Positions 1 through 64,000 of a stretch of 64,000 nucleotides of DNA are shown here, one piece after another. Under the pieces are notes generated by a model. It was not told where the DNA came from, searched no databases, and saw only the letters and a list, made by a program, of their open reading frames with translations. Source of the DNA: Prolixibacter bellariivorans ATCC BAA-1284. Lineage in GTDB: Bacteria > Bacteroidota > Bacteroidia > Bacteroidales > Prolixibacteraceae. Positions within the stretch are counted from its first letter, which is position 1; each line of letters opens with the position of its first letter. The stretch spans positions 248,001 to 312,000 of the forward strand of contig NZ_JHXO01000001.1 of the NCBI RefSeq assembly GCF_000621705.1, written 5' to 3'. The position numbers were made by a program, and so were the translations under genes.

Positions 1-612
1 TTCGGCAGTAACGTAACCTTCTCCTCCGTTCACTTCTTTGCCAACTTCGTCCCAGAATTTTTCGTCGTAATTGGAATCTTCATTCTTAACATCGAAATCG
101 ACATACGGACGAAGGGTAATTTCACCTGAAAAATTAGTTGCTTTCAACGAGTAACGAATGACTCCGGTGGCTGAATCGACAATACTGAGTAGTCGTTGCG
201 AATGGATGGAAACCTCTTCTCCGGAAGGAAGTTTAGCCGCTACTGTACGGGTAAGATGCCCCTCCTTCATGTTGAGTTCGCGACGGAAAGATTTCACTTC
301 AGCCTGACCCAGATCGAGTACGTTGTTGTTTATGCGCACATCAATGCCCAACCAGTTGGCTGCGTTCAGTACTTTGGCAAAATATTCAGGATAACCGTTT
401 TTCCACCATCCCACACGGGTTTTGTCGGGATAGTAAATGCCCGCGACATAATTACCCTGGAGGGTTTCACCAGAATATTGCTCTTCGAAATTAGCCCGAT
501 GGCCCATTCGGCCATTGCCGAGACTCATCACGCTTTCTGAAATCTTATTGTATTCCGGGTGAAATTTGTCCTCTACAATTTTCCACTCGTCATTGATCAG
601 GTACTGTTTCAT
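1..612 (-). CDS. Glycoside hydrolase family 65 phosphorylase (maltose/kojibiose type), N-terminal part
   Basis: This is the first 204 codons of a cytoplasmic GH65 disaccharide phosphorylase; the 3' end lies beyond the left edge. GH65 maltose phosphorylases split maltose with phosphate into glucose and beta-glucose 1-phosphate. The visible part is the N-terminal beta-sandwich domain, with SLGNGRMGHRANFEE near residues 30-44, the usual family opening. No catalytic residue is visible because the (alpha/alpha)6 barrel is outside the window. The start is the ATG at 610-612. It follows pgmB on the same strand after a 180-bp gap, and the next enzyme in the route, beta-phosphoglucomutase, is that neighbour. 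The substrate (maltose, kojibiose or trehalose) cannot be read from this fragment; maltose is inferred from the starch locus. Confidence 0.85.
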   Translation of the reverse strand, partial: MKQYLINDEWKIVEDKFHPEYNKISESVMSLGNGRMGHRANFEEQYSGETLQGNYVAGIYYPDKTRVGWWKNGYPEYFAKVLNAANWLGIDVRINNNVLDLGQAEVKSFRRELNMKEGHLTRTVAAKLPSGEEVSIHSQRLLSIVDSATGVIRYSLKATNFSGEITLRPYVDFDVKNEDSNYDEKFWDEVGKEVNGGEGYVTAE

Positions 613-792
613 GTGTTTATAAATTATTCTTTAAGACCACACGAAACTCGCCATATACCATCAGGCATTTGATCATGGCGCGTTTCATTTTCCGTTTGGT
701 TTATCAAGTTCCATCCTCGTGTTTCTCAGACGAACTTCTATTTCACTTTTCTATCGGGTGACTACTTGATTGATAAATAGTCAGTATCTTAT

Positions 793-1443
793 TTAGTCGA
801 ACTTCAGTTTCTCAATGGTCATCTCTTCAAAACCCGGAATGACAAAATCCGCGTTCTTCAGGTTGTCGGGATGTCCGATACCGATAACATGCATTCCGGC
901 ATTACGGGCAGCTTCGATTCCCGCCTGTGCGTCCTCGAAAACCACACAGTCACCTGACTCAACGCTAAGTGCCTCTGCACCCTTCAGGAATACTTCCGGA
1001 TCGGGTTTCGCTTTCGATACGCTGTTCCCATCGATGATGGCATCGAACATGTGAGTTAAACCGATTTGTTTCAGGATTAACGGTGCGTTTTTACTGGCCG
1101 ATCCCAGTGCGATCCGGATTCCGTTCTCTTTTAGTTTTTTCAGGAAATCTTCCACCCCGGGAAGTATTTCATCCGGATTCATTCGCTGGATGTAGCCGAC
1201 ATAGTTTTCATTCTTTTGGGCTGCGAGTTGTTCTTTTCGTTTGTCATCCAGTTCGATACCGCCAATTTCGAGCAGAATCTCCAGCGAACGTACCCGACTC
1301 ACACCTTTCAGCCGTTCATTGTCGGCTTCGGTGAAATCAAATCCCAGTTCCTGTGCCAATTCTCTCCACGCAATGAAATGATACTTAGCGGTATCAACTA
1401 CTACCCCGTCCAGATCGAACAAACAAGCTTTTATCTGTGTCAT
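793..1443 (-). CDS. pgmB: Beta-phosphoglucomutase, HAD superfamily
   Basis: Converts beta-glucose 1-phosphate, the product of inverting GH65 phosphorylases, into glucose 6-phosphate in the cytoplasm. All HAD motifs are visible: FDLDGVVVDT at residues 9-18 (nucleophile and acid/base Asp), GSAS for motif II, KAKPDPEVF for motif III and FEDAQAGIEAA for motif IV. At 216 residues it has the family length. It starts 5 bp after the stop of the upstream MFS transporter, so the two are co-transcribed, and the GH65 gene follows. The pairing with a phosphorylase makes beta-phosphoglucomutase a firmer call than a generic HAD hydrolase. Confidence 0.9.
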   Translation of the reverse strand: MTQIKACLFDLDGVVVDTAKYHFIAWRELAQELGFDFTEADNERLKGVSRVRSLEILLEIGGIELDDKRKEQLAAQKNENYVGYIQRMNPDEILPGVEDFLKKLKENGIRIALGSASKNAPLILKQIGLTHMFDAIIDGNSVSKAKPDPEVFLKGAEALSVESGDCVVFEDAQAGIEAARNAGMHVIGIGHPDNLKNADFVIPGFEEMTIEKLKFD

Positions 1444-1448
1444 GAAAA

Positions 1449-2822
1449 TTATTCGATGGTTAAAACTTCGTGTTTTTTCACTTTTACAAAAAATACGGTT
1501 GCGGCACCAAGCAACATGGATACACCGCAGATGATCATCATATAAATGGCATGGTTGCCAAAAATGTCGCGCACGAGGGTTGCTCCCACAATTCCTGAAA
1601 TGATTTGCGGGCCTGCAATCGTGAAGTTGAAGATTCCCATGTAAACGCCCATCTTATCTGCCGGAAGTGCATCGGACAGGAGGGAGTAAGGCATGGCCAG
1701 AATCGCTGCCCAGGCAATACCAATACCCACCATCGATATTAGTAACGAATTGGGAGTGTTGAGGAAATACATGGAAATGTAGCCTATTCCACCCAATGCC
1801 AGTGCCAGTGAATAGGTTGATTTTCTTCCAATCACGCTGGCAATTTTGGTCATTACAATGGAGAACAGGGCGGCGAAGAGGCTGTATGCACCAAATAAAA
1901 TGCCAACCCAGTTTCCGGCTTCATTGTAAGCAGCCGATGAAGAATCTCCGATTGGAGTTCCATAGACATGCTGGGCAACTGCCGGAGTGGTGTAAACCCA
2001 CATTAAGTAAAGGGCGAACCATGAGAAAAATTGAACGATAGCCAATTGAGCCATCGTTTTAGGCATTTTAACAAAAAGCTCAAAAAAGTTTTTCAGATTG
2101 GTGAGCAACGATTTTTTCTCTGTTTTAGCATTTTGCCATACTTCGTAATCCAGGTCATTCTGCTCACAGTACTCTTCCGGAGGGTATTCCTTTGTGCGGA
2201 ACACAGTCCAGAGGACTGATGCCAACAAGATACCTCCACCAATGTAAAAGGACCAGATAACTGAGGGAGGTACCTCACCGCTGGGAGCTGTATTCCGAAC
2301 ATGCAGAATATTCGTCAGAAAATACGGCAATACTGAGCCGATGACTGCCCCTGCGTTGATTAGAAAACTTTGGATGGAATAACCCAAGGTCCGCTGTTCT
2401 TCGGGTACCATATCGGCAACCAGTGCCCGGAAGGGCTGCATCGTAATATTAAAAGAGCCATCCATTAGAGCGAACATCATGGCCCCGAAAATAATGGGAG
2501 GAATGATGGCCACCAGTGCCGATGCATTCGGCATGAGCCACATAGCGATGGTGGCTACCAGTGCACCTCCAAATATGTATGGACCGCGCCTTCCCAGTCG
2601 GTTCCATGTGCGATCACTTGCAGCGCCAACAATGGGCTGGACAATTAATCCCATAAGGGGAGCAGCCAGCCAGAAAAATGAAAGCGAATGCAAGTCGGCG
2701 CCCAGATTTGAAAGAATACGGCTGACATTGGCATTTTGAAGGGAGAATCCGATTTGGACTCCCAGAAAGCCGAAACTGACGTTCCAGATCTGCCAAAAGT
2801 TTAGGCGTGGTTTTTTTGCCAT
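1449..2822 (-). CDS. MFS disaccharide transporter, SLC45/GPH-like
   Basis: A 457-residue inner membrane protein with about twelve hydrophobic segments. The loop after segment two reads DRTWNRLGRRGPYI, close to the DRxxxRxGRRRP signature of SLC45 and plant sucrose transporters, so it is probably a proton-linked importer of maltose or short malto-oligosaccharides from the periplasm. It is the first gene of the minus-strand transporter-pgmB-GH65 operon. A promoter (2989-3020) and a LacI-type palindrome (3076-3087) lie upstream. The substrate is inferred from context; the sequence alone only supports a sugar MFS carrier. Confidence 0.85.
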   Translation of the reverse strand: MAKKPRLNFWQIWNVSFGFLGVQIGFSLQNANVSRILSNLGADLHSLSFFWLAAPLMGLIVQPIVGAASDRTWNRLGRRGPYIFGGALVATIAMWLMPNASALVAIIPPIIFGAMMFALMDGSFNITMQPFRALVADMVPEEQRTLGYSIQSFLINAGAVIGSVLPYFLTNILHVRNTAPSGEVPPSVIWSFYIGGGILLASVLWTVFRTKEYPPEEYCEQNDLDYEVWQNAKTEKKSLLTNLKNFFELFVKMPKTMAQLAIVQFFSWFALYLMWVYTTPAVAQHVYGTPIGDSSSAAYNEAGNWVGILFGAYSLFAALFSIVMTKIASVIGRKSTYSLALALGGIGYISMYFLNTPNSLLISMVGIGIAWAAILAMPYSLLSDALPADKMGVYMGIFNFTIAGPQIISGIVGATLVRDIFGNHAIYMMIICGVSMLLGAATVFFVKVKKHEVLTIE

Positions 2823-2988
2823 ACGTTTAAATAATTATCGTCTGAATTAATAATTGAAACAGAAGTATATACCAATGCAATTAAGCATTCGCAGTTCGAT
2901 GTTTCGTTCCTGGAAAGTAGATAGATCAACTATGTGCCGGAAGCAATTCCGTGCTAAGTGGAAAGATAGAATGGAATGATTTTCGGTT

Positions 2989-3020
2989 CAAAAATAGTTA
3001 AGCCACATGTTTTTTGCAAG
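2989..3020 (-). promoter_or_regulatory. Promoter of the transporter-pgmB-GH65 operon
   Basis: On the minus strand, TATTTTTG (2996-2989) matches the Bacteroidota -7 consensus TAnnTTTG, and CTTG (3020-3017) sits 20 bp upstream where the -33 TTTG belongs. The predicted start is near 2983, giving a leader of about 160 nt. Confidence 0.5.
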
Positions 3021-3075
3021 TGGTAAACGCTTTTATATCAAAAAAATATGGATGCTGTTTCTATACTTCCTTTTT

Positions 3076-3087
3076 GCAATCGTTTGC
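3076..3087. promoter_or_regulatory. LacI-family operator candidate, copy 1
   Basis: The palindrome GCAATCGTTTGC lies between the lacI stop codon and the promoter of the transporter operon. An identical 12-mer lies upstream of susC (4290-4301). A sequence with a central CG and symmetric arms is the usual form of LacI-family operators. A looser half-similar site, GGTAAACGCTTTT, lies at 3021-3033, over the promoter. Confidence 0.6.
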
Positions 3088-3102
3088 GATGAATTGTATG
3101 TT

Positions 3103-4119
3103 TTACAGCGTGCGCGTCGATTCCCGAATCACCAGGTTGGTATCGATGACTTTGGTTTCGCCATAACTATAATCCGGATTAGCAATGCGTTCCAATAAAA
3201 TTCGGGTGGCTTCTGCGCCCATTTCATAACCATGCTGGTCAACCGAACTTAATTTTGGAGTGGTAAAATCGGAGAACCGGCCTGCTGAAAATCCCATGAC
3301 GCTGACATCTTCGGGAATTCTGTATTCCCTCCGTTGAAGGGCTTTCATCGCTCCTATGGCCGTTAAATCGTTATTGGCAAATAAACCGTCAGGCGGTTCA
3401 GGCAGATGCATCAGGTATTCAATGGCATTTTCCGCCAATTCCACAGAGTCGGCCGGATAGACATATTCTTCTTTATAAGGAAGTCCTCCATCCCTTAATG
3501 CATCCTTATAACCTTCCAGCCTTTTTTCACCGATGGCCAGGTTTTGGGGAGCAGCCAGGTGCGCAATGCGTTTACAGCCAGTTTTAATCAGGTGCTGTGT
3601 TGCAGTGTAAGCAGCTTTATGATCATCAATAACAACCTTATCAGAAGTAAAACCTGTTGCTATCCGATCGAAAAATACCAAGGGTATATTACTGTCCTCC
3701 AGCATGTGGAGGTGCTCAAAGTTGTGAGTTTCTTTCGACACCGAAACCATAACGCCTTCGGTACGGTTGGCCAGAAGAGCCTGCGCGTTGGTTACTTCGC
3801 GTTCATACTTTTCGTTCGACTGGAATATCATCACATTATATCCTGCGTCGTAAGCAACATCTTCCACACCACTAATAACTGATGAGAAAAAGTAATGGAC
3901 AATTTCCGGGATAATAACACCAATGGTATTCGTCCGACTGCTTTTTAGTGATAGTGCAACGGCATTGGGTTTATACCTCAGTTTTTTGGCTAAGTCATTG
4001 ACCATCCGTTTGGTTTCAACACTGATATCAGGATGATCCTTCAATGCTCTCGAAACAGTTGATGCTGATATGCCTAATTCTCTGGCTATGTCTTTGATGG
4101 TTACCTGGCTACCCTTCAT
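3103..4119 (-). CDS. LacI-family transcriptional regulator
   Basis: A 338-residue DNA-binding regulator. The N-terminal helix-turn-helix is clear (TIKDIARELGISASTVSRAL, about residues 7-26), followed by the hinge helix region ending near residue 60 and a periplasmic-binding-protein-like sugar sensor domain (IGVIIPEIVHYFFSSVISG, then FFDRI and GFSAG motifs). It is divergent from susC and lies between the two arms of the starch/maltose locus, so it probably senses a malto-oligosaccharide or phosphosugar and controls both arms through the shared palindromes. Bacteroides uses the unrelated SusR sensor for its starch locus; here a LacI protein seems to take that job. The effector is unknown. Confidence 0.9.
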   Translation of the reverse strand: MKGSQVTIKDIARELGISASTVSRALKDHPDISVETKRMVNDLAKKLRYKPNAVALSLKSSRTNTIGVIIPEIVHYFFSSVISGVEDVAYDAGYNVMIFQSNEKYEREVTNAQALLANRTEGVMVSVSKETHNFEHLHMLEDSNIPLVFFDRIATGFTSDKVVIDDHKAAYTATQHLIKTGCKRIAHLAAPQNLAIGEKRLEGYKDALRDGGLPYKEEYVYPADSVELAENAIEYLMHLPEPPDGLFANNDLTAIGAMKALQRREYRIPEDVSVMGFSAGRFSDFTTPKLSSVDQHGYEMGAEATRILLERIANPDYSYGETKVIDTNLVIRESTRTL

Positions 4120-4289
4120 TTTTGTTTTCCGCTGGTCAAAATATTATGAAAAGCACTACTAATGTCAAAGTAAAGAAAATTTAAAGTAATCCAAAATAGT
4201 TGAATCACATTATCTCATGTCAATTTCTATGCTAAGGAGGAGAGTTTTTCCTTAATGTGTTGTAAAACATGTTCGGCGCAAACGTCATC

Positions 4290-4301
4290 GCAATCGTTTG
4301 C
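4290..4301. promoter_or_regulatory. LacI-family operator candidate, copy 2
   Basis: GCAATCGTTTGC, identical to the site at 3076-3087, within a 14-bp perfect palindrome (4289-4302). A further similar arm, GCAAACG, lies just upstream at 4278-4284. It is about 10 bp upstream of the putative -33 element of the susC promoter, a position that fits activation or repression by the adjacent LacI protein. Confidence 0.6.
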
Positions 4302-4310
4302 GTTAAGAAA

Positions 4311-4341
4311 TTGTGACCTGGTAAACATAATGGTATATTTC
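4311..4341 (+). promoter_or_regulatory. Putative susC operon promoter
   Basis: TTG (4311-4313) and TATATTTC (4334-4341), separated by 20 bp, resemble the TTTG / TAnnTTTG pair with one mismatch in the -7 box. This predicts a leader of about 150 nt ahead of susC. The 380-bp lacI-susC intergenic region holds this promoter and the operator; I see no small ORF in it. Confidence 0.4.
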
Positions 4342-4498
4342 ATGAAGGTTAAAAAATGTTTATTTGAATCGGAAATTAGTGTGATCAACTCTGTTTCCGG
4401 AAAGAATGATGGATGATTTTCAACTGTTTTATTCCTTTCTAAAGGGAACTATTTCAATCGTATTAATTCTGTTTTTATGAACCTATAATTTGATCCTT

Positions 4499-7486
4499 AT
4501 GAAGTTTGTCTTTGGAAAATTGCATGTTTTGTTGCTGTTCTCAGCACTACTCATGGCAAACGTGTCATTTGCGCAAGAAATGACAATTACCGGTAAGGTC
4601 ACAGATGCATCCACAAAAGAACCATTGGTGGGTGTTACCGTTGTGATCCAGGGAACAACAAGCGGTACGACAACCGACTTTGATGGTAACTACCGGTTAA
4701 ATGTAGCCAAGGGACAGAATCTGGTATTCTCGTTTATTGGTTACAAATCACAAACCATTACCATAAGCGACCAAACGACTCTAAATGTAGCCTTGGCAGT
4801 TGAAACCAAAGGTCTCGATGAAGTCGTTGTGATTGGTTATGGTCAGGTGAAGAAGAGTGATGCTACTGGTTCGGTAGTGGCTGTTGATTCGAAAGATTTT
4901 AATAAGGGAGCCATTACCTCACCACAGGACTTGTTGGTAGGTAAAAGCGCTGGTGTCGTTATTACTCCCGGAAGTGGCGCTCCCGGAAGTGGCGCAACCA
5001 TTCGTATTCGTGGTGGCTCTTCTTTGAATGCTTCCAATGATCCGTTGATTATTGTCGATGGAGTGCCATTGGATAATAATACAATCTCAGGTAGTAGCAA
5101 CTTCCTGTCGTTCATGAATCCGAATGACATTGAGACGTTCACTGTGCTAAAAGATGCTTCTGCTACTGCTATTTATGGTTCTCGTGCATCGAACGGTGTC
5201 ATCCTGATTACTACCAAAAAAGGGAAAGCCGGTGCTCCGATGAAAATCAGCTACGATGGTAACACTTCAGTAGCGACTCCCGAGAAATATGTAGATGTAT
5301 ATTCAGGTGACGAAATGAGACAAATCGCTGCCGCAAATATGGATTTGTTTGGTGCGGAAACCCTGAGTAAACTGGGACAGGAAAATACCAACTGGCAAAA
5401 AGAGATTTTCCGTACAACGATTTCTCAGGAACATAACCTGAGTTTGTCCGGTGCCGTAAAATGGATGCCTTACCGTGTATCGGTAGGTTATACCGACCAA
5501 AATGGTATTCTGAAAAATACCGGATTGAAGAGAATGACCGCTTCAATCAACCTTAACCCTACGCTGCTGAATGGCGATTTGAAATTCAATATTAGTGCGA
5601 AGGGGATGAACACCGATAACAATTTTGGTGATACCAATGCGATTGGTTCGGCCATTAATATGGATCCGACTCAGCCGGTCAAAGATGGTAATCCTAAATC
5701 TGACGGTTATTTCCAGTGGGAGCATTACGGTGCCAATTTAGGTACTGCCAACCCGGTAGAGCAAGCTTTGGCTGTTGATAACAAGGCTAATGTGAAGCGT
5801 TTTGTCGGTAATGCTCAGGTAGACTACAAGTTGCCTTTCCTTCCCGATATGCATGCCCATTTGAATGTGGCAACGGATTACACCAAAAGTGAAGGACATA
5901 ACAATCGTCCGACGACTGCTCCTTCGGTACTTACAAGTCCGACGTGGGGACGGTTGACGAATTATAATGGTAAGAACTACAACAATTTGCTTGATTTCTA
6001 CCTGAACTATGCAAAGAACATTGAGTCAATCAACAGTAAAGTGGATGTAACAGGTGGTTATTCATGGCAACACTTTAAGCGTGAAAATTTCAACTATGCA
6101 CGTGGTATCGTCGATGACCTTCATCCTTACCAGAAAACTGATAGTACGACTACTGCTACAGAAAACTATCTGGTTTCGTTCTTTGGTCGTGTTAACTATA
6201 CGTTAGCTGATAAATATTTGTTGACATTCACTATCCGTGATGATGGTTCTTCTCGTTTTGCTTCCGGCAATCAATGGGGTATTTTCCCATCAGCCGCCTT
6301 TGCCTGGAAAATGAAAGAGGAATCCTTCCTGAAAAACGTAAAAGCGATTTCTGAAATGAAACTGCGTTTAGGTTGGGGTATCACCGGTCAACAGGATATT
6401 GGAAGCGATTACCCGGCACAGGCTAAATATGTATTGTCGAATGAGGGGTATTATTATCCAATTGGAGGGGAGTTTCTTCCTACTTTGCGACCGGATGCTT
6501 ATGATCCCAATATTAAATGGGAACAAACCACGACTCAAAACATCGGCCTTGATTTCGGTTTCCTGAATAACCGCATTTACGGTTCGATTGATGTTTACAA
6601 ACGTGTAACGGATAACTTGTTGAATCAGGTGACCATTCCCAGTGGTAGTAACTTTTCCAACACCTTGTTGACGAACGTAGGTAGCCTGGAAAATAAAGGA
6701 GCTGAATTCTCTCTCAACATGGTCCCGATTTCGAAAAAGGACATGTCGTTGAACATTGGATTCAACGTAACTTACAATAAAAACAAGATTACCAAGCTGC
6801 TGCTGACAGACGATCCGACTTATATTGGTATCTTGTATGGTAGCGGAATGACAGGTCAAAATCAGGTAACCCGTGTTGGCTATCCTGCTTATTCTTTCTT
6901 TGTAAATCAGCAGGTTTACGATAGTAATGGTAAGCCGATTGAAGGACTGTATGTCGATCGTTCAGGTGACGGTGGTACGGTGAGTGGTGATAATAATGAT
7001 AAATATATCTATCACAATCCTGTTCCGGATTATACCATGGGACTGTCACTGCGTTTCAACTACAAAAACTTCGATCTCTCTGCTTCCTCAAGAGCAAGTA
7101 TTGGAAACTATGTATACAACCAGAACGCTGCTGGTTCATCCTTAGATCAGATGCAGCAGATTGGATACTGGAAGAATTTCCCGAGGGTTTTGAACGAGAC
7201 GAATTTTGTTAAGCGTCAATTTAGCAGCGATTATTTCGTTCAAAATGCTTCTTTCTTCAAGTTGGATAACTTGAGTGCTGGTTATCAGCTTGATCATATT
7301 TTTGACAAGCTAAGTGCCAGGGTGAGTTTCACCGTTCAGAACGTATTTACTATTACCAACTATAACGGCCTTGATCCGGAAGTTACCTATTCAGAGGTTG
7401 GTGGTGTGAAAAACGTCCCCGGGATTGACACTAACTTTTATCCCCGGGCACGCACATTTGTGCTTGGTGTAAACCTGACTTATTAA
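4499..7486 (+). CDS. susC: SusC/RagA-family TonB-dependent transporter
   Basis: The outer membrane channel of the starch locus, importing malto-oligosaccharides with energy from TonB. A signal peptide (about residues 1-26, ending VSFAQ) is followed by a carboxypeptidase-like regulatory domain (ITGKVTDASTKEPLVGV), a plug domain starting at LDEVVVIGYGQVKKSD, typical of SusC proteins, and a 22-strand barrel. The C-terminus ends in aromatic-rich FVLGVNLTY. From the ATG at 4499 it is 995 residues, the normal SusC length. An in-frame TTG nine bases upstream is less likely to be the start. SusD follows 19 bp downstream. Substrate is inferred from the amylases of the locus. Confidence 0.93.
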   Translation: MKFVFGKLHVLLLFSALLMANVSFAQEMTITGKVTDASTKEPLVGVTVVIQGTTSGTTTDFDGNYRLNVAKGQNLVFSFIGYKSQTITISDQTTLNVALAVETKGLDEVVVIGYGQVKKSDATGSVVAVDSKDFNKGAITSPQDLLVGKSAGVVITPGSGAPGSGATIRIRGGSSLNASNDPLIIVDGVPLDNNTISGSSNFLSFMNPNDIETFTVLKDASATAIYGSRASNGVILITTKKGKAGAPMKISYDGNTSVATPEKYVDVYSGDEMRQIAAANMDLFGAETLSKLGQENTNWQKEIFRTTISQEHNLSLSGAVKWMPYRVSVGYTDQNGILKNTGLKRMTASINLNPTLLNGDLKFNISAKGMNTDNNFGDTNAIGSAINMDPTQPVKDGNPKSDGYFQWEHYGANLGTANPVEQALAVDNKANVKRFVGNAQVDYKLPFLPDMHAHLNVATDYTKSEGHNNRPTTAPSVLTSPTWGRLTNYNGKNYNNLLDFYLNYAKNIESINSKVDVTGGYSWQHFKRENFNYARGIVDDLHPYQKTDSTTTATENYLVSFFGRVNYTLADKYLLTFTIRDDGSSRFASGNQWGIFPSAAFAWKMKEESFLKNVKAISEMKLRLGWGITGQQDIGSDYPAQAKYVLSNEGYYYPIGGEFLPTLRPDAYDPNIKWEQTTTQNIGLDFGFLNNRIYGSIDVYKRVTDNLLNQVTIPSGSNFSNTLLTNVGSLENKGAEFSLNMVPISKKDMSLNIGFNVTYNKNKITKLLLTDDPTYIGILYGSGMTGQNQVTRVGYPAYSFFVNQQVYDSNGKPIEGLYVDRSGDGGTVSGDNNDKYIYHNPVPDYTMGLSLRFNYKNFDLSASSRASIGNYVYNQNAAGSSLDQMQQIGYWKNFPRVLNETNFVKRQFSSDYFVQNASFFKLDNLSAGYQLDHIFDKLSARVSFTVQNVFTITNYNGLDPEVTYSEVGGVKNVPGIDTNFYPRARTFVLGVNLTY

Positions 7487-7505
7487 TCGATGAACAGTAA
7501 GTAAC

Positions 7506-9119
7506 ATGAAGAAAATACATATCATATTAGGAATATTTCTTTCCGCACTGCTGATGCAGTCATGTGTGAAAGATTTGGATGTGAAGCCAATCGATCCCAA
7601 TACGATTATGGCAGGAAACTTAGGTGACGATCCTGTCTATATGAAACAAGTACTGGGAAAAATCTACGCCAGTTTTATCGTTTCTGGTCAGAGCAATGAC
7701 AACGCTGATATCAGCGCGTCAGATGCTAACTTCTTCACGACTTCCCGGGCTCTTTGGAACCTGCAGGAAATTACGACAGATGAGGCGATTTGTGCCTGGG
7801 GTGATATCGGTATTGCCGACCTGAACACTCAGACCTGGAGCCCGAGTAACCCGTTCCTTACAGCATTGTACCAACGGTTGAGTTTGAGTATTACCTATGC
7901 TAATGACTTTATTTCAAAAACTGAAGGTAACACCGATCCAACGGTACAGCGTTATACGGCTGAAGCTCGTTTCCTGAGAGCCTTAGCTTACTATTACCAG
8001 ATGGACTTGTTTGGTAATCCGCCCTTTACAACCGAAAAAGATGGAGTGGGTAAATTCTTCCCTAAACAAATTAAGCGGGCAGATTTGTTCAACTACATTG
8101 TTTCTGAGCTTCACGCTATCGAACCGACACTTGGTGAGCCCGGATTTTCGTATCCTGAGGCTGATAAAGCTGCAGACTGGATGTTGCTGGCTCGTGTTTA
8201 CCTGAATGCTCAGGTTTATACCGGAACAGCCAAATGGGATAGCTGTAAGATTTATTGCGATAAAGTAATCAGCAGTGGTAAATATTCACTGGCTACCGAC
8301 TATCGCCAGAACTTCAGTGCCGACAATGATGGTAACCATAACCCGGAAATGATTTTTGCTTTCGAGCAGGATGGAGTCCATACCCAGGGTTATGTGGGAA
8401 CGACTTTCATCATTGAGTCAAGTAGTGATGCAACCTATATCCCGGCCGAGCAATATCATGGATTAACCTCCAACACGAACTGGAACGGTAACCGTACGCG
8501 GAAAGATTTCATGAATGTTCTGGTTGATACCCTGGCAACTTATGGTAACAATCCTGTTCCGGCTTCCGATACGATTTTTGCTCAGTGTCCAGATCATCGC
8601 GTATTCCTGAGACAGAAAAGAAGTCTTAATATCCCAAGTCCTTCTTCCAGTGGTGACTTTGGTGTGGGTGTCTATAAATTCACAGCCCTCAATCATGACG
8701 GTTCAAAACCGGCAGATTATAACCCGGCTTTTGCTTGTACCGACTTCCCCATCTTCCGTCTGGCAGACGCTTACTTAATGAGAGCAGAGGCGTTACATCG
8801 TATGGGTAATGATGCAGATGCCGTTAAGGATGTGAATATCGTTCGCGAGCGCGCATATGGTAACACCAGTGGTGATATTACTGCTGCTCAACTTACGGAT
8901 CAGTTCCTGTTGAATGAGCGTGGACGTGAATTCTATTACGAAGGACAGCGTCGTACCGATTTGATTCGTTTCGGTCAGTTTACCGACGGTACGTATAACT
9001 GGACCTGGAAAGGTGGTACCTATGCAGGTACCAGTACGGACAGTCATTTGAATCTCTTCCCGATTCCGGGTGATGAGGTGTCTGCTAACCCGAATATTCA
9101 ACAGAATCCAGGTTACTAA
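7506..9119 (+). CDS. susD: SusD/RagB-family surface glycan-binding lipoprotein
   Basis: Lid and binding partner of the SusC channel on the cell surface. The lipoprotein signal ends at LLMQSC (Cys about residue 21). The TPR-like alpha-helical body is recognisable from RYTAEARFLRALAYYYQ near residue 140, WMLLARVYLNAQVYTG and, near the C-terminus, LNERGREFYYEGQRRTDLIR, a SusD hallmark. Length 537. It sits between susC and the SusE-like gene with short gaps, so it belongs to the same operon. Confidence 0.93.
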   Translation: MKKIHIILGIFLSALLMQSCVKDLDVKPIDPNTIMAGNLGDDPVYMKQVLGKIYASFIVSGQSNDNADISASDANFFTTSRALWNLQEITTDEAICAWGDIGIADLNTQTWSPSNPFLTALYQRLSLSITYANDFISKTEGNTDPTVQRYTAEARFLRALAYYYQMDLFGNPPFTTEKDGVGKFFPKQIKRADLFNYIVSELHAIEPTLGEPGFSYPEADKAADWMLLARVYLNAQVYTGTAKWDSCKIYCDKVISSGKYSLATDYRQNFSADNDGNHNPEMIFAFEQDGVHTQGYVGTTFIIESSSDATYIPAEQYHGLTSNTNWNGNRTRKDFMNVLVDTLATYGNNPVPASDTIFAQCPDHRVFLRQKRSLNIPSPSSSGDFGVGVYKFTALNHDGSKPADYNPAFACTDFPIFRLADAYLMRAEALHRMGNDADAVKDVNIVRERAYGNTSGDITAAQLTDQFLLNERGREFYYEGQRRTDLIRFGQFTDGTYNWTWKGGTYAGTSTDSHLNLFPIPGDEVSANPNIQQNPGY

Positions 9120-9138
9120 TCCTTAAAAAATCGAAACA

Positions 9139-10212
9139 ATGAATAAGCATTTCAAAATATTACTGGTTTTCATTGGATTGATCGGACTTTTCACTTCGTG
9201 TGAGAACGACGGCATGAAAGTGGTAATGCTGGACAATCCAATCGTACCAACCTTAACAACTGTGCCTGATTTGGCCCTTCAGCGGTCAATGGGTAACGAT
9301 ACGCTGACGTTTACAGGAACCGCCGTTGATCCCGGTTTTGATGCTTCGGCCAATTATTTCCTCGAAGCTTGTGCCAGCGGAACCGATTTTGCCGACCCGG
9401 TAACTTTAATGTCTGGCATTAGTCCTGATGCAATGAAGATTACTGTTGGGGATTTAAACACACAGTTGTTGAAGAAATTCCCTGCGGATAAAACAACTTC
9501 CATTGATTTAAGACTGCGTGCTAATTTAGTGGTTGATGCTGGTACCGGTGCATTAGGTACAACTTCAAAACCACTATCCTATAGCTCTGATATCAAGACG
9601 GTAGATGCAACTCCTTATGGTTTACCTCGTCTGGATCTGATCAATTCTGGGATAGATCAGAAAATCGAGTCTGCATTGGGTGATGGTAGCTACACGGGTT
9701 ATGTGAAGCTTGATGTGGCCAATCCATTTACATTGAACAATCCCGATACCAATACAAGCTATGGAGACAACGGAAATGGTAGTGGTACCCTGAAGGTAGA
9801 TGGTTCTGCAATCGCAGTTCCCAGTGATCCCGGCAATGGCTGGTATAAAGTTTCAGCTGATATCAATGCACTTACGTATAGTGTCGATCCATACATGATT
9901 GGACTGGTTGGAGATGCAACACCAAATGGCTGGAGTGCTCCTGACAGTAAGATGGACTATAACGCGCAAACCGGACTGTGGCAAATCACGCTGGATTTGA
10001 AAGTTGGTTCTGTGAAATTCAGGCTTAACGACGACTGGGGTAATGGCATCAATTTAGGTATTGGAGACGCATCTCATCCTGAGTACACAATCGATAATCT
10101 TTGGAATGATGGCTCAAGTCAGAATATTCCGATTGATGCAGCTGGCAACTATACAATTACCTTATCGATTGGAAGTTCGACGTACAGCTGTACCATTACT
10201 AAAAACAACTAA
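9139..10212 (+). CDS. susE: SusE-like outer membrane starch-binding lipoprotein
   Basis: A 357-residue lipoprotein (signal ends at LFTSCEND) in the SusE position. An N-terminal Ig-like domain (about residues 35-150) is followed by two beta-sandwich carbohydrate-binding modules. The last one contains MIGLVGDATPNGWSAPD near 253 and FRLNDDWGNGINLG near 295, similar to SusE/SusF starch-binding modules. Its role would be to hold starch at the surface for SusCD. Lipidation is read from the lipobox; surface exposure is by analogy with SusE. Confidence 0.85.
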   Translation: MNKHFKILLVFIGLIGLFTSCENDGMKVVMLDNPIVPTLTTVPDLALQRSMGNDTLTFTGTAVDPGFDASANYFLEACASGTDFADPVTLMSGISPDAMKITVGDLNTQLLKKFPADKTTSIDLRLRANLVVDAGTGALGTTSKPLSYSSDIKTVDATPYGLPRLDLINSGIDQKIESALGDGSYTGYVKLDVANPFTLNNPDTNTSYGDNGNGSGTLKVDGSAIAVPSDPGNGWYKVSADINALTYSVDPYMIGLVGDATPNGWSAPDSKMDYNAQTGLWQITLDLKVGSVKFRLNDDWGNGINLGIGDASHPEYTIDNLWNDGSSQNIPIDAAGNYTITLSIGSSTYSCTITKNN

Positions 10213-10224
10213 TACGATATTTCT

Positions 10225-11838
10225 ATGAAAAGGAAATCAATATATATGATGATAGCATCCTTTGTTACAGCGGCAATTGTCTTTGCCGCCTGTACAAAGG
10301 AAATGTCGGAGGTGCGCCTGGAGTCCAAGCTCACCACAACCGAGAAAATGGACGTCACTTCTGATTCAGCAACTGTCGTTGGCCTTATCGTGTCAGAAGG
10401 ACAAGGAATCACTGAAAAGGGTATCGTTTATAGTACGGATTCTCTTCCTACTGTCGACGATAACAAGGCGGTTTATTCCGGTAACGAGAAGACAGCGGCC
10501 TTTACAGTGAAAATTGGTGGTCTGGATTATGCTACCAAGTATTATGCAAGGGCATATGGTATCACATCATCGGGAACCATATATGGTGCTCAACTCACCT
10601 TTACAACACTTCCTGTTCCTCCAACCGTAACAACGGCTGATATTACCAGCGTTACCGGTAGGACTGCCACCGGAGGTGGTGAAGTAACGGTTTCCGGAGG
10701 TGCTGACGTTACCGCACGTGGTGTTTGTTACAGTACAGAACATAATCCAACCCTTTCGAACAGTTTCACTACCGATGGTGATAGCCTGGGTACTTTTACC
10801 AGTAATCTGGAAAACCTGAAGGGAAATACCACCTACTATGTTCGTGCCTATGCTACCAACAGTGCCGGGACAAATTACGGTCCCGAAGTATCGTTTAAAA
10901 CGGAAGTCGCATTGCCAATTGTAACAACGACTCCGATTTCAAATCTGGTTGCCGATGGTGCAACCTCGGGAGGTAGTGTTACGGACAATGGTGGTGCGGA
11001 TGTAACCGTGCGTGGAGTTTGTTGGAGTACCAGCGAAAACCCGACTATTTCTGATAGCAAAACAAGTGACGGAACCGGTACTGGTCCGTTTACCAGTACA
11101 ATCACAGGTTTAGCCATTTCTACAACGTATCATGTGCGGGCTTATGCTGAGAACTCGGCCGGTGTTGCATATGGTGAGGATATTCAGTTCTCAACGTATC
11201 CTACTGCTTTGTATATGGTCGGTGATGGGGTGATTTCTGATCCGAGCCATATCTGGGACTGGACAGTTGATCTACCAATGATACCAGTGAACAGCCATCC
11301 TAACATGTTCTGGAAAATTGTCTGGATGACTGGAACCGGCGGCTTTAAAATGAATTCGGTGAAGGATTGGGATGGTAATCAATTTGGAACGACTGGTGAT
11401 GTGACAGGTAGTATTAATGACCCTGCCGGTCTTGTCTACACCAAAGGTGGAGAAAACATTCCGGTACCTGCGACTCCGGGGTATTACATGGTAGTTGTCG
11501 ATTTCGCAACAGGTAAAATATCTATTTCCAAGCCTGCAGTATACTTGATTGGTAATGTAATTGGTTCTTGGGATACTGCTAATCTGGATGGTTTATTTAC
11601 AGTCGATAATGCCAATAGCGTTATTAAGATTACCAAAACACTGGCTAATGATGATATCAGAATGTATGCATGGCATCCTTGGTTCACCGACTGGTGGCAG
11701 TCTGAATTCATTATACTAAATGATCAGATCGTATTCCGTGGTACCGGAGGAGATCAAACACGAGTAAATGTGCCTGCCGGAAGCAATACGGTTGCACTTA
11801 ATTTCAAAACAGGAGCTGGTTCTATTACCCAACCCTAG
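10225..11838 (+). CDS. SusF-like surface lipoprotein with three fibronectin-like repeats
   Basis: A 537-residue lipoprotein (signal ends at VFAACTKE). After the lipobox come three fibronectin-type repeats of about 97 residues (roughly 35-328), each with a variant of RGVCYST..NPT and a TTYYVRAYATNSAGT-like strand. The C-terminal 210 residues hold two starch-binding modules (YMVGDGVI near 332, VYLIGNVIGSWDTAN near 432) with aromatic-rich WHPWFTDWWQS, a likely glucan platform. The repeats probably act as a stalk. It sits in the SusF position and ends the operon, followed by a strong terminator. Confidence 0.82.
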   Translation: MKRKSIYMMIASFVTAAIVFAACTKEMSEVRLESKLTTTEKMDVTSDSATVVGLIVSEGQGITEKGIVYSTDSLPTVDDNKAVYSGNEKTAAFTVKIGGLDYATKYYARAYGITSSGTIYGAQLTFTTLPVPPTVTTADITSVTGRTATGGGEVTVSGGADVTARGVCYSTEHNPTLSNSFTTDGDSLGTFTSNLENLKGNTTYYVRAYATNSAGTNYGPEVSFKTEVALPIVTTTPISNLVADGATSGGSVTDNGGADVTVRGVCWSTSENPTISDSKTSDGTGTGPFTSTITGLAISTTYHVRAYAENSAGVAYGEDIQFSTYPTALYMVGDGVISDPSHIWDWTVDLPMIPVNSHPNMFWKIVWMTGTGGFKMNSVKDWDGNQFGTTGDVTGSINDPAGLVYTKGGENIPVPATPGYYMVVVDFATGKISISKPAVYLIGNVIGSWDTANLDGLFTVDNANSVIKITKTLANDDIRMYAWHPWFTDWWQSEFIILNDQIVFRGTGGDQTRVNVPAGSNTVALNFKTGAGSITQP

Positions 11839-11852
11839 TTCCTTAACGCATA

Positions 11853-11883
11853 GAAAAAGGGACGCCATAAGCGTCCCTTTTTT
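11853..11883 (+). terminator. Intrinsic terminator after the susCDEF-like operon
   Basis: A stem AAAGGGACGC / GCGTCCCTTT with loop CATAA, followed by a run of T, just after the stop of the SusF-like gene. The amylase at 11921 therefore needs read-through or its own promoter. Confidence 0.85.
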
Positions 11884-11920
11884 ATACTTAAAAATTTAAT
11901 TATCCGGGCTTTCCTAATCC

Positions 11921-13894
11921 ATGAAAAAACTATTTATCATACTAACTCTGATTTTTGCCTTCATCTTCAAAACGGAGGCTCAGTCCGATGTCATGATGCA
12001 GGCGTTTTATTGGGATCCACCGGTAGATGCAGCACATTTAAATGGCATTTGGTGGGACAAACTGGCCGGTGAAATACCCGAGTTGGAAGCTGCCGGAATA
12101 AAAGCGCTGTGGATTCCTTCTCCCTGCAAAGGGAACTGGGGAATATACGATATGGGTTATGGCATTTATGATCATTACGACCTTGGTAATTTTAAACAAT
12201 GTGGTACCGTAGAAACGCGTTTCGGATCGAAAGCCGAATTGATGAACCTTTTGCACGTGGCGCATGATACGTCGAAAGGTCAGCGAATGGACATTTACGC
12301 CGACATTGTCATGAATCATATGTATTCCACACAGGAAAAAGATTTGGAGCGAAATCCTGTTGTGAAGAAATACATGCAGGAACAGGCTGTGATAAAAGGG
12401 AAAGCACATGCTCCGTACCCAACCAATGAGATTGCCTGGCAATTTATTCCTTCCCGGCCCGGCAATTATATTTTCCACATCCGCGGATTTCATCTGAACT
12501 TTGATGCGCCCGCATCGGAACGTTTTTTTCAATTTGAATGCAATCTTCCGGCTCGTGCCGGAAATAGCTCTGAGGAAACACCTCAAAAAAAATATTACAG
12601 GACAATTCAATCACCTGAAAGTGAACAGGAATTTCAGGTGGATGTGCCTGCCGATAAGACAACCCAACCTGTCGAAATTCGCTTAACTGCCCAAAAGAGT
12701 CTCGATGGTAAGAACTTTCAGTGGACCGACCAAAACAATGCCTATTATGTTTTCGATGTAACTTTGGCAGGAAAATCGGTAAACGATTCACTCTTTGCGC
12801 TAACGCATACCGGCATACACTATGTCGATCACGGAAATCTTCCCAACCTGAAATGGCATTATTCCGATTTTCATCCCTCCGATGCAACCGACTCGCTTGG
12901 TTTTCCGGGAAAACGGGATACACTGATGACCAACGTGAAATGGTTTGGAAACGATTTGAATACATTGAAGCCAGAAGTTCAACAACGTTTTTTGGCTTGG
13001 GGCAAGTGGCTCTCCGATTCCATTGGCTTCGATGGTTACCGGCTCGATTTTGTTCAGGGTTACCAACCGGAAATGGTCGCCAAGTGGGTGACGAACCTGC
13101 CAGTCGATGCAAATGGGAAACAGCCGTTTATTGTCGGTGAATATTTCACCAATTATCCCGATAGGATACATGACTGGGTACAACGAGTGGATAATTACCG
13201 TTTTCACGGAAAACATCCCAATGTTACTGCTTTCGATTTTCCACTGAAAAAAGCCTTGACTGACATGTGCAATGGTGATGGAAAGTCTTTTTCGATGAAG
13301 CGCTTGGCAACGGCCTCAATGAGTAACAACGGAAAATATGAACTCCCGGCATCATCGGTCGTCAGCTTTGCTGAAAATCATGATACGGGGAAGGAACACG
13401 ATAAATGGATCGTGAAAGACTGGCGAATGGCCTATGCGTACATTTTGTTTGCGCCGGAACGGCCTTGTATTTTCTATCCACATTACTACGGTGTAAAGCA
13501 GCACGATTTTAACAACAAGGAATTTTCGGTGCAGGCACCGGATTCGTTGCGGGTTTTTATTGATAGATTGATTAAAATCCGGGCAAAATACCTGGACGGT
13601 TCAATGATTCCATTGAAGTTTAGTGAATGTCCTGCTCCCGGTAATTTATTTGTGGCGAGACGTGAAGGTGGAGAGAAGAACTCCGGTGCCATTTTAGTTT
13701 TAAACAATAATGGCTCAAAAGAGCTAAGCTGCGTGGCTGACACGAAAGCAAAGTGCTACTCCGACTGGGCTGGTAAAAAGCTCATTAATTTGCTCCGGTT
13801 CGGCGATGAAGCGAATGTATCGAAAGATGGATTTGTGGAACTAAAAGCACCTCCAAGAGGTATATCTATTTATGTACCGGTCGAAGAACAATAG
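11921..13894 (+). CDS. Secreted alpha-amylase family GH13 enzyme with inserted beta domain
   Basis: Hydrolyses alpha-1,4-glucans outside the cytoplasm; a plain signal peptide (residues 1-20, ending KTEAQ) without a lipobox suggests the periplasm. The four GH13 regions are present: DIVMNH (about 127), GFDGYRLDF with the nucleophile Asp (about 368), IVGEYF with the acid/base Glu (about 405) and FAENHDTG (about 484). Between regions I and II lies an unusual insertion (about residues 150-290), rich in beta strands and Thr/Glu. Length 657. It is 26 bp upstream of the second amylase gene's leader, on the same strand. It could be the functional counterpart of SusA. Confidence 0.88.
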   Translation: MKKLFIILTLIFAFIFKTEAQSDVMMQAFYWDPPVDAAHLNGIWWDKLAGEIPELEAAGIKALWIPSPCKGNWGIYDMGYGIYDHYDLGNFKQCGTVETRFGSKAELMNLLHVAHDTSKGQRMDIYADIVMNHMYSTQEKDLERNPVVKKYMQEQAVIKGKAHAPYPTNEIAWQFIPSRPGNYIFHIRGFHLNFDAPASERFFQFECNLPARAGNSSEETPQKKYYRTIQSPESEQEFQVDVPADKTTQPVEIRLTAQKSLDGKNFQWTDQNNAYYVFDVTLAGKSVNDSLFALTHTGIHYVDHGNLPNLKWHYSDFHPSDATDSLGFPGKRDTLMTNVKWFGNDLNTLKPEVQQRFLAWGKWLSDSIGFDGYRLDFVQGYQPEMVAKWVTNLPVDANGKQPFIVGEYFTNYPDRIHDWVQRVDNYRFHGKHPNVTAFDFPLKKALTDMCNGDGKSFSMKRLATASMSNNGKYELPASSVVSFAENHDTGKEHDKWIVKDWRMAYAYILFAPERPCIFYPHYYGVKQHDFNNKEFSVQAPDSLRVFIDRLIKIRAKYLDGSMIPLKFSECPAPGNLFVARREGGEKNSGAILVLNNNGSKELSCVADTKAKCYSDWAGKKLINLLRFGDEANVSKDGFVELKAPPRGISIYVPVEEQ

Positions 13895-13927
13895 TAAATT
13901 ATTACCATTCATAATATTGATAACCAG

Positions 13928-16705
13928 ATGACACTGATGAAGAAAACACTATTCCTGATAGCTATCCTGCTTTTGAGCTTGACGGCAGGAGCACAAACGG
14001 TGACAGATTATTCTGTTTCTACTGAACCGGCTTTTTTCACTGCGAACCAACAGGTGAAAGTCATTTTCGACCTGAAGAGTTTTGATACAGCAGCCAACTG
14101 GGGAGGCGACGTTTACCTTTGGATTTGGCTCTCCGATCCCGATGTGGGAAATCCCTCCGACCAGGGAACATGGGCCAACACCGCCGATGCGTACAAAATG
14201 ACTTATGAAGGGAATAATCAGTATTCCTTTACGTTTACGCCATCTAGTCTTTGGCCTAATGTGGATGCCTCAACCATTAAAAAGATTGGGGTAATTGCCA
14301 AGGCTAAAGATGGTACGGGAGATAAAAAAACCTCTCCTGACTATTTGTTGGATGTGACGGCCCCGGGAGTACTGGAAATTCAAAATTCAGTGACCTCTCC
14401 ATATATTGGAACGGCTGGGGAATCGCTACCGGTTTCTATTACTACAAGTGAATCTGCAGATATTACTCTGTCGCTTGATAATACGGTATTGCAAACAACA
14501 ACCGGAACTAGTTTAGATTATACCGCTACCCTGCCACAGTCGGGCGATCATTGGTTGATTACAAAGGCTCAGGCTGGCACTGAAATAAAATATGATTCGG
14601 TGTTTGTCACCATTCGTCAGGATTTGACAGGAACTCTTCCGGCAGGTTACCACAAAGGAATTAATTACGTTGATGATACCACAGTTGGTCTGGTGCTGTG
14701 GGCTCCATACAAACAAGATGTTTATGTATTGGGTGAGTTCGACAACTGGCAACCTTCTGCAGCGTACCAGATGCATAAAGATGGCGATTATTACTGGATT
14801 ACTTTAAAGGTTGAGAAAGGTAAGGAGTATCTGTATCAGTATCTGGTTGATGGGACCATCAAGATTGCCGATCCCTATACCGAAAAGGTGAGTGATCCCT
14901 GGAACGATCAGTACATTTCCAGTACCACTTATCCCAATTTGATTGCATATCCTACCGGGAAAACGACCGGAATTACCTCTAGTTTTCAAACGGCGCAGAC
15001 ACCTTATAACTGGCAAGTCACCAATTTTACTCCACCTTCTCCTGATTCACTGGTTGTTTATGAGTTGCTGGTAAGAGATTTTGATGCATCACATTCTTTT
15101 CAGGGAGTGATTAATCATCTTGATTACTTGCAGGATCTGAATATCAATGTGCTGGAATTGATGCCGGTAAACGAATTTGAAGGCAATAGCAGTTGGGGGT
15201 ATAACCCGGATTTCTATTTCGCTCCGGATAAATATTACGGTCCGAAAAACGAACTGAAGAAGCTGGTTGACGAATGTCATAAGAGAGGAATCGCTGTAGT
15301 GATTGATTTGGTTTTGAATCATTCGTACGGCCAAAGTCCGTTTGTGCAGTTATATTTTAAAGATGGTGCGCCCACAGCACAGAACCCGTGGTATAACCAG
15401 AAAAGCAATTTTGAAAATCCGGATGCACAATGGGGATACGATTTCAACCACGAAAGTGCGGCAACGCAACAGTTGGTCGACAGCATCAACTCCTTCTGGA
15501 TGAGTCAGTATAAAGTGGATGGTTTCCGGTATGACTTCACGAAAGGTTTTTCCAATAACTTCAAGCCGTTGGCAACCGATCCATGGGGAAGTAAATATGA
15601 TGCCGATCGGATTCGGATTTTGGAACGAATGGCCGATCAGGTTTGGAAGCGCAAATCGGATGCACTGGTGATTTTTGAACATTTGGCTGATAATAATGAA
15701 GAAACGGTTTTGGCTGATTATAATAAAGGCATTCTACTCTGGGGTAATATGTCAGGTTCTGCACAAAATGCGGCAAAGGGAAATGTGGCTAATAATAATT
15801 CTGATTTTTCGTGGGCTTCATATACACAACGTGGGTGGATTAAGTCCAGGGTGATGGGTTATATGGAAAGCCACGATGAACAGCGGGTTGCTTACGTTGC
15901 TGAATCGGAAGGTTATTCGAACGGTGATTACAACATAAAAGATGTGCCTACTGCTTTAAAGCGAATCGAGCTGAATGCTGCGTTATTCTTTACCATTCCC
16001 GGTCCGAAAATGTTCTATATGTTTGATGAGTTGGGCAACGACAAGGATATTAACGTTCCGAGTCGTACTGGTGAGAAAGAGCCTTTGTGGAGCTACGTGG
16101 ACGATCCCAATCGTACCGATGTTTTCCAGACGTATGCCAAATTATTTTACCTGAAACGCAATTATGACATCTTCTCGACCACTGATTTTACTTATTCATT
16201 GAACGGTGTTACAAAGTGGATAAAACTGAATAAAAACAATCAGCATGTCGTTGTTGAGGGAAACTTTGGATTAACTGATGCCGATCTGTCTGTCGACTTT
16301 CCGGTTACCGGGAAGTGGTATGAATATTTTACCGGCGACTCAATTAACCTTACCAACAATTCGTACATGGTTAATTTAGCTCCGGGTGAGTACCGGCTAT
16401 ATTCAACGCAGAAGTTCACAAAAGATAAAATTGTAACCGATGTGCCGACTGTTCCGGTTAAGGATAATCCATTGCAGGTATGGCCCAATCCGGTTCAGAA
16501 TAGTTTGAACTTGTCGGCTGATGAAGACATGAACCGGGTAACCGTGTATTCCATTACCGGCCGGGTATTGCTTGATAAAGGCTTTCCCGGGTACGGAAAA
16601 ACATCCGTAGCGATTCAGGCTGACGGATGGCCGCAGGGAACTTATATTGTAAAAGTAATTACCACTTCCGGGAAACTGGAAACGCGGAAGGTGATGAAAT
16701 ATTAA
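13928..16705 (+). CDS. GH13 alpha-glucanase with CBM48-like module and type IX secretion tail
   Basis: A multidomain secreted enzyme of 925 residues. Signal peptide 1-22 (ends AGAQ), an N-terminal beta domain (25-145), an Ig-like segment (150-235), a CBM48-like E-set domain (VYVLGEFDNWQP near 264), then the GH13 barrel with DLVLNHSY (about 458), GFRYDFTKG (about 531), IFEHLAD (about 581) and MESHDEQR (about 645). The last 75 residues (WPNPVQNSLNL to the end) form a type A sorting domain of the type IX secretion system, so the enzyme is exported across the outer membrane. It probably replaces SusG as the surface amylase. The CBM48 fold may point to debranching activity. An in-frame ATG at 13937 is an alternative start. 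Confidence 0.88.
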   Translation: MTLMKKTLFLIAILLLSLTAGAQTVTDYSVSTEPAFFTANQQVKVIFDLKSFDTAANWGGDVYLWIWLSDPDVGNPSDQGTWANTADAYKMTYEGNNQYSFTFTPSSLWPNVDASTIKKIGVIAKAKDGTGDKKTSPDYLLDVTAPGVLEIQNSVTSPYIGTAGESLPVSITTSESADITLSLDNTVLQTTTGTSLDYTATLPQSGDHWLITKAQAGTEIKYDSVFVTIRQDLTGTLPAGYHKGINYVDDTTVGLVLWAPYKQDVYVLGEFDNWQPSAAYQMHKDGDYYWITLKVEKGKEYLYQYLVDGTIKIADPYTEKVSDPWNDQYISSTTYPNLIAYPTGKTTGITSSFQTAQTPYNWQVTNFTPPSPDSLVVYELLVRDFDASHSFQGVINHLDYLQDLNINVLELMPVNEFEGNSSWGYNPDFYFAPDKYYGPKNELKKLVDECHKRGIAVVIDLVLNHSYGQSPFVQLYFKDGAPTAQNPWYNQKSNFENPDAQWGYDFNHESAATQQLVDSINSFWMSQYKVDGFRYDFTKGFSNNFKPLATDPWGSKYDADRIRILERMADQVWKRKSDALVIFEHLADNNEETVLADYNKGILLWGNMSGSAQNAAKGNVANNNSDFSWASYTQRGWIKSRVMGYMESHDEQRVAYVAESEGYSNGDYNIKDVPTALKRIELNAALFFTIPGPKMFYMFDELGNDKDINVPSRTGEKEPLWSYVDDPNRTDVFQTYAKLFYLKRNYDIFSTTDFTYSLNGVTKWIKLNKNNQHVVVEGNFGLTDADLSVDFPVTGKWYEYFTGDSINLTNNSYMVNLAPGEYRLYSTQKFTKDKIVTDVPTVPVKDNPLQVWPNPVQNSLNLSADEDMNRVTVYSITGRVLLDKGFPGYGKTSVAIQADGWPQGTYIVKVITTSGKLETRKVMKY

Positions 16706-16870
16706 TTCTGATTGCTGAAAACTGTATGATTTTTTGCCTGAAATTGAGGTTCTGATTTTCCGTTTAAAGAAAGGATCCGGTCATTCACCACATAAAATCG
16801 ACCGTTCGTCAAAATTTTTTTTCTGTTTGCACAGGAATACCTTAATTGCTGCCAGGTAAAAAAGCAAGGA

Positions 16871-16975
16871 TACGCAGTAGTACCTTCATCGTTGGTTTGT
16901 GAAGGCTACTTACTTCAGAAGTAAGACTGCAAAAAATGAAAGTGTCGTGTTCGGAAGGATGCGGCACTTTTTTGT
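16871..16975 (+). ncRNA. Candidate structured RNA with intrinsic terminator
   Basis: A three-way junction can be drawn: closing stem GCAGT (16874-16878) with ACTGC (16926-16930), a first hairpin CCTTCA/TGAAGG (16883-16905) and a second hairpin CTTACTT/AAGTAAG with a CAG loop (16909-16925). Eight bases later a 14-bp hairpin with a GGAA loop (16939-16970) runs into a T stretch. The terminator could end the amylase transcript; the junction upstream suggests an independent RNA or a 3' UTR element. The GGAAGG loop recalls SRP RNA, but the flanking internal-loop bases do not match that family. I recognise no known RNA class. Confidence 0.4.
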
Positions 16976-17036
16976 GCTCCTTCGCCTCTTATTTCTGAGG
17001 TTTTTTTGAAGCAATTGCTGACTCACTATTTCGACC

Positions 17037-17068
17037 TTTGTAAACCATCGGACAATGTGCTATATTTG
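17037..17068 (+). promoter_or_regulatory. Upstream promoter of the metH leader
   Basis: TTTG (17037-17040), a 20-bp spacer and TATATTTG (17061-17068) form a near-perfect Bacteroidota vegetative promoter. A transcript from here would start near 17075 and carry almost 490 nt before metH. Confidence 0.65.
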
Positions 17069-17136
17069 CACGAAATTATTTTTTATTCAGTCTAAAAACT
17101 GATAATCTGAAACAGCATTCTTTTTTCATTTGTAAC

Positions 17137-17247
17137 ATGATTGAAAGAGCAAGCATAGAAAACCTGAAGCCGTCTACCCGGAAATCGCACGGGAATGGTT
17201 TGTTTATGGTCAGCCATATGCATTTCTCCAATCAGTGCATGCGCTGA
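17137..17247 (+). CDS. Small leader ORF of 36 codons upstream of metH (putative)
   Basis: An ATG about 62 nt downstream of a good promoter opens a 36-codon frame beginning MIERASIENLKPSTRK and ending HMHFSNQCMR. It has four Met and one Cys but no dense run of either. Its TGA stop (17245-17247) lies inside two mutually exclusive hairpins: AATCAG/CTGATT (17230-17249) and GCGCT/AGCGC (17241-17254). That layout resembles a regulatory leader peptide for the methionine genes downstream, but the peptide may equally be unselected. No homologue is recognised. Confidence 0.35.
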   Translation: MIERASIENLKPSTRKSHGNGLFMVSHMHFSNQCMR

Positions 17248-17487
17248 TTAGCGCTGTTTACTACTCCATTTACCAATCTCCATAATTTTTTGGACAATAG
17301 TTTGTGTACTGCACGGAAATAGTCGATTGATAGCTACACCTGTGTACTTCTGTTTTCTGGCATTGTTGTTAATTAGAGCAATGAGCTGAGTGGTTCTGTT
17401 TTACCTGTTACACAGGAAAATGAACCGGACTGATGGTTCACTGTTTAGGAGTTGGTTAAAGTAACCACTGGAGGTTTCAACCTTTAT

Positions 17488-17520
17488 TTTGAAGATGTTT
17501 TTCTGAAACACATAGTTTTG
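17488..17520 (+). promoter_or_regulatory. Proximal metH promoter
   Basis: TTTG (17488-17491), a 21-bp spacer and TAGTTTTG (17513-17520) match the Bacteroidota promoter. The expected start is near 17527, only about 35 nt ahead of metH, so metH seems to have two promoters. Confidence 0.6.
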
Positions 17521-17560
17521 TACAAACAAAGGAACAATCTGTTTTTAGCGGATTAGAAAT

Positions 17561-20500
17561 ATGGATATGACAAAAAAATACAATATACAGGAAGAAATCA
17601 AAAAGCGTGTTCTCGTGCTTGACGGAGCTATGGGAACGATGATTCAAAAATACAAACTGGAGGAGGAAGACTTTCGGGGTACCCGTTTTGCGGATTGGAA
17701 ACAGTCGCTGAGAGGGAATAACGATCTTCTTTCGATCGTGCGGCCCGACATCATCCGTAAAATCCATGAAGAATTTCTGGAAGCAGGTGCCGACATTTTG
17801 GAGACCAATACGTTCAATGCCAACCGCATTTCACAGTCCGATTACGGAATGGAAGAGTTGGTGTACGAACTGAATATTGCTTCTGTAAAGGTAGCGCGTG
17901 AGGCTGCCGAGAAATATTCGACACCGGGAAAGCCGCGTTTTGTTGCCGGTTCTTTAGGCCCAACCAATAAAACAGCTTCCATGTCACCCGATGTGAACGA
18001 TCCGGGTTTTCGTGCCGTTAGCTACAACGATTTGAAAGAGGTGTACCGGGAACAGGTGGATGGGTTGCTTGACGGTGGTGTGGATTTGTTGCTGGTAGAG
18101 ACCATCTTCGATACGCTGAATGCCAAAGCTGCTTTGATGGCCATTGACGAAGCGCTGGAAGCACGGGGGATTCGTAAACCAGTGATGGTTTCGGGAACGA
18201 TTACCGATGCCAGTGGACGTACGCTTTCCGGGCAAACGGTTGAGGCCTTTCTCAATTCGGTTTCGCACATGGATTTGCTGACCATTGGACTGAACTGCTC
18301 GCTGGGTGCAAAAGATATGCGTCCCTACCTGGAAGAGCTGGGCCGCAAAGCACCGTTCTACATCAGTGCGTATCCGAACGCCGGCTTGCCCAACCAGTTT
18401 GGCGAGTACGACGAAACGCCGGAAATGATGGCCGAACAGGTAAAAGGTTTTCTTGACAAGAGCACGGTAAATATCGTGGGAGGATGCTGTGGTACCACGC
18501 CGGATCATATCCGGGAACTGGCCAAGCTGGCTGAAAAGGCGAAGCCGCACCAAAAAGTAAATCCGGAAATTGCCATGCGACTTAGCGGACTGGAGCCCCT
18601 TACAGTGAATCAGATGGCGAACTTCATTAACGTGGGAGAGCGTTGTAACGTAGCCGGATCACGAAAATTTGCCCGTTTGATTCGGGAAGAAAAATATGAG
18701 GAGGCGCTTTCCATCGCTCGCGAAATGGTGGAAGGTGGCGCGCAGGTCATCGATGTGAACCTGGATGATGCCATGCTTGATGCAAAGAAGGAGATGGTCC
18801 GCTTCCTGAACCTGCTGATGGCTGAACCGGATATTGCGCGCCTTCCTGTCATGATCGACTCTTCCAAGTGGGAGGTGATTGAAGCGGGACTTCAGTGTTT
18901 GCAAGGGAAAGCGATTGTCAATTCCATCAGCCTGAAAGAAGGCGAAGAAGAATTTAAAGCACATGCCCATAAAATAAAACAGTACGGAGCGGCGGTGGTC
19001 GTTATGGCTTTTGATGAAGACGGTCAGGCCGACAGCTATGAACGCCGTATCCAAATCTGTGAACGGGCGTACCGTATTCTTACCGATGAGGTCCATTTCC
19101 CGGCAACGGATATCATTTTTGATCCTAATATTCTGACGGTTGGAACCGGTATAGAAGAACATAACAATTATGCAGTTGATTATATCCGTGCAACCAGGTG
19201 GATTAAGGAAAATCTGCCCGAAGCAAGGGTCAGTGGTGGTGTTTCGAATGTGTCGTTTTCCTTCCGCGGAAACAATGTGGTTCGCGAAGCGATGCATTCT
19301 GCCTTTTTGTATCATGCCATAAAAGCGGGTATGGATATGGGAATTGTCAATCCGGGCATGCTCCAGATTTATGATGAGATTCCAAAAGATTTGCTCGAAC
19401 GTGTTGAGGATGTTATCCTGAACCGCCGTCCCGATTCTACGGAACGATTGCTTGAATTCGCCGAACAGGTAAAAGATTCAGGTCATAAAGAGGTGAAGAA
19501 AAATGTGTGGCGCGAATTGCCGGTAAAGGAACGGCTTGAGCATGCGTTGGTGAAAGGCATTCCGGATTTTGTGGAAGAAGACCTGGTGGAGATTTTGCCA
19601 CTATATGATGCCGCACTCCATATTATTGAGGGGCCGCTCATGGACGGGATGAACATCGTGGGCGATCTGTTCGGAGATGGCAAAATGTTCCTTCCGCAGG
19701 TTATCAAATCGGCCCGTGTGATGAAGAAAGCGGTTGCCTGGCTGCAACCCCACATTGAGCGGGAAAAAGCCGAAAATGGTACGGAAATAAAGAATCGCAC
19801 CAAAGTTTTGCTGGCTACCGTGAAGGGTGATGTGCACGATATTGGTAAAAATATTGTCGGGGTGGTGCTGGCCTGCAACAATATTGATGTGATTGACCTG
19901 GGTGTGATGGTTCCAACGGAAACGATTCTGGCGAAAGCCGAGGAGGAAAAAGTCGATTTGATTGGAGTCAGCGGCCTGATTACGCCTTCGCTGGAAGAGA
20001 TGGTACTGGTGGCCCGTGAAATGGAAAACCGGGGGTTGAAAATCCCTCTCATTATTGGAGGAGCTACTACGTCAAAAATTCATACAGCTGTTAAAATTGA
20101 GCCTGAATACAAGCACCCGGTAGTGCATGTTAAGGACGCATCCCGTGCTGTAGGTGTGGTGCAAAGTTTAACAACCGGAGATCAAAAGTACATTAATGAA
20201 ATCAGAGAAGAGTATGTAGGCATTCGCGAATTTCATGGGAATAAAAAGCCGAAGTCGTACTTAACGTTTGAGCAGGCAAAGAAAAATGCTTTCCGTCCTG
20301 ATTGGAAAAAGCAGCCGGTTTACACGCCGAAATTCACCGGTGTGAAAGTTTTTGACGATTACCCGCTGGAGGAGTTGCGCGAATACATCGACTGGACCTT
20401 CTTCTTCCTGGCATGGGAGCTGCGTGCGCATTTTCCGGATGTGCTGAATGACCCGAAGATGGGCGAGGAAGCGCGTAAGCTTTTTGCCGATGCCAATGCC

Positions 20501-21241
20501 ATGCTTGATGAAATTATTGAGAAGAAAATGCTCAGGGCCAGTGGTGTGTTTGGATTATGGCCTGCAAACGCCGTCGGTGAAGATATCGAATTGTATATCG
20601 ATGAATCGCGAACAGAGAAGGTAGGAACCTTCCACCATCTGCGTCAGCAAACCATCAAGAAAGAGGATGGCAAACCCAACTATTGTCTCAGTGATTTTGT
20701 AGCGCCTAAGGAGAGTGGCGTGAAGGATTACTGTGGTGGCTTTGCCGTGACAGCCGGAATTGGGTTGGAGAAATGGGTGGAGGAGTACAAAGCCGATCAC
20801 AACGATTACAAGGCCATCATGCTGGAAGCGCTGGCTGATCGTCTGGCCGAGGCTTTCGCCGAAAGACTACACGAACGAGTCCGTAAAGAGTTCTGGGCTT
20901 ATGTTCCGGATGAAAATTTAACGAAAGAAGAATTGATTCGGGTTAAGTACCAGGGAATCCGTCCGGCGTTGGGTTATCCGGCCTGTCCGGAACACTCGGA
21001 GAAAGAGAACCTGTTTAATCTGTTGGATGCAGAGAAAAACACCGGCATTAAGCTCACCGAGCATTTTGCCATGTATCCGACAGCTTCGGTGAGCGGACAA
21101 TATTTTGCACATCCCGACTCCATTTATTTTGGGGTGGATAAAGTAGGTAAAGAGCAGGTGGAAGATTACGCGCGACGGAAAAATGAATCAGTCGAATTCA
21201 TCGAGAAATTCCTTCCAGTAAACCTGAATTACGAACGGTAA
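17561..21241 (+). CDS. metH: Cobalamin-dependent methionine synthase
   Basis: Transfers the methyl group of 5-methyltetrahydrofolate to homocysteine through cobalamin in the cytoplasm. All four modules are present in 1226 residues: homocysteine domain (1-325) with zinc ligands in LNCSLGA (about 245) and GGCCGT (about 305); pterin-binding domain (350-610, with [13 protein letters not shown]); cobalamin domain with cap (650-890), including the cobalt-ligand histidine in DVHDIGKNI (about 755); and the SAM-dependent reactivation domain (900-1226). Full family length. metF, which makes its folate co-substrate, follows after a terminator. A second in-frame ATG lies two codons downstream. Confidence 0.97.
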
Positions 21242-21278
21242 TCGAATTTCTATTTTTCTGTGATTAGTGTATCAGAGG

Positions 21279-21325
21279 ATCTATGCATCGGGAATCAATT
21301 CTCTTTCCCGATGCATAGATTTATT
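21279..21325 (+). terminator. Long hairpin between metH and metF
   Basis: A perfect 16-bp inverted repeat (arms 21279-21294 and 21305-21320, loop of 10) directly after metH, followed by a broken T-rich stretch. It probably terminates metH transcription; the weak U-tract means it could also serve as an RNA-stabilising hairpin. Confidence 0.65.
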
Positions 21326-21472
21326 ATCCTTATGCTAATTTCTTCCTTAAATAAGGAATTATAAACTACTGCTTCTTTTCAATTCGTAACTTTGTGGTAA
21401 GTAATACTAACATATTTGAAAAGCTCATCAGGTTCTGATGCGTTTATGTGGAAGAAGAAAATTGATTTGTGA

Positions 21473-22426
21473 ATGAAAGTAATTGACATCATCAACCAAT
21501 CCGATAAAACGGTTTTTTCCTTTGAGCTCTTACCTCCGCTAAAGGGTCAAAATGCTGATAAACTCTACCGGACAATTGAAGAGTTGCTGGAGTTTGACCC
21601 CAAATATATTAACATCACTACTCATCGTGACGAGATGGAGTACCGAACGCTGCCCAATGGATTGCTCGAGAAACGAACCATCCGGAAACGGCCGGGAACG
21701 GTAGCCATTGCGGCTTCCATACAGAATCGTTACAATGTGCCGGTTGTACCACATGTGGTATGTGGCGGTTTTACCAAAGAGGAGACCGAGAACATGTTGC
21801 TCGATCTCAACTTTATGGGCATTAAAAATGTGTTGGCGCTCCGCGGTGATAAACTGAAGTCTGAGTCAATCTTCAAGCCGGAGCCGGAAGGGCATGCCTA
21901 CGCCAACGAATTGGTGAAGCAAATCGTCGATCTCCGGCAGGGAAAGTATCTCGATCCGGAGTTGAAGAACAACACCCCGATGGACTTTTGCATTGGCGTT
22001 GCCGGTTACCCGGAAAAGCACTCCGAAGCAACCAATCCCGATGTGGACCTGATAAATCTGAGAAAGAAAGTGGAATCCGGGGCCGATTACATTGTGACCC
22101 AGATGTTCTTCGATAATCAGAAATACTACGATTTTGTCGATCGTTGTCGTGCTGCCGGAATCAATGTTCCGATCATTCCGGGAATTAAGCCGCTTTCACT
22201 GAAAAACCAGGTATCAGTTCTACCGGGCATTTTCAGTATCGATATTCCGGAAGAGTTTGCAAAGGAAGTACGGAAATGCAAAAACAACGAAGATGCCCGT
22301 CAGGTTGGAACGGAATGGGCCATTGCGCAGGCAAAGGATTTGATTGCTCACAATGTGCCTTGTTTTCACATATACACCTATGGCATTTCAGATAATACCC
22401 GGCAAATTGCCAACGCGGTGTTTTAA
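21473..22426 (+). CDS. metF: 5,10-methylenetetrahydrofolate reductase
   Basis: An FAD enzyme that reduces methylene-THF to 5-methyl-THF, the methyl donor used by the MetH encoded upstream. At 317 residues it has the bacterial length. Recognisable family segments include FSFELLPPLKG at the N-terminus (the conserved Glu), ALRGDK near 122, GVAGYPEKHSE near 180 and VTQMFFDNQKYYDFVDRCR near 206. TAACTTTG at 21387-21394 could be its -7 box, with no clear -33 partner. It ends in a bidirectional terminator. Confidence 0.96.
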   Translation: MKVIDIINQSDKTVFSFELLPPLKGQNADKLYRTIEELLEFDPKYINITTHRDEMEYRTLPNGLLEKRTIRKRPGTVAIAASIQNRYNVPVVPHVVCGGFTKEETENMLLDLNFMGIKNVLALRGDKLKSESIFKPEPEGHAYANELVKQIVDLRQGKYLDPELKNNTPMDFCIGVAGYPEKHSEATNPDVDLINLRKKVESGADYIVTQMFFDNQKYYDFVDRCRAAGINVPIIPGIKPLSLKNQVSVLPGIFSIDIPEEFAKEVRKCKNNEDARQVGTEWAIAQAKDLIAHNVPCFHIYTYGISDNTRQIANAVF

Positions 22427-22449
22427 TCTCTGATAAGAAATTGAATGTG

Positions 22450-22480
22450 ACCTGCCTCGTTTTTCGGGGCAGGTTATTTT
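22450..22480. terminator. Bidirectional terminator between metF and the acetyltransferase gene
   Basis: CCTGCCTCG (22451-22459) pairs with CGGGGCAGG (22465-22473) through one G-T pair, followed by TTATTTTTTAA. It sits between two convergent genes and can serve both. Confidence 0.85.
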
Positions 22481-22987
22481 TTAATCGATTCCAACCACTT
22501 TGCTGCGTCGCTCCATAATCACAGTATCGCGCCAAACACCGTCCATCTTTCCCACTTTTTCACGGTAGCCTATTGTGCGGAGACCATACTTTTCGTGAAG
22601 TTTGATACTGGCTTCGTTTTCAGGAAAAATACTTGATTGAAGCGTCCAAAAACTTTCTTTCTCACTTTCGTCGATTAAGTTTTTCATGAGTCGATTGCCA
22701 ATTCTCATTCCGCGGAAATCTTTTCCAATGTACACACTCACTTCGGCCACGCCGGCATAGACAGCACGTGAAGAAACGGCTGACAGGGCAGCCCATCCGG
22801 CCATGGTTCCTTCAATAATGGCTACCATGCGGCATGATTGGACGTGTCCGGTATTCCATTCCTCCCAGGTGGGAACCACTTGTTGAAAGGTTGCGTTTCC
22901 TGTTTTCAGACCTTCGTCATAAATACGGGCGACTTCGGGCCAGTCATCCGGGGTCATGGCACGAAGTTTTACGGATGCGGTTGTCAT
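22481..22987 (-). CDS. GNAT-family N-acetyltransferase, phosphinothricin-type
   Basis: A 168-residue acetyltransferase of the Pat/Bar/YncA group, which acetylates small amines such as phosphinothricin or methionine sulfoximine. Family marks are VRLRAMTPDDWPEVARIYDEGL-like opening, AEVSVYIGKDFRGMRIGNRLM (acetyl-CoA loop RxxGxG-like, about residues 83-100) and a C-terminal segment GVWRDTVIMERRS. It is convergent with metF and alone on its strand here. The true substrate cannot be told from sequence. Confidence 0.85.
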   Translation of the reverse strand: MTTASVKLRAMTPDDWPEVARIYDEGLKTGNATFQQVVPTWEEWNTGHVQSCRMVAIIEGTMAGWAALSAVSSRAVYAGVAEVSVYIGKDFRGMRIGNRLMKNLIDESEKESFWTLQSSIFPENEASIKLHEKYGLRTIGYREKVGKMDGVWRDTVIMERRSKVVGID

Positions 22988-23311
22988 TGTTGTTACGGTT
23001 AAATACGATAGTGAAGATAGTGTCTGAAACTGAAAAAATAATCTTTCGACAGGTAATTTTAGTAGATTATCGTAAACTGTTTTACTGATTCAAATGTTTG
23101 AGAGGATAGATTTTATATCATGATTAGAATAGGTTTTGTGTTTTTACATTATTTTCTTTTTACAACAGCGATAGAAAATCCAGAGAGTGTGTGATTTATT
23201 TATTGAATCTCTGAGATTTGTGAGGAGGATGGCTTTGCGATCCTCCTTTTTCGTTATCGAATGACGGATTTGGGAAAAATCCGTTAACTTCAATCATCAA
23301 AATCAAACCAC
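22988..23311. other. Intergenic region with candidate leader hairpins ahead of rnr
   Basis: No ORF of note. On the plus strand CAGAGA (23181-23186) can pair with TCTCTG (23208-23213), followed by a terminator-like hairpin GGAGGAT/ATCCTCC (23224-23246) with five T. It lies 60 bp before rnr, where it could attenuate rnr or end a short RNA. No clear promoter was found. Confidence 0.35.
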
Positions 23312-25456
23312 ATGGTCAAGAAGAAAAAAAAGAAGAAACTGAAATTTAATAAAGCCGGCTTAAAGAAGGCGGTGCTCGATATTTTTTACGCGAACCCGAA
23401 AAAGACGTTCAATTACAAGCAATTATCGTCCGAGCTGTATATTCGCGATATGCCCACCAAGAAGTTGATTCATGTCGTGCTGGAAGAGTTGAGAGACAAT
23501 GAGAACCTGGAGGAAATCGGGCGCGGAAAATACAAACTGCGCTCAAAAGGTGGTTACGTTACCGGTACGGTCGAATTGACACAGCAAGGATTTGGCTTTG
23601 TTATTTCCGACGAAATCGATCAGGATGTGTTTGTTTCGGCAGCCAACCTGAAGCGTGCGATGCATGGCGATAAGGTGAAAGTATATCTATACGCCCGGAG
23701 GAAAAAACACAATCCGGAAGGCGAAGTAGTGGAAATTCTGGAACGGGCGAAAACCACTTTCGTGGGAACGGTAGAAGTTTCGAAGTTTCATGCGTTCCTG
23801 GTGCCCTCCGGTAAATCACCGTTCGATCTTTTTATTCCGAAAGAAAAACTGAACGGCGCCAAAGATGGACAAAAGGCAATTGCGAAGATTATTGAATGGC
23901 CAGAGCGTTCGAAAAATCCTTATGCCGAAATTATTGAGGTACTTGGAAATGTAGGCGAGAACGACACCGAGATGCACGCCATCCTGGCTGAATTCGACTT
24001 GCCGTTTAAATTTCCTGAACAGGTGGAGCACGCGGCCGACCAGATTCCGTTGGAAATTCCGAAAGAGGAATATGCCAACCGGCGCGATTTCCGGAAAGTC
24101 CCCACCTTTACCATTGACCCGGCTGATGCCAAGGACTTCGACGATGCCCTTTCCGTTCATAAACTCGACAATGGTTTCTGGGAAGTTGGTGTCCACATTG
24201 CCGATGTAACGCATTACGTGCAGCCTAATTCTATTCTCGAAGAGGAGGCTTATAGCCGGGCTACTTCGGTTTACCTGGTCGATCGGGTGGTACCGATGTT
24301 GCCGGAAAGGCTGTCGAACGGAGTTTGCTCGCTCCGTCCGAATGAGGACAAGCTCTGCTTTTCTGCCGTCTTCCAGCTCGACGATCAGGCTAAGGTACAT
24401 CATAGCTGGTTTGGTCGCACGGTCATTCACTCCGACCGACGTTTTGCTTACGAAGAGGCGCAGGAAGTGATTGAAACCGGCAAAGGCGACATGAAAGAGG
24501 AAATTCTAACCCTCGACCGCCTGGCGAAGGAGTTGCGGAATCAACGGTTTCAGGCCGGTTCCATCTCGTTCGATCGCATCGAGGTGAAATTTGATATTGA
24601 TGACGCCGGGAAACCGCTGGGCATTATTTTTAAAATATCAAAAGACGCCAATAAACTCATCGAAGAGTTTATGTTGCTGGCCAATAAATATGTGGCCGAA
24701 TTCATTGGGAAACCGACAGCCAATAAAAAAGCCAAAACCTTTGTTTACCGTATTCACGATAAGCCTGATCCGGATAAACTCGATTCGTTCAATCATTTCA
24801 TTAAACGGTTTGGTTATGGTATTCAAACCAACAATCCGAAAGCAGTTTCCGATTCGATGAATAAGCTGCTGACCAACGTGGAAGGAAAGAAAGAGCAAAA
24901 TGTTATCGAGACGCTCGCTATCCGGACCATGGCCCGGGCGGAATATTCTACCCGGAACATAGGTCACTACGGCCTGTCTTTTGACTATTACACACATTTT
25001 ACGTCGCCCATCAGGCGTTATCCCGATATGATGGTCCATCGTCTGTTGGCTCGTTATCTCGATGGAGGTCGTTCGGTGGTTGCCCAGAAATGGGAGGAAA
25101 TGTGTCATCACTCTTCCGATATGGAAGTGAGAGCCAGTAATGCTGAACGCTCATCGGTGAAGTACAAGCAGGTGGAGTTTATGAGTGACCGGATTGGAGA
25201 AGAGTTTAAAGGCGTTATTTCCGGCGTCACCAATTGGGGAATATACGTTGAACTGGAAGAGAACAAGTGCGAGGGCATGGTTCCTTTACGCGACCTGACC
25301 GACGATTTTTACGAATTTGATGAGAAAAATTACTGCATTATCGGAAGTCATTCGCACAAGCGCTACCAGTTGGGCGACGAAGTGAATGTGGAAATTGTCC
25401 GCACAAATCTTCAAAAGAAACAGATGGATTTCCGTTTGGTGGAAAATGGTGAATAA
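23312..25456 (+). CDS. rnr: Ribonuclease R
   Basis: A processive 3'-5' exoribonuclease that degrades structured RNA. In 714 residues: a lysine-rich N-terminus and winged-helix domain (1-75), cold-shock RNA-binding domains (80-230), the catalytic RNB domain with TIDPADAKDFDDALS around residue 268 (metal-binding Asp cluster) and HYGLSFDYYTHFTSPIRRYPD near 555, and a C-terminal S1 domain (about 630-712). Length and order match RNase R rather than RNase II. It is followed by a tetR gene with its own promoter. Confidence 0.96.
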   Translation: MVKKKKKKKLKFNKAGLKKAVLDIFYANPKKTFNYKQLSSELYIRDMPTKKLIHVVLEELRDNENLEEIGRGKYKLRSKGGYVTGTVELTQQGFGFVISDEIDQDVFVSAANLKRAMHGDKVKVYLYARRKKHNPEGEVVEILERAKTTFVGTVEVSKFHAFLVPSGKSPFDLFIPKEKLNGAKDGQKAIAKIIEWPERSKNPYAEIIEVLGNVGENDTEMHAILAEFDLPFKFPEQVEHAADQIPLEIPKEEYANRRDFRKVPTFTIDPADAKDFDDALSVHKLDNGFWEVGVHIADVTHYVQPNSILEEEAYSRATSVYLVDRVVPMLPERLSNGVCSLRPNEDKLCFSAVFQLDDQAKVHHSWFGRTVIHSDRRFAYEEAQEVIETGKGDMKEEILTLDRLAKELRNQRFQAGSISFDRIEVKFDIDDAGKPLGIIFKISKDANKLIEEFMLLANKYVAEFIGKPTANKKAKTFVYRIHDKPDPDKLDSFNHFIKRFGYGIQTNNPKAVSDSMNKLLTNVEGKKEQNVIETLAIRTMARAEYSTRNIGHYGLSFDYYTHFTSPIRRYPDMMVHRLLARYLDGGRSVVAQKWEEMCHHSSDMEVRASNAERSSVKYKQVEFMSDRIGEEFKGVISGVTNWGIYVELEENKCEGMVPLRDLTDDFYEFDEKNYCIIGSHSHKRYQLGDEVNVEIVRTNLQKKQMDFRLVENGE

Positions 25457-25563
25457 CATATTTTTCTCACTATTCTATAAAATTCACAGTGAATTAGACT
25501 GGTTAACAGGTGATTTCATCGGATTGTGGTGAACGGGCGGGGCGAAAATTCGAAAAAATCATC

Positions 25564-25571
25564 TATATTTG
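25564..25571 (+). promoter_or_regulatory. -7 element of the tetR gene
   Basis: TATATTTG matches TAnnTTTG and lies 23 bp upstream of the start codon; there is no clear TTTG at -33. Confidence 0.45.
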
Positions 25572-25594
25572 ACACAATAGTAAGTTAAATAGAA

Positions 25595-26197
25595 ATGACT
25601 ACTGAAAACGGAAGTTCAAAACGCGATGCCGTTCGGGAAAACATTCTGACCATTGCACAGGAGATTTTTAGTAAGTATGGTTACAAAAAAACCACGCTCG
25701 ACGACATAGCCAATGCCGTTAGAAAAGGGAAAAGCTCCCTATATTATTACTTCAGCAGTAAAGAGGATCTTTTCCAGGAAGTGGTGCAAAAGGAAGCCGA
25801 TATTCTCCGTGCAGAATTATCGAAGGTGCTCATGAAAAACATTAGTCCCGAAGAAAAACTGAAGGACTATATCATGACGAAAATTACCACGTACCGTCAA
25901 CTGGCCAATTTTTACAATGCGATTGAAAATGATTTAGCTGCTGTTGAGTTTGTGGATAAAATCAAGTCGCAGTACGATCAGGAAGAAATCCGGATGATGA
26001 AACGTATCTTGCTGGAAGGAGCCCGTCGCGGGAAATTTGCCGTACGTGATTTTACGCTGGTAGCTATCGGGATTACCACCGCGATTCGCGGATTGGAGAT
26101 GCCGCTTTCGGCCGGCCCCTACAAATCAACCGATCTCGAAAAAAGTGTGGATGCCATTGTGCGCATCATCAATTACGGTATTATGAAAAGGGACTAA
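25595..26197 (+). CDS. TetR/AcrR-family transcriptional regulator
   Basis: A 200-residue repressor-type protein. The N-terminal helix-turn-helix (about residues 14-60: ENILTIAQEIFSKYGYKKTT, then LDDIANAVRKGKSSLYYYFSSKEDLF) is typical; the C-terminal helical domain should bind an unknown ligand. No efflux pump or enzyme operon is adjacent, so the target is not evident. A strong terminator follows. Confidence 0.9.
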   Translation: MTTENGSSKRDAVRENILTIAQEIFSKYGYKKTTLDDIANAVRKGKSSLYYYFSSKEDLFQEVVQKEADILRAELSKVLMKNISPEEKLKDYIMTKITTYRQLANFYNAIENDLAAVEFVDKIKSQYDQEEIRMMKRILLEGARRGKFAVRDFTLVAIGITTAIRGLEMPLSAGPYKSTDLEKSVDAIVRIINYGIMKRD

Positions 26198-26220
26198 TTC
26201 CCTGAAAAGATAATTAACCT

Positions 26221-26251
26221 AACCTGTCAGCTTTTCCTGACAGGTTTTTTT
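26221..26251. terminator. Bidirectional terminator between tetR and radical SAM genes
   Basis: Perfect 10-bp stem AACCTGTCAG (26221-26230) / CTGACAGGTT (26237-26246) with loop CTTTTC, then T on the plus strand. It sits between convergent genes. Confidence 0.9.
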
Positions 26252-26258
26252 GTGTCGG

Positions 26259-27041
26259 TTATCCACTTACCTGTACCTCTATGCCCAGCTCTGACTGAAC
26301 GCGTGCAGCAATTCTTTCAAGTTCATCAATCGAAACTTTTGAGAGATTCTGCGTCGGTGTATCGCGGGCAATGGTATATATCATTACCCTTTCGGGACGG
26401 ATGTCAGCTAATAGTTTTAACCAGGCCGATAGTTCACCTTCTGTGGTATTGTCAATTTTATGTTCGGAAAATTCTCCCCGGATGAACATGGTCTGGATGG
26501 TGAGTTTGCCATCGAATTTTTTCATGTTATTGATGACTTCCACCAGGTGAAACCTGCCCAGTGGGCAGTCTAGTAGCTGGATGGTTTCCGGTATTCCGGA
26601 ATCGAGTTTCAGAATATTGTCATCCACCTTTTTTAGCGCCTCTATCACATTCGGTTTGTGTAGCATGGTGGAATTGGAAAGGACCGCTATCCGTGCTTTG
26701 GGGAAATATTTATCGCGAATGGTAATGGTGTCATCGATAATCTCGGCAAAGTCAGGATGAAGTGTCGGCTCTCCGTTTCCGGCAAAGGTGAAAACATCGG
26801 GAGCTTCTCCGGCGTTTTGCATTTCCTTCAGTTTCTCGCGTAGCAACCGGGCAACGGTTTCCCGCGAAGGAAGTTCAGCTTTCTTTTCCCGTTTGTGCGG
26901 CGTCCATCCGCATTCGCAGTAAATGCAGTCGAACGAACAGACTTTGGTATCGTTGGGTAGTAAATTGATGCCGAGCGAAACGCCCAGCCTCCGGCTTTTG
27001 ACGGGGCCGAAAATAGTTTGGTCGAAAAGAAATGTGGACAT
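26259..27041 (-). CDS. Radical SAM protein (COG0731-like)
   Basis: A 260-residue iron-sulfur enzyme. The cluster motif CSFDCIYC (residues 35-42, CxxxCxxC) is intact, with extra Cys at 44 (ECG). It is followed by family features FTFAGNGEPTLHPDF (about 104-118, the SAM-binding GGE-like motif) and VLSNSTML. This form is widespread in Bacteroidota and related by sequence to tRNA wyosine-type radical SAM proteins, but its reaction is not known. The amidohydrolase gene lies 40 bp upstream on the same strand, so they may share a transcript. Confidence 0.85.
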   Translation of the reverse strand: MSTFLFDQTIFGPVKSRRLGVSLGINLLPNDTKVCSFDCIYCECGWTPHKREKKAELPSRETVARLLREKLKEMQNAGEAPDVFTFAGNGEPTLHPDFAEIIDDTITIRDKYFPKARIAVLSNSTMLHKPNVIEALKKVDDNILKLDSGIPETIQLLDCPLGRFHLVEVINNMKKFDGKLTIQTMFIRGEFSEHKIDNTTEGELSAWLKLLADIRPERVMIYTIARDTPTQNLSKVSIDELERIAARVQSELGIEVQVSG

Positions 27042-27080
27042 GGTAATAATTTGCTACAAAGATGGGAAATTCTTCTCCAA

Positions 27081-28280
27081 TCAGATTAATCGTTTTACCC
27101 GCGAATCCGGAAGAAGTTTCATTTTTTGCAAATCCATACCGGTGATGAGGTTCAATCCGGGCTTTTTCCCCGGTTCAATTGTGCCGAGTTGTTCCTCCAT
27201 CCGAAGTGCTTTCGCACCGTTTCCGGTAGCCCATTGCACCAATTCTCCGAAAGGTATACCCGGGAAATGTTGATGCAGGGTGATCATTTCATCTAACACC
27301 GATAACGAATGGTTGGACGACAGACTGTCGGTGCCCAGGCAAATGTTCAGGCCGTTGGAACGAAGGAGTTCTACATCGGGAAGTCGATCCTCGATAAACA
27401 AATTGGAGTTGGGGCATAACACCAGCGATGTTTTACCTTCTTCGCGGTTAGCATGTATCCAGACGAGTTCTTCTTTTCCGGTAAACGTATTGTGCACCAG
27501 GAGTAGCTGACTCGATGCCGGCAAAAAAGGCAGTACACTTTCCAGCGAATTTTTCCCGGTAGGATGAAATGATTTCAGATCGATGCCGAGATTCTTTCGG
27601 ATGTGTTTGGCAATCTTGCCTTTTCCCGTTTGGTAGAGTTCGTTTTCCTCGCTGCTCTCCTGGTTATGCATGGTGAGAATCGCATCTTGCTCCCGGGCCA
27701 GTTTGCCTATTTTCCTGAAAAGTTGCTCCGAAATAGAATAAGGAGCATGGGGAACCACGGAGGCGTTTAGCCCATGGTCGGCCGCTTTCTGTAGCAAGAC
27801 TTTTGTGTATTCAAACGCCGCATCGGCCCTTTGAGGCGAAAATCCCAATGCTTCGATGAAGGTGTGATATTGAATGGAAGACTCCTTTTTGATATCGAAC
27901 GCCAGCGGATTGTTGGCAATGTCGCCAACCGCCACAATGCCGTTTCTCTGCATTTCTGCATCGGCAATCCGTGCCGCTTCTTTGATCAGATCTTCCTGTA
28001 TTTTGCGCTGTTTAACAATGCGGGAGAGGAATCCGGCCATTCCTGTTTTCTCGGGGAATGTATTGCGAAGGTGCGATAACTCAAGGTGGCAGTGGGCATT
28101 TATAAATCCCGGAACAATCACGCCACTGTAGAATTTTACGCCCGCCGATTCGGGGGGGCGACCACCCGTGTCGATAATCTCTTTGATGGTGCCATCGTTG
28201 TCGGTGACAACAATCCCGTTTTTGTAAAACTTTCCGTTTCCGGTGAAAATATAATGTGCTGCGAACTTATTTTTTCCCAT
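27081..28280 (-). CDS. Amidohydrolase-family metal-dependent deaminase or hydrolase
   Basis: A 399-residue TIM-barrel enzyme of the COG0402 group. Metal ligands are visible in PGFINAHCHLELSH (about 53-66), a central HNQE (about 200), VVPHAPYSIS and CLGTDSLSSNHSL (about 315). This group includes deaminases of adenosine-like compounds (MTA/SAH, aminodeoxyfutalosine) and guanine, so a nucleoside deaminase is the best guess; the substrate is not shown by context. It overlaps the DUF4296 lipoprotein gene by 14 bp. Confidence 0.85.
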   Translation of the reverse strand: MGKNKFAAHYIFTGNGKFYKNGIVVTDNDGTIKEIIDTGGRPPESAGVKFYSGVIVPGFINAHCHLELSHLRNTFPEKTGMAGFLSRIVKQRKIQEDLIKEAARIADAEMQRNGIVAVGDIANNPLAFDIKKESSIQYHTFIEALGFSPQRADAAFEYTKVLLQKAADHGLNASVVPHAPYSISEQLFRKIGKLAREQDAILTMHNQESSEENELYQTGKGKIAKHIRKNLGIDLKSFHPTGKNSLESVLPFLPASSQLLLVHNTFTGKEELVWIHANREEGKTSLVLCPNSNLFIEDRLPDVELLRSNGLNICLGTDSLSSNHSLSVLDEMITLHQHFPGIPFGELVQWATGNGAKALRMEEQLGTIEPGKKPGLNLITGMDLQKMKLLPDSRVKRLI

Positions 28281-28647
28281 CGTCGGGTTTGAGTTTGGGT
28301 GCCTCTTTCTTCACTTGTTCCTCCATCTCGTTGAGCTTGTTCAGCACCTGGTCGTAGATGACATCATATTGTTTTGGATGTTTGCCATAATAGAGAGCTG
28401 ATTTGGCAAACACATCCGGGTCGACATCGTGTTTTTTGCAAATGGAAAAATAGAGGTCGTTGGAAAAATTCTTAGTGGTTTGGTCGAGGCGAAACCGTTG
28501 ACCGTTGATGGCCTCGGAAAGATGCATATCAACCAGCAAATCCACCATCTGTTTTTGGGAAAGAATTCCTTCCGGAATCTTGTTGCTGTCGGAGCACGAA
28601 GCCAGTAGCCATAGTGCCGATATGAATATGAATATTTTTACCCGCAT
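28267..28647 (-). CDS. DUF4296 lipoprotein
   Basis: A 126-residue lipoprotein (lipobox LLASCSDS, Cys 18) with a helical domain, including MVDLLVDMHLSEAI and ICKKHDVDPDVFAKSALYYGKHP, typical of DUF4296, a family restricted to Bacteroidota with no known function. It is the first gene of the unit with the amidohydrolase and probably the radical SAM gene. Its promoter is well matched (28667-28698). Confidence 0.88.
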   Translation of the reverse strand: MRVKIFIFISALWLLASCSDSNKIPEGILSQKQMVDLLVDMHLSEAINGQRFRLDQTTKNFSNDLYFSICKKHDVDPDVFAKSALYYGKHPKQYDVIYDQVLNKLNEMEEQVKKEAPKLKPDDGKK

Positions 28648-28666
28648 GATTCTGTTTTAATGAGAC

Positions 28667-28698
28667 CAAAGATACTTACCCATTGCATGAAAGACAAA
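28667..28698 (-). promoter_or_regulatory. Promoter of the DUF4296-amidohydrolase unit
   Basis: On the minus strand TTTG (28698-28695), a 20-bp spacer and TATCTTTG (28674-28667) match the consensus exactly. The predicted start lies about 14 nt before the ATG. Confidence 0.75.
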
Positions 28699-28847
28699 TG
28701 TTAAAGTTGTTGAAAATTGGGGGATGCAACTCGCAAACGATCTATTTCGGGATGTGAAAGGCCATTTTTTATCCCTGAATTTGCTGTTTTATGTCATATT
28801 TTCCCCAAAGGATAACAAACGTCAGTCTTTACGATCGGCGAAAAATA

Positions 28848-29065
28848 TATTTTTGCTACTGGTTTAGAATACGATCAGTTAAAATATTGGGGTGGCAGTT
28901 GGCTGGAATTGTACCGGAATGATTAGGGGTGATGAAATGCCAGCCGGCGGAAAAAGAGAGTGTGAGCGACCGACATCGGATGGTTTGGATTTCCGGTTGT
29001 CCGTTGAAGGTCTGTAAATACGTGTGGAATAGCTGGAAAACGGTAGTCAGGCGGCTACCGTTTTT
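28848..29065 (+). ncRNA. Candidate structured RNA with intrinsic terminator
   Basis: A -7-like box TATTTTTG (28848-28855) opens a gene-free stretch ending in a strong terminator: AAACGGTAG / CTACCGTTT (29038-29063) with a run of eight T on the plus strand. Between them GGCTGG (28901-28906) pairs with CCAGCC (28940-28945), CGGAAA (28948-28953) with TTTCCG (28990-28995), and the latter encloses CCGACATCGG. No ORF explains this plus-strand terminator, because both flanking genes are on the minus strand. No -33 TTTG was found (TTTA only) and no known RNA class is recognised. Confidence 0.4.
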
Positions 29066-29066
29066 T

Positions 29067-29846
29067 TTATGATTGCTCGTCTTTTAGCTCCTGCTTTTTC
29101 AATGTTCGCATTTCGCGGTAAAGCGGCGACGCAAACACAAAGTCATTCAGCTTTTCATTGGATGTGTACAGAATTTCATTCTTGTTGCCTTCCCACCATT
29201 TTTCTCCATGAGAAATGAACAGAATGTTATCGCCAATTTCCATTACCGAGTTCATGTCGTGAGTATTGATAATAGTGGTGATATCCAGGTCCTGCGTAAT
29301 TTGATTAATCAGGTTGTCAATCAAAATGGAGGTCATCGGATCCAGTCCGGAGTTGGGTTCATCGCAGAAAAGGTATTTCGGATTCAATACAATGGCCCGG
29401 GCGATAGCTACACGCTTGCGCATCCCTCCTGAAATTTCAGCCGGATACAAATCATTGGCACCTTTGATATCGACTCGATCGAGACAAAATTTTACCCGAT
29501 CGACTTTTTCCTTATCTGTTTTTTTCGTGAACATGTCCAGTGGAAATCGCACATTTTCTTCTACTGTAAGTGAATCAAACAAGGCACCTCCCTGGAAAAC
29601 CATCCCGATATCCTGCCGTAGGCTTTTTCTCTTTTTATCTGACAAATGAGAAACATCTTCGCCGTTATACAGAATTTCACCCTCGTCAATATCGAGTAAT
29701 CCAACAATGGATTTTAGTAAGACAGTCTTTCCAGATCCACTCTGTCCGATAATCAGGTTAGTTTTCCCTTTTTCGAACTTGGTGGAAATATCTTTCAGAA
29801 TGGGACGACCTTCAAAGGATTTACATAGGCCTTTTATTTCAATCAT
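29067..29846 (-). CDS. mlaF: ABC transporter ATPase, MlaF type
   Basis: The cytoplasmic ATPase of an Mla/MCE phospholipid transport system acting between inner and outer membranes. Walker A GQSGSGKT (34-41), Q-loop VFQGG, signature ISGGMRKR, Walker B YLFCDEP and switch His in INTHDMNS are all present in 259 residues. Its start overlaps the stop of the mlaE permease gene by 4 bp. No mlaD (MCE) gene is next to it in this window; it must lie elsewhere or downstream beyond the terminator. Confidence 0.92.
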   Translation of the reverse strand: MIEIKGLCKSFEGRPILKDISTKFEKGKTNLIIGQSGSGKTVLLKSIVGLLDIDEGEILYNGEDVSHLSDKKRKSLRQDIGMVFQGGALFDSLTVEENVRFPLDMFTKKTDKEKVDRVKFCLDRVDIKGANDLYPAEISGGMRKRVAIARAIVLNPKYLFCDEPNSGLDPMTSILIDNLINQITQDLDITTIINTHDMNSVMEIGDNILFISHGEKWWEGNKNEILYTSNEKLNDFVFASPLYREMRTLKKQELKDEQS

Positions 29847-30583
29847 TTGAAGAAGATTTGCGTGAGAACTAAATCAAAAAACAGAATCAGAATGCTGGTC
29901 GTTACGACTGATTGCGTACTTACTTTACCTACTTCGAGTGCACCTCCGTCGACATAATAGCCCAGGTAGGCCGGTACCGAGGCAATCAAAAATCCGAATG
30001 CCAGTGTTTTCAATCCCGAAAAAGTAACATAATAAGGTACAAACGCGTAAGTGACCCCGTTCAGGTAGTCGGCTGTGGTAACAGCGCCCGACATCGGTCC
30101 GGCGATTAATCCTCCAATCAATCCGGTGGCAATACTTAAAACAAACAGCATCGGGCTGACAATTACAACAGCCAGAATTTTGGGAAGTATCAGAAATGAA
30201 GCTGAGTTGATTCCCATTATCTCCATCGAGTCAATTTGTTCCGTGATGCGCATACTGCCAATTTCAGTGGCAATGTTCGAACCTACTTTTCCTGCCAGCA
30301 TCAGGCTTAGAATGGTGGATGAAAATTCCAGAATCAAGGTATCACGGTTTCCTAAACCTATCAGATAAGAAGGCATAAACGGATTGGAGAGATTATAAGT
30401 TAACTGGAGCGTAATAATTCCTCCCATAAAAACCGATATAATAACCACAATGCCAATGGAATCGATCCCTAGTTTTTCGATCTCAACCAATAACTGACGC
30501 CAGTATATCTTATGGCGTTCCGGCCTGCAGAATACTCTCTTCATCAGCAAAATATACTGGCCCAGGTGGAAGAAGAATTTCAT
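29843..30583 (-). CDS. mlaE: MlaE-family lipid transport permease
   Basis: The inner membrane permease partner of the MlaF-like ATPase. It has about five hydrophobic segments and the MlaE core ELGPVL-like region replaced by LEFSSTILSLMLAGKVGSNI, followed by EIGSMRITEQIDSMEIMGI, the coupling region for the ATPase. The frame is open further upstream to an ATG at 30661, but the start at 30583 (MKFFFHLGQYILL) matches the family N-terminus; the extra 26 residues would be polar and atypical. Confidence 0.9.
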   Translation of the reverse strand: MKFFFHLGQYILLMKRVFCRPERHKIYWRQLLVEIEKLGIDSIGIVVIISVFMGGIITLQLTYNLSNPFMPSYLIGLGNRDTLILEFSSTILSLMLAGKVGSNIATEIGSMRITEQIDSMEIMGINSASFLILPKILAVVIVSPMLFVLSIATGLIGGLIAGPMSGAVTTADYLNGVTYAFVPYYVTFSGLKTLAFGFLIASVPAYLGYYVDGGALEVGKVSTQSVVTTSILILFFDLVLTQIFFK

Positions 30584-30883
30584 ATATCTTGTTTTTTCTA
30601 ATTCTAATGTTTCATCGCTTTTGCCAATCAGGTTTGAATGCAAAAAACATTTTACGCTCAAACCGAATCTTTGATGTAATGTTGCACAAATATGCGCGTT
30701 TCTTTGTTCTCGTTTTTAAATCAGTTCCATGGTCATCTATTTTCTTTACCGGAATTTAATCCGGGGCGTACGGGTAGAGTAGATTACCCGTATGATTATG
30801 AATCTAAAAGTACAAAATTATTAAGGAATGCTCTTATTTCTGCCTTTTCTTAGCCATTTGATCATCCTGAAGGATTTTGACCT

Positions 30884-30891
30884 TACCTTTG
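30884..30891 (+). promoter_or_regulatory. -7 element of manC
   Basis: TACCTTTG, an exact TAnnTTTG match, lies 36 bp before the start codon. A TTTG at 30857-30860 is 23 bp upstream, slightly longer than usual. Confidence 0.5.
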
Positions 30892-30927
30892 CAAAAATTT
30901 GGATAAATTTGATACAAAACCGTTCTC

Positions 30928-32016
30928 ATGGACAATTGTAATAATTACTGTGTTATTATGGCTGGCGGTATCGGAAGCCGATTCTGGCCACTTAGTACAC
31001 AGGACAGACCCAAACAATTCATTGACATTCTTGGAGTGGGAAAATCGTTGCTCCAGCTTACCTTCGATCGCTTTAACAAGATATTCCCGGCTGAAAATAT
31101 ATTGGTGGTAACCAGCGAACGCTATCGCGAAATGGTATTGGAACAGTTACCTCAACTGACTTCCGACCAGGTGTTGTGCGAACCGCTGAGAAGAAATACG
31201 GCACCGTGTGTGGCTTACGCTACGCATAAAATTATCAATCGCTGCAAAGATGCCAATATTGTGGTCGCTCCATCTGATCACCTGATCCTGAAAGAGGATA
31301 TTTTCCTGGAAGAAATTCGAAAAGGAATGGAGTTTACCGAGAAGAATAAGGTTCTTCTTACCCTCGGAATTAAACCAAGCAGACCGGAGACGGGATATGG
31401 TTATATCCAGGTAGCTGATAATTGCGAAATGGATGATTACGATAATCTGTATCATGTAAAAACATTTACTGAAAAGCCGGATCGTAAAATGGCTCAGCTG
31501 TTTATGGATACAGGTGAATTCTTCTGGAATTCCGGCATATTTATTTGGTCGGTTCAGGCTATTCACGAAGCGTTGGCGAAGTATCTTCCTGATGTCAATA
31601 CCATTTTTGAAAAGGGATACAAATACTACCATACGGAGGACGAGATTCACTTTATCAACAAAGCCTATTCGGAGTGTCCTAATATTTCCATCGATTACGG
31701 AATAATGGAAAAGGCTGATAATGTTTACGTGCTTTGCTCCGACTTTGGTTGGTCTGACCTGGGAACCTGGGGATCGCTTCACGAAAATCACCGCGTTGAT
31801 GAGAATCAGAATGCGGTGTGGGGAAACAAGGTTCTTCTGTATGAAACCAGAAACAGCATCATCAACATGCAAGAAGGAAAAACAGCGGTGGTACAAGGAC
31901 TTGATGGATATATTGTGGTGGAAACAGATAATACCCTGTTGATTTGCAAAAAAGATGACGAGCAGCAAATCCGTCAGTTTGTTGCAGATGTGAATCTGGC
32001 AGAAGAGAAAAAATAA
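30928..32016 (+). CDS. manC: Mannose-1-phosphate guanylyltransferase
   Basis: Makes GDP-mannose from mannose 1-phosphate and GTP for capsule, O-antigen or glycoprotein sugars. The nucleotide-binding signature MAGGIGSRFWP (11-21) followed by RPKQF, the FTEKPD motif near 178 and FWNSGIFIW near 199 are typical. At 362 residues it is the short form without the C-terminal mannose-6-phosphate isomerase cupin of the bifunctional enzymes. It is a single gene with its own promoter. Confidence 0.93.
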   Translation: MDNCNNYCVIMAGGIGSRFWPLSTQDRPKQFIDILGVGKSLLQLTFDRFNKIFPAENILVVTSERYREMVLEQLPQLTSDQVLCEPLRRNTAPCVAYATHKIINRCKDANIVVAPSDHLILKEDIFLEEIRKGMEFTEKNKVLLTLGIKPSRPETGYGYIQVADNCEMDDYDNLYHVKTFTEKPDRKMAQLFMDTGEFFWNSGIFIWSVQAIHEALAKYLPDVNTIFEKGYKYYHTEDEIHFINKAYSECPNISIDYGIMEKADNVYVLCSDFGWSDLGTWGSLHENHRVDENQNAVWGNKVLLYETRNSIINMQEGKTAVVQGLDGYIVVETDNTLLICKKDDEQQIRQFVADVNLAEEKK

Positions 32017-32128
32017 CACGTAGGAAAAACGACATAAGCACAGGCTTCCAAAAACGGAGGCCTTTGTTGTTTTGTCTGTCACCTGATATAACTGATCTTT
32101 TATACCTTAGGCAACAAATTCGAAAATT

Positions 32129-32956
32129 ATGCAACGAAAAATCCATTTCTTCCTGGCTTTGACCATATTGTTTCTAACGTCCTGTTCTCATTCCGGAAAA
32201 ACGGAAAAACAAAAAGGACCGGTTGTGCTTGTCAAAACGGAATACGGCGATATGAAAGTGCTGTTGTACAACGAAACGCCGCAACACCGCGATAATTTCC
32301 TGAAACTGGTGAAGCAGGGATTCTATAACGGATTGCTTTTTCATCGTGTCATACCTGAGTTTATGATTCAGGGCGGCGATCCGCAGTCGCGCGATGCAGA
32401 ACCAGGACAGATGTTGGGAAATGGAGGTCCGGGTTATACGCTTCCTGCCGAATTCAGACCCGATTTGATTCATAAGAGAGGAGCATTGGCAGCCGCGCGA
32501 TTAGGCGATCAGGCCAATCCGGAGAAACGCTCGTCCGGTTCGCAGTTTTATATTGTCGAAGGGAAAGTTTTTACTCCCCAGGCACTCGATTCGCTCGAAA
32601 CAATGCGAACTCAACGGGAAGCGCAGGATATTTATCATCAGATGTTTATGAAAAAGGCCGATTCGGTGAGAATATTACAGGAGCAGGGAAAGCAAATTGA
32701 GTACGCCGATATGCTCGATCGGTTGGAAAAACAGGCTCAGGACAGTGCTGCTTTGCATCCTTTTCATTTTACTAAACAGCAACGGGAAACCTATACAACT
32801 ATTGGCGGAGTTCCTCACCTCGATGGCAATTACACGGTGTTTGGCGAGGTAATTGAAGGATTGAATGTCATTGATTCCATCGCTCATGTAAAGACGGATG
32901 ATCACGACAGGCCATTGCAGGACGTGAAGATGAGTATGAAGATATTGAAGGATTAG
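32129..32956 (+). CDS. Cyclophilin-type peptidyl-prolyl isomerase lipoprotein
   Basis: A lipid-anchored periplasmic or outer membrane prolyl isomerase of 275 residues (lipobox FLTSCSHS). The cyclophilin core is intact: FHRVIPEFMIQGGDP (catalytic Arg in FHRVI, about 72-74), SSGSQFYIVEG and, at the end, LDGNYTVFGEVIEGLNVID. Between SQFYIVEG and the last strands is an inserted helical segment of about 70 residues, rich in Lys, Glu and Gln, absent from short bacterial cyclophilins. It is the first of three neighbouring cyclophilin genes. Confidence 0.92.
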   Translation: MQRKIHFFLALTILFLTSCSHSGKTEKQKGPVVLVKTEYGDMKVLLYNETPQHRDNFLKLVKQGFYNGLLFHRVIPEFMIQGGDPQSRDAEPGQMLGNGGPGYTLPAEFRPDLIHKRGALAAARLGDQANPEKRSSGSQFYIVEGKVFTPQALDSLETMRTQREAQDIYHQMFMKKADSVRILQEQGKQIEYADMLDRLEKQAQDSAALHPFHFTKQQRETYTTIGGVPHLDGNYTVFGEVIEGLNVIDSIAHVKTDDHDRPLQDVKMSMKILKD

Positions 32957-33076
32957 AAATCGTTCTGTGCGGTTACATAAGCGGCGACGGGATAATCCAT
33001 TCTCAATGAAATGCCATTTGCCTGTTTATTCAATTTTCATTTTATTCATGGAAAACATTCAAAAACAGACCGGATT

Positions 33077-33892
33077 GTGAAGAAGATCGTTTTCTTATTG
33101 GTTTTACTTTTTGCAGTAGTAGGGGCTAGAGCTCAGAAGCTGGAACATATTGTCGTTATCTCGACTAATCTCGGCGATATGAAGTGTAAGTTGTACAATG
33201 ATACGCCCAAACACCGCGATAAATTTCTACAAGAAGTAAAAAAGGGATACTACAACGGAACTTTATTTTATCGGGTCATCCGCAATTTCCTGATTCAGGG
33301 TGGAGCTGCCGATTCCCGAAATGCTCCTCCGGGAAAACGTATTGGTTATGGCAATCCGGCTTTCACGGTTGATGATGAAATCCGTCCGAACCATTTTCAT
33401 AAAAAAGGAGCTTTGTGTGCTCCCCGCCAACCTGATGATGTGAATCCGTTCAAACAATCCGATATCTCGCAGTTTTACATTGTGGAAGGACGTGTTTATC
33501 GCCCCGGGGAGCTGGATACAATGGAGTTGGCGAACAATGTCCCGATTAAGAAACAGATCATTAGCCAGATTTTGACTCCTGAAGTTAAAGCTAAGCTGGC
33601 AAAGCTGAAGAAAGAGAAAAAGGTGACGGAATTTAGGGCACTTGCTAATCCGTTAAAGCAACAAATCGAAACGGAATACGCTTTGAATCCTCACGTTTTG
33701 AAGTTTTCGAAAGCGCAACGAAAAGCCTACACAACGGTTGGAGGTTATCCGGAGCTGGATGGTAAGTACACGGTTTTTGGCGAAGTGATTGACGGTTTTA
33801 ATGTGATTGACAAGATTGCATCACTAAAGACCGATAAAAATGATCGGCCCCTGAAGGATGTGAAAATATTAAACATTAAAGTGATCAGGTAA
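33077..33892 (+). CDS. Periplasmic cyclophilin-type peptidyl-prolyl isomerase
   Basis: Second cyclophilin of the cluster. The likely start is the GTG at 33077, which gives a clean signal peptide (VKKIVFLLVLLFAVVGARAQ); the frame is open to an ATG at 33011, but that adds 22 residues that do not look like an export signal. The core shows FYRVIRNFLIQGG, SQFYIVEG and LDGKYTVFGEVIDGFNVID. The same kind of helical insert as in the first cyclophilin is present. In FYRVI the first position is Tyr instead of His, while the catalytic Arg is kept. The next gene starts immediately after its stop (TAAATG). Confidence 0.88.
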   Translation: MKKIVFLLVLLFAVVGARAQKLEHIVVISTNLGDMKCKLYNDTPKHRDKFLQEVKKGYYNGTLFYRVIRNFLIQGGAADSRNAPPGKRIGYGNPAFTVDDEIRPNHFHKKGALCAPRQPDDVNPFKQSDISQFYIVEGRVYRPGELDTMELANNVPIKKQIISQILTPEVKAKLAKLKKEKKVTEFRALANPLKQQIETEYALNPHVLKFSKAQRKAYTTVGGYPELDGKYTVFGEVIDGFNVIDKIASLKTDKNDRPLKDVKILNIKVIR

Positions 33893-35227
33893 ATGGTACG
33901 GATGAGACAATTTCTGATTCTTACGTTAGCCTTGGTATTGGCTTCCTGCGGAGGTTCCGGGAAACAGGGAAATACTTCGGGAAAAAATAAGAATACGACG
34001 GAGAAGAAAGCACCGGAGAAAGTCTCGTTCGGAAGTTTGTTGCCATCCATTTTTTCAGTGACTACGTACGACGGAAAGCGTCGACTGGAACAGGGTATGG
34101 GATTCTTTCTAAACGATAGCGTTGCCGTAAGTCCATATTCTCTTTTCGGAAATTCGAATCGTGCAGAAGTACAACCCTTGGATGGAAATGCAACTTACGA
34201 GGTTGCCGGATTTCTGGCGGTTGACCGGATCAACGATTTGGTTCTGTTGAAAATAAAGAATCTGCATCGGCCCGGCCTGAAATTATATACCGGTCACGTT
34301 CCCCGGGGAGCGCTGACCTATGTTGTTAGCCCCATACGGGGAAAAACGGTTCCGATTGGTAAAGGGAAAATGCTCGAGAAATCAACGATTCAGGGGAACA
34401 ATGTTTTTCGGATTTCTAACATTATTTACAGCTCAACCAATGGGCGACCGGTCTTTTTGAATAACAGGAAAGTCCTGGGAGTTGGAAAAATGTATTCAGC
34501 GGGTATCGATCAGGATTACGTGGCTGTCCCGGCAGAGGTTGTTGCCAAATTACTGGAAAAGCAAAATGAGCCACTGAAACCGCTTTCACGACTTGGTGGA
34601 AAAGTACCTCCGGAAGTGAGTGCCGCCAATGCTAAAATTAAAGGCGTGCTGGTGGAAACTGATTACGGAAATATCACCATCAGGCTCTTTAATAATATGC
34701 CGCTTTACCGCGACAATTTCCTGAAACTGGTTCGCGAACACTATTACGACTCGTTGCTGTGGCATCGGGTTATTGCCAAATTTGTCATTCAGACCGGTGC
34801 GGCTGATACACGGCATGCCGAGCCTGATGATATGGTGGGCTGGAAAGGGCCTGGTTACACGCTTCCGGCTAATATCAATCCGAAGTATTTTCACCGCCGT
34901 GGAATGGTCGGAGTTCCCCGTCTTCCCGACAGGCAAAACCGATTCAAACGTTCGGACGGAAGCCAGTTTTATATTGTAGTGGGACGAACTTATTCCGATA
35001 AGGAGCTGGACGATATCGAAAAGGAAAATCACATCAAATTTTCACCCGAACAGCGCCATGTGTATAAAACGATCGGTGGTGCACCGACACTTGATGGCGA
35101 ATATACCATCTTCGGTGAAGTGACTTCGGGAATGAATGTGGCAGACAAAATTGATACCGTGAGCGTGAACAAATATTACCGGCCCTTGCGTGACATCCGT
35201 GTGAAGCGCATCCGTATTCTGAAGTAA
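33893..35227 (+). CDS. Lipoprotein with degenerate HtrA-like protease domain fused to a cyclophilin
   Basis: A 444-residue lipoprotein (lipobox VLASCGGS). Residues about 45-215 follow the pattern of a trypsin/HtrA fold: GMGFFLNDSVAVSPYSLFG resembles the strand carrying the catalytic His, NDLVLLKI resembles the DLAVLKI strand with the Asp, and SSTNGRPVF.NRKVLGVG resembles GNSGGPLF.G.VIGI. The His position reads Tyr and the Ser position Asn, so the protease is probably inactive. Residues 235-444 are a complete cyclophilin (WHRVIAKFVIQTGAAD, GSQFYIVVG, YTIFGEV). It starts directly at the stop of the preceding cyclophilin, and its stop abuts the ispD stop on the other strand. A folding or scaffold role at the envelope is inferred. 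Confidence 0.8.
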   Translation: MVRMRQFLILTLALVLASCGGSGKQGNTSGKNKNTTEKKAPEKVSFGSLLPSIFSVTTYDGKRRLEQGMGFFLNDSVAVSPYSLFGNSNRAEVQPLDGNATYEVAGFLAVDRINDLVLLKIKNLHRPGLKLYTGHVPRGALTYVVSPIRGKTVPIGKGKMLEKSTIQGNNVFRISNIIYSSTNGRPVFLNNRKVLGVGKMYSAGIDQDYVAVPAEVVAKLLEKQNEPLKPLSRLGGKVPPEVSAANAKIKGVLVETDYGNITIRLFNNMPLYRDNFLKLVREHYYDSLLWHRVIAKFVIQTGAADTRHAEPDDMVGWKGPGYTLPANINPKYFHRRGMVGVPRLPDRQNRFKRSDGSQFYIVVGRTYSDKELDDIEKENHIKFSPEQRHVYKTIGGAPTLDGEYTIFGEVTSGMNVADKIDTVSVNKYYRPLRDIRVKRIRILK

Positions 35228-35929
35228 TTATTTTCTTCCCGGTCGGGAAAGAAAAAACTCGGCAATCCTCAAGTCTACGGGATGGGTGATTTTGATGTTT
35301 TCGCGGTTTCCTTCCACAAGTTTAACCCGAAAACCGGCACTTTCAACAACCGATGCATCATCCGTAAATAAGGCATTGAAATCCTGTTCGTAGGCTTTCA
35401 ACAAAGTTGAGGTGCGGAAAATTTGCGGCGTTTGCACTGAATAGTAACGACTACGGTCCACCGGGGCAGATTCCTCCATGTTTCCTTCGCGCAACGATTC
35501 GATGACCGGCAGCACGGGAATGGCAGCACCTTGTTTTTGTGCAATCGAGAAACAATTCTCGATGGTTGTTTGGCTCACCAATGGTCGGACACCGTCGTGA
35601 ATGGCAACCAAATCGCAGACACTCAAGGCAGACAAACCATTTTTTACCGAATGAAACCGGGTGTCTCCGCCAGCTACTACTTGATGACGAATGACGAAAT
35701 CATGATTCAGGCATAATTGTTCCCAGAAGGGAATCTGGTCAGCAGGTAACACAACAATCAAATCTATGGTGGAATCAAACCGGTTGAAGGCTTCCAACGT
35801 GTACATCAGGACCGGCTTTCCCAATAATTCCAGGAACTGCTTCGGTCGGTCACTTTTCATCCGTGAGCCGCTGCCTCCGGCAACAATAATAACGGAGCGT
35901 TGAGTGGAATGAAAGTCGGTTTTATTCAT
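35228..35929 (-). CDS. ispD: 2-C-methyl-D-erythritol 4-phosphate cytidylyltransferase
   Basis: Third enzyme of the MEP isoprenoid pathway, making CDP-methylerythritol; ispG of the same pathway is at 58.1 kb. The N-terminal nucleotide-binding motif AGGSGSRMKSDRPKQF (17-32), LVAIHDGVRPLVS (about 108-120) and VQTPQIF (about 155) match the family in 233 residues. A minus-strand -7 box, TAAATTTG, lies at 35968-35961. The gene is transcribed toward the cyclophilin cluster with no base between the stop codons. Confidence 0.93.
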   Translation of the reverse strand: MNKTDFHSTQRSVIIVAGGSGSRMKSDRPKQFLELLGKPVLMYTLEAFNRFDSTIDLIVVLPADQIPFWEQLCLNHDFVIRHQVVAGGDTRFHSVKNGLSALSVCDLVAIHDGVRPLVSQTTIENCFSIAQKQGAAIPVLPVIESLREGNMEESAPVDRSRYYSVQTPQIFRTSTLLKAYEQDFNALFTDDASVVESAGFRVKLVEGNRENIKITHPVDLRIAEFFLSRPGRK

Positions 35930-36002
35930 GACGATTCAGGTCTGATTTCGGTTTTGCATACAAATTTAGTCTTCCCTTTACAAACCTTACGGTGATTTCG
36001 AA

Positions 36003-36010
36003 TAAATTTG
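36003..36010 (+). promoter_or_regulatory. -7 element of the DUF2461 gene
   Basis: TAAATTTG matches the consensus and lies 26 bp before the start codon; the upstream partner is only TTTA at 35977-35980. Confidence 0.4.
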
Positions 36011-36035
36011 ATGAAACAGCTTAAGTGATTTTACC

Positions 36036-36701
36036 ATGAAAGATATTCTTGATTTTCTGGCCGATTTGGAAAAGAACAATAACCGCGAATGGTTTGTGCA
36101 AAACCGGAACCGTTATGAAGAAACACGGAAAAAATTTTTAGTGTTTACAGAGCTTTTGAATAACGAAATCAGGACGTTTGATCCGGAAGTTCCGATGCTC
36201 GCTCCAAAAGATTGCATGTTCCGGATTTTTCGGGATGTCCGTTTTTCAAATGACAAGCGCCCTTACAAAACAAATTACGGAAGTTTCATCTCTCGTGGTG
36301 GCCGAAAATCGGGATATGCCGGATATTACCTGCACCTGCAGCCCGGAAGTTCATTCCTCGGCGGGGGTGTTTATATGCCACCGTCCGACCGGCTGAAAGC
36401 CATCCGGCAGGAAATCTACCTCGATCCGGAGGGATTTATGGCCATAAAAGACGATCCGGAATTTCAGAAACATCTGCCCGACGAATATGATGACAAGTTG
36501 AAAACCGCTCCCCGCGATTTTCCGAAGGATTGGGAATACATCCACCTGTTGCGGAATAAATCGTATGCCTATGGCCGGAATCTGACCGAAGAGGAAATTC
36601 TTTCTCCTTCCTTCATGGAAAATATCCTGGAAACCTTTAAGGTGCTTTTGCGAATGAATCATTTTTTGAACCAGGCCATCGACGATCATCTGAAATCCTG
36701 A
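36036..36701 (+). CDS. DUF2461 family protein
   Basis: A 221-residue cytoplasmic protein of the DUF2461/TIGR02453 family, common in Bacteroidota and other bacteria and of unknown function. Characteristic stretches are FLADLEKNNNREWFVQNRNR (8-27), CMFRIFRDVRFSNDKRPYKT (about 63-82) and YYLHLQPG. No operon partner is evident. Confidence 0.9.
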   Translation: MKDILDFLADLEKNNNREWFVQNRNRYEETRKKFLVFTELLNNEIRTFDPEVPMLAPKDCMFRIFRDVRFSNDKRPYKTNYGSFISRGGRKSGYAGYYLHLQPGSSFLGGGVYMPPSDRLKAIRQEIYLDPEGFMAIKDDPEFQKHLPDEYDDKLKTAPRDFPKDWEYIHLLRNKSYAYGRNLTEEEILSPSFMENILETFKVLLRMNHFLNQAIDDHLKS

Positions 36702-36878
36702 ATTCCGCTCTATTTTTTCGCTCCATCAGTAAAATCGGGAGAAGCAAAAAGGTACTGAAATGTAGATTTATTACAAACTATCGTTCTGATTTACTATTCT
36801 GTAAGTCAATTTGTAAATATTGTTAATTTCGTGACGGATTTGTTAATATTTTTTAAAATCGTCGCAGGGATATTTCAT

Positions 36879-36886
36879 TAGTTTTG
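36879..36886 (+). promoter_or_regulatory. -7 element of the porin-permease operon
   Basis: TAGTTTTG, an exact TAnnTTTG match, predicts a start near 36893 and a leader of about 100 nt. I looked for a purine riboswitch in this leader and saw none of its conserved junction sequences. Confidence 0.45.
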
Positions 36887-36996
36887 CAACGATTTCCGTA
36901 ATAAACTCTCATTTCATGAAGCAAATCATCAATATGGTATAGCAGATTCAGATTGATGGTAAGTGACATGTGACAACAAAAACAAACTACTATCAC

Positions 36997-37677
36997 ATGA
37001 AAAAGCTCCTTTTTGCACTTGCTTTTCTGATGGCCTTTTCGGCCCTCGAAGCCCAGGACATTCAGCTGCATTATGACATGGGCAAAGATCGAAAGTACCT
37101 GACCTCAACGGTAGAGATGTTTAAGCCAGACCAGTACGGTAGTACCTTCTTCTTTATTGATATGGACTACGGCGCCAATGATGTGCAGGGGGTTGCACTG
37201 GCTTACTGGGAAATCGCCCGCGGGCTCAAATTCTGGGATAACCCTTTTGAAATTCACGTGGAATATAATGGCGGTTTCGGACAGTATGCACCCGGTGGTG
37301 CCTACCAGATAAACGATGCCTGGCTGTTTGGTGGTAACTACACCTGGAATACGGCCGATTATTCCAAGATTTTCACCTTACAGCTGATGTACAAAACCAT
37401 CCGCGGAAAAAACAAAAACTCTTTCCAGGTTACCGGTGTATGGACCTTGCAGTTCTTCAACAACAAAGTGACACTGGATGGATTCGCCGATTTCTGGCGC
37501 GAAGACAATACGTTTGCAGACAAGGATACCAAGTTTATTTTTCTGAGTGAACCACAGTTTTGGTACAATGTCACCAAAAACTTCTCGGTGGGTAGCGAAA
37601 TTGAATTGAGTACCAATTTTGGCGGACACGAAGGATTTATGGTGAATCCGACCATTGCAGGTAAATGGACATTTTGA
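36997..37677 (+). CDS. DUF5020 outer membrane barrel, Tsx-like
   Basis: A 226-residue outer membrane beta-barrel protein with a signal peptide (MKKLLFALAFLMAFSALEAQ) and alternating aromatic strands ending in KWTF. It belongs to the DUF5020 family, which resembles the nucleoside channel Tsx. The start at 36997 gives a standard signal peptide; an upstream in-frame ATG at 36970 would add nine residues. A purine permease follows 26 bp downstream, so the pair probably brings nucleobases or nucleosides across both membranes. Confidence 0.82.
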   Translation: MKKLLFALAFLMAFSALEAQDIQLHYDMGKDRKYLTSTVEMFKPDQYGSTFFFIDMDYGANDVQGVALAYWEIARGLKFWDNPFEIHVEYNGGFGQYAPGGAYQINDAWLFGGNYTWNTADYSKIFTLQLMYKTIRGKNKNSFQVTGVWTLQFFNNKVTLDGFADFWREDNTFADKDTKFIFLSEPQFWYNVTKNFSVGSEIELSTNFGGHEGFMVNPTIAGKWTF

Positions 37678-37703
37678 TACCGGACATTGCTAAATAAACC
37701 GTT

Positions 37704-38996
37704 ATGTTAGAAAAGCTATTTAAACTTACACAGAACAAAACATCGGTGAAATCCGAAGTGGTGGCCGGAATCACCACATTCATGACAATGGCATACATCC
37801 TTGCCGTAAACCCGACGATTCTTTCGGAAACCGGAATGGATAAAAATGCACTTTTTACGGCGACAGCTGTGGCTTCCATTATCGCTACACTGGTAATGGC
37901 ATTATATGCGAATCTTCCGTTTGCCCTGGCTCCGGGAATGGGCTTGAATGCCTTTTTTGCCTTTACCGTTTGTCTGGGTATGGGCTTCAGTTGGCAATTT
38001 GCCCTGACGGCTGTTTTCATCGAAGGAATTATATTCCTGGTTCTGACTGCATTTAATATCCGTGAGCTGATTGTGAATGCGATACCGATTAACCTGAAAC
38101 ACGCTGTTTCTGCCGGTATTGGTTTGTTTATCGCGTTCATTGGAATGCAGGGCTCAGGTTTGATTGTGAATAACGATGCCACACTGGTTGGATTGGGTGA
38201 CATGAGCTCTCCTACCGTATTGGTTACCCTTTTCGGATTGCTGCTTACGGGCGTATTGCTGGCTCTTCGGGTAAAAGGCGCGTTACTGATTGGTATCTTT
38301 GCCTCTACCATTTTGGGTATTCCGCTCGGCGTGACCCATCTTCCGGAAGGACATATACTAAGCTTGCCTCCGTCGATAGCACCTATCGCTTTTAAATTTG
38401 ACTTTTCACAACTCTTTTCACTTAATATGGTGATTATCCTGTTCACGTTCCTGTTTGTCGATATGTTCGATACGGTGGGAACATTGGTAGGCGTGTCATC
38501 AAAAGCGAACATGCTGGATGCTGAAGGTCGTGTACCAAGAGTGAAGCAGGCCCTGTTTGCCGATGCTATTGGAACAACATTTGGTGCAATGCTGGGAACT
38601 TCAACGGTTACCACTTATGTGGAAAGTGCTTCGGGTGTTGCTGAAGGTGGCAGGACCGGATTGACATCGCTGACTGTTGCCGGAATGTTTTTCCTGGCTT
38701 TGTTCCTGGCTCCGCTCTTCCTGATGGTTCCGGGTGCAGCAACGGCTCCGGCTTTGATTCTGGTTGGTTCGTTTATGATGTCGCCGATTCTGAAAATTAA
38801 TTTCGACGATTATACCGAATCAATTCCGGCTTTCCTGACCATTATTATGATGCCGTTGACATACAGCATTGCTGAAGGTATTGTTTTTGGTATGCTTTCG
38901 TACGTGTTGTTGAAGGTTCTGTCTGGTAAATTTAAAGATGTCAGTGTCATCATGTATGTGCTGGGGGTTTTATTCGTCTTGAAATTCTTGGTATAG
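37704..38996 (+). CDS. NCS2-family purine permease (AzgA/PbuG type)
   Basis: A 430-residue inner membrane nucleobase-proton symporter with about 12-14 membrane segments. The AzgA subgroup is indicated by EVVAGITTFMTMAYILAVNP (about 19-38), APGMGLNAFFAF (about 77-88), LFVDMFDTVGTLVG (about 250) and GTSTVTTYVESASGVAEGGRTG (about 300-320, the substrate-binding region). It would import hypoxanthine, guanine or adenine. The preceding Tsx-like barrel is probably its outer membrane counterpart. It ends in a strong terminator. Confidence 0.92.
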   Translation: MLEKLFKLTQNKTSVKSEVVAGITTFMTMAYILAVNPTILSETGMDKNALFTATAVASIIATLVMALYANLPFALAPGMGLNAFFAFTVCLGMGFSWQFALTAVFIEGIIFLVLTAFNIRELIVNAIPINLKHAVSAGIGLFIAFIGMQGSGLIVNNDATLVGLGDMSSPTVLVTLFGLLLTGVLLALRVKGALLIGIFASTILGIPLGVTHLPEGHILSLPPSIAPIAFKFDFSQLFSLNMVIILFTFLFVDMFDTVGTLVGVSSKANMLDAEGRVPRVKQALFADAIGTTFGAMLGTSTVTTYVESASGVAEGGRTGLTSLTVAGMFFLALFLAPLFLMVPGAATAPALILVGSFMMSPILKINFDDYTESIPAFLTIIMMPLTYSIAEGIVFGMLSYVLLKVLSGKFKDVSVIMYVLGVLFVLKFLV

Positions 38997-39024
38997 ATTA
39001 TAATTTATTCCAGATATATACTAT

Positions 39025-39062
39025 TGAAAAAGGCCTTTCCGAGTTTTGGAAAGGCTTTTTTT
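39025..39062 (+). terminator. Terminator after the purine permease gene
   Basis: GCCTTTCC (39033-39040) pairs with GGAAAGGC (39048-39055), extended by A-T pairs, followed by seven T. It separates the permease operon from the tRNA gene. Confidence 0.9.
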
Positions 39063-39100
39063 ATTCGGGCAAATATCCTATTTTTGGCTTCACTACAAAG

Positions 39101-39175
39101 GGGACGTTAGCTCAGTTGGTTTAGAGCGCTACCTTGACAGGGTAGAAGTCACTGGTTCGAATCCAGTACGTCCCA
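39101..39175 (+). tRNA. tRNA-Val, anticodon GAC
   Basis: A full cloverleaf: acceptor GGGACGT/ACGTCCC, D-arm GCTC..GAGC, anticodon stem CTACC/GGTAG around loop TTGACAG (anticodon GAC), and T-arm ACTGG/CCAGT with loop TTCGAAT. The discriminator is A and CCA is not encoded. It is a lone tRNA gene of 75 nt. Confidence 0.95.
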
Positions 39176-39498
39176 CACTTTTCCTGAAATACCACAACAA
39201 GTTAACTGCCGGAATCCTAAAATTGACCATACAATGAATTTGTTCAATATCGGAATGTATATAAGTTTTGTGTCTGAACTGACAACGATTAAACCTCATT
39301 GATTTAGGATTACTTATTGGTTGAATAACAGTATCCCTTTAAAAAAAGGTGAGATATCGGTTGGGAATATTGAAAGTCGCAAGAAGGAAACACGTAAAGA
39401 TTGAGATCTTTCATGACGAAAGACAGATTAATTTTTATATTTGTTCAAACTTGAAATGATTTATTCTAAACCAAATCATTAACTGAAAACAAAGCATA
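39176..39498. promoter_or_regulatory. Intergenic region with hexose transporter promoter
   Basis: No credible ORF. TATATTTG at 39438-39445 matches the -7 consensus for the MFS transporter gene and predicts a leader of about 45 nt. No exact TTTG is at -33. The rest is AT-rich with no repeat I could identify. Confidence 0.45.
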
Positions 39499-40860
39499 AT
39501 GGAACAAAAGCACGCTAACTACGGACTAGGTATGTCCGTTTTCGGAGCCATTTTCTTCATTTTTGGTTTCGCAACTACCTTCATCATCACGTTAAGTGCC
39601 CCGGTGAAGGTAATCTTTAACTTGTCGGAATTTGAGGCACAATTGCTGTCTTCGGCCTTCTTTATCGCCTACCCGATTATGTCAATCCCTACCGGAAAGT
39701 TAATTGACAGGATTGGCTATAAGAAAACGGTCATTGCCGGCCTGATTTTAATGGCTCTGGGAAGTTTCATTTATGTCCCGGCTGCGAGAATTCCATCATT
39801 CCCGGTTTTCCTTTTCGGAACATTTGTTCTGGCTACTGGTGTTGTATTTCTTCAGGTGGCCGCCAATCCATATGTAACTGCAATTGGTCCGGATGAAACT
39901 GCATCCAGTCGTTTGAACCTAACACAGGCGTTGAATTCGATTGCTACCATGATTGCTCCCTGGTTGATCGCAACTGCTATTTTCAAAGGTCTTGATTTAC
40001 CGATTGACACATCGCAAACCTCACCGGCTGTAGCCATGGAAGCAGCTTCACGTGTTCCGCTCCCATTTATCATTATGGGTGTGATTGTATTGATTGTGGC
40101 TGTTGCTATTCTCTTAATCAAATTACCTGTCCTTCATGGTGAGAAAAGTGAAAAGAAGAGCGTTTGGAAGCATCCGCATGTGATTCTGGGTGCGATTGGA
40201 ATCTTTTTCTATGTAGGCGCAGAAGTTGGTAACGCCGGTTTGTTAGTGAATTACCTGAAGAACAGCCTGGGACAATCTGCCCAAATGGCGGCTAATTATG
40301 CTGCTATCTACTGGGGTGGTGCTATGATTGGCCGATTCTTTGGTTCATTCATGTTCTCGGATATGAAAAATTCGAAAAAGATTACATACGCCCTTCCGGT
40401 ATTGCTTTTGGCTTTGGTTTCAGGTGCTTTTGTTACTGATTGGAACTGGAAAATTGGTGTTACGTTCATGATTATTGCGTTAGTGAATTTCTTCATTATG
40501 CAATTTGGTCGTGGAAAAGCTGCCAGAACATTGGCTGTTTTTGCTTTAATCGCTGCCGTTCTTGATTTGACTACCACATTTACGATGGGTTCCGTTGCTC
40601 TTTGGACTGTTATCTCTATCGGTTTGTTCAACTCCATTATGTTCCCGAATATCTTTGCACTGGCTGTTAAGAGACTCGACAACGCCGAATTGAGTAGTGC
40701 GTCCGGACTGATCAATGCCTTAATTCTTGGTGGTGCCATTCTTCCTCCTCTGATGGGAAGTATTGCTGATGCCGCTGGTTATACATGGGCATTCCTGGTA
40801 CCGGCCTTTAGTTACGCATATATTTTCTTCTATGCAGTAAAAGGTCACAAGCTTGCTTAA
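39499..40860 (+). CDS. FHS-family sugar:H+ symporter, glucose/galactose (GluP/FucP-like)
   Basis: A 453-residue MFS carrier with about 12 membrane segments. FHS-family marks are FFIFGFATTF in helix 1, IPTGKLIDRIGYKKT after helix 2 and LQVAANPYVTAIGPDETASSRLNLTQALNS (helix 4-5 region, given here only as landmark residues LQVAANPYV near 125). It would import glucose, galactose or fucose; the ROK glucokinase 88 bp downstream favours glucose. A hairpin lies between the two genes. Confidence 0.88.
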   Translation: MEQKHANYGLGMSVFGAIFFIFGFATTFIITLSAPVKVIFNLSEFEAQLLSSAFFIAYPIMSIPTGKLIDRIGYKKTVIAGLILMALGSFIYVPAARIPSFPVFLFGTFVLATGVVFLQVAANPYVTAIGPDETASSRLNLTQALNSIATMIAPWLIATAIFKGLDLPIDTSQTSPAVAMEAASRVPLPFIIMGVIVLIVAVAILLIKLPVLHGEKSEKKSVWKHPHVILGAIGIFFYVGAEVGNAGLLVNYLKNSLGQSAQMAANYAAIYWGGAMIGRFFGSFMFSDMKNSKKITYALPVLLLALVSGAFVTDWNWKIGVTFMIIALVNFFIMQFGRGKAARTLAVFALIAAVLDLTTTFTMGSVALWTVISIGLFNSIMFPNIFALAVKRLDNAELSSASGLINALILGGAILPPLMGSIADAAGYTWAFLVPAFSYAYIFFYAVKGHKLA

Positions 40861-40891
40861 GTAGTTATTTAATGATATACACTAGTGGGAC

Positions 40892-40929
40892 AAAAGGATC
40901 GGAATTGGTTGACTTTTTCCGATCCTTTT
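40892..40929 (+). terminator. Hairpin between hexose transporter and glucokinase genes
   Basis: A perfect 13-bp stem AAAAGGATCGGAA (40892-40904) / TTCCGATCCTTTT (40917-40929). The T-run is only four bases and is followed by CCC, so this may be a partial terminator that lowers glucokinase expression relative to the transporter. Confidence 0.6.
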
Positions 40930-40948
40930 CCCGACTTTAAAACATAAA

Positions 40949-41935
40949 ATGCACATGAAAAGAGTTGCGATAGGTATTGATATCGGCGGAACCAACACTG
41001 TTCTTGGTGTGGTGGATGAAAATGGCGATGTACTCGTTAAAGATTCTATCTCTACGCCTACGCACGGAGATGCTAAAAAATATGTTCACTCACTTAGCGA
41101 TAGCATTAATGAACTCATCGATTCTGTTCATAAGCTGAATGCTGATGCTGAGGTGATGGGAATTGGTATTGGTGCTCCTAACGGGAACTATTACAAAGGA
41201 ACCATCGAACAAGCTGCCAACCTCGCTTTCAAAGGGGTTGTGCCGTTGGTTGACATGTTGAGAGAGAATTTCCCTCACTTGAAAGCGCTGGCCTTAACCA
41301 ATGATGCTAACGCTGCTGCTATGGGTGAAATGATTTATGGAGGAGCCAAAGGCATGAAAAACTTCGTGATGATTACCCTCGGAACGGGTTTGGGAAGTGG
41401 TATTGTGGTTAATGGCGATCTGGTTTATGGTCACGATGGCTTTGCCGGTGAAGTGGGCCACACAACTGTTATTCCTCACGGACGTGTTTGTGGTTGTGGC
41501 GGTGAAGGTCACCTCGAAGCTTACTGCTCAGCACCCGGTATCAAACGTACTGTGTTCGAGTTGTTAGCAAAATATAACGATGGCGAAAGTGAACTGGCGA
41601 AGTATTCTTTTGGTGAACTCGACTCGAAGAAGGTGTATGAAGCGGCTGAGCGTGGTGACAAAATTGCTATCGAAGCATTCGAAATTACCGGCGAGCATCT
41701 TGGCCAGGGACTTGGCGATACTGTTTGCCACTTGAGTCCTGAAGCGATTTTCCTTTTTGGAGGTCCTACTGCTGCCGGAGATTTTATCTTTAAACCGACC
41801 AAGGAGAGTATGGAAAGACATGTGCTTCCTATTTTCCGGAACAAGGTGGAGATTCTTCCTTCCAAACTGAAATCTGGTTCGGCTGCTATTGTTGGTGCCA
41901 GTGCATTGGTGTGGAAAGAACTGGAAAAAGAATAA
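40949..41935 (+). CDS. glk: ROK-family glucokinase
   Basis: Phosphorylates glucose with ATP. The ROK pattern is complete in 328 residues: phosphate loop GIDIGGTNT (8-16), catalytic Asp in LTNDANAAAMGE (about 114-125), TLGTGLGSG (about 143-151) and the zinc-binding site GHTTVIPHGRVCGCGGEGHLE (about 170, with Cys cluster CGCGG). The transporter upstream supplies its substrate, and glucose released by maltose phosphorolysis in region 1 would also need it. An alternative start is two codons in. Confidence 0.9.
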   Translation: MHMKRVAIGIDIGGTNTVLGVVDENGDVLVKDSISTPTHGDAKKYVHSLSDSINELIDSVHKLNADAEVMGIGIGAPNGNYYKGTIEQAANLAFKGVVPLVDMLRENFPHLKALALTNDANAAAMGEMIYGGAKGMKNFVMITLGTGLGSGIVVNGDLVYGHDGFAGEVGHTTVIPHGRVCGCGGEGHLEAYCSAPGIKRTVFELLAKYNDGESELAKYSFGELDSKKVYEAAERGDKIAIEAFEITGEHLGQGLGDTVCHLSPEAIFLFGGPTAAGDFIFKPTKESMERHVLPIFRNKVEILPSKLKSGSAAIVGASALVWKELEKE

Positions 41936-41956
41936 AAGAAAATATATTCGATATGA

Positions 41957-41993
41957 GAAAAAGGCTGTTCCAATGCGGAACAGCCTTTTTTTG
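41957..41993 (+). terminator. Terminator after glucokinase gene
   Basis: AAGGCTGTTCC (41961-41971) pairs with GGAACAGCCTT (41977-41987), loop AATGC, with a T-run to 41992. Confidence 0.92.
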
Positions 41994-42067
41994 TTCCGTT
42001 TTCAAACCGAAATACCATGAAGAGTGGTCTCAGTACTCTTTGGTTCCGGTGTGTAACTTCTCTTTCG

Positions 42068-42220
42068 CAGGAAAGATGCCCGAAAGTTGAGGAAAGAAAG
42101 GAGCTTGGGCTGGAAGAAGTGCCGATAGAGCTGGAATGATCGGTAAAATACCTGGAATAACTTTATTTTTTCCTGGAAAGACATCTTGTTTTGCTGGAAT
42201 GGCTTCCAAAAAGAATGGAA
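42068..42220. repeat. Hexamer array with exact 21-bp period (CTGGAA)
   Basis: CTGGAA occurs at 42110, 42131, 42152, 42173 and 42194, each exactly 21 bp apart. One-mismatch or close forms continue the same phase at 42215 (ATGGAA), 42089 (GAGGAA) and 42068 (CAGGAA). The 15 bp between hexamers share no sequence. On the minus strand this reads as TTCCAG and would encode Phe-Gln every seven residues in a frame that is open through the array down to the stop at 42002 (60 residues if started at the ATG at 42184). It lies between two terminators, in a 370-bp region with no other gene. Whether it is DNA, RNA or a short peptide-coding repeat is undecided. Confidence 0.8.
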
Positions 42221-42254
42221 TTGAAAGACATAATTGACGTTTTGATACTTTGCT

Positions 42255-42290
42255 AAAAAAGAAAGGCCAGAGTGACCCGGCCTTTCCTGA
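42255..42290 (-). terminator. Terminator of the TonB receptor operon
   Basis: GAAAGGCC (42261-42268) pairs with GGCCTTTC (42279-42286); on the minus strand a run of six T follows (42260-42255). Confidence 0.88.
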
Positions 42291-42306
42291 AATATTATCA
42301 GAATGT

Positions 42307-44433
42307 TTAAAAGCGCAGTGTCATGCCGCCAAGTATGGTAGCTCCGGGCATTGGATAACCGTAATTGATTTCGTAGTTCGCTCCGGTCAGGTTGTTCCCC
42401 GATACGTAAATATCAAGATACTTGTTGACTTTGTAACTGAGTTTGCCGTTTGCCACTACGTAGTTTTGGCTTATCCGGGTATCTCCTTCCACAAGAGTGT
42501 AGAGTCCCGAGATCCATTGCATGTTGGTATTTAAGGTGAATTTTCCAAAGAGGTAGTTCACGCCAAAATAAAGCTGATGTTCGGGCGCAGCCAGTTTGGG
42601 CGTATCCATGTGCAGGTAGCTGTAATTAGCATCAAATGCCAGATTGGGCAGCGCGTGGTATTTGGTTTCAATCTCTAGTCCATAGTGTTTAAAAGCCCCC
42701 GTATTCTCATTTCTCATAGGCGGGAATGAACCTGTCGGAACCAACTGGATGAGATTTTTCCCTTTCAAATAGTAAACATCAACACCGAAGTGTAATTTTT
42801 TATTCAACAGCGACTGGTTGTAACCAACTTCATAGTTCCACATACTTTCGGGTTGCAAATCCGGATTGGCCGGAGGGAAAAGGTACAGTTCGCGAACATT
42901 GGGACTGCGAAAACCTTTTGAGGCCAACAACTTGATATCGCTGTTTTCTGTTGTTTTGAAAGTAAGAGCGAATTGTGGAATCCACTCATGACCGAAAGTG
43001 GTGTGGTGTTGATAGCGCAAACCTGCATTCGCGGTTAGCCAACCGAAAAAAGTTTGCTGAACAAAAGAGTAGATACCTGTTTCGTTAATCCAAATCCATT
43101 GGTTGTTATAGGGTGATGGAACCATGGTGGGCGGCCCGTTTGGGTTCATTTGCGGAACCATTACCGGGGCACCTTTTCCGCCATAGCGGTTCCAGTCAAT
43201 ACCAATTCCAATCAGGTTGTTGTCAATTAGTTTTAATCCCTGGAAGAAGTTGACACCGAAATTCTTGTCAATGGAATTCCAGCCATCGTATAGATGATGA
43301 TTTCCGCGGTTGAAAAAGAGCTTCAGTTTTCCATCGGCTTTGTCATAGTGGTTGGATAACGTTAGCGTGGTATTTGACCGTTTAATGTCGTTCCAGGCGC
43401 CATTGTTTGCATAAATTGTGTCGGATGCGTTGACCGGTCCCGGATCGTGTGCTGTGAAATTTACGTAGCTTCCGTCCCAAACTAAATCCAGGTGATCATT
43501 GAACTGATAACCCGTTTTCAGATAGGCTGTGTTGTTCTTAAAATCCGAATTTTCGCGGGAACCATCGGTAGAATCGTAATTGTACGAAGCAAACAGATTA
43601 AAACCGTTTTGGCGATAGCCTGCCGAACCTGCTGCTTTGACTGTATTGAAGGAACCGTACTGTCCGCGGATTTGACCTGAGAAACCCTCTTTGTCCTCTT
43701 TGCGGGTAATGAGGTTCACCACGCCTCCCATGGCATTGGTGCCATACAACAAGGAACCCGGTCCACGAATGACTTCCACTTTTTCCAGATCGGAACTAAC
43801 ATAACTGTCGGGAAAAGGATGTCCCATTAATCCCATCATCTGTGGTTGACCGTCAATCATTACCAATACTTCTGAGGTAGCTCCATTCAGACCTACACCG
43901 CGAATCGTGATTTGCCCGGCCGAACCACTTGCGACTCCAAACCCGCTATATCCGCGTTGGGTGACAAACATGCCCGGAACTTTGGCACTCAGCAATGGCA
44001 GGATATTGGTTTGCGAGCTGTTCTCGATTTCCGCTTCGTTTACCACGGAAGTGGTTAGCGGAACCAGTTCGCGGGTGGTGGCTACCTGGTTCCCGGTGAC
44101 CAGTATTTGTTCCTGCTGGTAAATTTTCGAAATCAAATGAAAATCAGCCTGGGTGGTTTTGCCGGCTTTTACGGTGACTTCCTTTTCAGTTGGTTCGTAA
44201 CCGATAAAGGAGACGTTCAGTTGATAAGTGCCCGGTTTCAGATTTTCGAATTTGTATTGTCCTTCTTTGCCGGCTATCCTCCCCATACTTGTTCCGCGAA
44301 TGCTGACCGTTGCTTGTTGCAGTGGAGCTCCTGTTTCGCTATCGGTTATTCTGCCCTCAATGCTTTGGGCAAAAAGTTGATAAGCCGGAAATAGCAGGAA
44401 AGATAAAAAGAGGAATGCGCAAATTTTCTTCAT
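42307..44433 (-). CDS. TonB-dependent outer membrane receptor
   Basis: A 708-residue outer membrane transporter. Signal peptide 1-22 (ends YQLFAQ), a carboxypeptidase-like domain (25-110: IEGRITDSETGAPLQQATVSI), a plug domain (about 120-235, with VEVIRGPGSLLYGTNAMGGV) and a 22-strand barrel ending GGMTLRF. It lacks the SusC signature and has no SusD neighbour, so it is more like metal, siderophore, haem or vitamin receptors; the substrate is not evident. A stretch rich in Met and Pro (about residues 425-445, VPQMNPNGPPTMVP) lies in an extracellular loop region. It follows the yhbP-like gene by 29 bp. Confidence 0.9.
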   Translation of the reverse strand: MKKICAFLFLSFLLFPAYQLFAQSIEGRITDSETGAPLQQATVSIRGTSMGRIAGKEGQYKFENLKPGTYQLNVSFIGYEPTEKEVTVKAGKTTQADFHLISKIYQQEQILVTGNQVATTRELVPLTTSVVNEAEIENSSQTNILPLLSAKVPGMFVTQRGYSGFGVASGSAGQITIRGVGLNGATSEVLVMIDGQPQMMGLMGHPFPDSYVSSDLEKVEVIRGPGSLLYGTNAMGGVVNLITRKEDKEGFSGQIRGQYGSFNTVKAAGSAGYRQNGFNLFASYNYDSTDGSRENSDFKNNTAYLKTGYQFNDHLDLVWDGSYVNFTAHDPGPVNASDTIYANNGAWNDIKRSNTTLTLSNHYDKADGKLKLFFNRGNHHLYDGWNSIDKNFGVNFFQGLKLIDNNLIGIGIDWNRYGGKGAPVMVPQMNPNGPPTMVPSPYNNQWIWINETGIYSFVQQTFFGWLTANAGLRYQHHTTFGHEWIPQFALTFKTTENSDIKLLASKGFRSPNVRELYLFPPANPDLQPESMWNYEVGYNQSLLNKKLHFGVDVYYLKGKNLIQLVPTGSFPPMRNENTGAFKHYGLEIETKYHALPNLAFDANYSYLHMDTPKLAAPEHQLYFGVNYLFGKFTLNTNMQWISGLYTLVEGDTRISQNYVVANGKLSYKVNKYLDIYVSGNNLTGANYEINYGYPMPGATILGGMTLRF

Positions 44434-44462
44434 TATTTAGTTAGTTAATTTATTGTTCGTGA

Positions 44463-44891
44463 TTAGGACGGCCAAAAGAGTTTCTTACCAAATCCAAGCC
44501 GGTTATCTGTCATTTTCATCGATTCAATATTCAGCACCCATAATTTAGTCTCCATTAGCGCTGCATACGGAAACTTTTTCAGATATCGTTTTTTGACTTT
44601 ACCGGCTAATTCTCCTTCGGGTAATTCCAGTTTTCCTGTCATCTGCAATCCCCGGATTTTACCAACAACACTTGTTTCCAGTACAATGGAAGCGGCAACC
44701 TGCTTATTTGCTAATGCTTCCTGAATGTGACGGGTCTCATCATCCGAGGTGAAGATAAGCACATTCTCATCTTCGTGATAAGCATAAAAACAGTTCGCAC
44801 ACCAAGGTTGTCCGTTTTGACTGGTAGCCAGTGTTAATACATGATGTTCGGTAATAAAATCGCGAATGCGTTTGTCGGGTTTTTCCATCAT
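44463..44891 (-). CDS. YhbP-like (UPF0306) flavin-binding split-barrel protein
   Basis: A 142-residue protein of the pyridoxamine-phosphate-oxidase-like split barrel fold. The closest remembered relative is E. coli YhbP: shared features are HHVLTLATSQNGQPWCANCFYAY near the start and TDNRLGFGKKLFWPS at the end. The flavin and the reaction are not known. A -7 box TATTTTTG lies at 44915-44908 on the minus strand. It is followed by the TonB receptor gene. Confidence 0.85.
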   Translation of the reverse strand: MMEKPDKRIRDFITEHHVLTLATSQNGQPWCANCFYAYHEDENVLIFTSDDETRHIQEALANKQVAASIVLETSVVGKIRGLQMTGKLELPEGELAGKVKKRYLKKFPYAALMETKLWVLNIESMKMTDNRLGFGKKLFWPS

Positions 44892-44973
44892 TTGTGTCTT
44901 CAGCTATCAAAAATAGAAATTCTAATGTTAATCTACCTGATTGGTGTTTAATGTGGAGGCGTTATAAATTTCT

Positions 44974-45381
44974 TTACGGCCAAATGAATTGAATGTTTTG
45001 CTTTATTTCCGGATGGAGACTTAGTGCCACAGGACAGGTTTTCGAAACCGCCTCAAGCATCCTTTTCTCTTTTTCGGTGTAAAGCTTATCAGGAAAGCGA
45101 AAGGTAACCTGAATTTCGCCAATGCGACGCGGATTTGCTGCCATTATCTTGGTGATTTCGATTCGGGTACCGTCCAGGTCGATTCCTTTATCGCGCGCCT
45201 TAATACCCATGATGGTCATAATGCAGTCACCGAGTGCCGTGGCAACTAAATCGGTCGGTGAAAAAGCTTCACCACGTCCCTGGTTATCCAGCGGCGCGTC
45301 GGTAATCAGTTTACAACCTGATTGGAGATGTTCATTTTCTGTTCTGAGTTCTCCCGGATATACGGTCTTAACGGTTGGCAT
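44974..45381 (-). CDS. OsmC/Ohr-family protein
   Basis: A 135-residue OsmC-fold protein. The two redox cysteines of the family are visible in ALGDCIMTI (about 53) and KTCPVALSLHP (about 118), spaced as in OsmC peroxidases that detoxify organic hydroperoxides with dithiol reductants. FSPTDLVATALG is the usual lead-in to the first Cys. It is upstream of the yhbP-TonB unit with an 82-bp gap. Confidence 0.9.
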   Translation of the reverse strand: MPTVKTVYPGELRTENEHLQSGCKLITDAPLDNQGRGEAFSPTDLVATALGDCIMTIMGIKARDKGIDLDGTRIEITKIMAANPRRIGEIQVTFRFPDKLYTEKEKRMLEAVSKTCPVALSLHPEIKQNIQFIWP

Positions 45382-45485
45382 ACAAATAACTATTATTGTA
45401 TTACGGTTACGGTATTGGAACGGTTGTTCCTCTTTTCTCTCTTCAAAAATAATTACCTTCGTAAAAATTTTAAAGATACGCGAAA

Positions 45486-46091
45486 ATGTTCTCAGGAATC
45501 GTCGAAGGAATGGGCACCGTGGTGGCCATCGATAAAGAACAGGAAAATGTTCATCTTACACTGGAGTGTGACTTTGTTAATGAATTGAAGATCGATCAAA
45601 GTCTCTCACATAACGGAGTTTGTCTCACGGTAGTGAAAAGGACCGATAAGACTTATACGGTGACTGCTATTAAGGAGACGCTTTTAAAATCGAATCTGGG
45701 CTTGCTGAAAGTCGGTGATAAGGTTAACCTGGAACGCAGCATGCCGATTAACGGACGGCTGGACGGGCACATTGTTCAGGGGCATGTCGATCAGACCGCT
45801 GTTTGTCAGAAAGTAGAAGAAGCTGACGGAAGCTGGTATTATACTTTCACTTACGATTTCGATATTGCGAAAGCACGACAAGGCTACATGACGGTCGAAA
45901 AAGGTTCGGTATGTGTGAACGGTGTCAGTCTCACGGTGGTGAATGCAAAGGATAATAGTTTCCAGGTGGCAATAATTCCTTATACACAGGAACACACAAA
46001 CTTCCATACCTTTGAACCGGGTTCGGTCATAAACATCGAATTCGATATTATTGGAAAATATTTAAGCCGGTTGAATACGTATAACCAATAA
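45486..46091 (+). CDS. ribE: Riboflavin synthase, alpha subunit
   Basis: Dismutates two lumazines into riboflavin. The 201 residues form two similar lumazine-binding barrels: MFSGIVEGMG opens the first (1-97) and IVQGHVDQTA, then VEKGSVCVNGVSLTVV the second (98-190), echoing SHNGVCLTVV in the first. It is divergent from osmC. I saw no FMN riboswitch in the 104-bp upstream gap; TACCTTCG at 45454-45461 is a one-mismatch -7 box. Confidence 0.95.
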   Translation: MFSGIVEGMGTVVAIDKEQENVHLTLECDFVNELKIDQSLSHNGVCLTVVKRTDKTYTVTAIKETLLKSNLGLLKVGDKVNLERSMPINGRLDGHIVQGHVDQTAVCQKVEEADGSWYYTFTYDFDIAKARQGYMTVEKGSVCVNGVSLTVVNAKDNSFQVAIIPYTQEHTNFHTFEPGSVINIEFDIIGKYLSRLNTYNQ

Positions 46092-46112
46092 CCGACTGCA
46101 AAAATACAGATG

Positions 46113-46141
46113 AAAAGCCCGTGAAAAGCGGGCTTTTTTTG
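46113..46141 (+). terminator. Terminator after ribE
   Basis: AAAAGCCCG (46113-46121) pairs with CGGGCTTTT (46129-46137), with a further T-run. Confidence 0.9.
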
Positions 46142-46553
46142 TGGACTTAGGTGAAGGTAGTTTTCTGATTTTTAGTGCAAAAAAAAGGTTGCAACTCGTG
46201 CAACCCCTTTTGTGTATTTAAGGACAACATGTTCTTCTGGGAATTGGGAAAATGGAAAAAGAATAACAAAGTTTGCCCTTAAAATGCCTGCTTTTAAAAT
46301 CTTCTGCAAAGTAGTAGTTCTACGAGATCTAACCAAATTTTTTTATTAACATTTGTTGCGTTCATATCTGCTTTCTGCTTCTCATAAGGTGCTGGATGTC
46401 TTATATGATTGGCAGTAATTAACGGGAGCATTTCAAACAGCAATAGTTTTTATGTTCATACATATAAAATTGCATGTTTCAATCACCCAATTACGGCAAT
46501 GTTGTATACTGATTGTGGCTGAAAAATAGTAACTTGAATATCGAAGATAAGTT
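46142..46553. other. Intergenic region with an orphan minus-strand terminator-like hairpin
   Basis: No ORF of note. GGTTGCA (46187-46193) and TGCAACC (46199-46205) form a hairpin with loop ACTCG. Read on the minus strand it is followed by eight T, the form of an intrinsic terminator, although no minus-strand gene lies upstream in this gap. The remaining 350 bp are AT-rich; I found no exact promoter on either strand. Confidence 0.4.
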
Positions 46554-47237
46554 ATGTCTCTCGTTAACGATTTCATATCACTTTTCTTTCCCCGATTATG
46601 TGCCGGCTGTGGCGAACCTCTGGTTCACGGCGAGGAGGAGGTATGTATTCGCTGCCTTGCCGATCTTCCCCGAACGGGATTTGCCCGATTTACTGATAAC
46701 AAAGTGGCGCAGGTTTTTTGGGGACGCATTCCGCTCGAACATGCTGTTTCACTTTGTTATTTCGAAAAGGGTAGCCGGTTGCAGAAAATGTTTCACCGGA
46801 TGAAGTACCAGCGAGAACCCGGAGTTGGTAAAGTGCTGGGAAGGGAACTTGGACTCGAATTGTTCTCCAGCTCCATGTTTGAAACACTGGATGCTGTTAT
46901 ACCGGTTCCTTTGCATCCGAAGAAACAAAAGAAACGGGGTTATAACCAAAGTGAATACATTGCTAATGGTATCAGTGAGGTGATGAATATTCCGGTTATT
47001 ACCGATGCACTGATCCGGAATGTGCACACATCATCACAAACCCGCAAGAGCCGTTACAACCGGTGGGAAAATGTGGAAGGTATTTTTCAGGTGGCAAATC
47101 CGGAAAAGCTGAAAGACCTGCATTTGATGGTAGTCGATGATGTGGTGACTACCGGTGCTACCCTGGAGGCTTGTTGTGTGCCATTACTGAAGGTTCCGGG
47201 TGTGAGAGTCAGCATTGCGACTTTGGCATGCGCTTAA
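46554..47237 (+). CDS. comF: ComF-family amidophosphoribosyltransferase-like protein
   Basis: A 227-residue ComF protein, in other bacteria required for natural DNA uptake as a partner of helicase ComFA and PriA. An N-terminal zinc ribbon (CAGC at 16-19, CIRC at 31-34), the GYNQSEYIANGI segment (about 130) and the PRPP-binding-like loop VVDDVVTTGATL (about 191-202) are present. It overlaps the stop of ubiX on the other strand by 4 bp. No other competence gene is nearby. Confidence 0.92.
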   Translation: MSLVNDFISLFFPRLCAGCGEPLVHGEEEVCIRCLADLPRTGFARFTDNKVAQVFWGRIPLEHAVSLCYFEKGSRLQKMFHRMKYQREPGVGKVLGRELGLELFSSSMFETLDAVIPVPLHPKKQKKRGYNQSEYIANGISEVMNIPVITDALIRNVHTSSQTRKSRYNRWENVEGIFQVANPEKLKDLHLMVVDDVVTTGATLEACCVPLLKVPGVRVSIATLACA

Positions 47238-47809
47238 TGGCCCGAATCTCCCGGCCACCGGTAACTGTCAAGTTTGAGTCCCGCCAAATCGATTACCCGG
47301 TTAATCACAGTTGAGGCAGCCTCCTCGAGAGTCTCGGGGCGGCTGTAAAATGACGGACTTGCCGGACAAATAATAGCCCCGGCCTCAGTCAGGCGCGTCA
47401 TATTTTGCAGGTGAATAAGACTGTAAGGGGTTTCACGGGGAACAACAATAAGTTTTTTACGCTCTTTCAACATCACATCGGCAGCTCGTGTGACCAGGTC
47501 GTCTGAAACACCTGCTGCAATTCTGCCTAATGTTCCCATCGAGCAGGGTACAATGAGCATGGCATCATAGCCCGCTGAACCAGAGGCAAAGGGTGCGTAA
47601 AAGTTACTTTTCTGATATTCAAGAAAAGGATATTCCAGAGTGGGTGGTTCACTGTTCAGCTCGTACGACCAGATGTCGCGTGCGTTCGAGGACATAACAA
47701 CACCGCAGGATTCGATTTGATCTTTGATGCTTTCCAGTTTCTTCAGCAATGTTGCTGCGTAAATCGAGCCACTTGCTCCGGTAATGGCAACCACCAGTTT
47801 TTTTCTCAT
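47234..47809 (-). CDS. ubiX: UbiX-family flavin prenyltransferase
   Basis: Makes prenylated FMN, the cofactor of UbiD-type decarboxylases. The FMN-binding motif AITGASGSIYAA (8-19), the PCSMGTLGRIAAG segment (about 86-98) and RETPYSLIHLQNMTRLTEAGA (landmark about 122-142) are intact in 191 residues. UbiD is not in this window. Its C-terminal codons overlap those of comF. Confidence 0.93.
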   Translation of the reverse strand: MRKKLVVAITGASGSIYAATLLKKLESIKDQIESCGVVMSSNARDIWSYELNSEPPTLEYPFLEYQKSNFYAPFASGSAGYDAMLIVPCSMGTLGRIAAGVSDDLVTRAADVMLKERKKLIVVPRETPYSLIHLQNMTRLTEAGAIICPASPSFYSRPETLEEAASTVINRVIDLAGLKLDSYRWPGDSGH

Positions 47810-47904
47810 TATATTTTTTATTCTTTTCCGGTTAACCGGGAAAGTGTTTACAGAAGAAACGAAAGATAAGGGATAAATGTTTCTTTAGGATATAGATGAC
47901 AAAC

Positions 47905-48513
47905 TTACCAGTCGATTTGGTAAAAAAGTGTAGTGGTGATGGCTTGGCTATATTGGTCATCGCGTATGTACACGAGCGATTGTCCGGGTAAATCCCGGAT
48001 AGAGGTTAACGAAACAGCATAACGGATATCGACTTGTAACTTGGGGCGGACATTGAAGCGTGCTCCTGCCAATACATCCCAGGTATTTTCTTTAAATGGT
48101 AACGTTTCCTGTGGGGGCAAATCTCCGTAATTGTCGAATTCACGTGAGTTGACTAACCGGTTGTACGACAATCCGGCTAGTACAGAAAGCCAGCCTTCTG
48201 CTCTGTACCCAATGATTACAGGCATTTCGACGTATCCGAGACGCATGACATATTTTCGTAATTCGCCTGTTTTCGGATTCGGATTCATCCGGCTTCCTTT
48301 TTGGGTATATTTGAGTTCCATCCCACTCCAGAGTTTGGGCTTCAGGTCAATTTGGACCCAACCTCCTGCTACAATTCCCGCTTTGTTGAAGCCTGCGGAT
48401 AGATCCCCTTCCACCTGAGTGGCATTCAGGCCTCCCTGCAGACCACCATAAAACTTCTGCGCATATAGAAGTGATGGGGACAGAAATAAAATAATAACGA
48501 ATAGCTTTTTCAT
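47905..48513 (-). CDS. Small outer membrane beta-barrel protein (porin family)
   Basis: A 202-residue exported protein with signal peptide 1-18 (ends LLYAQ) and about eight predicted amphipathic strands: FYGGLQGGLNATQVEGD, GMELKYTQKGSRM, YVEMPVIIGYRAEGWLSVLAG and a C-terminal TTLFYQIDW. This is the PorT-like/OmpA-barrel form abundant in Bacteroidota. Function unknown. It is preceded by the sirtuin gene with a 23-bp gap and may share its transcript. Confidence 0.8.
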   Translation of the reverse strand: MKKLFVIILFLSPSLLYAQKFYGGLQGGLNATQVEGDLSAGFNKAGIVAGGWVQIDLKPKLWSGMELKYTQKGSRMNPNPKTGELRKYVMRLGYVEMPVIIGYRAEGWLSVLAGLSYNRLVNSREFDNYGDLPPQETLPFKENTWDVLAGARFNVRPKLQVDIRYAVSLTSIRDLPGQSLVYIRDDQYSQAITTTLFYQIDW

Positions 48514-48536
48514 CTATCGGGATAATTGCCTGTTTT

Positions 48537-49226
48537 TCACAGACCTTTTTGTTTCAGTATTCTTTTCAGTTCGGTGATTCCTGTGCCTGCTTTCATGTCA
48601 ATAACGTGTACCTCAGGTGAAACCTGAAATGGAGGATTGGGATCAATTAAAAAAATCGGCACGTTTTCACGAGTATAATTCAGTAGTCCTGCTGCCGGGT
48701 ATACATTTAATGATGTGCCTACGACCACCATTATATCAGCCGATTCAACAATAGCTACAGCTTCAGGGATTGCCCTGACGGGTTCGCCAAACCACACAAC
48801 GTGCGGACGGAGCTGACTTCCTTTCTCACAAGAGTCTCCCAGTTTAAGTTCCCAGTTGTCGAGCTCGTAAACCAGCGCTTCATCAATTGTGCTGCGCGCT
48901 TTCTTTAATTCGCCGTGCAAATGGAGGACTTTCCGGGAACCAGCCCGTTCGTGCAAGTCATCGACGTTTTGTGTAATGATTTGAACATCGTATTCATTCT
49001 GCATTTGCGCCAAAACTTTATGCCCGGCATTCGGCTCACATTCAAATAGTTGTTTTCGGCGTTCGTTATAAAACCGGAGCACCAATTCCGGATTTTTATG
49101 CCAGGCTTCCGGACTTGCGACTTCTGTAACATCGTACTGATCCCACAAACCTCCCATTTCCCGGAAGGTCCTAATTCCGCTTTCAGCTGAAATACCGGCA
49201 CCTGACAAAACTACCAATCGCTTCAT
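48537..49226 (-). CDS. cobB: Sir2-family NAD-dependent protein deacylase, zinc-less class III type
   Basis: Removes acyl groups from protein lysines with NAD. NAD-binding motifs GAGISAESGIRTFR (9-22), TQNVDDLHERAG (about 93-104), catalytic His in VLHLHGEL (about 110-114) and VVGTSLNVYPAAGL are intact in 229 residues. The two CxxC pairs that usually bind the structural zinc are missing: the region reads KKARSTIDEAL and LGDSCEKGSQLRPH, with one Cys only. FYNERR (about 51-56) supplies the Tyr-x-x-Arg pair typical of desuccinylases such as SIRT5, so succinyl or malonyl groups are the likely substrates. Confidence 0.9.
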   Translation of the reverse strand: MKRLVVLSGAGISAESGIRTFREMGGLWDQYDVTEVASPEAWHKNPELVLRFYNERRKQLFECEPNAGHKVLAQMQNEYDVQIITQNVDDLHERAGSRKVLHLHGELKKARSTIDEALVYELDNWELKLGDSCEKGSQLRPHVVWFGEPVRAIPEAVAIVESADIMVVVGTSLNVYPAAGLLNYTRENVPIFLIDPNPPFQVSPEVHVIDMKAGTGITELKRILKQKGL

Positions 49227-49426
49227 TAGTAGGATAACTCTTTAGTTTAATTGTTCGTATGAAATGAGCATGATCCTGGAAACACGAATTGAAATGACTA
49301 TTTCCAATCATGCGAATTCCATGTGGCAATTAAAAAAATAAACACATGAAAATATACGAATAAAGAGTGAAACGACTGTACCAATCCATTATTTCGATAC
49401 CTTGTTATAGTTCTAATTTGTTCTGT

Positions 49427-50176
49427 ATGACAGAAAAAACAAATGATCCATACGCTGAAATAGATAAAGCATTTTTTGCTGATGGATACCGGTTGGCCGC
49501 AAGTAATCTGGATGACAAGCTTGCAAAGAATTCACTCCTGATGCATTTGAACACGCAATACAGCGTAATCGATAGTCTGTTGGACGCTTTTCAACATAAG
49601 GTGGTAGCAAGTGGTGCCCGTATTGATTGCCGGCTTGGTTGTTCGTGGTGTTGTCATCAACAGGTTTTAGTCATGCCGGCCGAAATGCTGTTAATAGTAG
49701 ATTTTATAGAGAAGAATTTTGATAAAGAGACAAAAGGAGCAATTCTCCGTCGTGCAGTTGACAAGGATGAGAACGTGAAAAAGCTGTCGCCTGAAAAGGT
49801 TTTGCTGGCAAAAATTCCGTGTCCATTGCTTCGTGACGGAAGTTGCAGTGTTTATCAGGTTCGTCCGATGGCTTGTAGGATTTATCTATCGTCAAATGTG
49901 GACAGTTGTTTTCAGGAATTTCATCATCCAGAGAAACCAGACATCTTTCCTGAATTGTTCGATTTTCCACTTCACGCCGGACGGATGTTGAATGGTGGAT
50001 TGATTCACTACCTGAAAGAGAAAGGGATTTCGATATATGAAAATCGGCTGGAGAAGATCCTCCGTTTGCTATTGACCGAACCGGATAAAGGAACAAAGTG
50101 GTTGATGGGTGAGGAAGATTTTAGCGATGGATACGAACAGGTGGAAGACATTGTCAGACTTAGGGAAAAGCCATAA
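49427..50176 (+). CDS. YkgJ-family cysteine cluster protein
   Basis: A 249-residue protein with the CxxxC-type metal or Fe-S cluster motif: RLGCSWCCHQQ (about 66-75), IPCPLLRDGSCSVYQVRPMACR (Cys at about 128, 136 and 145) and VDSC. Members are often annotated as Fe-S or zinc binding and related to methyltransferase or glycosylase operons, but have no firm function. The ATG at 49427 (MTEKTNDPYAE) is preferred over an upstream GTG at 49367 because the extra 20 residues look like leader sequence. It converges on the RRM gene. Confidence 0.85.
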   Translation: MTEKTNDPYAEIDKAFFADGYRLAASNLDDKLAKNSLLMHLNTQYSVIDSLLDAFQHKVVASGARIDCRLGCSWCCHQQVLVMPAEMLLIVDFIEKNFDKETKGAILRRAVDKDENVKKLSPEKVLLAKIPCPLLRDGSCSVYQVRPMACRIYLSSNVDSCFQEFHHPEKPDIFPELFDFPLHAGRMLNGGLIHYLKEKGISIYENRLEKILRLLLTEPDKGTKWLMGEEDFSDGYEQVEDIVRLREKP

Positions 50177-50177
50177 A

Positions 50178-50204
50178 AAAAAGCGGGCATTGCCCGCTTC
50201 CTTT
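50178..50204. terminator. Bidirectional terminator between the cysteine cluster and RRM genes
   Basis: AGCGGGC / GCCCGCT around ATT (50183-50199), flanked by A-runs and T-runs on both sides, so it works for both convergent genes. Confidence 0.88.
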
Positions 50205-50618
50205 TTAGTACCTTCTGTCGGAGCGACGGTTGAAATCTCTGTTTCCACCATCCCGATTAAAATCTCTGTTTCCACCCTCGCGGCGGTAACCTCCTTCACG
50301 GCGATAACCACCACCGCCACCGCCACCGCGGTTGCCTCCGTCGCGACGAAAATCACGGCGCTCTTCACGTCCGCCTTCACGGGGGGCTGATTTCTTAACG
50401 ATAATAGTGCTACCCTGAAGCTCTGAATCGTTCAATTCACTGATTGCTTCATAAGCCTCGGGGTCGTTAGGCATTTCAACAAATCCATATCTTTTGGAGT
50501 TCCCGGTTTCCCGGTCAAAGATAACTTTGGCGTAAGCAACTTCGCCATAATGTGAAAAAAGATTCTCAAGGTCTTCGCTTGTAGTCTCGGAGCTAAGCTT
50601 TGCTACAAAAATGTTCAT
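50205..50618 (-). CDS. RRM-domain RNA-binding protein with Gly/Arg-rich tail
   Basis: A 137-residue RNA-binding protein. One RNA recognition motif (1-80) has RNP2 MNIFVAKL and RNP1-like KRYGFVEM (about 42-49); residues 84-137 are a tail of Gly, Arg, Asn and Asp repeats (RREGGYRREGGNRDFNRD), resembling eukaryotic RGG proteins and cyanobacterial Rbp proteins. Bacteroidota use such proteins as abundant RNA chaperones or post-transcriptional regulators. A minus-strand -7 box, TACTTTTG, at 50738-50731 predicts a leader of about 105 nt. It lies 3.4 kb from the small RNA array rich in GTTAG, a possible ligand (inference only). Confidence 0.92.
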   Translation of the reverse strand: MNIFVAKLSSETTSEDLENLFSHYGEVAYAKVIFDRETGNSKRYGFVEMPNDPEAYEAISELNDSELQGSTIIVKKSAPREGGREERRDFRRDGGNRGGGGGGGYRREGGYRREGGNRDFNRDGGNRDFNRRSDRRY

Positions 50619-50730
50619 GATAAATAAAAATTATTAAATAAATAAAAGGGTGATGAACGCGGTAGAAGAGAGACAAGCAAAGCAAGACATCTTTCTATTA
50701 ACTCACTGAACTTATTTCTAATCTATAGAT

Positions 50731-50738
50731 CAAAAGTA
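50731..50738 (-). promoter_or_regulatory. -7 element of the RRM gene
   Basis: TACTTTTG on the minus strand matches TAnnTTTG; the -33 position reads TTGG. The predicted leader is about 105 nt and AT-rich near the start codon. Confidence 0.45.
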
Positions 50739-50860
50739 ACCTAAAAATTTCAGATTGATACCAACCTTGGGTAAAGATTTTTTCAATTATGTGTTAATTA
50801 ACAATTGTATAGAATAATTTTCAAATCAACCCGATACAGGTTCAAACCATCAATTTTCAT

Positions 50861-50868
50861 TACTTTTG
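50861..50868 (+). promoter_or_regulatory. -7 element directly before dnaG
   Basis: TACTTTTG ends only four bases before the dnaG ATG. With the usual 4-7 base distance to the start site, the mRNA would begin at or next to the start codon (leaderless). The -33 position reads GGTTC, not TTTG. Confidence 0.4.
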
Positions 50869-50872
50869 CTCC

Positions 50873-52840
50873 ATGATTGATCAGGGTACCATACAACGCA
50901 TTTTAGACAGTTCAGAAATTGTTGATGTCGTTGGAGATTTTGTGACGCTTAAGCGACGCGGAACCAATTTTATTGGCTTGTGCCCTTTCCATAACGAGAA
51001 GACACCTTCGTTTAATGTTTCTCCTTCCAAAGGAATATATAAGTGCTTTGGTTGCGGAAAAGGCGGAAGTGTGGTCAATTTTGTGATGGAGCACGAGCAC
51101 CTTTCTTATGTGGAGGCCCTGAAGTGGTTGGCGAAAAAGTACAGTATCGAGGTGAATGAACGGGAAGAAACGCCCGAAGACATTAAAGCGCGGAACGATC
51201 GGGAGAGCCAGATGATCGTCACCTCTTTTGCTCAAAAATATTTTACAAGCCAGCTTTGGGACAGCAACGAGGGCCGGATTGCTGCATTGGGCTATTTTCG
51301 CGAACGCGGATTGCGTGATGACATGGTTCGGAAATTTGAACTGGGTTATTGTCCGGCCGGGAACGATAATTTTACTCAGGAGGCGTTGAAGGCCGGTTAC
51401 GAGATGAAGTTCCTGGAAAAGACGGGCCTCACAATCAAACGGGAAGACTGGATTCGGGACAGGTTTAGCGGGCGTGTGATGTTTCCCATTCACGGCGTAT
51501 CGGGCCGGGTAATTGCTTTTGGTGGACGAACGCTTTCGCAGGATAAAAAAATTGCCAAATACCTGAACTCGCCGGAATCGGATATTTATCACAAAAGCCG
51601 GGTATTGTATGGGATTTACCAAGCGAAACGCAGTATCATACAAAATGATAAGAGTTACCTGGTGGAAGGATACACCGATGTCATTGCAATGCATCAGTCG
51701 GGAATTGAGAATGTAGTGGCTTCGTCGGGCACTTCGCTCACGACAGATCAAATACGGTTGATTCGTCGGTTTACCAATAACATCACCATTATTTATGATG
51801 GTGACCAGGCCGGTATCAAAGCATCTCTGCGAGGAATCGATTTGGTGCTGGAAGAAGGTGTGAATGTCAAAGTCCTTCCTTTACCGGAAGGAGAAGATCC
51901 CGATTCTTTTTCACGTTCTATGAGTTCTTCCGAATTGCAGCAATATATCACCGAAAATGAAACGGATTTCATCAAGTTTAAAACGCAGCTGTTATTGGAA
52001 GGGACCGAAAACGATCCGATTACGCGTGCCCGTTTGACGACCGATATTGTACGTTCTGTTTCGGTTATCCCAGACGGAATTGTTCGGGCGGAATATTTGA
52101 AAGAGTGTAGCCGCCTGATGAATGTACGCGAGGAGGTGCTTTATGAAGAGTTGAGGAAGCTGAAACGCAAGCGCGATGATGAGATGTTCCGGCGGGAACA
52201 GCGAGACCAGGTTCGTCGCGAAAATATTCCGGAAGCTCCTCCGGTTGTTGAAGTAAAGAAGGAGGCTGGTCCGGTCAATAATCCGTGTGCCATCGAAGAG
52301 CGCGAAGTGTTGCGCATGATGCTGAAGTACGGCGATCAGAAACTCTTCGAGGTGGAGAACGATGAAGGCGAAAGCGAAGTAATTACCGTAGCCGATTATT
52401 TCCTATCGGAACTGCAAGCCGATGGCATCGAATCGGTCGATCCGGTTAACAGGAAAGTGTTCGAGGAGTGTGATGAACACTTTGGTGAAGAGGGGTTTGA
52501 CCCGTTGCGCTACTTCGTTCAACATCCCGATTCATCTGTCAGTCAGCTTTGTTCAAATATCCTTTCGGAAAAATATACTGAAAGTCAGTTTTGGAAAAAG
52601 CAGGGAAGTTATGTCGAAGAGGAGCCTGATATTTTGTATGTGTTAGTGCCCCGGATATTACAGGAATATAAACTCCGGATGGTGCGTTTTTTAACCAATC
52701 AGGCATTTGATGAGATGAAGGATGCTGCTAAAAGTGATAATTTTGAACGAATTGCCGATTTGCAACGCAATATTCAGAATCTGAAACAGGTAGAGAAGGA
52801 ATTGTCTGATAAGCTCGGAAAAAGAACAATTAATTTTTGA
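50873..52840 (+). CDS. dnaG: DNA primase
   Basis: Synthesises RNA primers at the replication fork. The zinc-binding domain (1-100) shows CPFHNEKTPSF (37-47) and CFGCGKGG (58-65). The core has EGYTDVIAMHQ (about 264), the TOPRIM acidic residues in IYDGDQAG (about 305-312) and DPDSF. The C-terminal region (about 460-655) should be the DnaB-binding helical bundle. Length 655 is normal for Bacteroidota. It is followed by a dehydrogenase gene that probably shares the transcript. Confidence 0.97.
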   Translation: MIDQGTIQRILDSSEIVDVVGDFVTLKRRGTNFIGLCPFHNEKTPSFNVSPSKGIYKCFGCGKGGSVVNFVMEHEHLSYVEALKWLAKKYSIEVNEREETPEDIKARNDRESQMIVTSFAQKYFTSQLWDSNEGRIAALGYFRERGLRDDMVRKFELGYCPAGNDNFTQEALKAGYEMKFLEKTGLTIKREDWIRDRFSGRVMFPIHGVSGRVIAFGGRTLSQDKKIAKYLNSPESDIYHKSRVLYGIYQAKRSIIQNDKSYLVEGYTDVIAMHQSGIENVVASSGTSLTTDQIRLIRRFTNNITIIYDGDQAGIKASLRGIDLVLEEGVNVKVLPLPEGEDPDSFSRSMSSSELQQYITENETDFIKFKTQLLLEGTENDPITRARLTTDIVRSVSVIPDGIVRAEYLKECSRLMNVREEVLYEELRKLKRKRDDEMFRREQRDQVRRENIPEAPPVVEVKKEAGPVNNPCAIEEREVLRMMLKYGDQKLFEVENDEGESEVITVADYFLSELQADGIESVDPVNRKVFEECDEHFGEEGFDPLRYFVQHPDSSVSQLCSNILSEKYTESQFWKKQGSYVEEEPDILYVLVPRILQEYKLRMVRFLTNQAFDEMKDAAKSDNFERIADLQRNIQNLKQVEKELSDKLGKRTINF

Positions 52841-52922
52841 ACTCATTGAGATACCGATTGGTTATCTCAAAACCACATACGATCTTTGTGGTTTGTTTCC
52901 TTTATATAAAAAGAATTCGTTA

Positions 52923-53951
52923 ATGATATATGTAACTGGGGGGACCGGAATGCTGGGAGCTCATTTGCTTTATCGCCTGACAAAATCGGGCTACCAGGTA
53001 AGAGCATTGAAGCGTGAAACCAGCAACCTGAACCAGATAAAAAAAATATTTTCTTATTATAGTTCCGAAGAAGAAGCGGAACAGCTTCTGGCAAAAATTG
53101 AGTGGGCAGATGGCGACTTGCTTGACCGCGATTCTATCAAGTTGCATCTGAAAGGTGTTAATTTCATTATTCACGCTGCTGCGATGGTTTCCTTCAGTCG
53201 AAGGGATCGTAATGCAATGTTGCACAATAACGTGGAGGGAACCGCGAATTTGGTTGATTTAGCCAGAGAATCAGGAATCAGCCGTTTCTGTCATGTAAGT
53301 TCTACTTCGGCGCTGGGAAATCCGCCCGAAGGTGTACCTGCTTCCGAAGAGCATGTTTGGAATAACAGCCGGAAACGCACCGCTTACGGCAAGAGTAAAT
53401 TCCTTTCCGAAATGGAGGTTTGGCGTGGTATGAACGAAGGAATGGAGGTGCTGATTGTGAATCCGGGGGTGATTATCGGTCCAGGCAATTGGGATACGGG
53501 TAGTCCCCAACTTTTCAAAACGATATGGAACGGATTTCAGTTTTATACCGAAGGAGGAACCGGTTTTGTTGATGTCCTTGATGTGAGTGAGGCCATTGTA
53601 TCAATGATAGATCAGCCACAATGGGAAATCGTCAGGAATCAACGATATGTGTTGGTGGCCCGGAATGTGAAGTTCCGCGAGTTCTTTAATCTGGTTGCTG
53701 ATGATCTGGGTAAAAAGAGACCGACTATTCCTGTGGGCGATTGGCTTTTGGCGATTGCGTGGCGACTTGCCCTTGTTGTCTCTTGGTTCAGTTCTTCCAG
53801 ACCTGCGATTACCCGCGATAGTGTCAATGGTTCAAACCAAATGAGTGATTATGATGGTTCTCATATAACCCGTATGATTCCTTTTCAATACCGTACTATT
53901 GAGGAAAGTGTGGGCAGAGTTGCAAAAATATTTCTGAATGAGCATCGCTAA
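52923..53951 (+). CDS. NAD(P)-dependent epimerase/dehydratase family protein
   Basis: A 342-residue short-chain dehydrogenase of the extended type. The dinucleotide-binding motif is TGGTGMLGAHL (5-15); the catalytic pair is YGKSK (about 157), with Ser in VSSTSALG (about 125). It resembles dihydroflavonol reductase and sugar epimerase relatives, and its substrate is unknown. The ATG at 52923 places the Rossmann strand at the very start, as usual; an upstream TTG adds ten unlikely residues. The small RNA array begins just after its stop. Confidence 0.85.
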   Translation: MIYVTGGTGMLGAHLLYRLTKSGYQVRALKRETSNLNQIKKIFSYYSSEEEAEQLLAKIEWADGDLLDRDSIKLHLKGVNFIIHAAAMVSFSRRDRNAMLHNNVEGTANLVDLARESGISRFCHVSSTSALGNPPEGVPASEEHVWNNSRKRTAYGKSKFLSEMEVWRGMNEGMEVLIVNPGVIIGPGNWDTGSPQLFKTIWNGFQFYTEGGTGFVDVLDVSEAIVSMIDQPQWEIVRNQRYVLVARNVKFREFFNLVADDLGKKRPTIPVGDWLLAIAWRLALVVSWFSSSRPAITRDSVNGSNQMSDYDGSHITRMIPFQYRTIEESVGRVAKIFLNEHR

Positions 53952-54036
53952 GCTAATTTTCAACTGAGAGATTTGGTTAAGGATATTTAAGGACACTTGA
54001 ATTTACTTAACAGAATAATGCCTCATCTTTGTTCCT

Positions 54037-54128
54037 AAGGAAGAGCAAGTTTTTCATTGATATGTTAGAGTTAGTTGGTTTAATCAGTTAGGTTTTACAA
54101 AGCCGGGTTCTCAGCCCGGCTTTTTTTT
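54037..54128 (+). ncRNA. Small RNA unit 1
   Basis: Predicted 92-nt transcript. -7 box CATCTTTG at 54024-54031, TTAACAG at 54007-54013. It has GCAAGTTTTTCAT at 54045, a 29-nt C-free stretch (54056-54084) and terminator GCCGGG/CCCGGC (54102-54120) with eight T. Diverged from units 2-4 in the middle but with the same landmarks. Confidence 0.65.
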
Positions 54129-54202
54129 AACAGCTATAAGGTTTAACTTTCTTTAATACCTGTTCGAATCAGTTAACAGAAAAAACGGACATCTTTGTCA
54201 AC

Positions 54203-54297
54203 AGGAAAAGCAAGTTTTTTCATAGGAATCTTTAAGTTAGGTTAGTTTGGTTTAGTTAGGTTAGAAAAAGTCGGGAACACAGCCCGACTCTTTATTT
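54203..54297 (+). ncRNA. Small RNA unit 2
   Basis: Predicted 95-nt transcript. -7 box CATCTTTG at 54190-54197, TTAACAG at 54173-54179. C-free tract at 54231-54271 with four GTTAG/TTTAG motifs. Terminator AGTCGGG/CCCGACT (54269-54289), tail CTTTATTT. Confidence 0.7.
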
Positions 54298-54419
54298 ATG
54301 TGATAAGTATTCGTGCCCTTCTTATCGGAACATTTCGTATTCTCTACTTACCATAAGGTTTAACTTTCTTTAATACCTGTTCGAATCGGTTAACAGAAAA
54401 AACGGGCATCTTTGTCAAC

Positions 54420-54526
54420 AGGAAAAGCAAGTTTTTTCATAGGAATCTTTAAGTTAGGTTAGTTTGGTTTAGTTAGGTTAGGTTAGTTTATTAAGAGTCG
54501 GGTTCTCAGCCCGACTCTTTTTTTTT
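54420..54526 (+). ncRNA. Small RNA unit 3
   Basis: Predicted 107-nt transcript. -7 box at 54407-54414, TTAACAG at 54390-54396. The C-free tract is 51 nt (54448-54498), longer than in unit 2 by one extra GGTTAG step. Terminator GAGTCGGG/CCCGACTC (54495-54517) with nine T. Confidence 0.72.
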
Positions 54527-54645
54527 GTGATAAGATTCGTGTCCTTTTTATCGGAGCATTTCGTATTCTCTATTTACTATAAGGTTTAACTTTCTTTAAT
54601 ACCTGTTCGAATCAATTAACAGAAAAAACGGGCATCTTTGTCAAC

Positions 54646-54742
54646 AGGAAAAGCAAGTTTTTTTCATAGGAATTTTTAAGTTAGGTTAGTTTGGTTAGGT
54701 TAATTTATAAAAGGACCGGGTTCTCAACCCAGTCCTTTTTTT
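54646..54742 (+). ncRNA. Small RNA unit 4
   Basis: Predicted 97-nt transcript. -7 box at 54633-54640, TTAACAG at 54616-54622. C-free tract of 50 nt (54666-54715) with fewer GTTAG motifs. Terminator AAGGAC-GGGTT / AACCC-GTCCTT (54711-54736) with one C-A mismatch and a T-run. Confidence 0.7.
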
Positions 54743-54871
54743 ATGGACGGTAATTTGAAACTAATCTGATCGCTGAAAATTTGATTGAGTGATTAAGGTG
54801 TTTGGGCGGGGTTTGATTTCTCGGGTATCCGACTAAAGGACTGAACTAAATTGTGTACCACCTTTGTTAGC

Positions 54872-54955
54872 ACGAAAAGCAAGTTCTTTTTAAGTCAGTC
54901 TGGTTAGAATAATTAATGAAAGAACCGGCTTCCTTTTCAGGAACCGGCTCTCTTA
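54872..54955 (+). ncRNA. Small RNA unit 5 (diverged)
   Basis: Predicted 84-nt transcript. -7 box CACCTTTG at 54859-54866; the TTAACAG position reads TGAACTA. GCAAGTT is at 54879. The middle is short with one clear GGTTAG. The terminator is a longer stem around CCGG-TTCCT / AGGAA-CCGG (54925-54948) with one bulged C and tail CTCTTAT. Confidence 0.55.
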
Positions 54956-54960
54956 TATGT

Positions 54961-55410
54961 GAATCCGTTTCAATTGATGGTTGATTGGCTCAAATTGCTG
55001 TAGGGCAACTTGATTTTTTCCCCGGATCCACCATATATGGCATTGGTTAGTACAAATTATCCTTTTTTAGAATGTTTGTTTTTCCTTTGTTTTCAAGCAA
55101 ACACTAAATCCGGAAAGCCGGACTTAGTGTTGCATGTCTTTCAGAAATAAAACTTAATTAATGAATGCATGTACAAAGGTGAATTTGGGTTTTGGTTTCG
55201 GGTTCGAAAATATGGGAACCTTCGTATATTCACGAAACAAATGGTCAAATCAATTGCACAAAAGGTAAATTCCATTGTTCAAAAGATAAATACTGAATTG
55301 TGTAGTTCATAGAACAACTTCATCAGTGTAAATTGTAAGGGGCAAGTTTCCAGATAAATGATAATTGATATTGCCACATCAATTTTGGCGAATAGGAAGA
55401 TTTACTGAAA
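54961..55410. other. Gene-free region between the small RNA array and metK
   Basis: No credible ORF. A strong imperfect hairpin lies at 55100-55131: AACACTAA / TTAGTGTT and TCCGG / CCGGA with an A-C mismatch and AAAG loop, but no T-run on either side, so it is not a standard terminator. The segment at 55250-55300 has two similar AAAAGxTAAAT phrases. No promoter stands out. Confidence 0.4.
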
Positions 55411-55445
55411 CGAAAAAGATCGCCCCCAATGAGCGATCTTTTGAC
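55411..55445 (-). terminator. metK terminator
   Basis: AAAAGATCGC (55414-55423) pairs with GCGATCTTTT (55433-55442); read on the minus strand it ends in five T. Confidence 0.9.
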
Positions 55446-55465
55446 AATTCTTTAAGATGTGATAT

Positions 55466-56725
55466 TTATTTGAGCTTAAAATGCTCTTTTATTTTCTCAA
55501 CATAGTCGAGTTTTTCCCATGTGAAGAGTTCAACTTCGCGTTCCAGCTTGCCGGAATATGGCGATTCAAAATTCTTGACAACCGTTCTTGGGGTACGTCC
55601 CATGTGTCCGTAGGCAGCAGTCTCCTCGTAAATGGGATTGCGAAGCTTTAACCGTTTTTCGATAGCAAATGGGCGAAGGTCGAAAATCTCCCTAATCTTT
55701 TCTGCAATTTCACTGTCTGACAGGTCGACATTTGACCGGCCATAGGTGTTAACATAGATGTTTACGGGTTGTGCTACGCCAATAGCATAGGCCAGCTGAA
55801 CCAACATTTCGTCGGCAACGTCGGCAGCTACCAGGTTTTTGGCGATGTGGCGGGCAGCATAAGCAGCCGATCTATCGACCTTCGACGGGTCTTTACCCGA
55901 GAATGCTCCACCTCCGTGTGCACCTTTACCTCCATATGTATCGACAATAATTTTGCGTCCGGTTAATCCGGTATCACCGTTGGGGCCTCCTATTACGAAC
56001 TTTCCGGTAGGATTAACGTGCAGAATATATTGATCGTCGAACAGTTCCTTCAAGCGTTCGGGCAATTTGGCAACCGTGCGAGGAATCAGAATTTTGCGAA
56101 CATCGTCCTTGATTTTGGCCAGCATGCGCTCGTCATCGTTGTCAAAGTCGTCGTGCTGTGTCGACACTACGATGGTGTGAACCCGCAGCGGCTCGTTTTC
56201 TTCGTTGTATTCAATCGTTACCTGTGATTTGGAGTCGGGGCGGAGGTAAGTCATTTCTTTTCCCTCACGGCGAACTTCAGCCAACTCAAGCAACAGACGG
56301 TGTGACAATTCCAGGGGAAGCGGCATGAAATCATCGGTTTCTTTGCATGCATAACCGAACATCATTCCCTGGTCACCTGCTCCCTGGTTCTCGCGATCTT
56401 CGCGATCGACGCCTCGGTTGATGTCAGGAGATTGTTCGTGAATAGCTGTCAGGATACCACAGGAGTCGCTGTCGAACTGATACTCCGCCTTGGTGTACCC
56501 AATGCGGGCAATCACATCGCGGGCTTCTCTCTGAACGTCAATGTACGTCTGTGTTTTTACCTCGCCGGCAATTATTACCTGCCCTGTGGTTACCAAGGTC
56601 TCAATCGCCACTTTCGAGTCCGGATCATATGCCAGTAAGGTATCTAACAATGCATCGGAAATTTGATCGGCCACCTTATCAGGATGTCCTTCCGATACTG
56701 ATTCTGAAGTAAACAGAAATCCCAT
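55466..56725 (-). CDS. metK: S-adenosylmethionine synthetase
   Basis: Makes SAM from methionine and ATP. The 419-residue protein opens with [20 protein letters not shown] (landmark 5-24), has [16 protein letters not shown] (about 116-131, methionine-binding loop) and [19 protein letters not shown] (about 271-289, the P-loop-like region). Full length. Its mRNA leader of about 145 nt carries a SAM-II-like element, so its product probably feeds back on it. With metH and metF elsewhere in the window it completes the methionine-SAM route. Confidence 0.97.
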
Positions 56726-56814
56726 AATTATAATTTTTTGGACGGCTCAGGCCGACCATCGATGAAACAAATACAGAACGGGACGTTAAATGGTTGATTG
56801 ATAATAGACGGGAA

Positions 56815-56868
56815 GGCGTTGCTTTAGCATTTTTTTCCGTGGTTGCAATCAATCAAATCTATCCACAT
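56815..56868 (-). promoter_or_regulatory. Putative SAM-II riboswitch in the metK leader
   Basis: On the minus strand the leader reads GTGG (56866-56863), GATTTG, TTGCA, CCAC, an A-rich linker, then GCTAAAGC (56828-56821). GTGG/CCAC forms P1. TTGC can pair with GC(T)AA, and TTG with the following CAA, forming the pseudoknot P2. Order and conserved bases (GATTT, TTGCA, GCTAAA) agree with the SAM-II class known mainly from alphaproteobacteria. The predicted mRNA start, near 56871, falls just ahead of it. The match is by eye, not by covariance model. Confidence 0.65.
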
Positions 56869-56876
56869 TCGAGGCA

Positions 56877-56884
56877 CAAATGTA
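56877..56884 (-). promoter_or_regulatory. -7 element of metK
   Basis: TACATTTG on the minus strand matches TAnnTTTG. A start about six bases downstream would put the first transcribed bases right at the SAM-II-like aptamer. The -33 element is not clear. Confidence 0.55.
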
Positions 56885-56952
56885 CATCGAAAATATTTAA
56901 ATACGTAAAAAGATGCATAAAAATTGGATTCAGGGCATTGTCCGGTTTCGGT

Positions 56953-57864
56953 TCAATGGCCGGTCACTTCCAGGAAGACTTTCTCAAGCGTGGTGGTTTC
57001 GCGTTGCAACGTGAGTAAAACAAATCCATGATCTGCAGCAAAGCGGAATACGGCCGGCCTGATATCTTCAGCGGTAGTTCCGGTTAACAACCATTCGGCA
57101 TCGCCTGTTTTTTCGACATGCTCAACACCTTCAACAGAAGCCAGCATCTCTGCGGTAACTTCTCCTTGCGTTTCAATTCGGACCAATTGAGGTGCATCGG
57201 TTCGAAGGGCATGAAACTGTGAGCGGTTTTTGTCGGCAACAATTTGTCCATTGTTGATGATGAGAACCCGGTTACAAATAGCCTCCACTTCCTGCATAAT
57301 GTGGGTGGACAGCATGACGGTTTTATTCCGACTTACTTCCTGAATGAGTCGTCGTATTTCGATCAGCTGAGCCGGATCGAGCCCGGATGTTGGTTCATCA
57401 AGAATGAGAACTCCCGGATCATGAATGAGTGCCTGTGCAATGCCTACACGCTGCCGGAAACCTTTTGACAGCGAACCGATTTTTTTCCCTAGCTCAGGAA
57501 CCAGCCCGGTGAGGTCTATCATTTCATCAACTCTCTCTTTCCGGTTTTTTATCGGGTACATACCGGCAACCAATTCAAGATATTCCCGAATGTACATATC
57601 GGGGTAGAGGGGATTGTTTTCTGGCAGATAACCAATTTGCCGGCGTATGTCGATGGAATGTTCCCGAACGGGCAGGTCGTTTACCATTACTTTACCCGAA
57701 GAAGGCGTAAGCAAACCCGTGATTATCTTCATCATGGTTGATTTTCCGGCACCATTCGGTCCCAGAAAACCAGTCACTTCACCGGTATGAATGGAAAACG
57801 TAACATCGTCCAATGCTTTCTGTTCTCCAAATAGTTGTGTAATGCTTTCAACCTGTATCGACAT
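56953..57864 (-). CDS. gldA: ABC transporter ATPase, GldA type
   Basis: A 303-residue ATPase similar to GldA, part of the GldA-GldF-GldG ABC transporter linked to gliding motility in Flavobacteria. Walker A GPNGAGKST (about 34-42), signature LSKGFRQRVG, Walker B VLILDEP and switch His in STHIMQEVE are present. The family-typical start is the ATG at 57864 (MSIQVESITQLFG); the frame is open to 57984, but the extra 40 residues are unlike the family. gldF and gldG are not adjacent in this window. It could also belong to a generic ABC-2 exporter. Confidence 0.82.
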   Translation of the reverse strand: MSIQVESITQLFGEQKALDDVTFSIHTGEVTGFLGPNGAGKSTMMKIITGLLTPSSGKVMVNDLPVREHSIDIRRQIGYLPENNPLYPDMYIREYLELVAGMYPIKNRKERVDEMIDLTGLVPELGKKIGSLSKGFRQRVGIAQALIHDPGVLILDEPTSGLDPAQLIEIRRLIQEVSRNKTVMLSTHIMQEVEAICNRVLIINNGQIVADKNRSQFHALRTDAPQLVRIETQGEVTAEMLASVEGVEHVEKTGDAEWLLTGTTAEDIRPAVFRFAADHGFVLLTLQRETTTLEKVFLEVTGH

Positions 57865-58136
57865 AATTCTGCTTTTGTACAAAAATAACTTTTCCTTCCA
57901 TTTTACAAGGGAATGAGGGTTCAAGCATGGAAATCTTGTTTGTTTTTGATGACTTTGTTTCCAAATAGCAATATGCAATGACAATTTTCATATCTCTCTG
58001 AAAATCTTTGCTAATTTTGTGGCAGCGAACCATGAATCAACTATTTTCGAGAATTTCAAGCAGACTTATGTGTTGTCGATGAAACGTTGTGCAATGAGTC
58101 TGTTTTACAGTAAAATGTCCCGGAGCGACGAAAACC

Positions 58137-60002
58137 ATGAAGGATCAGAATTTTAATTTTGTGAATAGTTTATTTCGATACGAGCGGCAAAAAACTGCCA
58201 CCGTACAGGTAGGAGAAGTAAAGGTTGGAGGAGAGTATCCTATTCGTTTACAGTCGATGACGGATACAGATACGAACGATACGGATGCCACGGTTGAGCA
58301 AATCATCCGGATTATTAAGGCTGGTGCCGATTTTGTCCGTATGGCTGTTCAGGGACTCCGCGAAGCAGAAAATCTAAAAAGTATTCGGGCTGAATTAGAC
58401 AAACGTGGCTATGCCGCAATACCACTAGTGGCCGATATTCATTTCTCTCCGCAAGCTGCTGAAACTGCCATTAAATATGTGAAGAAGGTTCGTATCAATC
58501 CTGGTAATTTTTACGATCCACGAGCTAAATTTCAGAAGGTAGATTATACCGATGACGAGTATCGTGATGAACTGGCCGGTATAGAAGAACGCTTTATCCC
58601 TTTTTTAAAAGCATGTGCTGAGCGTGGAACTGCTCTCAGGATTGGAGCCAACCACGGCTCTCTTTCCGACCGGATTATGAGTCGTTATGGCGATACGCCG
58701 GCAGGAATTGTGGAATCGGTCATGGAATTCCTCCGCATTTGCAAAAAGGTTGAGTTTCACAATGTGGTTATTTCTATCAAGGCAAGTAATACCCGACTGA
58801 TGGTATACACTGTGCGTTTGATGAACTACCGGATGCGTCTGGAGGGAATGAATTACCCGTTCCACATCGGCGTTACGGAAGCCGGAGAAGGTGAAGATGG
58901 ACGTATTAAATCAGCTGTTGGTTCGGGGACATTGCTGGCCGATGGAATTGGCGATACGATTCGGGTTTCGCTGACAGAAGATCCGGCCAATGAAATTGGT
59001 TTTGCCCGTAAACTGGTTGATATTTTCAAGGGGCGCGAGAATCATGCTCCGATATCCGCTCCGATGATTTCACAAACTAATCCGTTCGAGTATGAGCGGA
59101 GAAGTAACCGGCCGGTAGGTGATATAGGCGGTAAAAAAGCAGTGGTTGTTATTGCATCGCTGAATAACTATACACTGGAAGAGGTGCGCTCGCTGAATAC
59201 AGGGATGGAACCTGATTACTATTACGATGGCAAACGCATTTTCAATAAAGCTGGTCGCGCATTTCCGATACTGTCGTTGGAAGATTACCTTTTCAACGAT
59301 ATGTATACCAATCAAGAGCGGTTTATTCGCGCCAGCAAACCGGAATACGATGCCTTGAAGGCAGAAAACCCGGAAATTGTTGAAAAGCTGAAGAATGAGC
59401 GGAAGGCCATTGTCATTATGGAGAGCGATAACCTGAACAGTTTTGCTGAGTTACGTGCTTTCTTCATGGAGTTGGATGCTCATATTTGTAAAAATCCGGT
59501 CATTTTGCATCGTTCCTACCGGGAAGATAACTACGAAGATCTGCTGATAGAAGCTTCCACTGATTTGGGAGGACTGCTGATTGATGGTTATGGTGACGGC
59601 ATTTTATTATCGAACCAGGGAACCATTGGTTATAATGAGTTGAAGGACCTTTCGTTCGGATTGTTGCAGGCGAGCCGCATGCGGGTAACTCGGACTGAAT
59701 TTGTTTCCTGTCCGGGATGTGGACGAACCCTTTTCGAACTTCAGGGAACCTTGGCCGAAGTGAAAAAACATTTCCGTCATCTCAACCACCTGAAGATTGG
59801 TGTGATGGGCTGCGTGGTAAACGGCCCGGGCGAAATGGGCGATGTGGATTACGGCTACGTTGGTTCCGGCCCCGGACATATCAATCTTTACAAAGGCCAG
59901 AAACTGGTAAAACGTCACGTTCCATCTGAAAGAGCTGTAGATGAGTTGAAAAAGCTGATGATGGAATACGGAGACTGGTACGAACCAACACTTTCCAGGT
60001 AG
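58137..60002 (+). CDS. ispG: 4-hydroxy-3-methylbut-2-enyl diphosphate synthase, three-domain form
   Basis: Fe-S enzyme of the MEP isoprenoid pathway. The 621 residues are much longer than the proteobacterial form (about 370) because of an inserted domain (about residues 280-510), as in plants and Bacteroidota. The TIM barrel starts with VGGEYPIRLQSMTDTDT (about 31-47) and the C-terminal reductase domain has the cluster cysteines in FVSCPGCGRTLFE (about 522-534) and GVMGCVVNGPGEMG (about 554-567). ispD is at 35.2 kb. Confidence 0.96.
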   Translation: MKDQNFNFVNSLFRYERQKTATVQVGEVKVGGEYPIRLQSMTDTDTNDTDATVEQIIRIIKAGADFVRMAVQGLREAENLKSIRAELDKRGYAAIPLVADIHFSPQAAETAIKYVKKVRINPGNFYDPRAKFQKVDYTDDEYRDELAGIEERFIPFLKACAERGTALRIGANHGSLSDRIMSRYGDTPAGIVESVMEFLRICKKVEFHNVVISIKASNTRLMVYTVRLMNYRMRLEGMNYPFHIGVTEAGEGEDGRIKSAVGSGTLLADGIGDTIRVSLTEDPANEIGFARKLVDIFKGRENHAPISAPMISQTNPFEYERRSNRPVGDIGGKKAVVVIASLNNYTLEEVRSLNTGMEPDYYYDGKRIFNKAGRAFPILSLEDYLFNDMYTNQERFIRASKPEYDALKAENPEIVEKLKNERKAIVIMESDNLNSFAELRAFFMELDAHICKNPVILHRSYREDNYEDLLIEASTDLGGLLIDGYGDGILLSNQGTIGYNELKDLSFGLLQASRMRVTRTEFVSCPGCGRTLFELQGTLAEVKKHFRHLNHLKIGVMGCVVNGPGEMGDVDYGYVGSGPGHINLYKGQKLVKRHVPSERAVDELKKLMMEYGDWYEPTLSR

Positions 60003-60027
60003 AAAAATTACTCAAAAACAGTTTGTC

Positions 60028-60651
60028 CTATTCGATAAGAAAATCCGGTAATGCTTGGGTCAACGTTCCTGGTTCGAGATGCAATGCCTGAATTCCAAGT
60101 TCGGACGCAGCCTTGATGTTCGCCTCTGAATCATCAATGAATAAAGTCTCTTCGGGTATTAATTCATGATTTTCCAAAACCCGTTTAAAAATGTCGGGAT
60201 CGGGTTTTCTCATTCCCATTTGATGCGAGTAATAATCTTGCTCAAATAACTCAGAAAAAATAAAACCATACGCCGATTGGAAATCCCGGAAGTATTGTTG
60301 CCGGTGAATTTCATTGGTATTACTCAATAAAAAAATCCGGAATTGTTTTTTTAAGCTTTTCAGGTATTCAACCCGGTCTGCCGGAATATCGAGAATCATG
60401 GCACACCAGGCGTGATCAATAGCTGAATCCGGAATGTCCCGATTGAGCAACCGGCGTACATTGTCACGAAACTCTTCAGGCGACGAAGCTCCTTGCTCCA
60501 ACAAGTAGAACAAATCGTGATGGTAGAACCAGCCACGTTCTCCCAACGGATTTTCCAGCCCAAGTGCTGCAAATGCTTCAACAGTTCGTTCTGGTGCGAT
60601 ATTGAGAATGACGCCGCCTAAATCGAAGATGATATTTTTGATGGTACTCAT
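60028..60651 (-). CDS. HAD-family phosphatase, YihX-like
   Basis: A 207-residue HAD hydrolase with motif I FDLGGVILN (10-18), in which the usual second Asp is Gly as in YihX-like members, motif II LLSNTNE (about 112-118), motif III KPDPDIFKRVL and motif IV FIDDSEANIKAA. YihX dephosphorylates alpha-glucose 1-phosphate in E. coli; the substrate here is not known. It is convergent with ispG. Confidence 0.85.
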   Translation of the reverse strand: MSTIKNIIFDLGGVILNIAPERTVEAFAALGLENPLGERGWFYHHDLFYLLEQGASSPEEFRDNVRRLLNRDIPDSAIDHAWCAMILDIPADRVEYLKSLKKQFRIFLLSNTNEIHRQQYFRDFQSAYGFIFSELFEQDYYSHQMGMRKPDPDIFKRVLENHELIPEETLFIDDSEANIKAASELGIQALHLEPGTLTQALPDFLIE

Positions 60652-60768
60652 ATCGGGATATTTTGTGGCAAAAGAGCTTCCAGTAAAAAAGCGCCCGGTA
60701 AAGTTAGAATATTATCATGAAAGCATTTACTTTGTCTACATGATAACCTGACTTAAAAACTTAGAAAG

Positions 60769-61587
60769 ATGACACGAACCGGGAACCTGTTTCAAAAAGC
60801 GACGAACCTTTCGGCCATTTTCGTATTTCTGTTCCTACTCTCAGGGTGTTACCAGCCCAAGAAAGATTTTTATCGTTTTAATGGAGAAAACGCCTTGGAG
60901 ATGCGTGCTCCAAGTGGTCAAATTAAGTTGTTTTTCGAGGCTTTCCCACAAAAGGGAATTTTATTCAGTATCAATTATAAAGGACGAAATATTCTTGAGC
61001 CATCACGACTTGGGCTGACGAACGTACAGAACAGGCCTTTCTTGGCTCAACCTGAAATCGAAAAGGTGATTGGTCGTTCATACCGCGAGCAACAGGCCGG
61101 CGAAGCGGCTGCCGGGCATAATTATAACGAACTCGCCATCTACCTGCGAGGCAAAGAAGTTCCGGACCGGCGCATGAAATTATTGGTGCGGTTGTATGGG
61201 AACAATATCATGGCATTCCGCTATGAAGTCCTTTCCGGTTTATCGGAAAACATCGATATCAATGGGGAATTGACAGAGTTTATTCTTCCAAAAGGAAGAC
61301 AGAATAATTTCTATAGTGGCCAGTTGGGCGACAATCCCATTCAACCTGATACGCATATCGATTTTCCGGTATGGTTCAGTTCAAGAAATGCCTGGGTTCG
61401 GATTAGCGATGTCGAAAAAGTACCTACTGCTTCACTCCGGAAGACCGGCGACTTCACCCTTGATATCATTAGCGAGACCGGCACGGTTATCAATTTCTTT
61501 CCGTTTCCATTTCCCTGGCGGGAAATAACCATCGCCGATTCAAAAGAAAAAATTGTCAATACGGAGATCCCTTCCTCGTTGAAATAG
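60769..61587 (+). CDS. Lipoprotein consisting of a GH97 N-terminal-like domain only
   Basis: A 272-residue lipoprotein (lipobox LLSGCYQP, Cys about 27). The rest matches the N-terminal beta-sandwich of GH97 glucosidases such as SusB: LEMRAPSGQIKLFFEA, INYKGRNILEPSRLGL, and YNELAIYLRGKEVPDRRMKLLVRLYGN-type strands (landmarks). The family normally continues into a catalytic barrel, giving 640-700 residues; here the frame stops after the N-domain, and the downstream sequence in all plus-strand frames does not continue it. So it is a stand-alone domain or a decayed GH97 gene. The clean lipobox and stop suggest it is still expressed. Confidence 0.7.
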   Translation: MTRTGNLFQKATNLSAIFVFLFLLSGCYQPKKDFYRFNGENALEMRAPSGQIKLFFEAFPQKGILFSINYKGRNILEPSRLGLTNVQNRPFLAQPEIEKVIGRSYREQQAGEAAAGHNYNELAIYLRGKEVPDRRMKLLVRLYGNNIMAFRYEVLSGLSENIDINGELTEFILPKGRQNNFYSGQLGDNPIQPDTHIDFPVWFSSRNAWVRISDVEKVPTASLRKTGDFTLDIISETGTVINFFPFPFPWREITIADSKEKIVNTEIPSSLK

Positions 61588-61664
61588 CTGGGCTTGGTCA
61601 CTCACCGGCTGCCTCCGTCGCGTGCTGTGGGGAAGATATTGGATAACACTGGAAAGACGGCTGT

Positions 61665-62630
61665 ATGAATTGGGAGAAGACAACCATACAATTATCCGAC
61701 GGAAGCGAACAGAAAGCGGTCGTCCCGCTTATTGTCTCGGCCAGTCGCCGCACGGATATACCAGCAAATTACGTTGGGTGGTTCAAGAAGCGGTTGGAGG
61801 AAGGCTATGTGAGTTGGAAGAATCCCTACAATCAGCAAGTCAGCTATGTGTCCTTCGCTCAGGTGCGACTTTTCGTCTTCTGGAGCAAAAATCCTGCTTC
61901 GTTTTTTTCGATTCTTCCATTGCTCGATGAGCGTCATCTGAATTACTATTTCCAGTTTACACTGAATGATTATGAAACGGAAGGTATTGAGCCTTTTGTC
62001 CCTCCATTGGCGAAACGAATAGAGACGTTTCGGAAGTTGTCTCAAATGATTGGACCGGAGAAAGTCATCTGGCGCTTCGATCCGTTGTTACTTACCGGTG
62101 AACTTTCGTTGAAAAAGTTGATGAAACGGGTGGAATTCATTGCCAGTCAATTGAGAGGGTATACCCGAAAGCTGGTGTTTAGTTTTGCCGATATCTCGGT
62201 TTACCGGAAAGTAGAAAGAAACCTGCGGAATGCTCAGGTGGATTACCAGGAGTTCACACCCGAATTAATGCACGAAGCAGCACAAATGTTGGAGGTGATC
62301 GGGAAGAAAAATGGCCTCGAATTACGCTCTTGTTGCGAAGCGATTGACTTGAGCCAGTATGGTATTCGTCCGAACAAATGCATTGATGACGATTTGATCC
62401 GGCAATTATTCCCTGACGATCAAAAGTTGATGGCTTTTGTCGGAAGCCAGGATACGCTTTTTCCCGGCAAGGAAGATGGCCGGTATTTAAAAATTAAAGA
62501 CAAATCGCAACGCGCTGCTTGTGGTTGCATTGCTTCAAAAGATATTGGTGAGTACGATACCTGCCCGTTGGGATGCGTTTATTGTTATGCCAATCGGATT
62601 CCGGGAAAAACTCATCCCATCGGACAATAG
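61665..62630 (+). CDS. DUF1848 family protein
   Basis: A 321-residue protein of the DUF1848 family, unknown function. Family marks are VSASRRTDIPANYVGWFKKR at the start (about 24-43), FVFWSKNP (about 73-80), WRFDPLLLT (about 131) and the C-terminal Cys cluster CGCIASKDIGEYDTCPLGCVYCYAN, whose CxxxCxxC end (CPLGCVYC) suggests an Fe-S cluster of radical-SAM type in an unusual C-terminal position. It lies 78 bp after the GH97-like gene. Confidence 0.85.
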   Translation: MNWEKTTIQLSDGSEQKAVVPLIVSASRRTDIPANYVGWFKKRLEEGYVSWKNPYNQQVSYVSFAQVRLFVFWSKNPASFFSILPLLDERHLNYYFQFTLNDYETEGIEPFVPPLAKRIETFRKLSQMIGPEKVIWRFDPLLLTGELSLKKLMKRVEFIASQLRGYTRKLVFSFADISVYRKVERNLRNAQVDYQEFTPELMHEAAQMLEVIGKKNGLELRSCCEAIDLSQYGIRPNKCIDDDLIRQLFPDDQKLMAFVGSQDTLFPGKEDGRYLKIKDKSQRAACGCIASKDIGEYDTCPLGCVYCYANRIPGKTHPIGQ

Positions 62631-62633
62631 AAA

Positions 62634-63083
62634 TCAGGGAACAATCAGGGTGTCGACTTTGTCAATCAGGTACACTTTGGTTTGGTCGGCGGAAATATTT
62701 ACCTGGAATTTTCCCGAAAGGGCGAAAACTACGGTATCGCCGCGCGTGACATTAACCAACTGATTGTATTGGGCAGTTAACCCGTCGATAATGGCGAAGT
62801 TATATTTATGCTCAATTTTTCCGGTTTGATCCATCGTTAATTTCCAGTAAGAATCTTTGGCATATGGTTCAAGCGAGCCTTTGTATTCGGGGTGATTTAT
62901 CGCTTTGCAGTCGACATTAACAGTGACCGGGTGAATGGAGTCGGTCGCACCGTCAGGCGTTGTGTACGAAAAGCTCACATTGGTTTGGGCAAAATATTCC
63001 GGTATATCCTGTTTTTTGCACGATGTTACCAGTAGGGTGAAGGATATTAATAAAATGACCGGTATATACTGCTTCCTTTTCAT
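62634..63083 (-). CDS. Hypothetical lipoprotein
   Basis: A 149-residue lipoprotein (lipobox LVTSCKKQ, Cys about 21) with a probable beta-sandwich (VSFSYTTPDGATDSIHPVTVNVD). I do not recognise the family. It is convergent with the DUF1848 gene with three bases between the stops. Confidence 0.7.
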   Translation of the reverse strand: MKRKQYIPVILLISFTLLVTSCKKQDIPEYFAQTNVSFSYTTPDGATDSIHPVTVNVDCKAINHPEYKGSLEPYAKDSYWKLTMDQTGKIEHKYNFAIIDGLTAQYNQLVNVTRGDTVVFALSGKFQVNISADQTKVYLIDKVDTLIVP

Positions 63084-63271
63084 TTTCGTATGGTTTGCTA
63101 CAAAGTTAAAAGGGATTGGTAAAAGTCAACCTTTTCGGTGAAAATAAATGTGCAAACCAATTTCTTTCAGCAGGAAGCACTTTAAATGGACTTAACTTTT
63201 CGATTTGCCCCTATCCATTTCCGGAACAAAATTCTATCTTTAAAATCAATTATCTAAACTCACCTGGTTTT

Positions 63272-64000
63272 ATGGAGTCTCAACATAATGTCATTGAAAT
63301 TCGTGATCTGTACAAAAGTTTCTGGAGTGGAAGTTCAGAAAATGAGGTATTAAAAGGGATCAACCTGGATATTAAAAACGGAAATATTATTGGGTACATA
63401 GGTCCGAATGGCGCCGGTAAATCCACTACCGTGAAGATATTGTGCGGTTTAATTACCGACTTTGAAGGTGATATCCGGATGATGGGAATGGATTTGCGAA
63501 CCGATGCGATGGAGATAAAGAAACGGATAGGTTACATTCCGGAAAATGCTTCGCTTTACGATTCTTTGACGCCGCTGGAATTCCTTTCCTTTTTGGGTGA
63601 AATGCGCGGAATGGAACCGGGGAAGGTAACCGACCGAGCGATGAATCTGTTGCGCATTTTTGAAATGGAGAAGAATGCGAATCAGCGTATTTCCACTTTT
63701 TCCAAGGGTATGCGCCAGAAAGTGCTGATTATTTCGGGCATGATACATAACCCGGAGATTATATTTCTGGATGAGCCGCTTTCGGGTCTCGATGCGAATT
63801 CGGTTATCATGGTCAAGGAAGTACTGACCCAGCTGGCCCGTGACGGGAAAACCATTTTCTACAGTTCGCATTTGATGGATGTAGTGGAAAAAATTTCTGA
63901 TCGCATTGTGTTGATTGATAAAGGAAATGTAATAGCCGACGGCACTTTTAATGAGTTAAAAGCCCAGGCAAATGATGAATCGCTGGAGAAACTGTTTACC
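63272..64000 (+). CDS. ABC transporter ATP-binding protein (3' end beyond window)
   Basis: The first 243 codons of an ABC-2 type exporter ATPase. Walker A GPNGAGKST (about 46-54), the Q-loop region GYIPENASLYDSLTPLEFL, signature FSKGMRQKVLI (about 146-156), Walker B IIFLDEP and switch His in SSHLMDVVEK are complete. The permease should follow to the right. The substrate is unknown. Confidence 0.9.
   Translation, partial: MESQHNVIEIRDLYKSFWSGSSENEVLKGINLDIKNGNIIGYIGPNGAGKSTTVKILCGLITDFEGDIRMMGMDLRTDAMEIKKRIGYIPENASLYDSLTPLEFLSFLGEMRGMEPGKVTDRAMNLLRIFEMEKNANQRISTFSKGMRQKVLIISGMIHNPEIIFLDEPLSGLDANSVIMVKEVLTQLARDGKTIFYSSHLMDVVEKISDRIVLIDKGNVIADGTFNELKAQANDESLEKLFT

Follow-up and report, generated by a model that had tools for sequence, protein, structure and literature searches.

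The window analyzed here, a stretch of 64,000 nucleotides from Prolixibacter bellariivorans ATCC BAA-1284, carries an array of five direct-repeat units between a NAD-dependent epimerase-like gene on its 5' flank (52893-53951) and metK on its 3' flank (55466-56725, minus strand). The boxes opening the units start at 54007, 54173, 54390, 54616 and 54842, in line with the five consecutive units described in an earlier sequence-only reading. The unit size of about 220 bp given there holds for the steps of 217, 226 and 226 bp, but not for the first one of 166 bp. Promoter-like block, short leader and terminator are present in every unit. In units 1-4, the leader after the box block ends in GCAAG, and behind it come a T-run closing with CAT, a GTTAG tract and a GC hairpin with a T-run. 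Scanning the whole window with Rfam at gathering level returned only a tRNA and a SAM-II riboswitch, the latter (66.4 bits) at 56814-56872 on the minus strand, ahead of metK.

By direct reading, the block TTAACAG-N10-CATCTTTG is exact in four of the five units, at 54007..54031, 54173..54197, 54390..54414 and 54616..54640 on the plus strand (units 1-4). It had been ascribed to all five; the counterpart in unit 5, however, reads TGAACTA-N10-CACCTTTG, with a degenerate upstream box and a -7-like box at 54859..54866 (+). The block resembles the Bacteroidota -33/-7 promoter: in units 1-4, CATCTTTG with TTAACA upstream is one letter off the consensus and is a predicted promoter. GCAAGTT follows TTTG after 13 bases in unit 1 and after 12 bases in units 2-5. 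After GCAAG stands the element TTTTTTCATAGG, referred to below as the seed, which takes the variant form TTTTTCATTG in unit 1 and is missing from unit 5. This is the key element of the units, and it was overlooked in the sequence-only reading. The C-poor GTTAG stretch is present in units 1-4, with 2, 1, 1 and 0 C, whereas the tract of unit 5 is short and contains a single GTTAG.

The predicted sRNAs all lie on the plus strand and measure about 93-107 nt in the intact units and 86-107 nt over all units. The sRNA of unit 1 (54037..54129) consists of the leader GGAAGAGCAAG, the seed TTTTTCATTG, the GTTAG tract and a terminator at 54099-54128. Those of unit 2 (54203..54297) and unit 3 (54420..54526) carry the seed TTTTTTCATAGG, with the longest GTTAG tract in unit 3, and that of unit 4 (54646..54744), which gave matches to Rfam GibS and FopS below their cut-offs, carries TTTTTTTCATAGG. 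Unit 5 (54872..54958) is decayed, its -33 box being changed, its tract short and the seed bases CATAGG gone. A 27-bp repeat, AAGGTTTAACTTTCTTTAATACCTGTT, lies at 54138..54164 (+), 5' of unit 2, with further copies 5' of units 3 and 4 (54355-54381 and 54581-54607). This repeat, missed in the sequence-only reading, is a possible regulator site. A second array of the genome, C10, carries a similar CTTTAA-rich stretch.

A hairpin at the end of all five units, as previously described, is seen by reading. The plain terminator scan gave five terminator-like sites versus 1.0 expected, one for each of units 1-4 on the plus strand and one on the minus strand; the stem of unit 5 is absent from its output. 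Whole-unit folding was clearly better than that of dinucleotide shuffles for units 1, 3 and 4 (z -3.4, -3.1 and -2.4), and not better for units 2 and 5 (z -0.2 and -1.3). The predicted folds contain the terminators, a 5' GGAAAA/UUUUUUC hairpin and some tract pairing. In units 1-4, the leader can cover the U-run of the seed in these folds, which counts against the explanation favored below. No sense ORF of at least 20 aa common to the units was found, confirming the sequence-only reading on this point, and two minus-strand ORFs of 28 and 29 aa have only their first residues in common.

Covariation was counted on an alignment of 21 units at E<=0.006 (A6), which includes five units of P. denitrificans and leaves out three of the genome's own units (C9_3, C9_4 and C3_1). 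In the terminator helix, 12 of 13 pairs show changes on both sides. For the whole structure of 19 pairs, terminator plus 5' hairpin, this number is 14, a value reached by none of 500 shuffles; as the alignment was fitted to the model, these counts are flattered. Sliding the partner by 1-3 columns lowered pairing from 94% to 47-62%. The recount on A6 was made because a larger alignment (A4, 29 rows, E<=0.5) had included weak rows that were set aside. An alignment extended by the promoters (A5) was judged too gappy for modelling.

The genome of Prolixibacter denitrificans DSM 27267, also of the family Prolixibacteraceae and with a DnaG 95% identical to the one encoded here, contains an orthologous five-unit array after the same gene (L081 11165-12110). 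Over units 1-4, leader and seed are the best-kept part, with 94 of 94 positions identical, compared to 90/100 in the promoter block, 145/167 in the tract and 101/120 in the terminator. The copies of the 27-bp repeat before units 2-4 agree at 80 of 81 bases, the remaining spacer before these units at 86 of 129-130 (about two thirds) and the spacer before unit 5 at 42 of 92. The P. denitrificans ortholog of unit 5 still has the seed bases CATAGG. Because leader and seed are kept, the spacers have diverged and the terminator stems covary, sequence comparison gives good support to the view that the units are separate RNA genes multiplied in tandem. The proposal of small RNA genes arisen by tandem duplication is thereby well supported, and the sRNA interpretation of the units is very probably right.

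Two covariance models were used for searches, R1 built from the five window units, as the sequence-only reading had proposed, and R2 built from 21 units. R2 models the terminator helix only, as the C2 and C3 arrays have not conserved the 5' hairpin. R1 and R2 revealed further arrays in the same genome, which holds five arrays in total with 19 units by eye and 17 at E<=0.01. Beyond the window, these are C10 with two units, C9 with five by eye (three at E<=0.01), C2 with two and C3 with five. Seed flanks differ among the arrays, with GCAAGTTTTTTCATAGG in the window and much alike in C10, TTTTTATTCATAGG in C3 and TTTTTTTTCATAAG in C2; together with the seedless unit 5, this fits the earlier suggestion of slightly different specificities. 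The C2 array (L039 3005-3293 and 3513-3725) follows two tandem tRNA-Arg (acg) genes. Weak R1 matches in the window at 46121-46215 (+) and 54705-54791 (-) were set aside by eye. A weak match at 11849-11940 (-), with TTTTTTCATGG and a terminator and no clear GTTAG tract, is either a diverged member or chance and was likewise set aside.

In the family sample, all 80 genomes and all 23 genera match at E<=0.01 (own genome included). The best E-value is at most 0.001 in 68 of the 80, and the matches sum to 298. At least 19 of the 80 genomes have two or more same-strand matches within about 600 bp, and groups of at least two such matches are held by 12 of 24 rescanned loci. The core TTCATA is conserved in the units of other genera, except that the first unit of both L161 and L162 reads TTCATT, and their tracts resemble GTTTAGGTTTAGTTAGGTTAGTTAG; a few weak opposite-strand rows are chance matches. 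At L017 1680-1778 (+), a weak model match, a lone seed TTTTTTTCATAGGATTG is followed by a terminator. In the class sample, for which fewer candidates were scored per genome than in the family sample, 10 of 296 genomes match at E<=0.001 (own genome included). At L223 1501-1718, in another family of the same order, two units lie next to each other, of which the first carries TTTTTTCATAGG and a GTTAG-like tract. Among the open-licence PMC papers listed by the searches, no description of sRNAs of such kind in Prolixibacter or Prolixibacteraceae was found.

The sequence-only reading knew of no described family with this layout. This does not hold, as the plan is that of FopS and GibS of Bacteroides, though below the Rfam cut-offs. 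Relaxed Rfam scans of the window gave 28 and 29 matches at E<=10, of which 6 and 10 alignments were inspected; among these, the seed is common only to BTnc231, GibS and FopS, which are linked to the units by the shared 5' stretch GUUUUUUUCAUAG. For FopS (RF04319), unit 4 scores 19.4 bits and the best unit of the genome, C9_1, 42 bits (E 1.6e-4 for the genome), versus a gathering score of 56 bits. GibS (RF04182), with a gathering score of 115 bits, reaches 30 bits at unit 4 and has the 5' seed GUnUUUUUCAUAG in common with the units, but is reported to differ from them by another type of promoter, by an additional seed, termed R2, and by hairpins in its middle part (PMC11697453, PMC7366714). BTnc231 (RF04180) shares the 13-base stretch GUUUUUUUCAUAG with unit 4, but is a model of 154 positions that scores 25 bits versus a cut-off of 80.4.

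FopS of Bacteroides thetaiotaomicron has the same TAnnTTTG-like box, 5' seed UUUUUCAUAG, C-poor UUAG/GGUUAA stretch and terminator hairpin, and likewise occurs as many paralogs per genome with a seed complementary to susC start regions. Its seed UUUUUCAUAG, termed R1 and located near the 5' end, is exact in units 2-4, reads CATTG in unit 1 and is missing from unit 5. In a side-by-side comparison, a FopS copy reads TATATTTG-N4-GTGTTTTTCATAGTATTAGATTTAAGGTTAAC-hairpin and C9_1 reads CATCTTTG...AGTTTTTTTCATAGAATTAGGTTAGTTTAGGTTAAG-hairpin. Compared with one FopS sequence, the 5' part of C9_1 outscored all of its 1000 mononucleotide shuffles. The result was weaker for units 1 and 2 of the window array, which 8 and 19 of 1000 shuffles equalled. 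At E<=10, the FopS model marked 8 of 14 control genomes, most of them by chance, and therefore only E<=0.001 was used, at which one of the 14 controls, Bacteroides ihuae, matched. At this threshold, 8 of 197 sampled class genomes match. Six of them exceed the cut-off and belong to two other families of the same order; the own genome and one more stay below it. The reverse search was weak, as R2 gave five matches at E<=1 on 28 FopS loci (a doubtful one, L267, left out), the best at 0.028 and three of them at the place of FopS.

Further differences concern size and arrangement. FopS is reported to be about 65-70 nt long, versus 86-107 nt predicted here, and to have a canonical sigma-ABfr promoter (PMC11697453). 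The FopS-model matches, among those listed, are more than 1 kb apart, whereas the units here stand in tandem at 166-226 bp; such packing does not appear in the description of FopS within the available part of PMC11697453. Unlike FopS, the Prolixibacter units begin with a GGAAAAGCAAG leader, their GTTAG tract is longer, and their scores lie under the Rfam cut-off. The most fitting description of the array is that of FopS-like sRNAs in a longer form, set in tandem, of the Prolixibacteraceae; it was called FopS-like and not filed as FopS because the reverse test is weak and the score of C9_1 lies under the cut-off. A tandem layout is also found for Listeria LhrC, OmrA/B and the Neisseria sibling sRNAs, which have unrelated sequences, belong to other phyla and use other protein partners. 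As with the units, one sRNA is present in several copies, which presumably serve dosage and the sharing of targets, and these sRNAs are named as paralogs in PMC11697453.

The seed TTTTTTCATAG is the reverse complement of CTATGAAAAAA, i.e., two bases, the start codon and two lysine codons, an opening found in many SusC-type genes of the genome. In the own genome, 11 of 30 SusC start regions contain CTATGAAAAAA, as against none of 119 other ORF starts (Fisher 4e-9), based on 30 fetched of 43 over-cut-off SusC matches and on ORF starts chosen by rule, not annotation. Starts with ATGAAAAAA are commoner in SusC anyway (16/30 versus 8/119), and therefore part of the seed match reflects start composition; among ATGAAAAAA starts, CT precedes in 11 of 16 SusC versus 0 of 6 others. 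Over the genome as a whole, CTATGAAAAAA has 43 sites and the reversed pattern 14. Judged by coordinates, 14 of these 43 sites are found a short way upstream of a SusC match on the same strand. A further 8 fall within sRNA seeds, one of which is a weak candidate (C9:214722). Among 27 fetched sites that are not in the window array, 19 stand at the opening of an ORF of at least 100 aa, which is SusC in 10 cases and not in 9; 13 further sites were left out of this tally. Duplex energies favor SusC starts for five of six seeds, with p values from 1e-5 to 5e-9 and a preference that none of the 60 seed shuffles attains, and the seed of unit 1 (CATTG) showed no significant SusC preference (p 0.075, within the shuffle range). 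The long seed including GCAAG had no target excess (8 besides the array versus 8 for the reversed pattern), and its matches are assorted ORFs or lie outside ORFs.

In a second genus (G060), the genome's own seed TTTTTTTTCATAAG gave -11.7 kcal/mol at SusC starts versus -7.6 kcal/mol, and the Prolixibacter seed a smaller SusC advantage (-8.3 versus -6.4 kcal/mol). None of the 29 SusC starts there carries the exact seed complement CTTATGAAAAAA and two carry CTATGAAAAAA; the excess of ATGAAAAAA starts in SusC (12/29 versus 11/38) is not significant. In this genus it is pairing energy, not exact matches, that supports SusC targeting.

We consider it likely that the tandem units encode FopS-like RNAs that repress SusC-type translation and are probably handled by an RRM protein. 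Each intact unit would be its own sRNA gene, producing a transcript of about 93-107 nt. Its 5' anti-start-codon seed, UUUUUUCAUAG(G/A), would pair with CUAUGAAAAAA, covering the start codon and lysine codons of many SusC-type mRNAs, and would thereby block the ribosome and repress translation, by analogy with FopS in B. thetaiotaomicron. There, FopS-10 pairs with susC start regions and translation is blocked, a block that RbpB relieves (PMC11697453). Tandem copies may raise the dosage, and arrays with different seed flanks may share out the targets. What was observed is the gene anatomy, the conservation, the terminator covariation, the family-wide spread and the enrichment of the seed complement at SusC starts of the own genome; transcription, pairing, repression and protein binding of the units are what we infer. 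Functional sRNAs of the same plan might instead act mainly on mRNAs other than SusC, either of further MKK-starting proteins or of unknown kind. This would accommodate the 9 non-SusC ORFs among the 19 opened by the fetched CTATGAAAAAA sites, the unit 1 seed and the few exact matches in G060; SusC starts, the sole gene group tested, are nevertheless strongly enriched in the own genome, and we regard a different main target as unlikely.

The tracts of units 1-4 contain 3, 5, 6 and 3 copies of UUAG, counts reached by 7, 0, 0 and 21 of 1000 mononucleotide shuffles. For repressors of SusC-type translation, this nearly C-free repeat tract would probably be the landing site of an RRM-domain protein. 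A gene for an RRM_1 protein with a glycine-rich tail (Pfam RRM_1, E 6.4e-19) is located at 50205..50618 on the minus strand, 3.4 kb upstream of the array, and is one of three RRM_1 matches in the genome; its product is a candidate RNA-binding partner of the sRNAs. The array RNAs could also be a protein sponge, whose UUAG repeats titrate the RRM protein and whose seed is secondary, in the way that CsrB and RsmZ titrate CsrA. The over-represented UUAG, the nearby RRM gene and the reappearance of the tract behind a different 5' part in one genus outside the family (five genomes) are compatible with such a role, but a pure sponge needs neither the seed nor its match to SusC starts, and it is leader and seed that are kept best (94/94, versus 145/167 in the tract), so that we find a sponge improbable. 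The reported binding preference of RbpB, for GUAGGAUA but not for a probe containing UCCUGUGC (Adams et al. 2021, cited from PMC12119571), would suit the sponge as well. FopS itself is bound by the RRM protein RbpB. A mobile or non-RNA repeat without RNA function, be it an insertion-element remnant, a coding repeat or stacked terminators, is hardly credible, since the units, although direct repeats, share no sense ORF, have no match in phage or plasmid collections, occupy the same site in P. denitrificans, where the functional parts are conserved and the spacers have changed, and form arrays in other genera.

FopS-type control of glycan transporters is described as conserved within Bacteroidaceae (PMC11697453). 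If the favored reading of the units as FopS-like repressors is true, such control reaches Prolixibacteraceae, in tandem and in a longer form. The natural seed variants and the arrays would offer a test of dosage and seed identity in setting sRNA specificity. These bacteria are reported to be without Hfq, ProQ and CsrA (PMC12119571), and the common tract, with 298 model matches in the 80 sampled genomes, is a concrete candidate binding site for RRM proteins.

Outside the family, a similar tract with a terminator follows a different 5' part (CTGTAA...) in the five genomes of one genus mentioned above (L215, L216, L218, L219 and L220, near 1501-1580). As the tract stands behind another 5' part at these loci, a modular scaffold is suggested. 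More speculatively, the C-free UUAG tract and terminator might constitute a portable Bacteroidota sRNA scaffold, recognized by RRM proteins in place of Hfq, with tandem copying and seed swapping making each array a set of anti-start-codon repressors of nutrient transporters; we put this forward as a tentative idea. At L224 1501-1595, also outside the family, it is a hairpin-like stretch that precedes a similar GTTAG tract and terminator.
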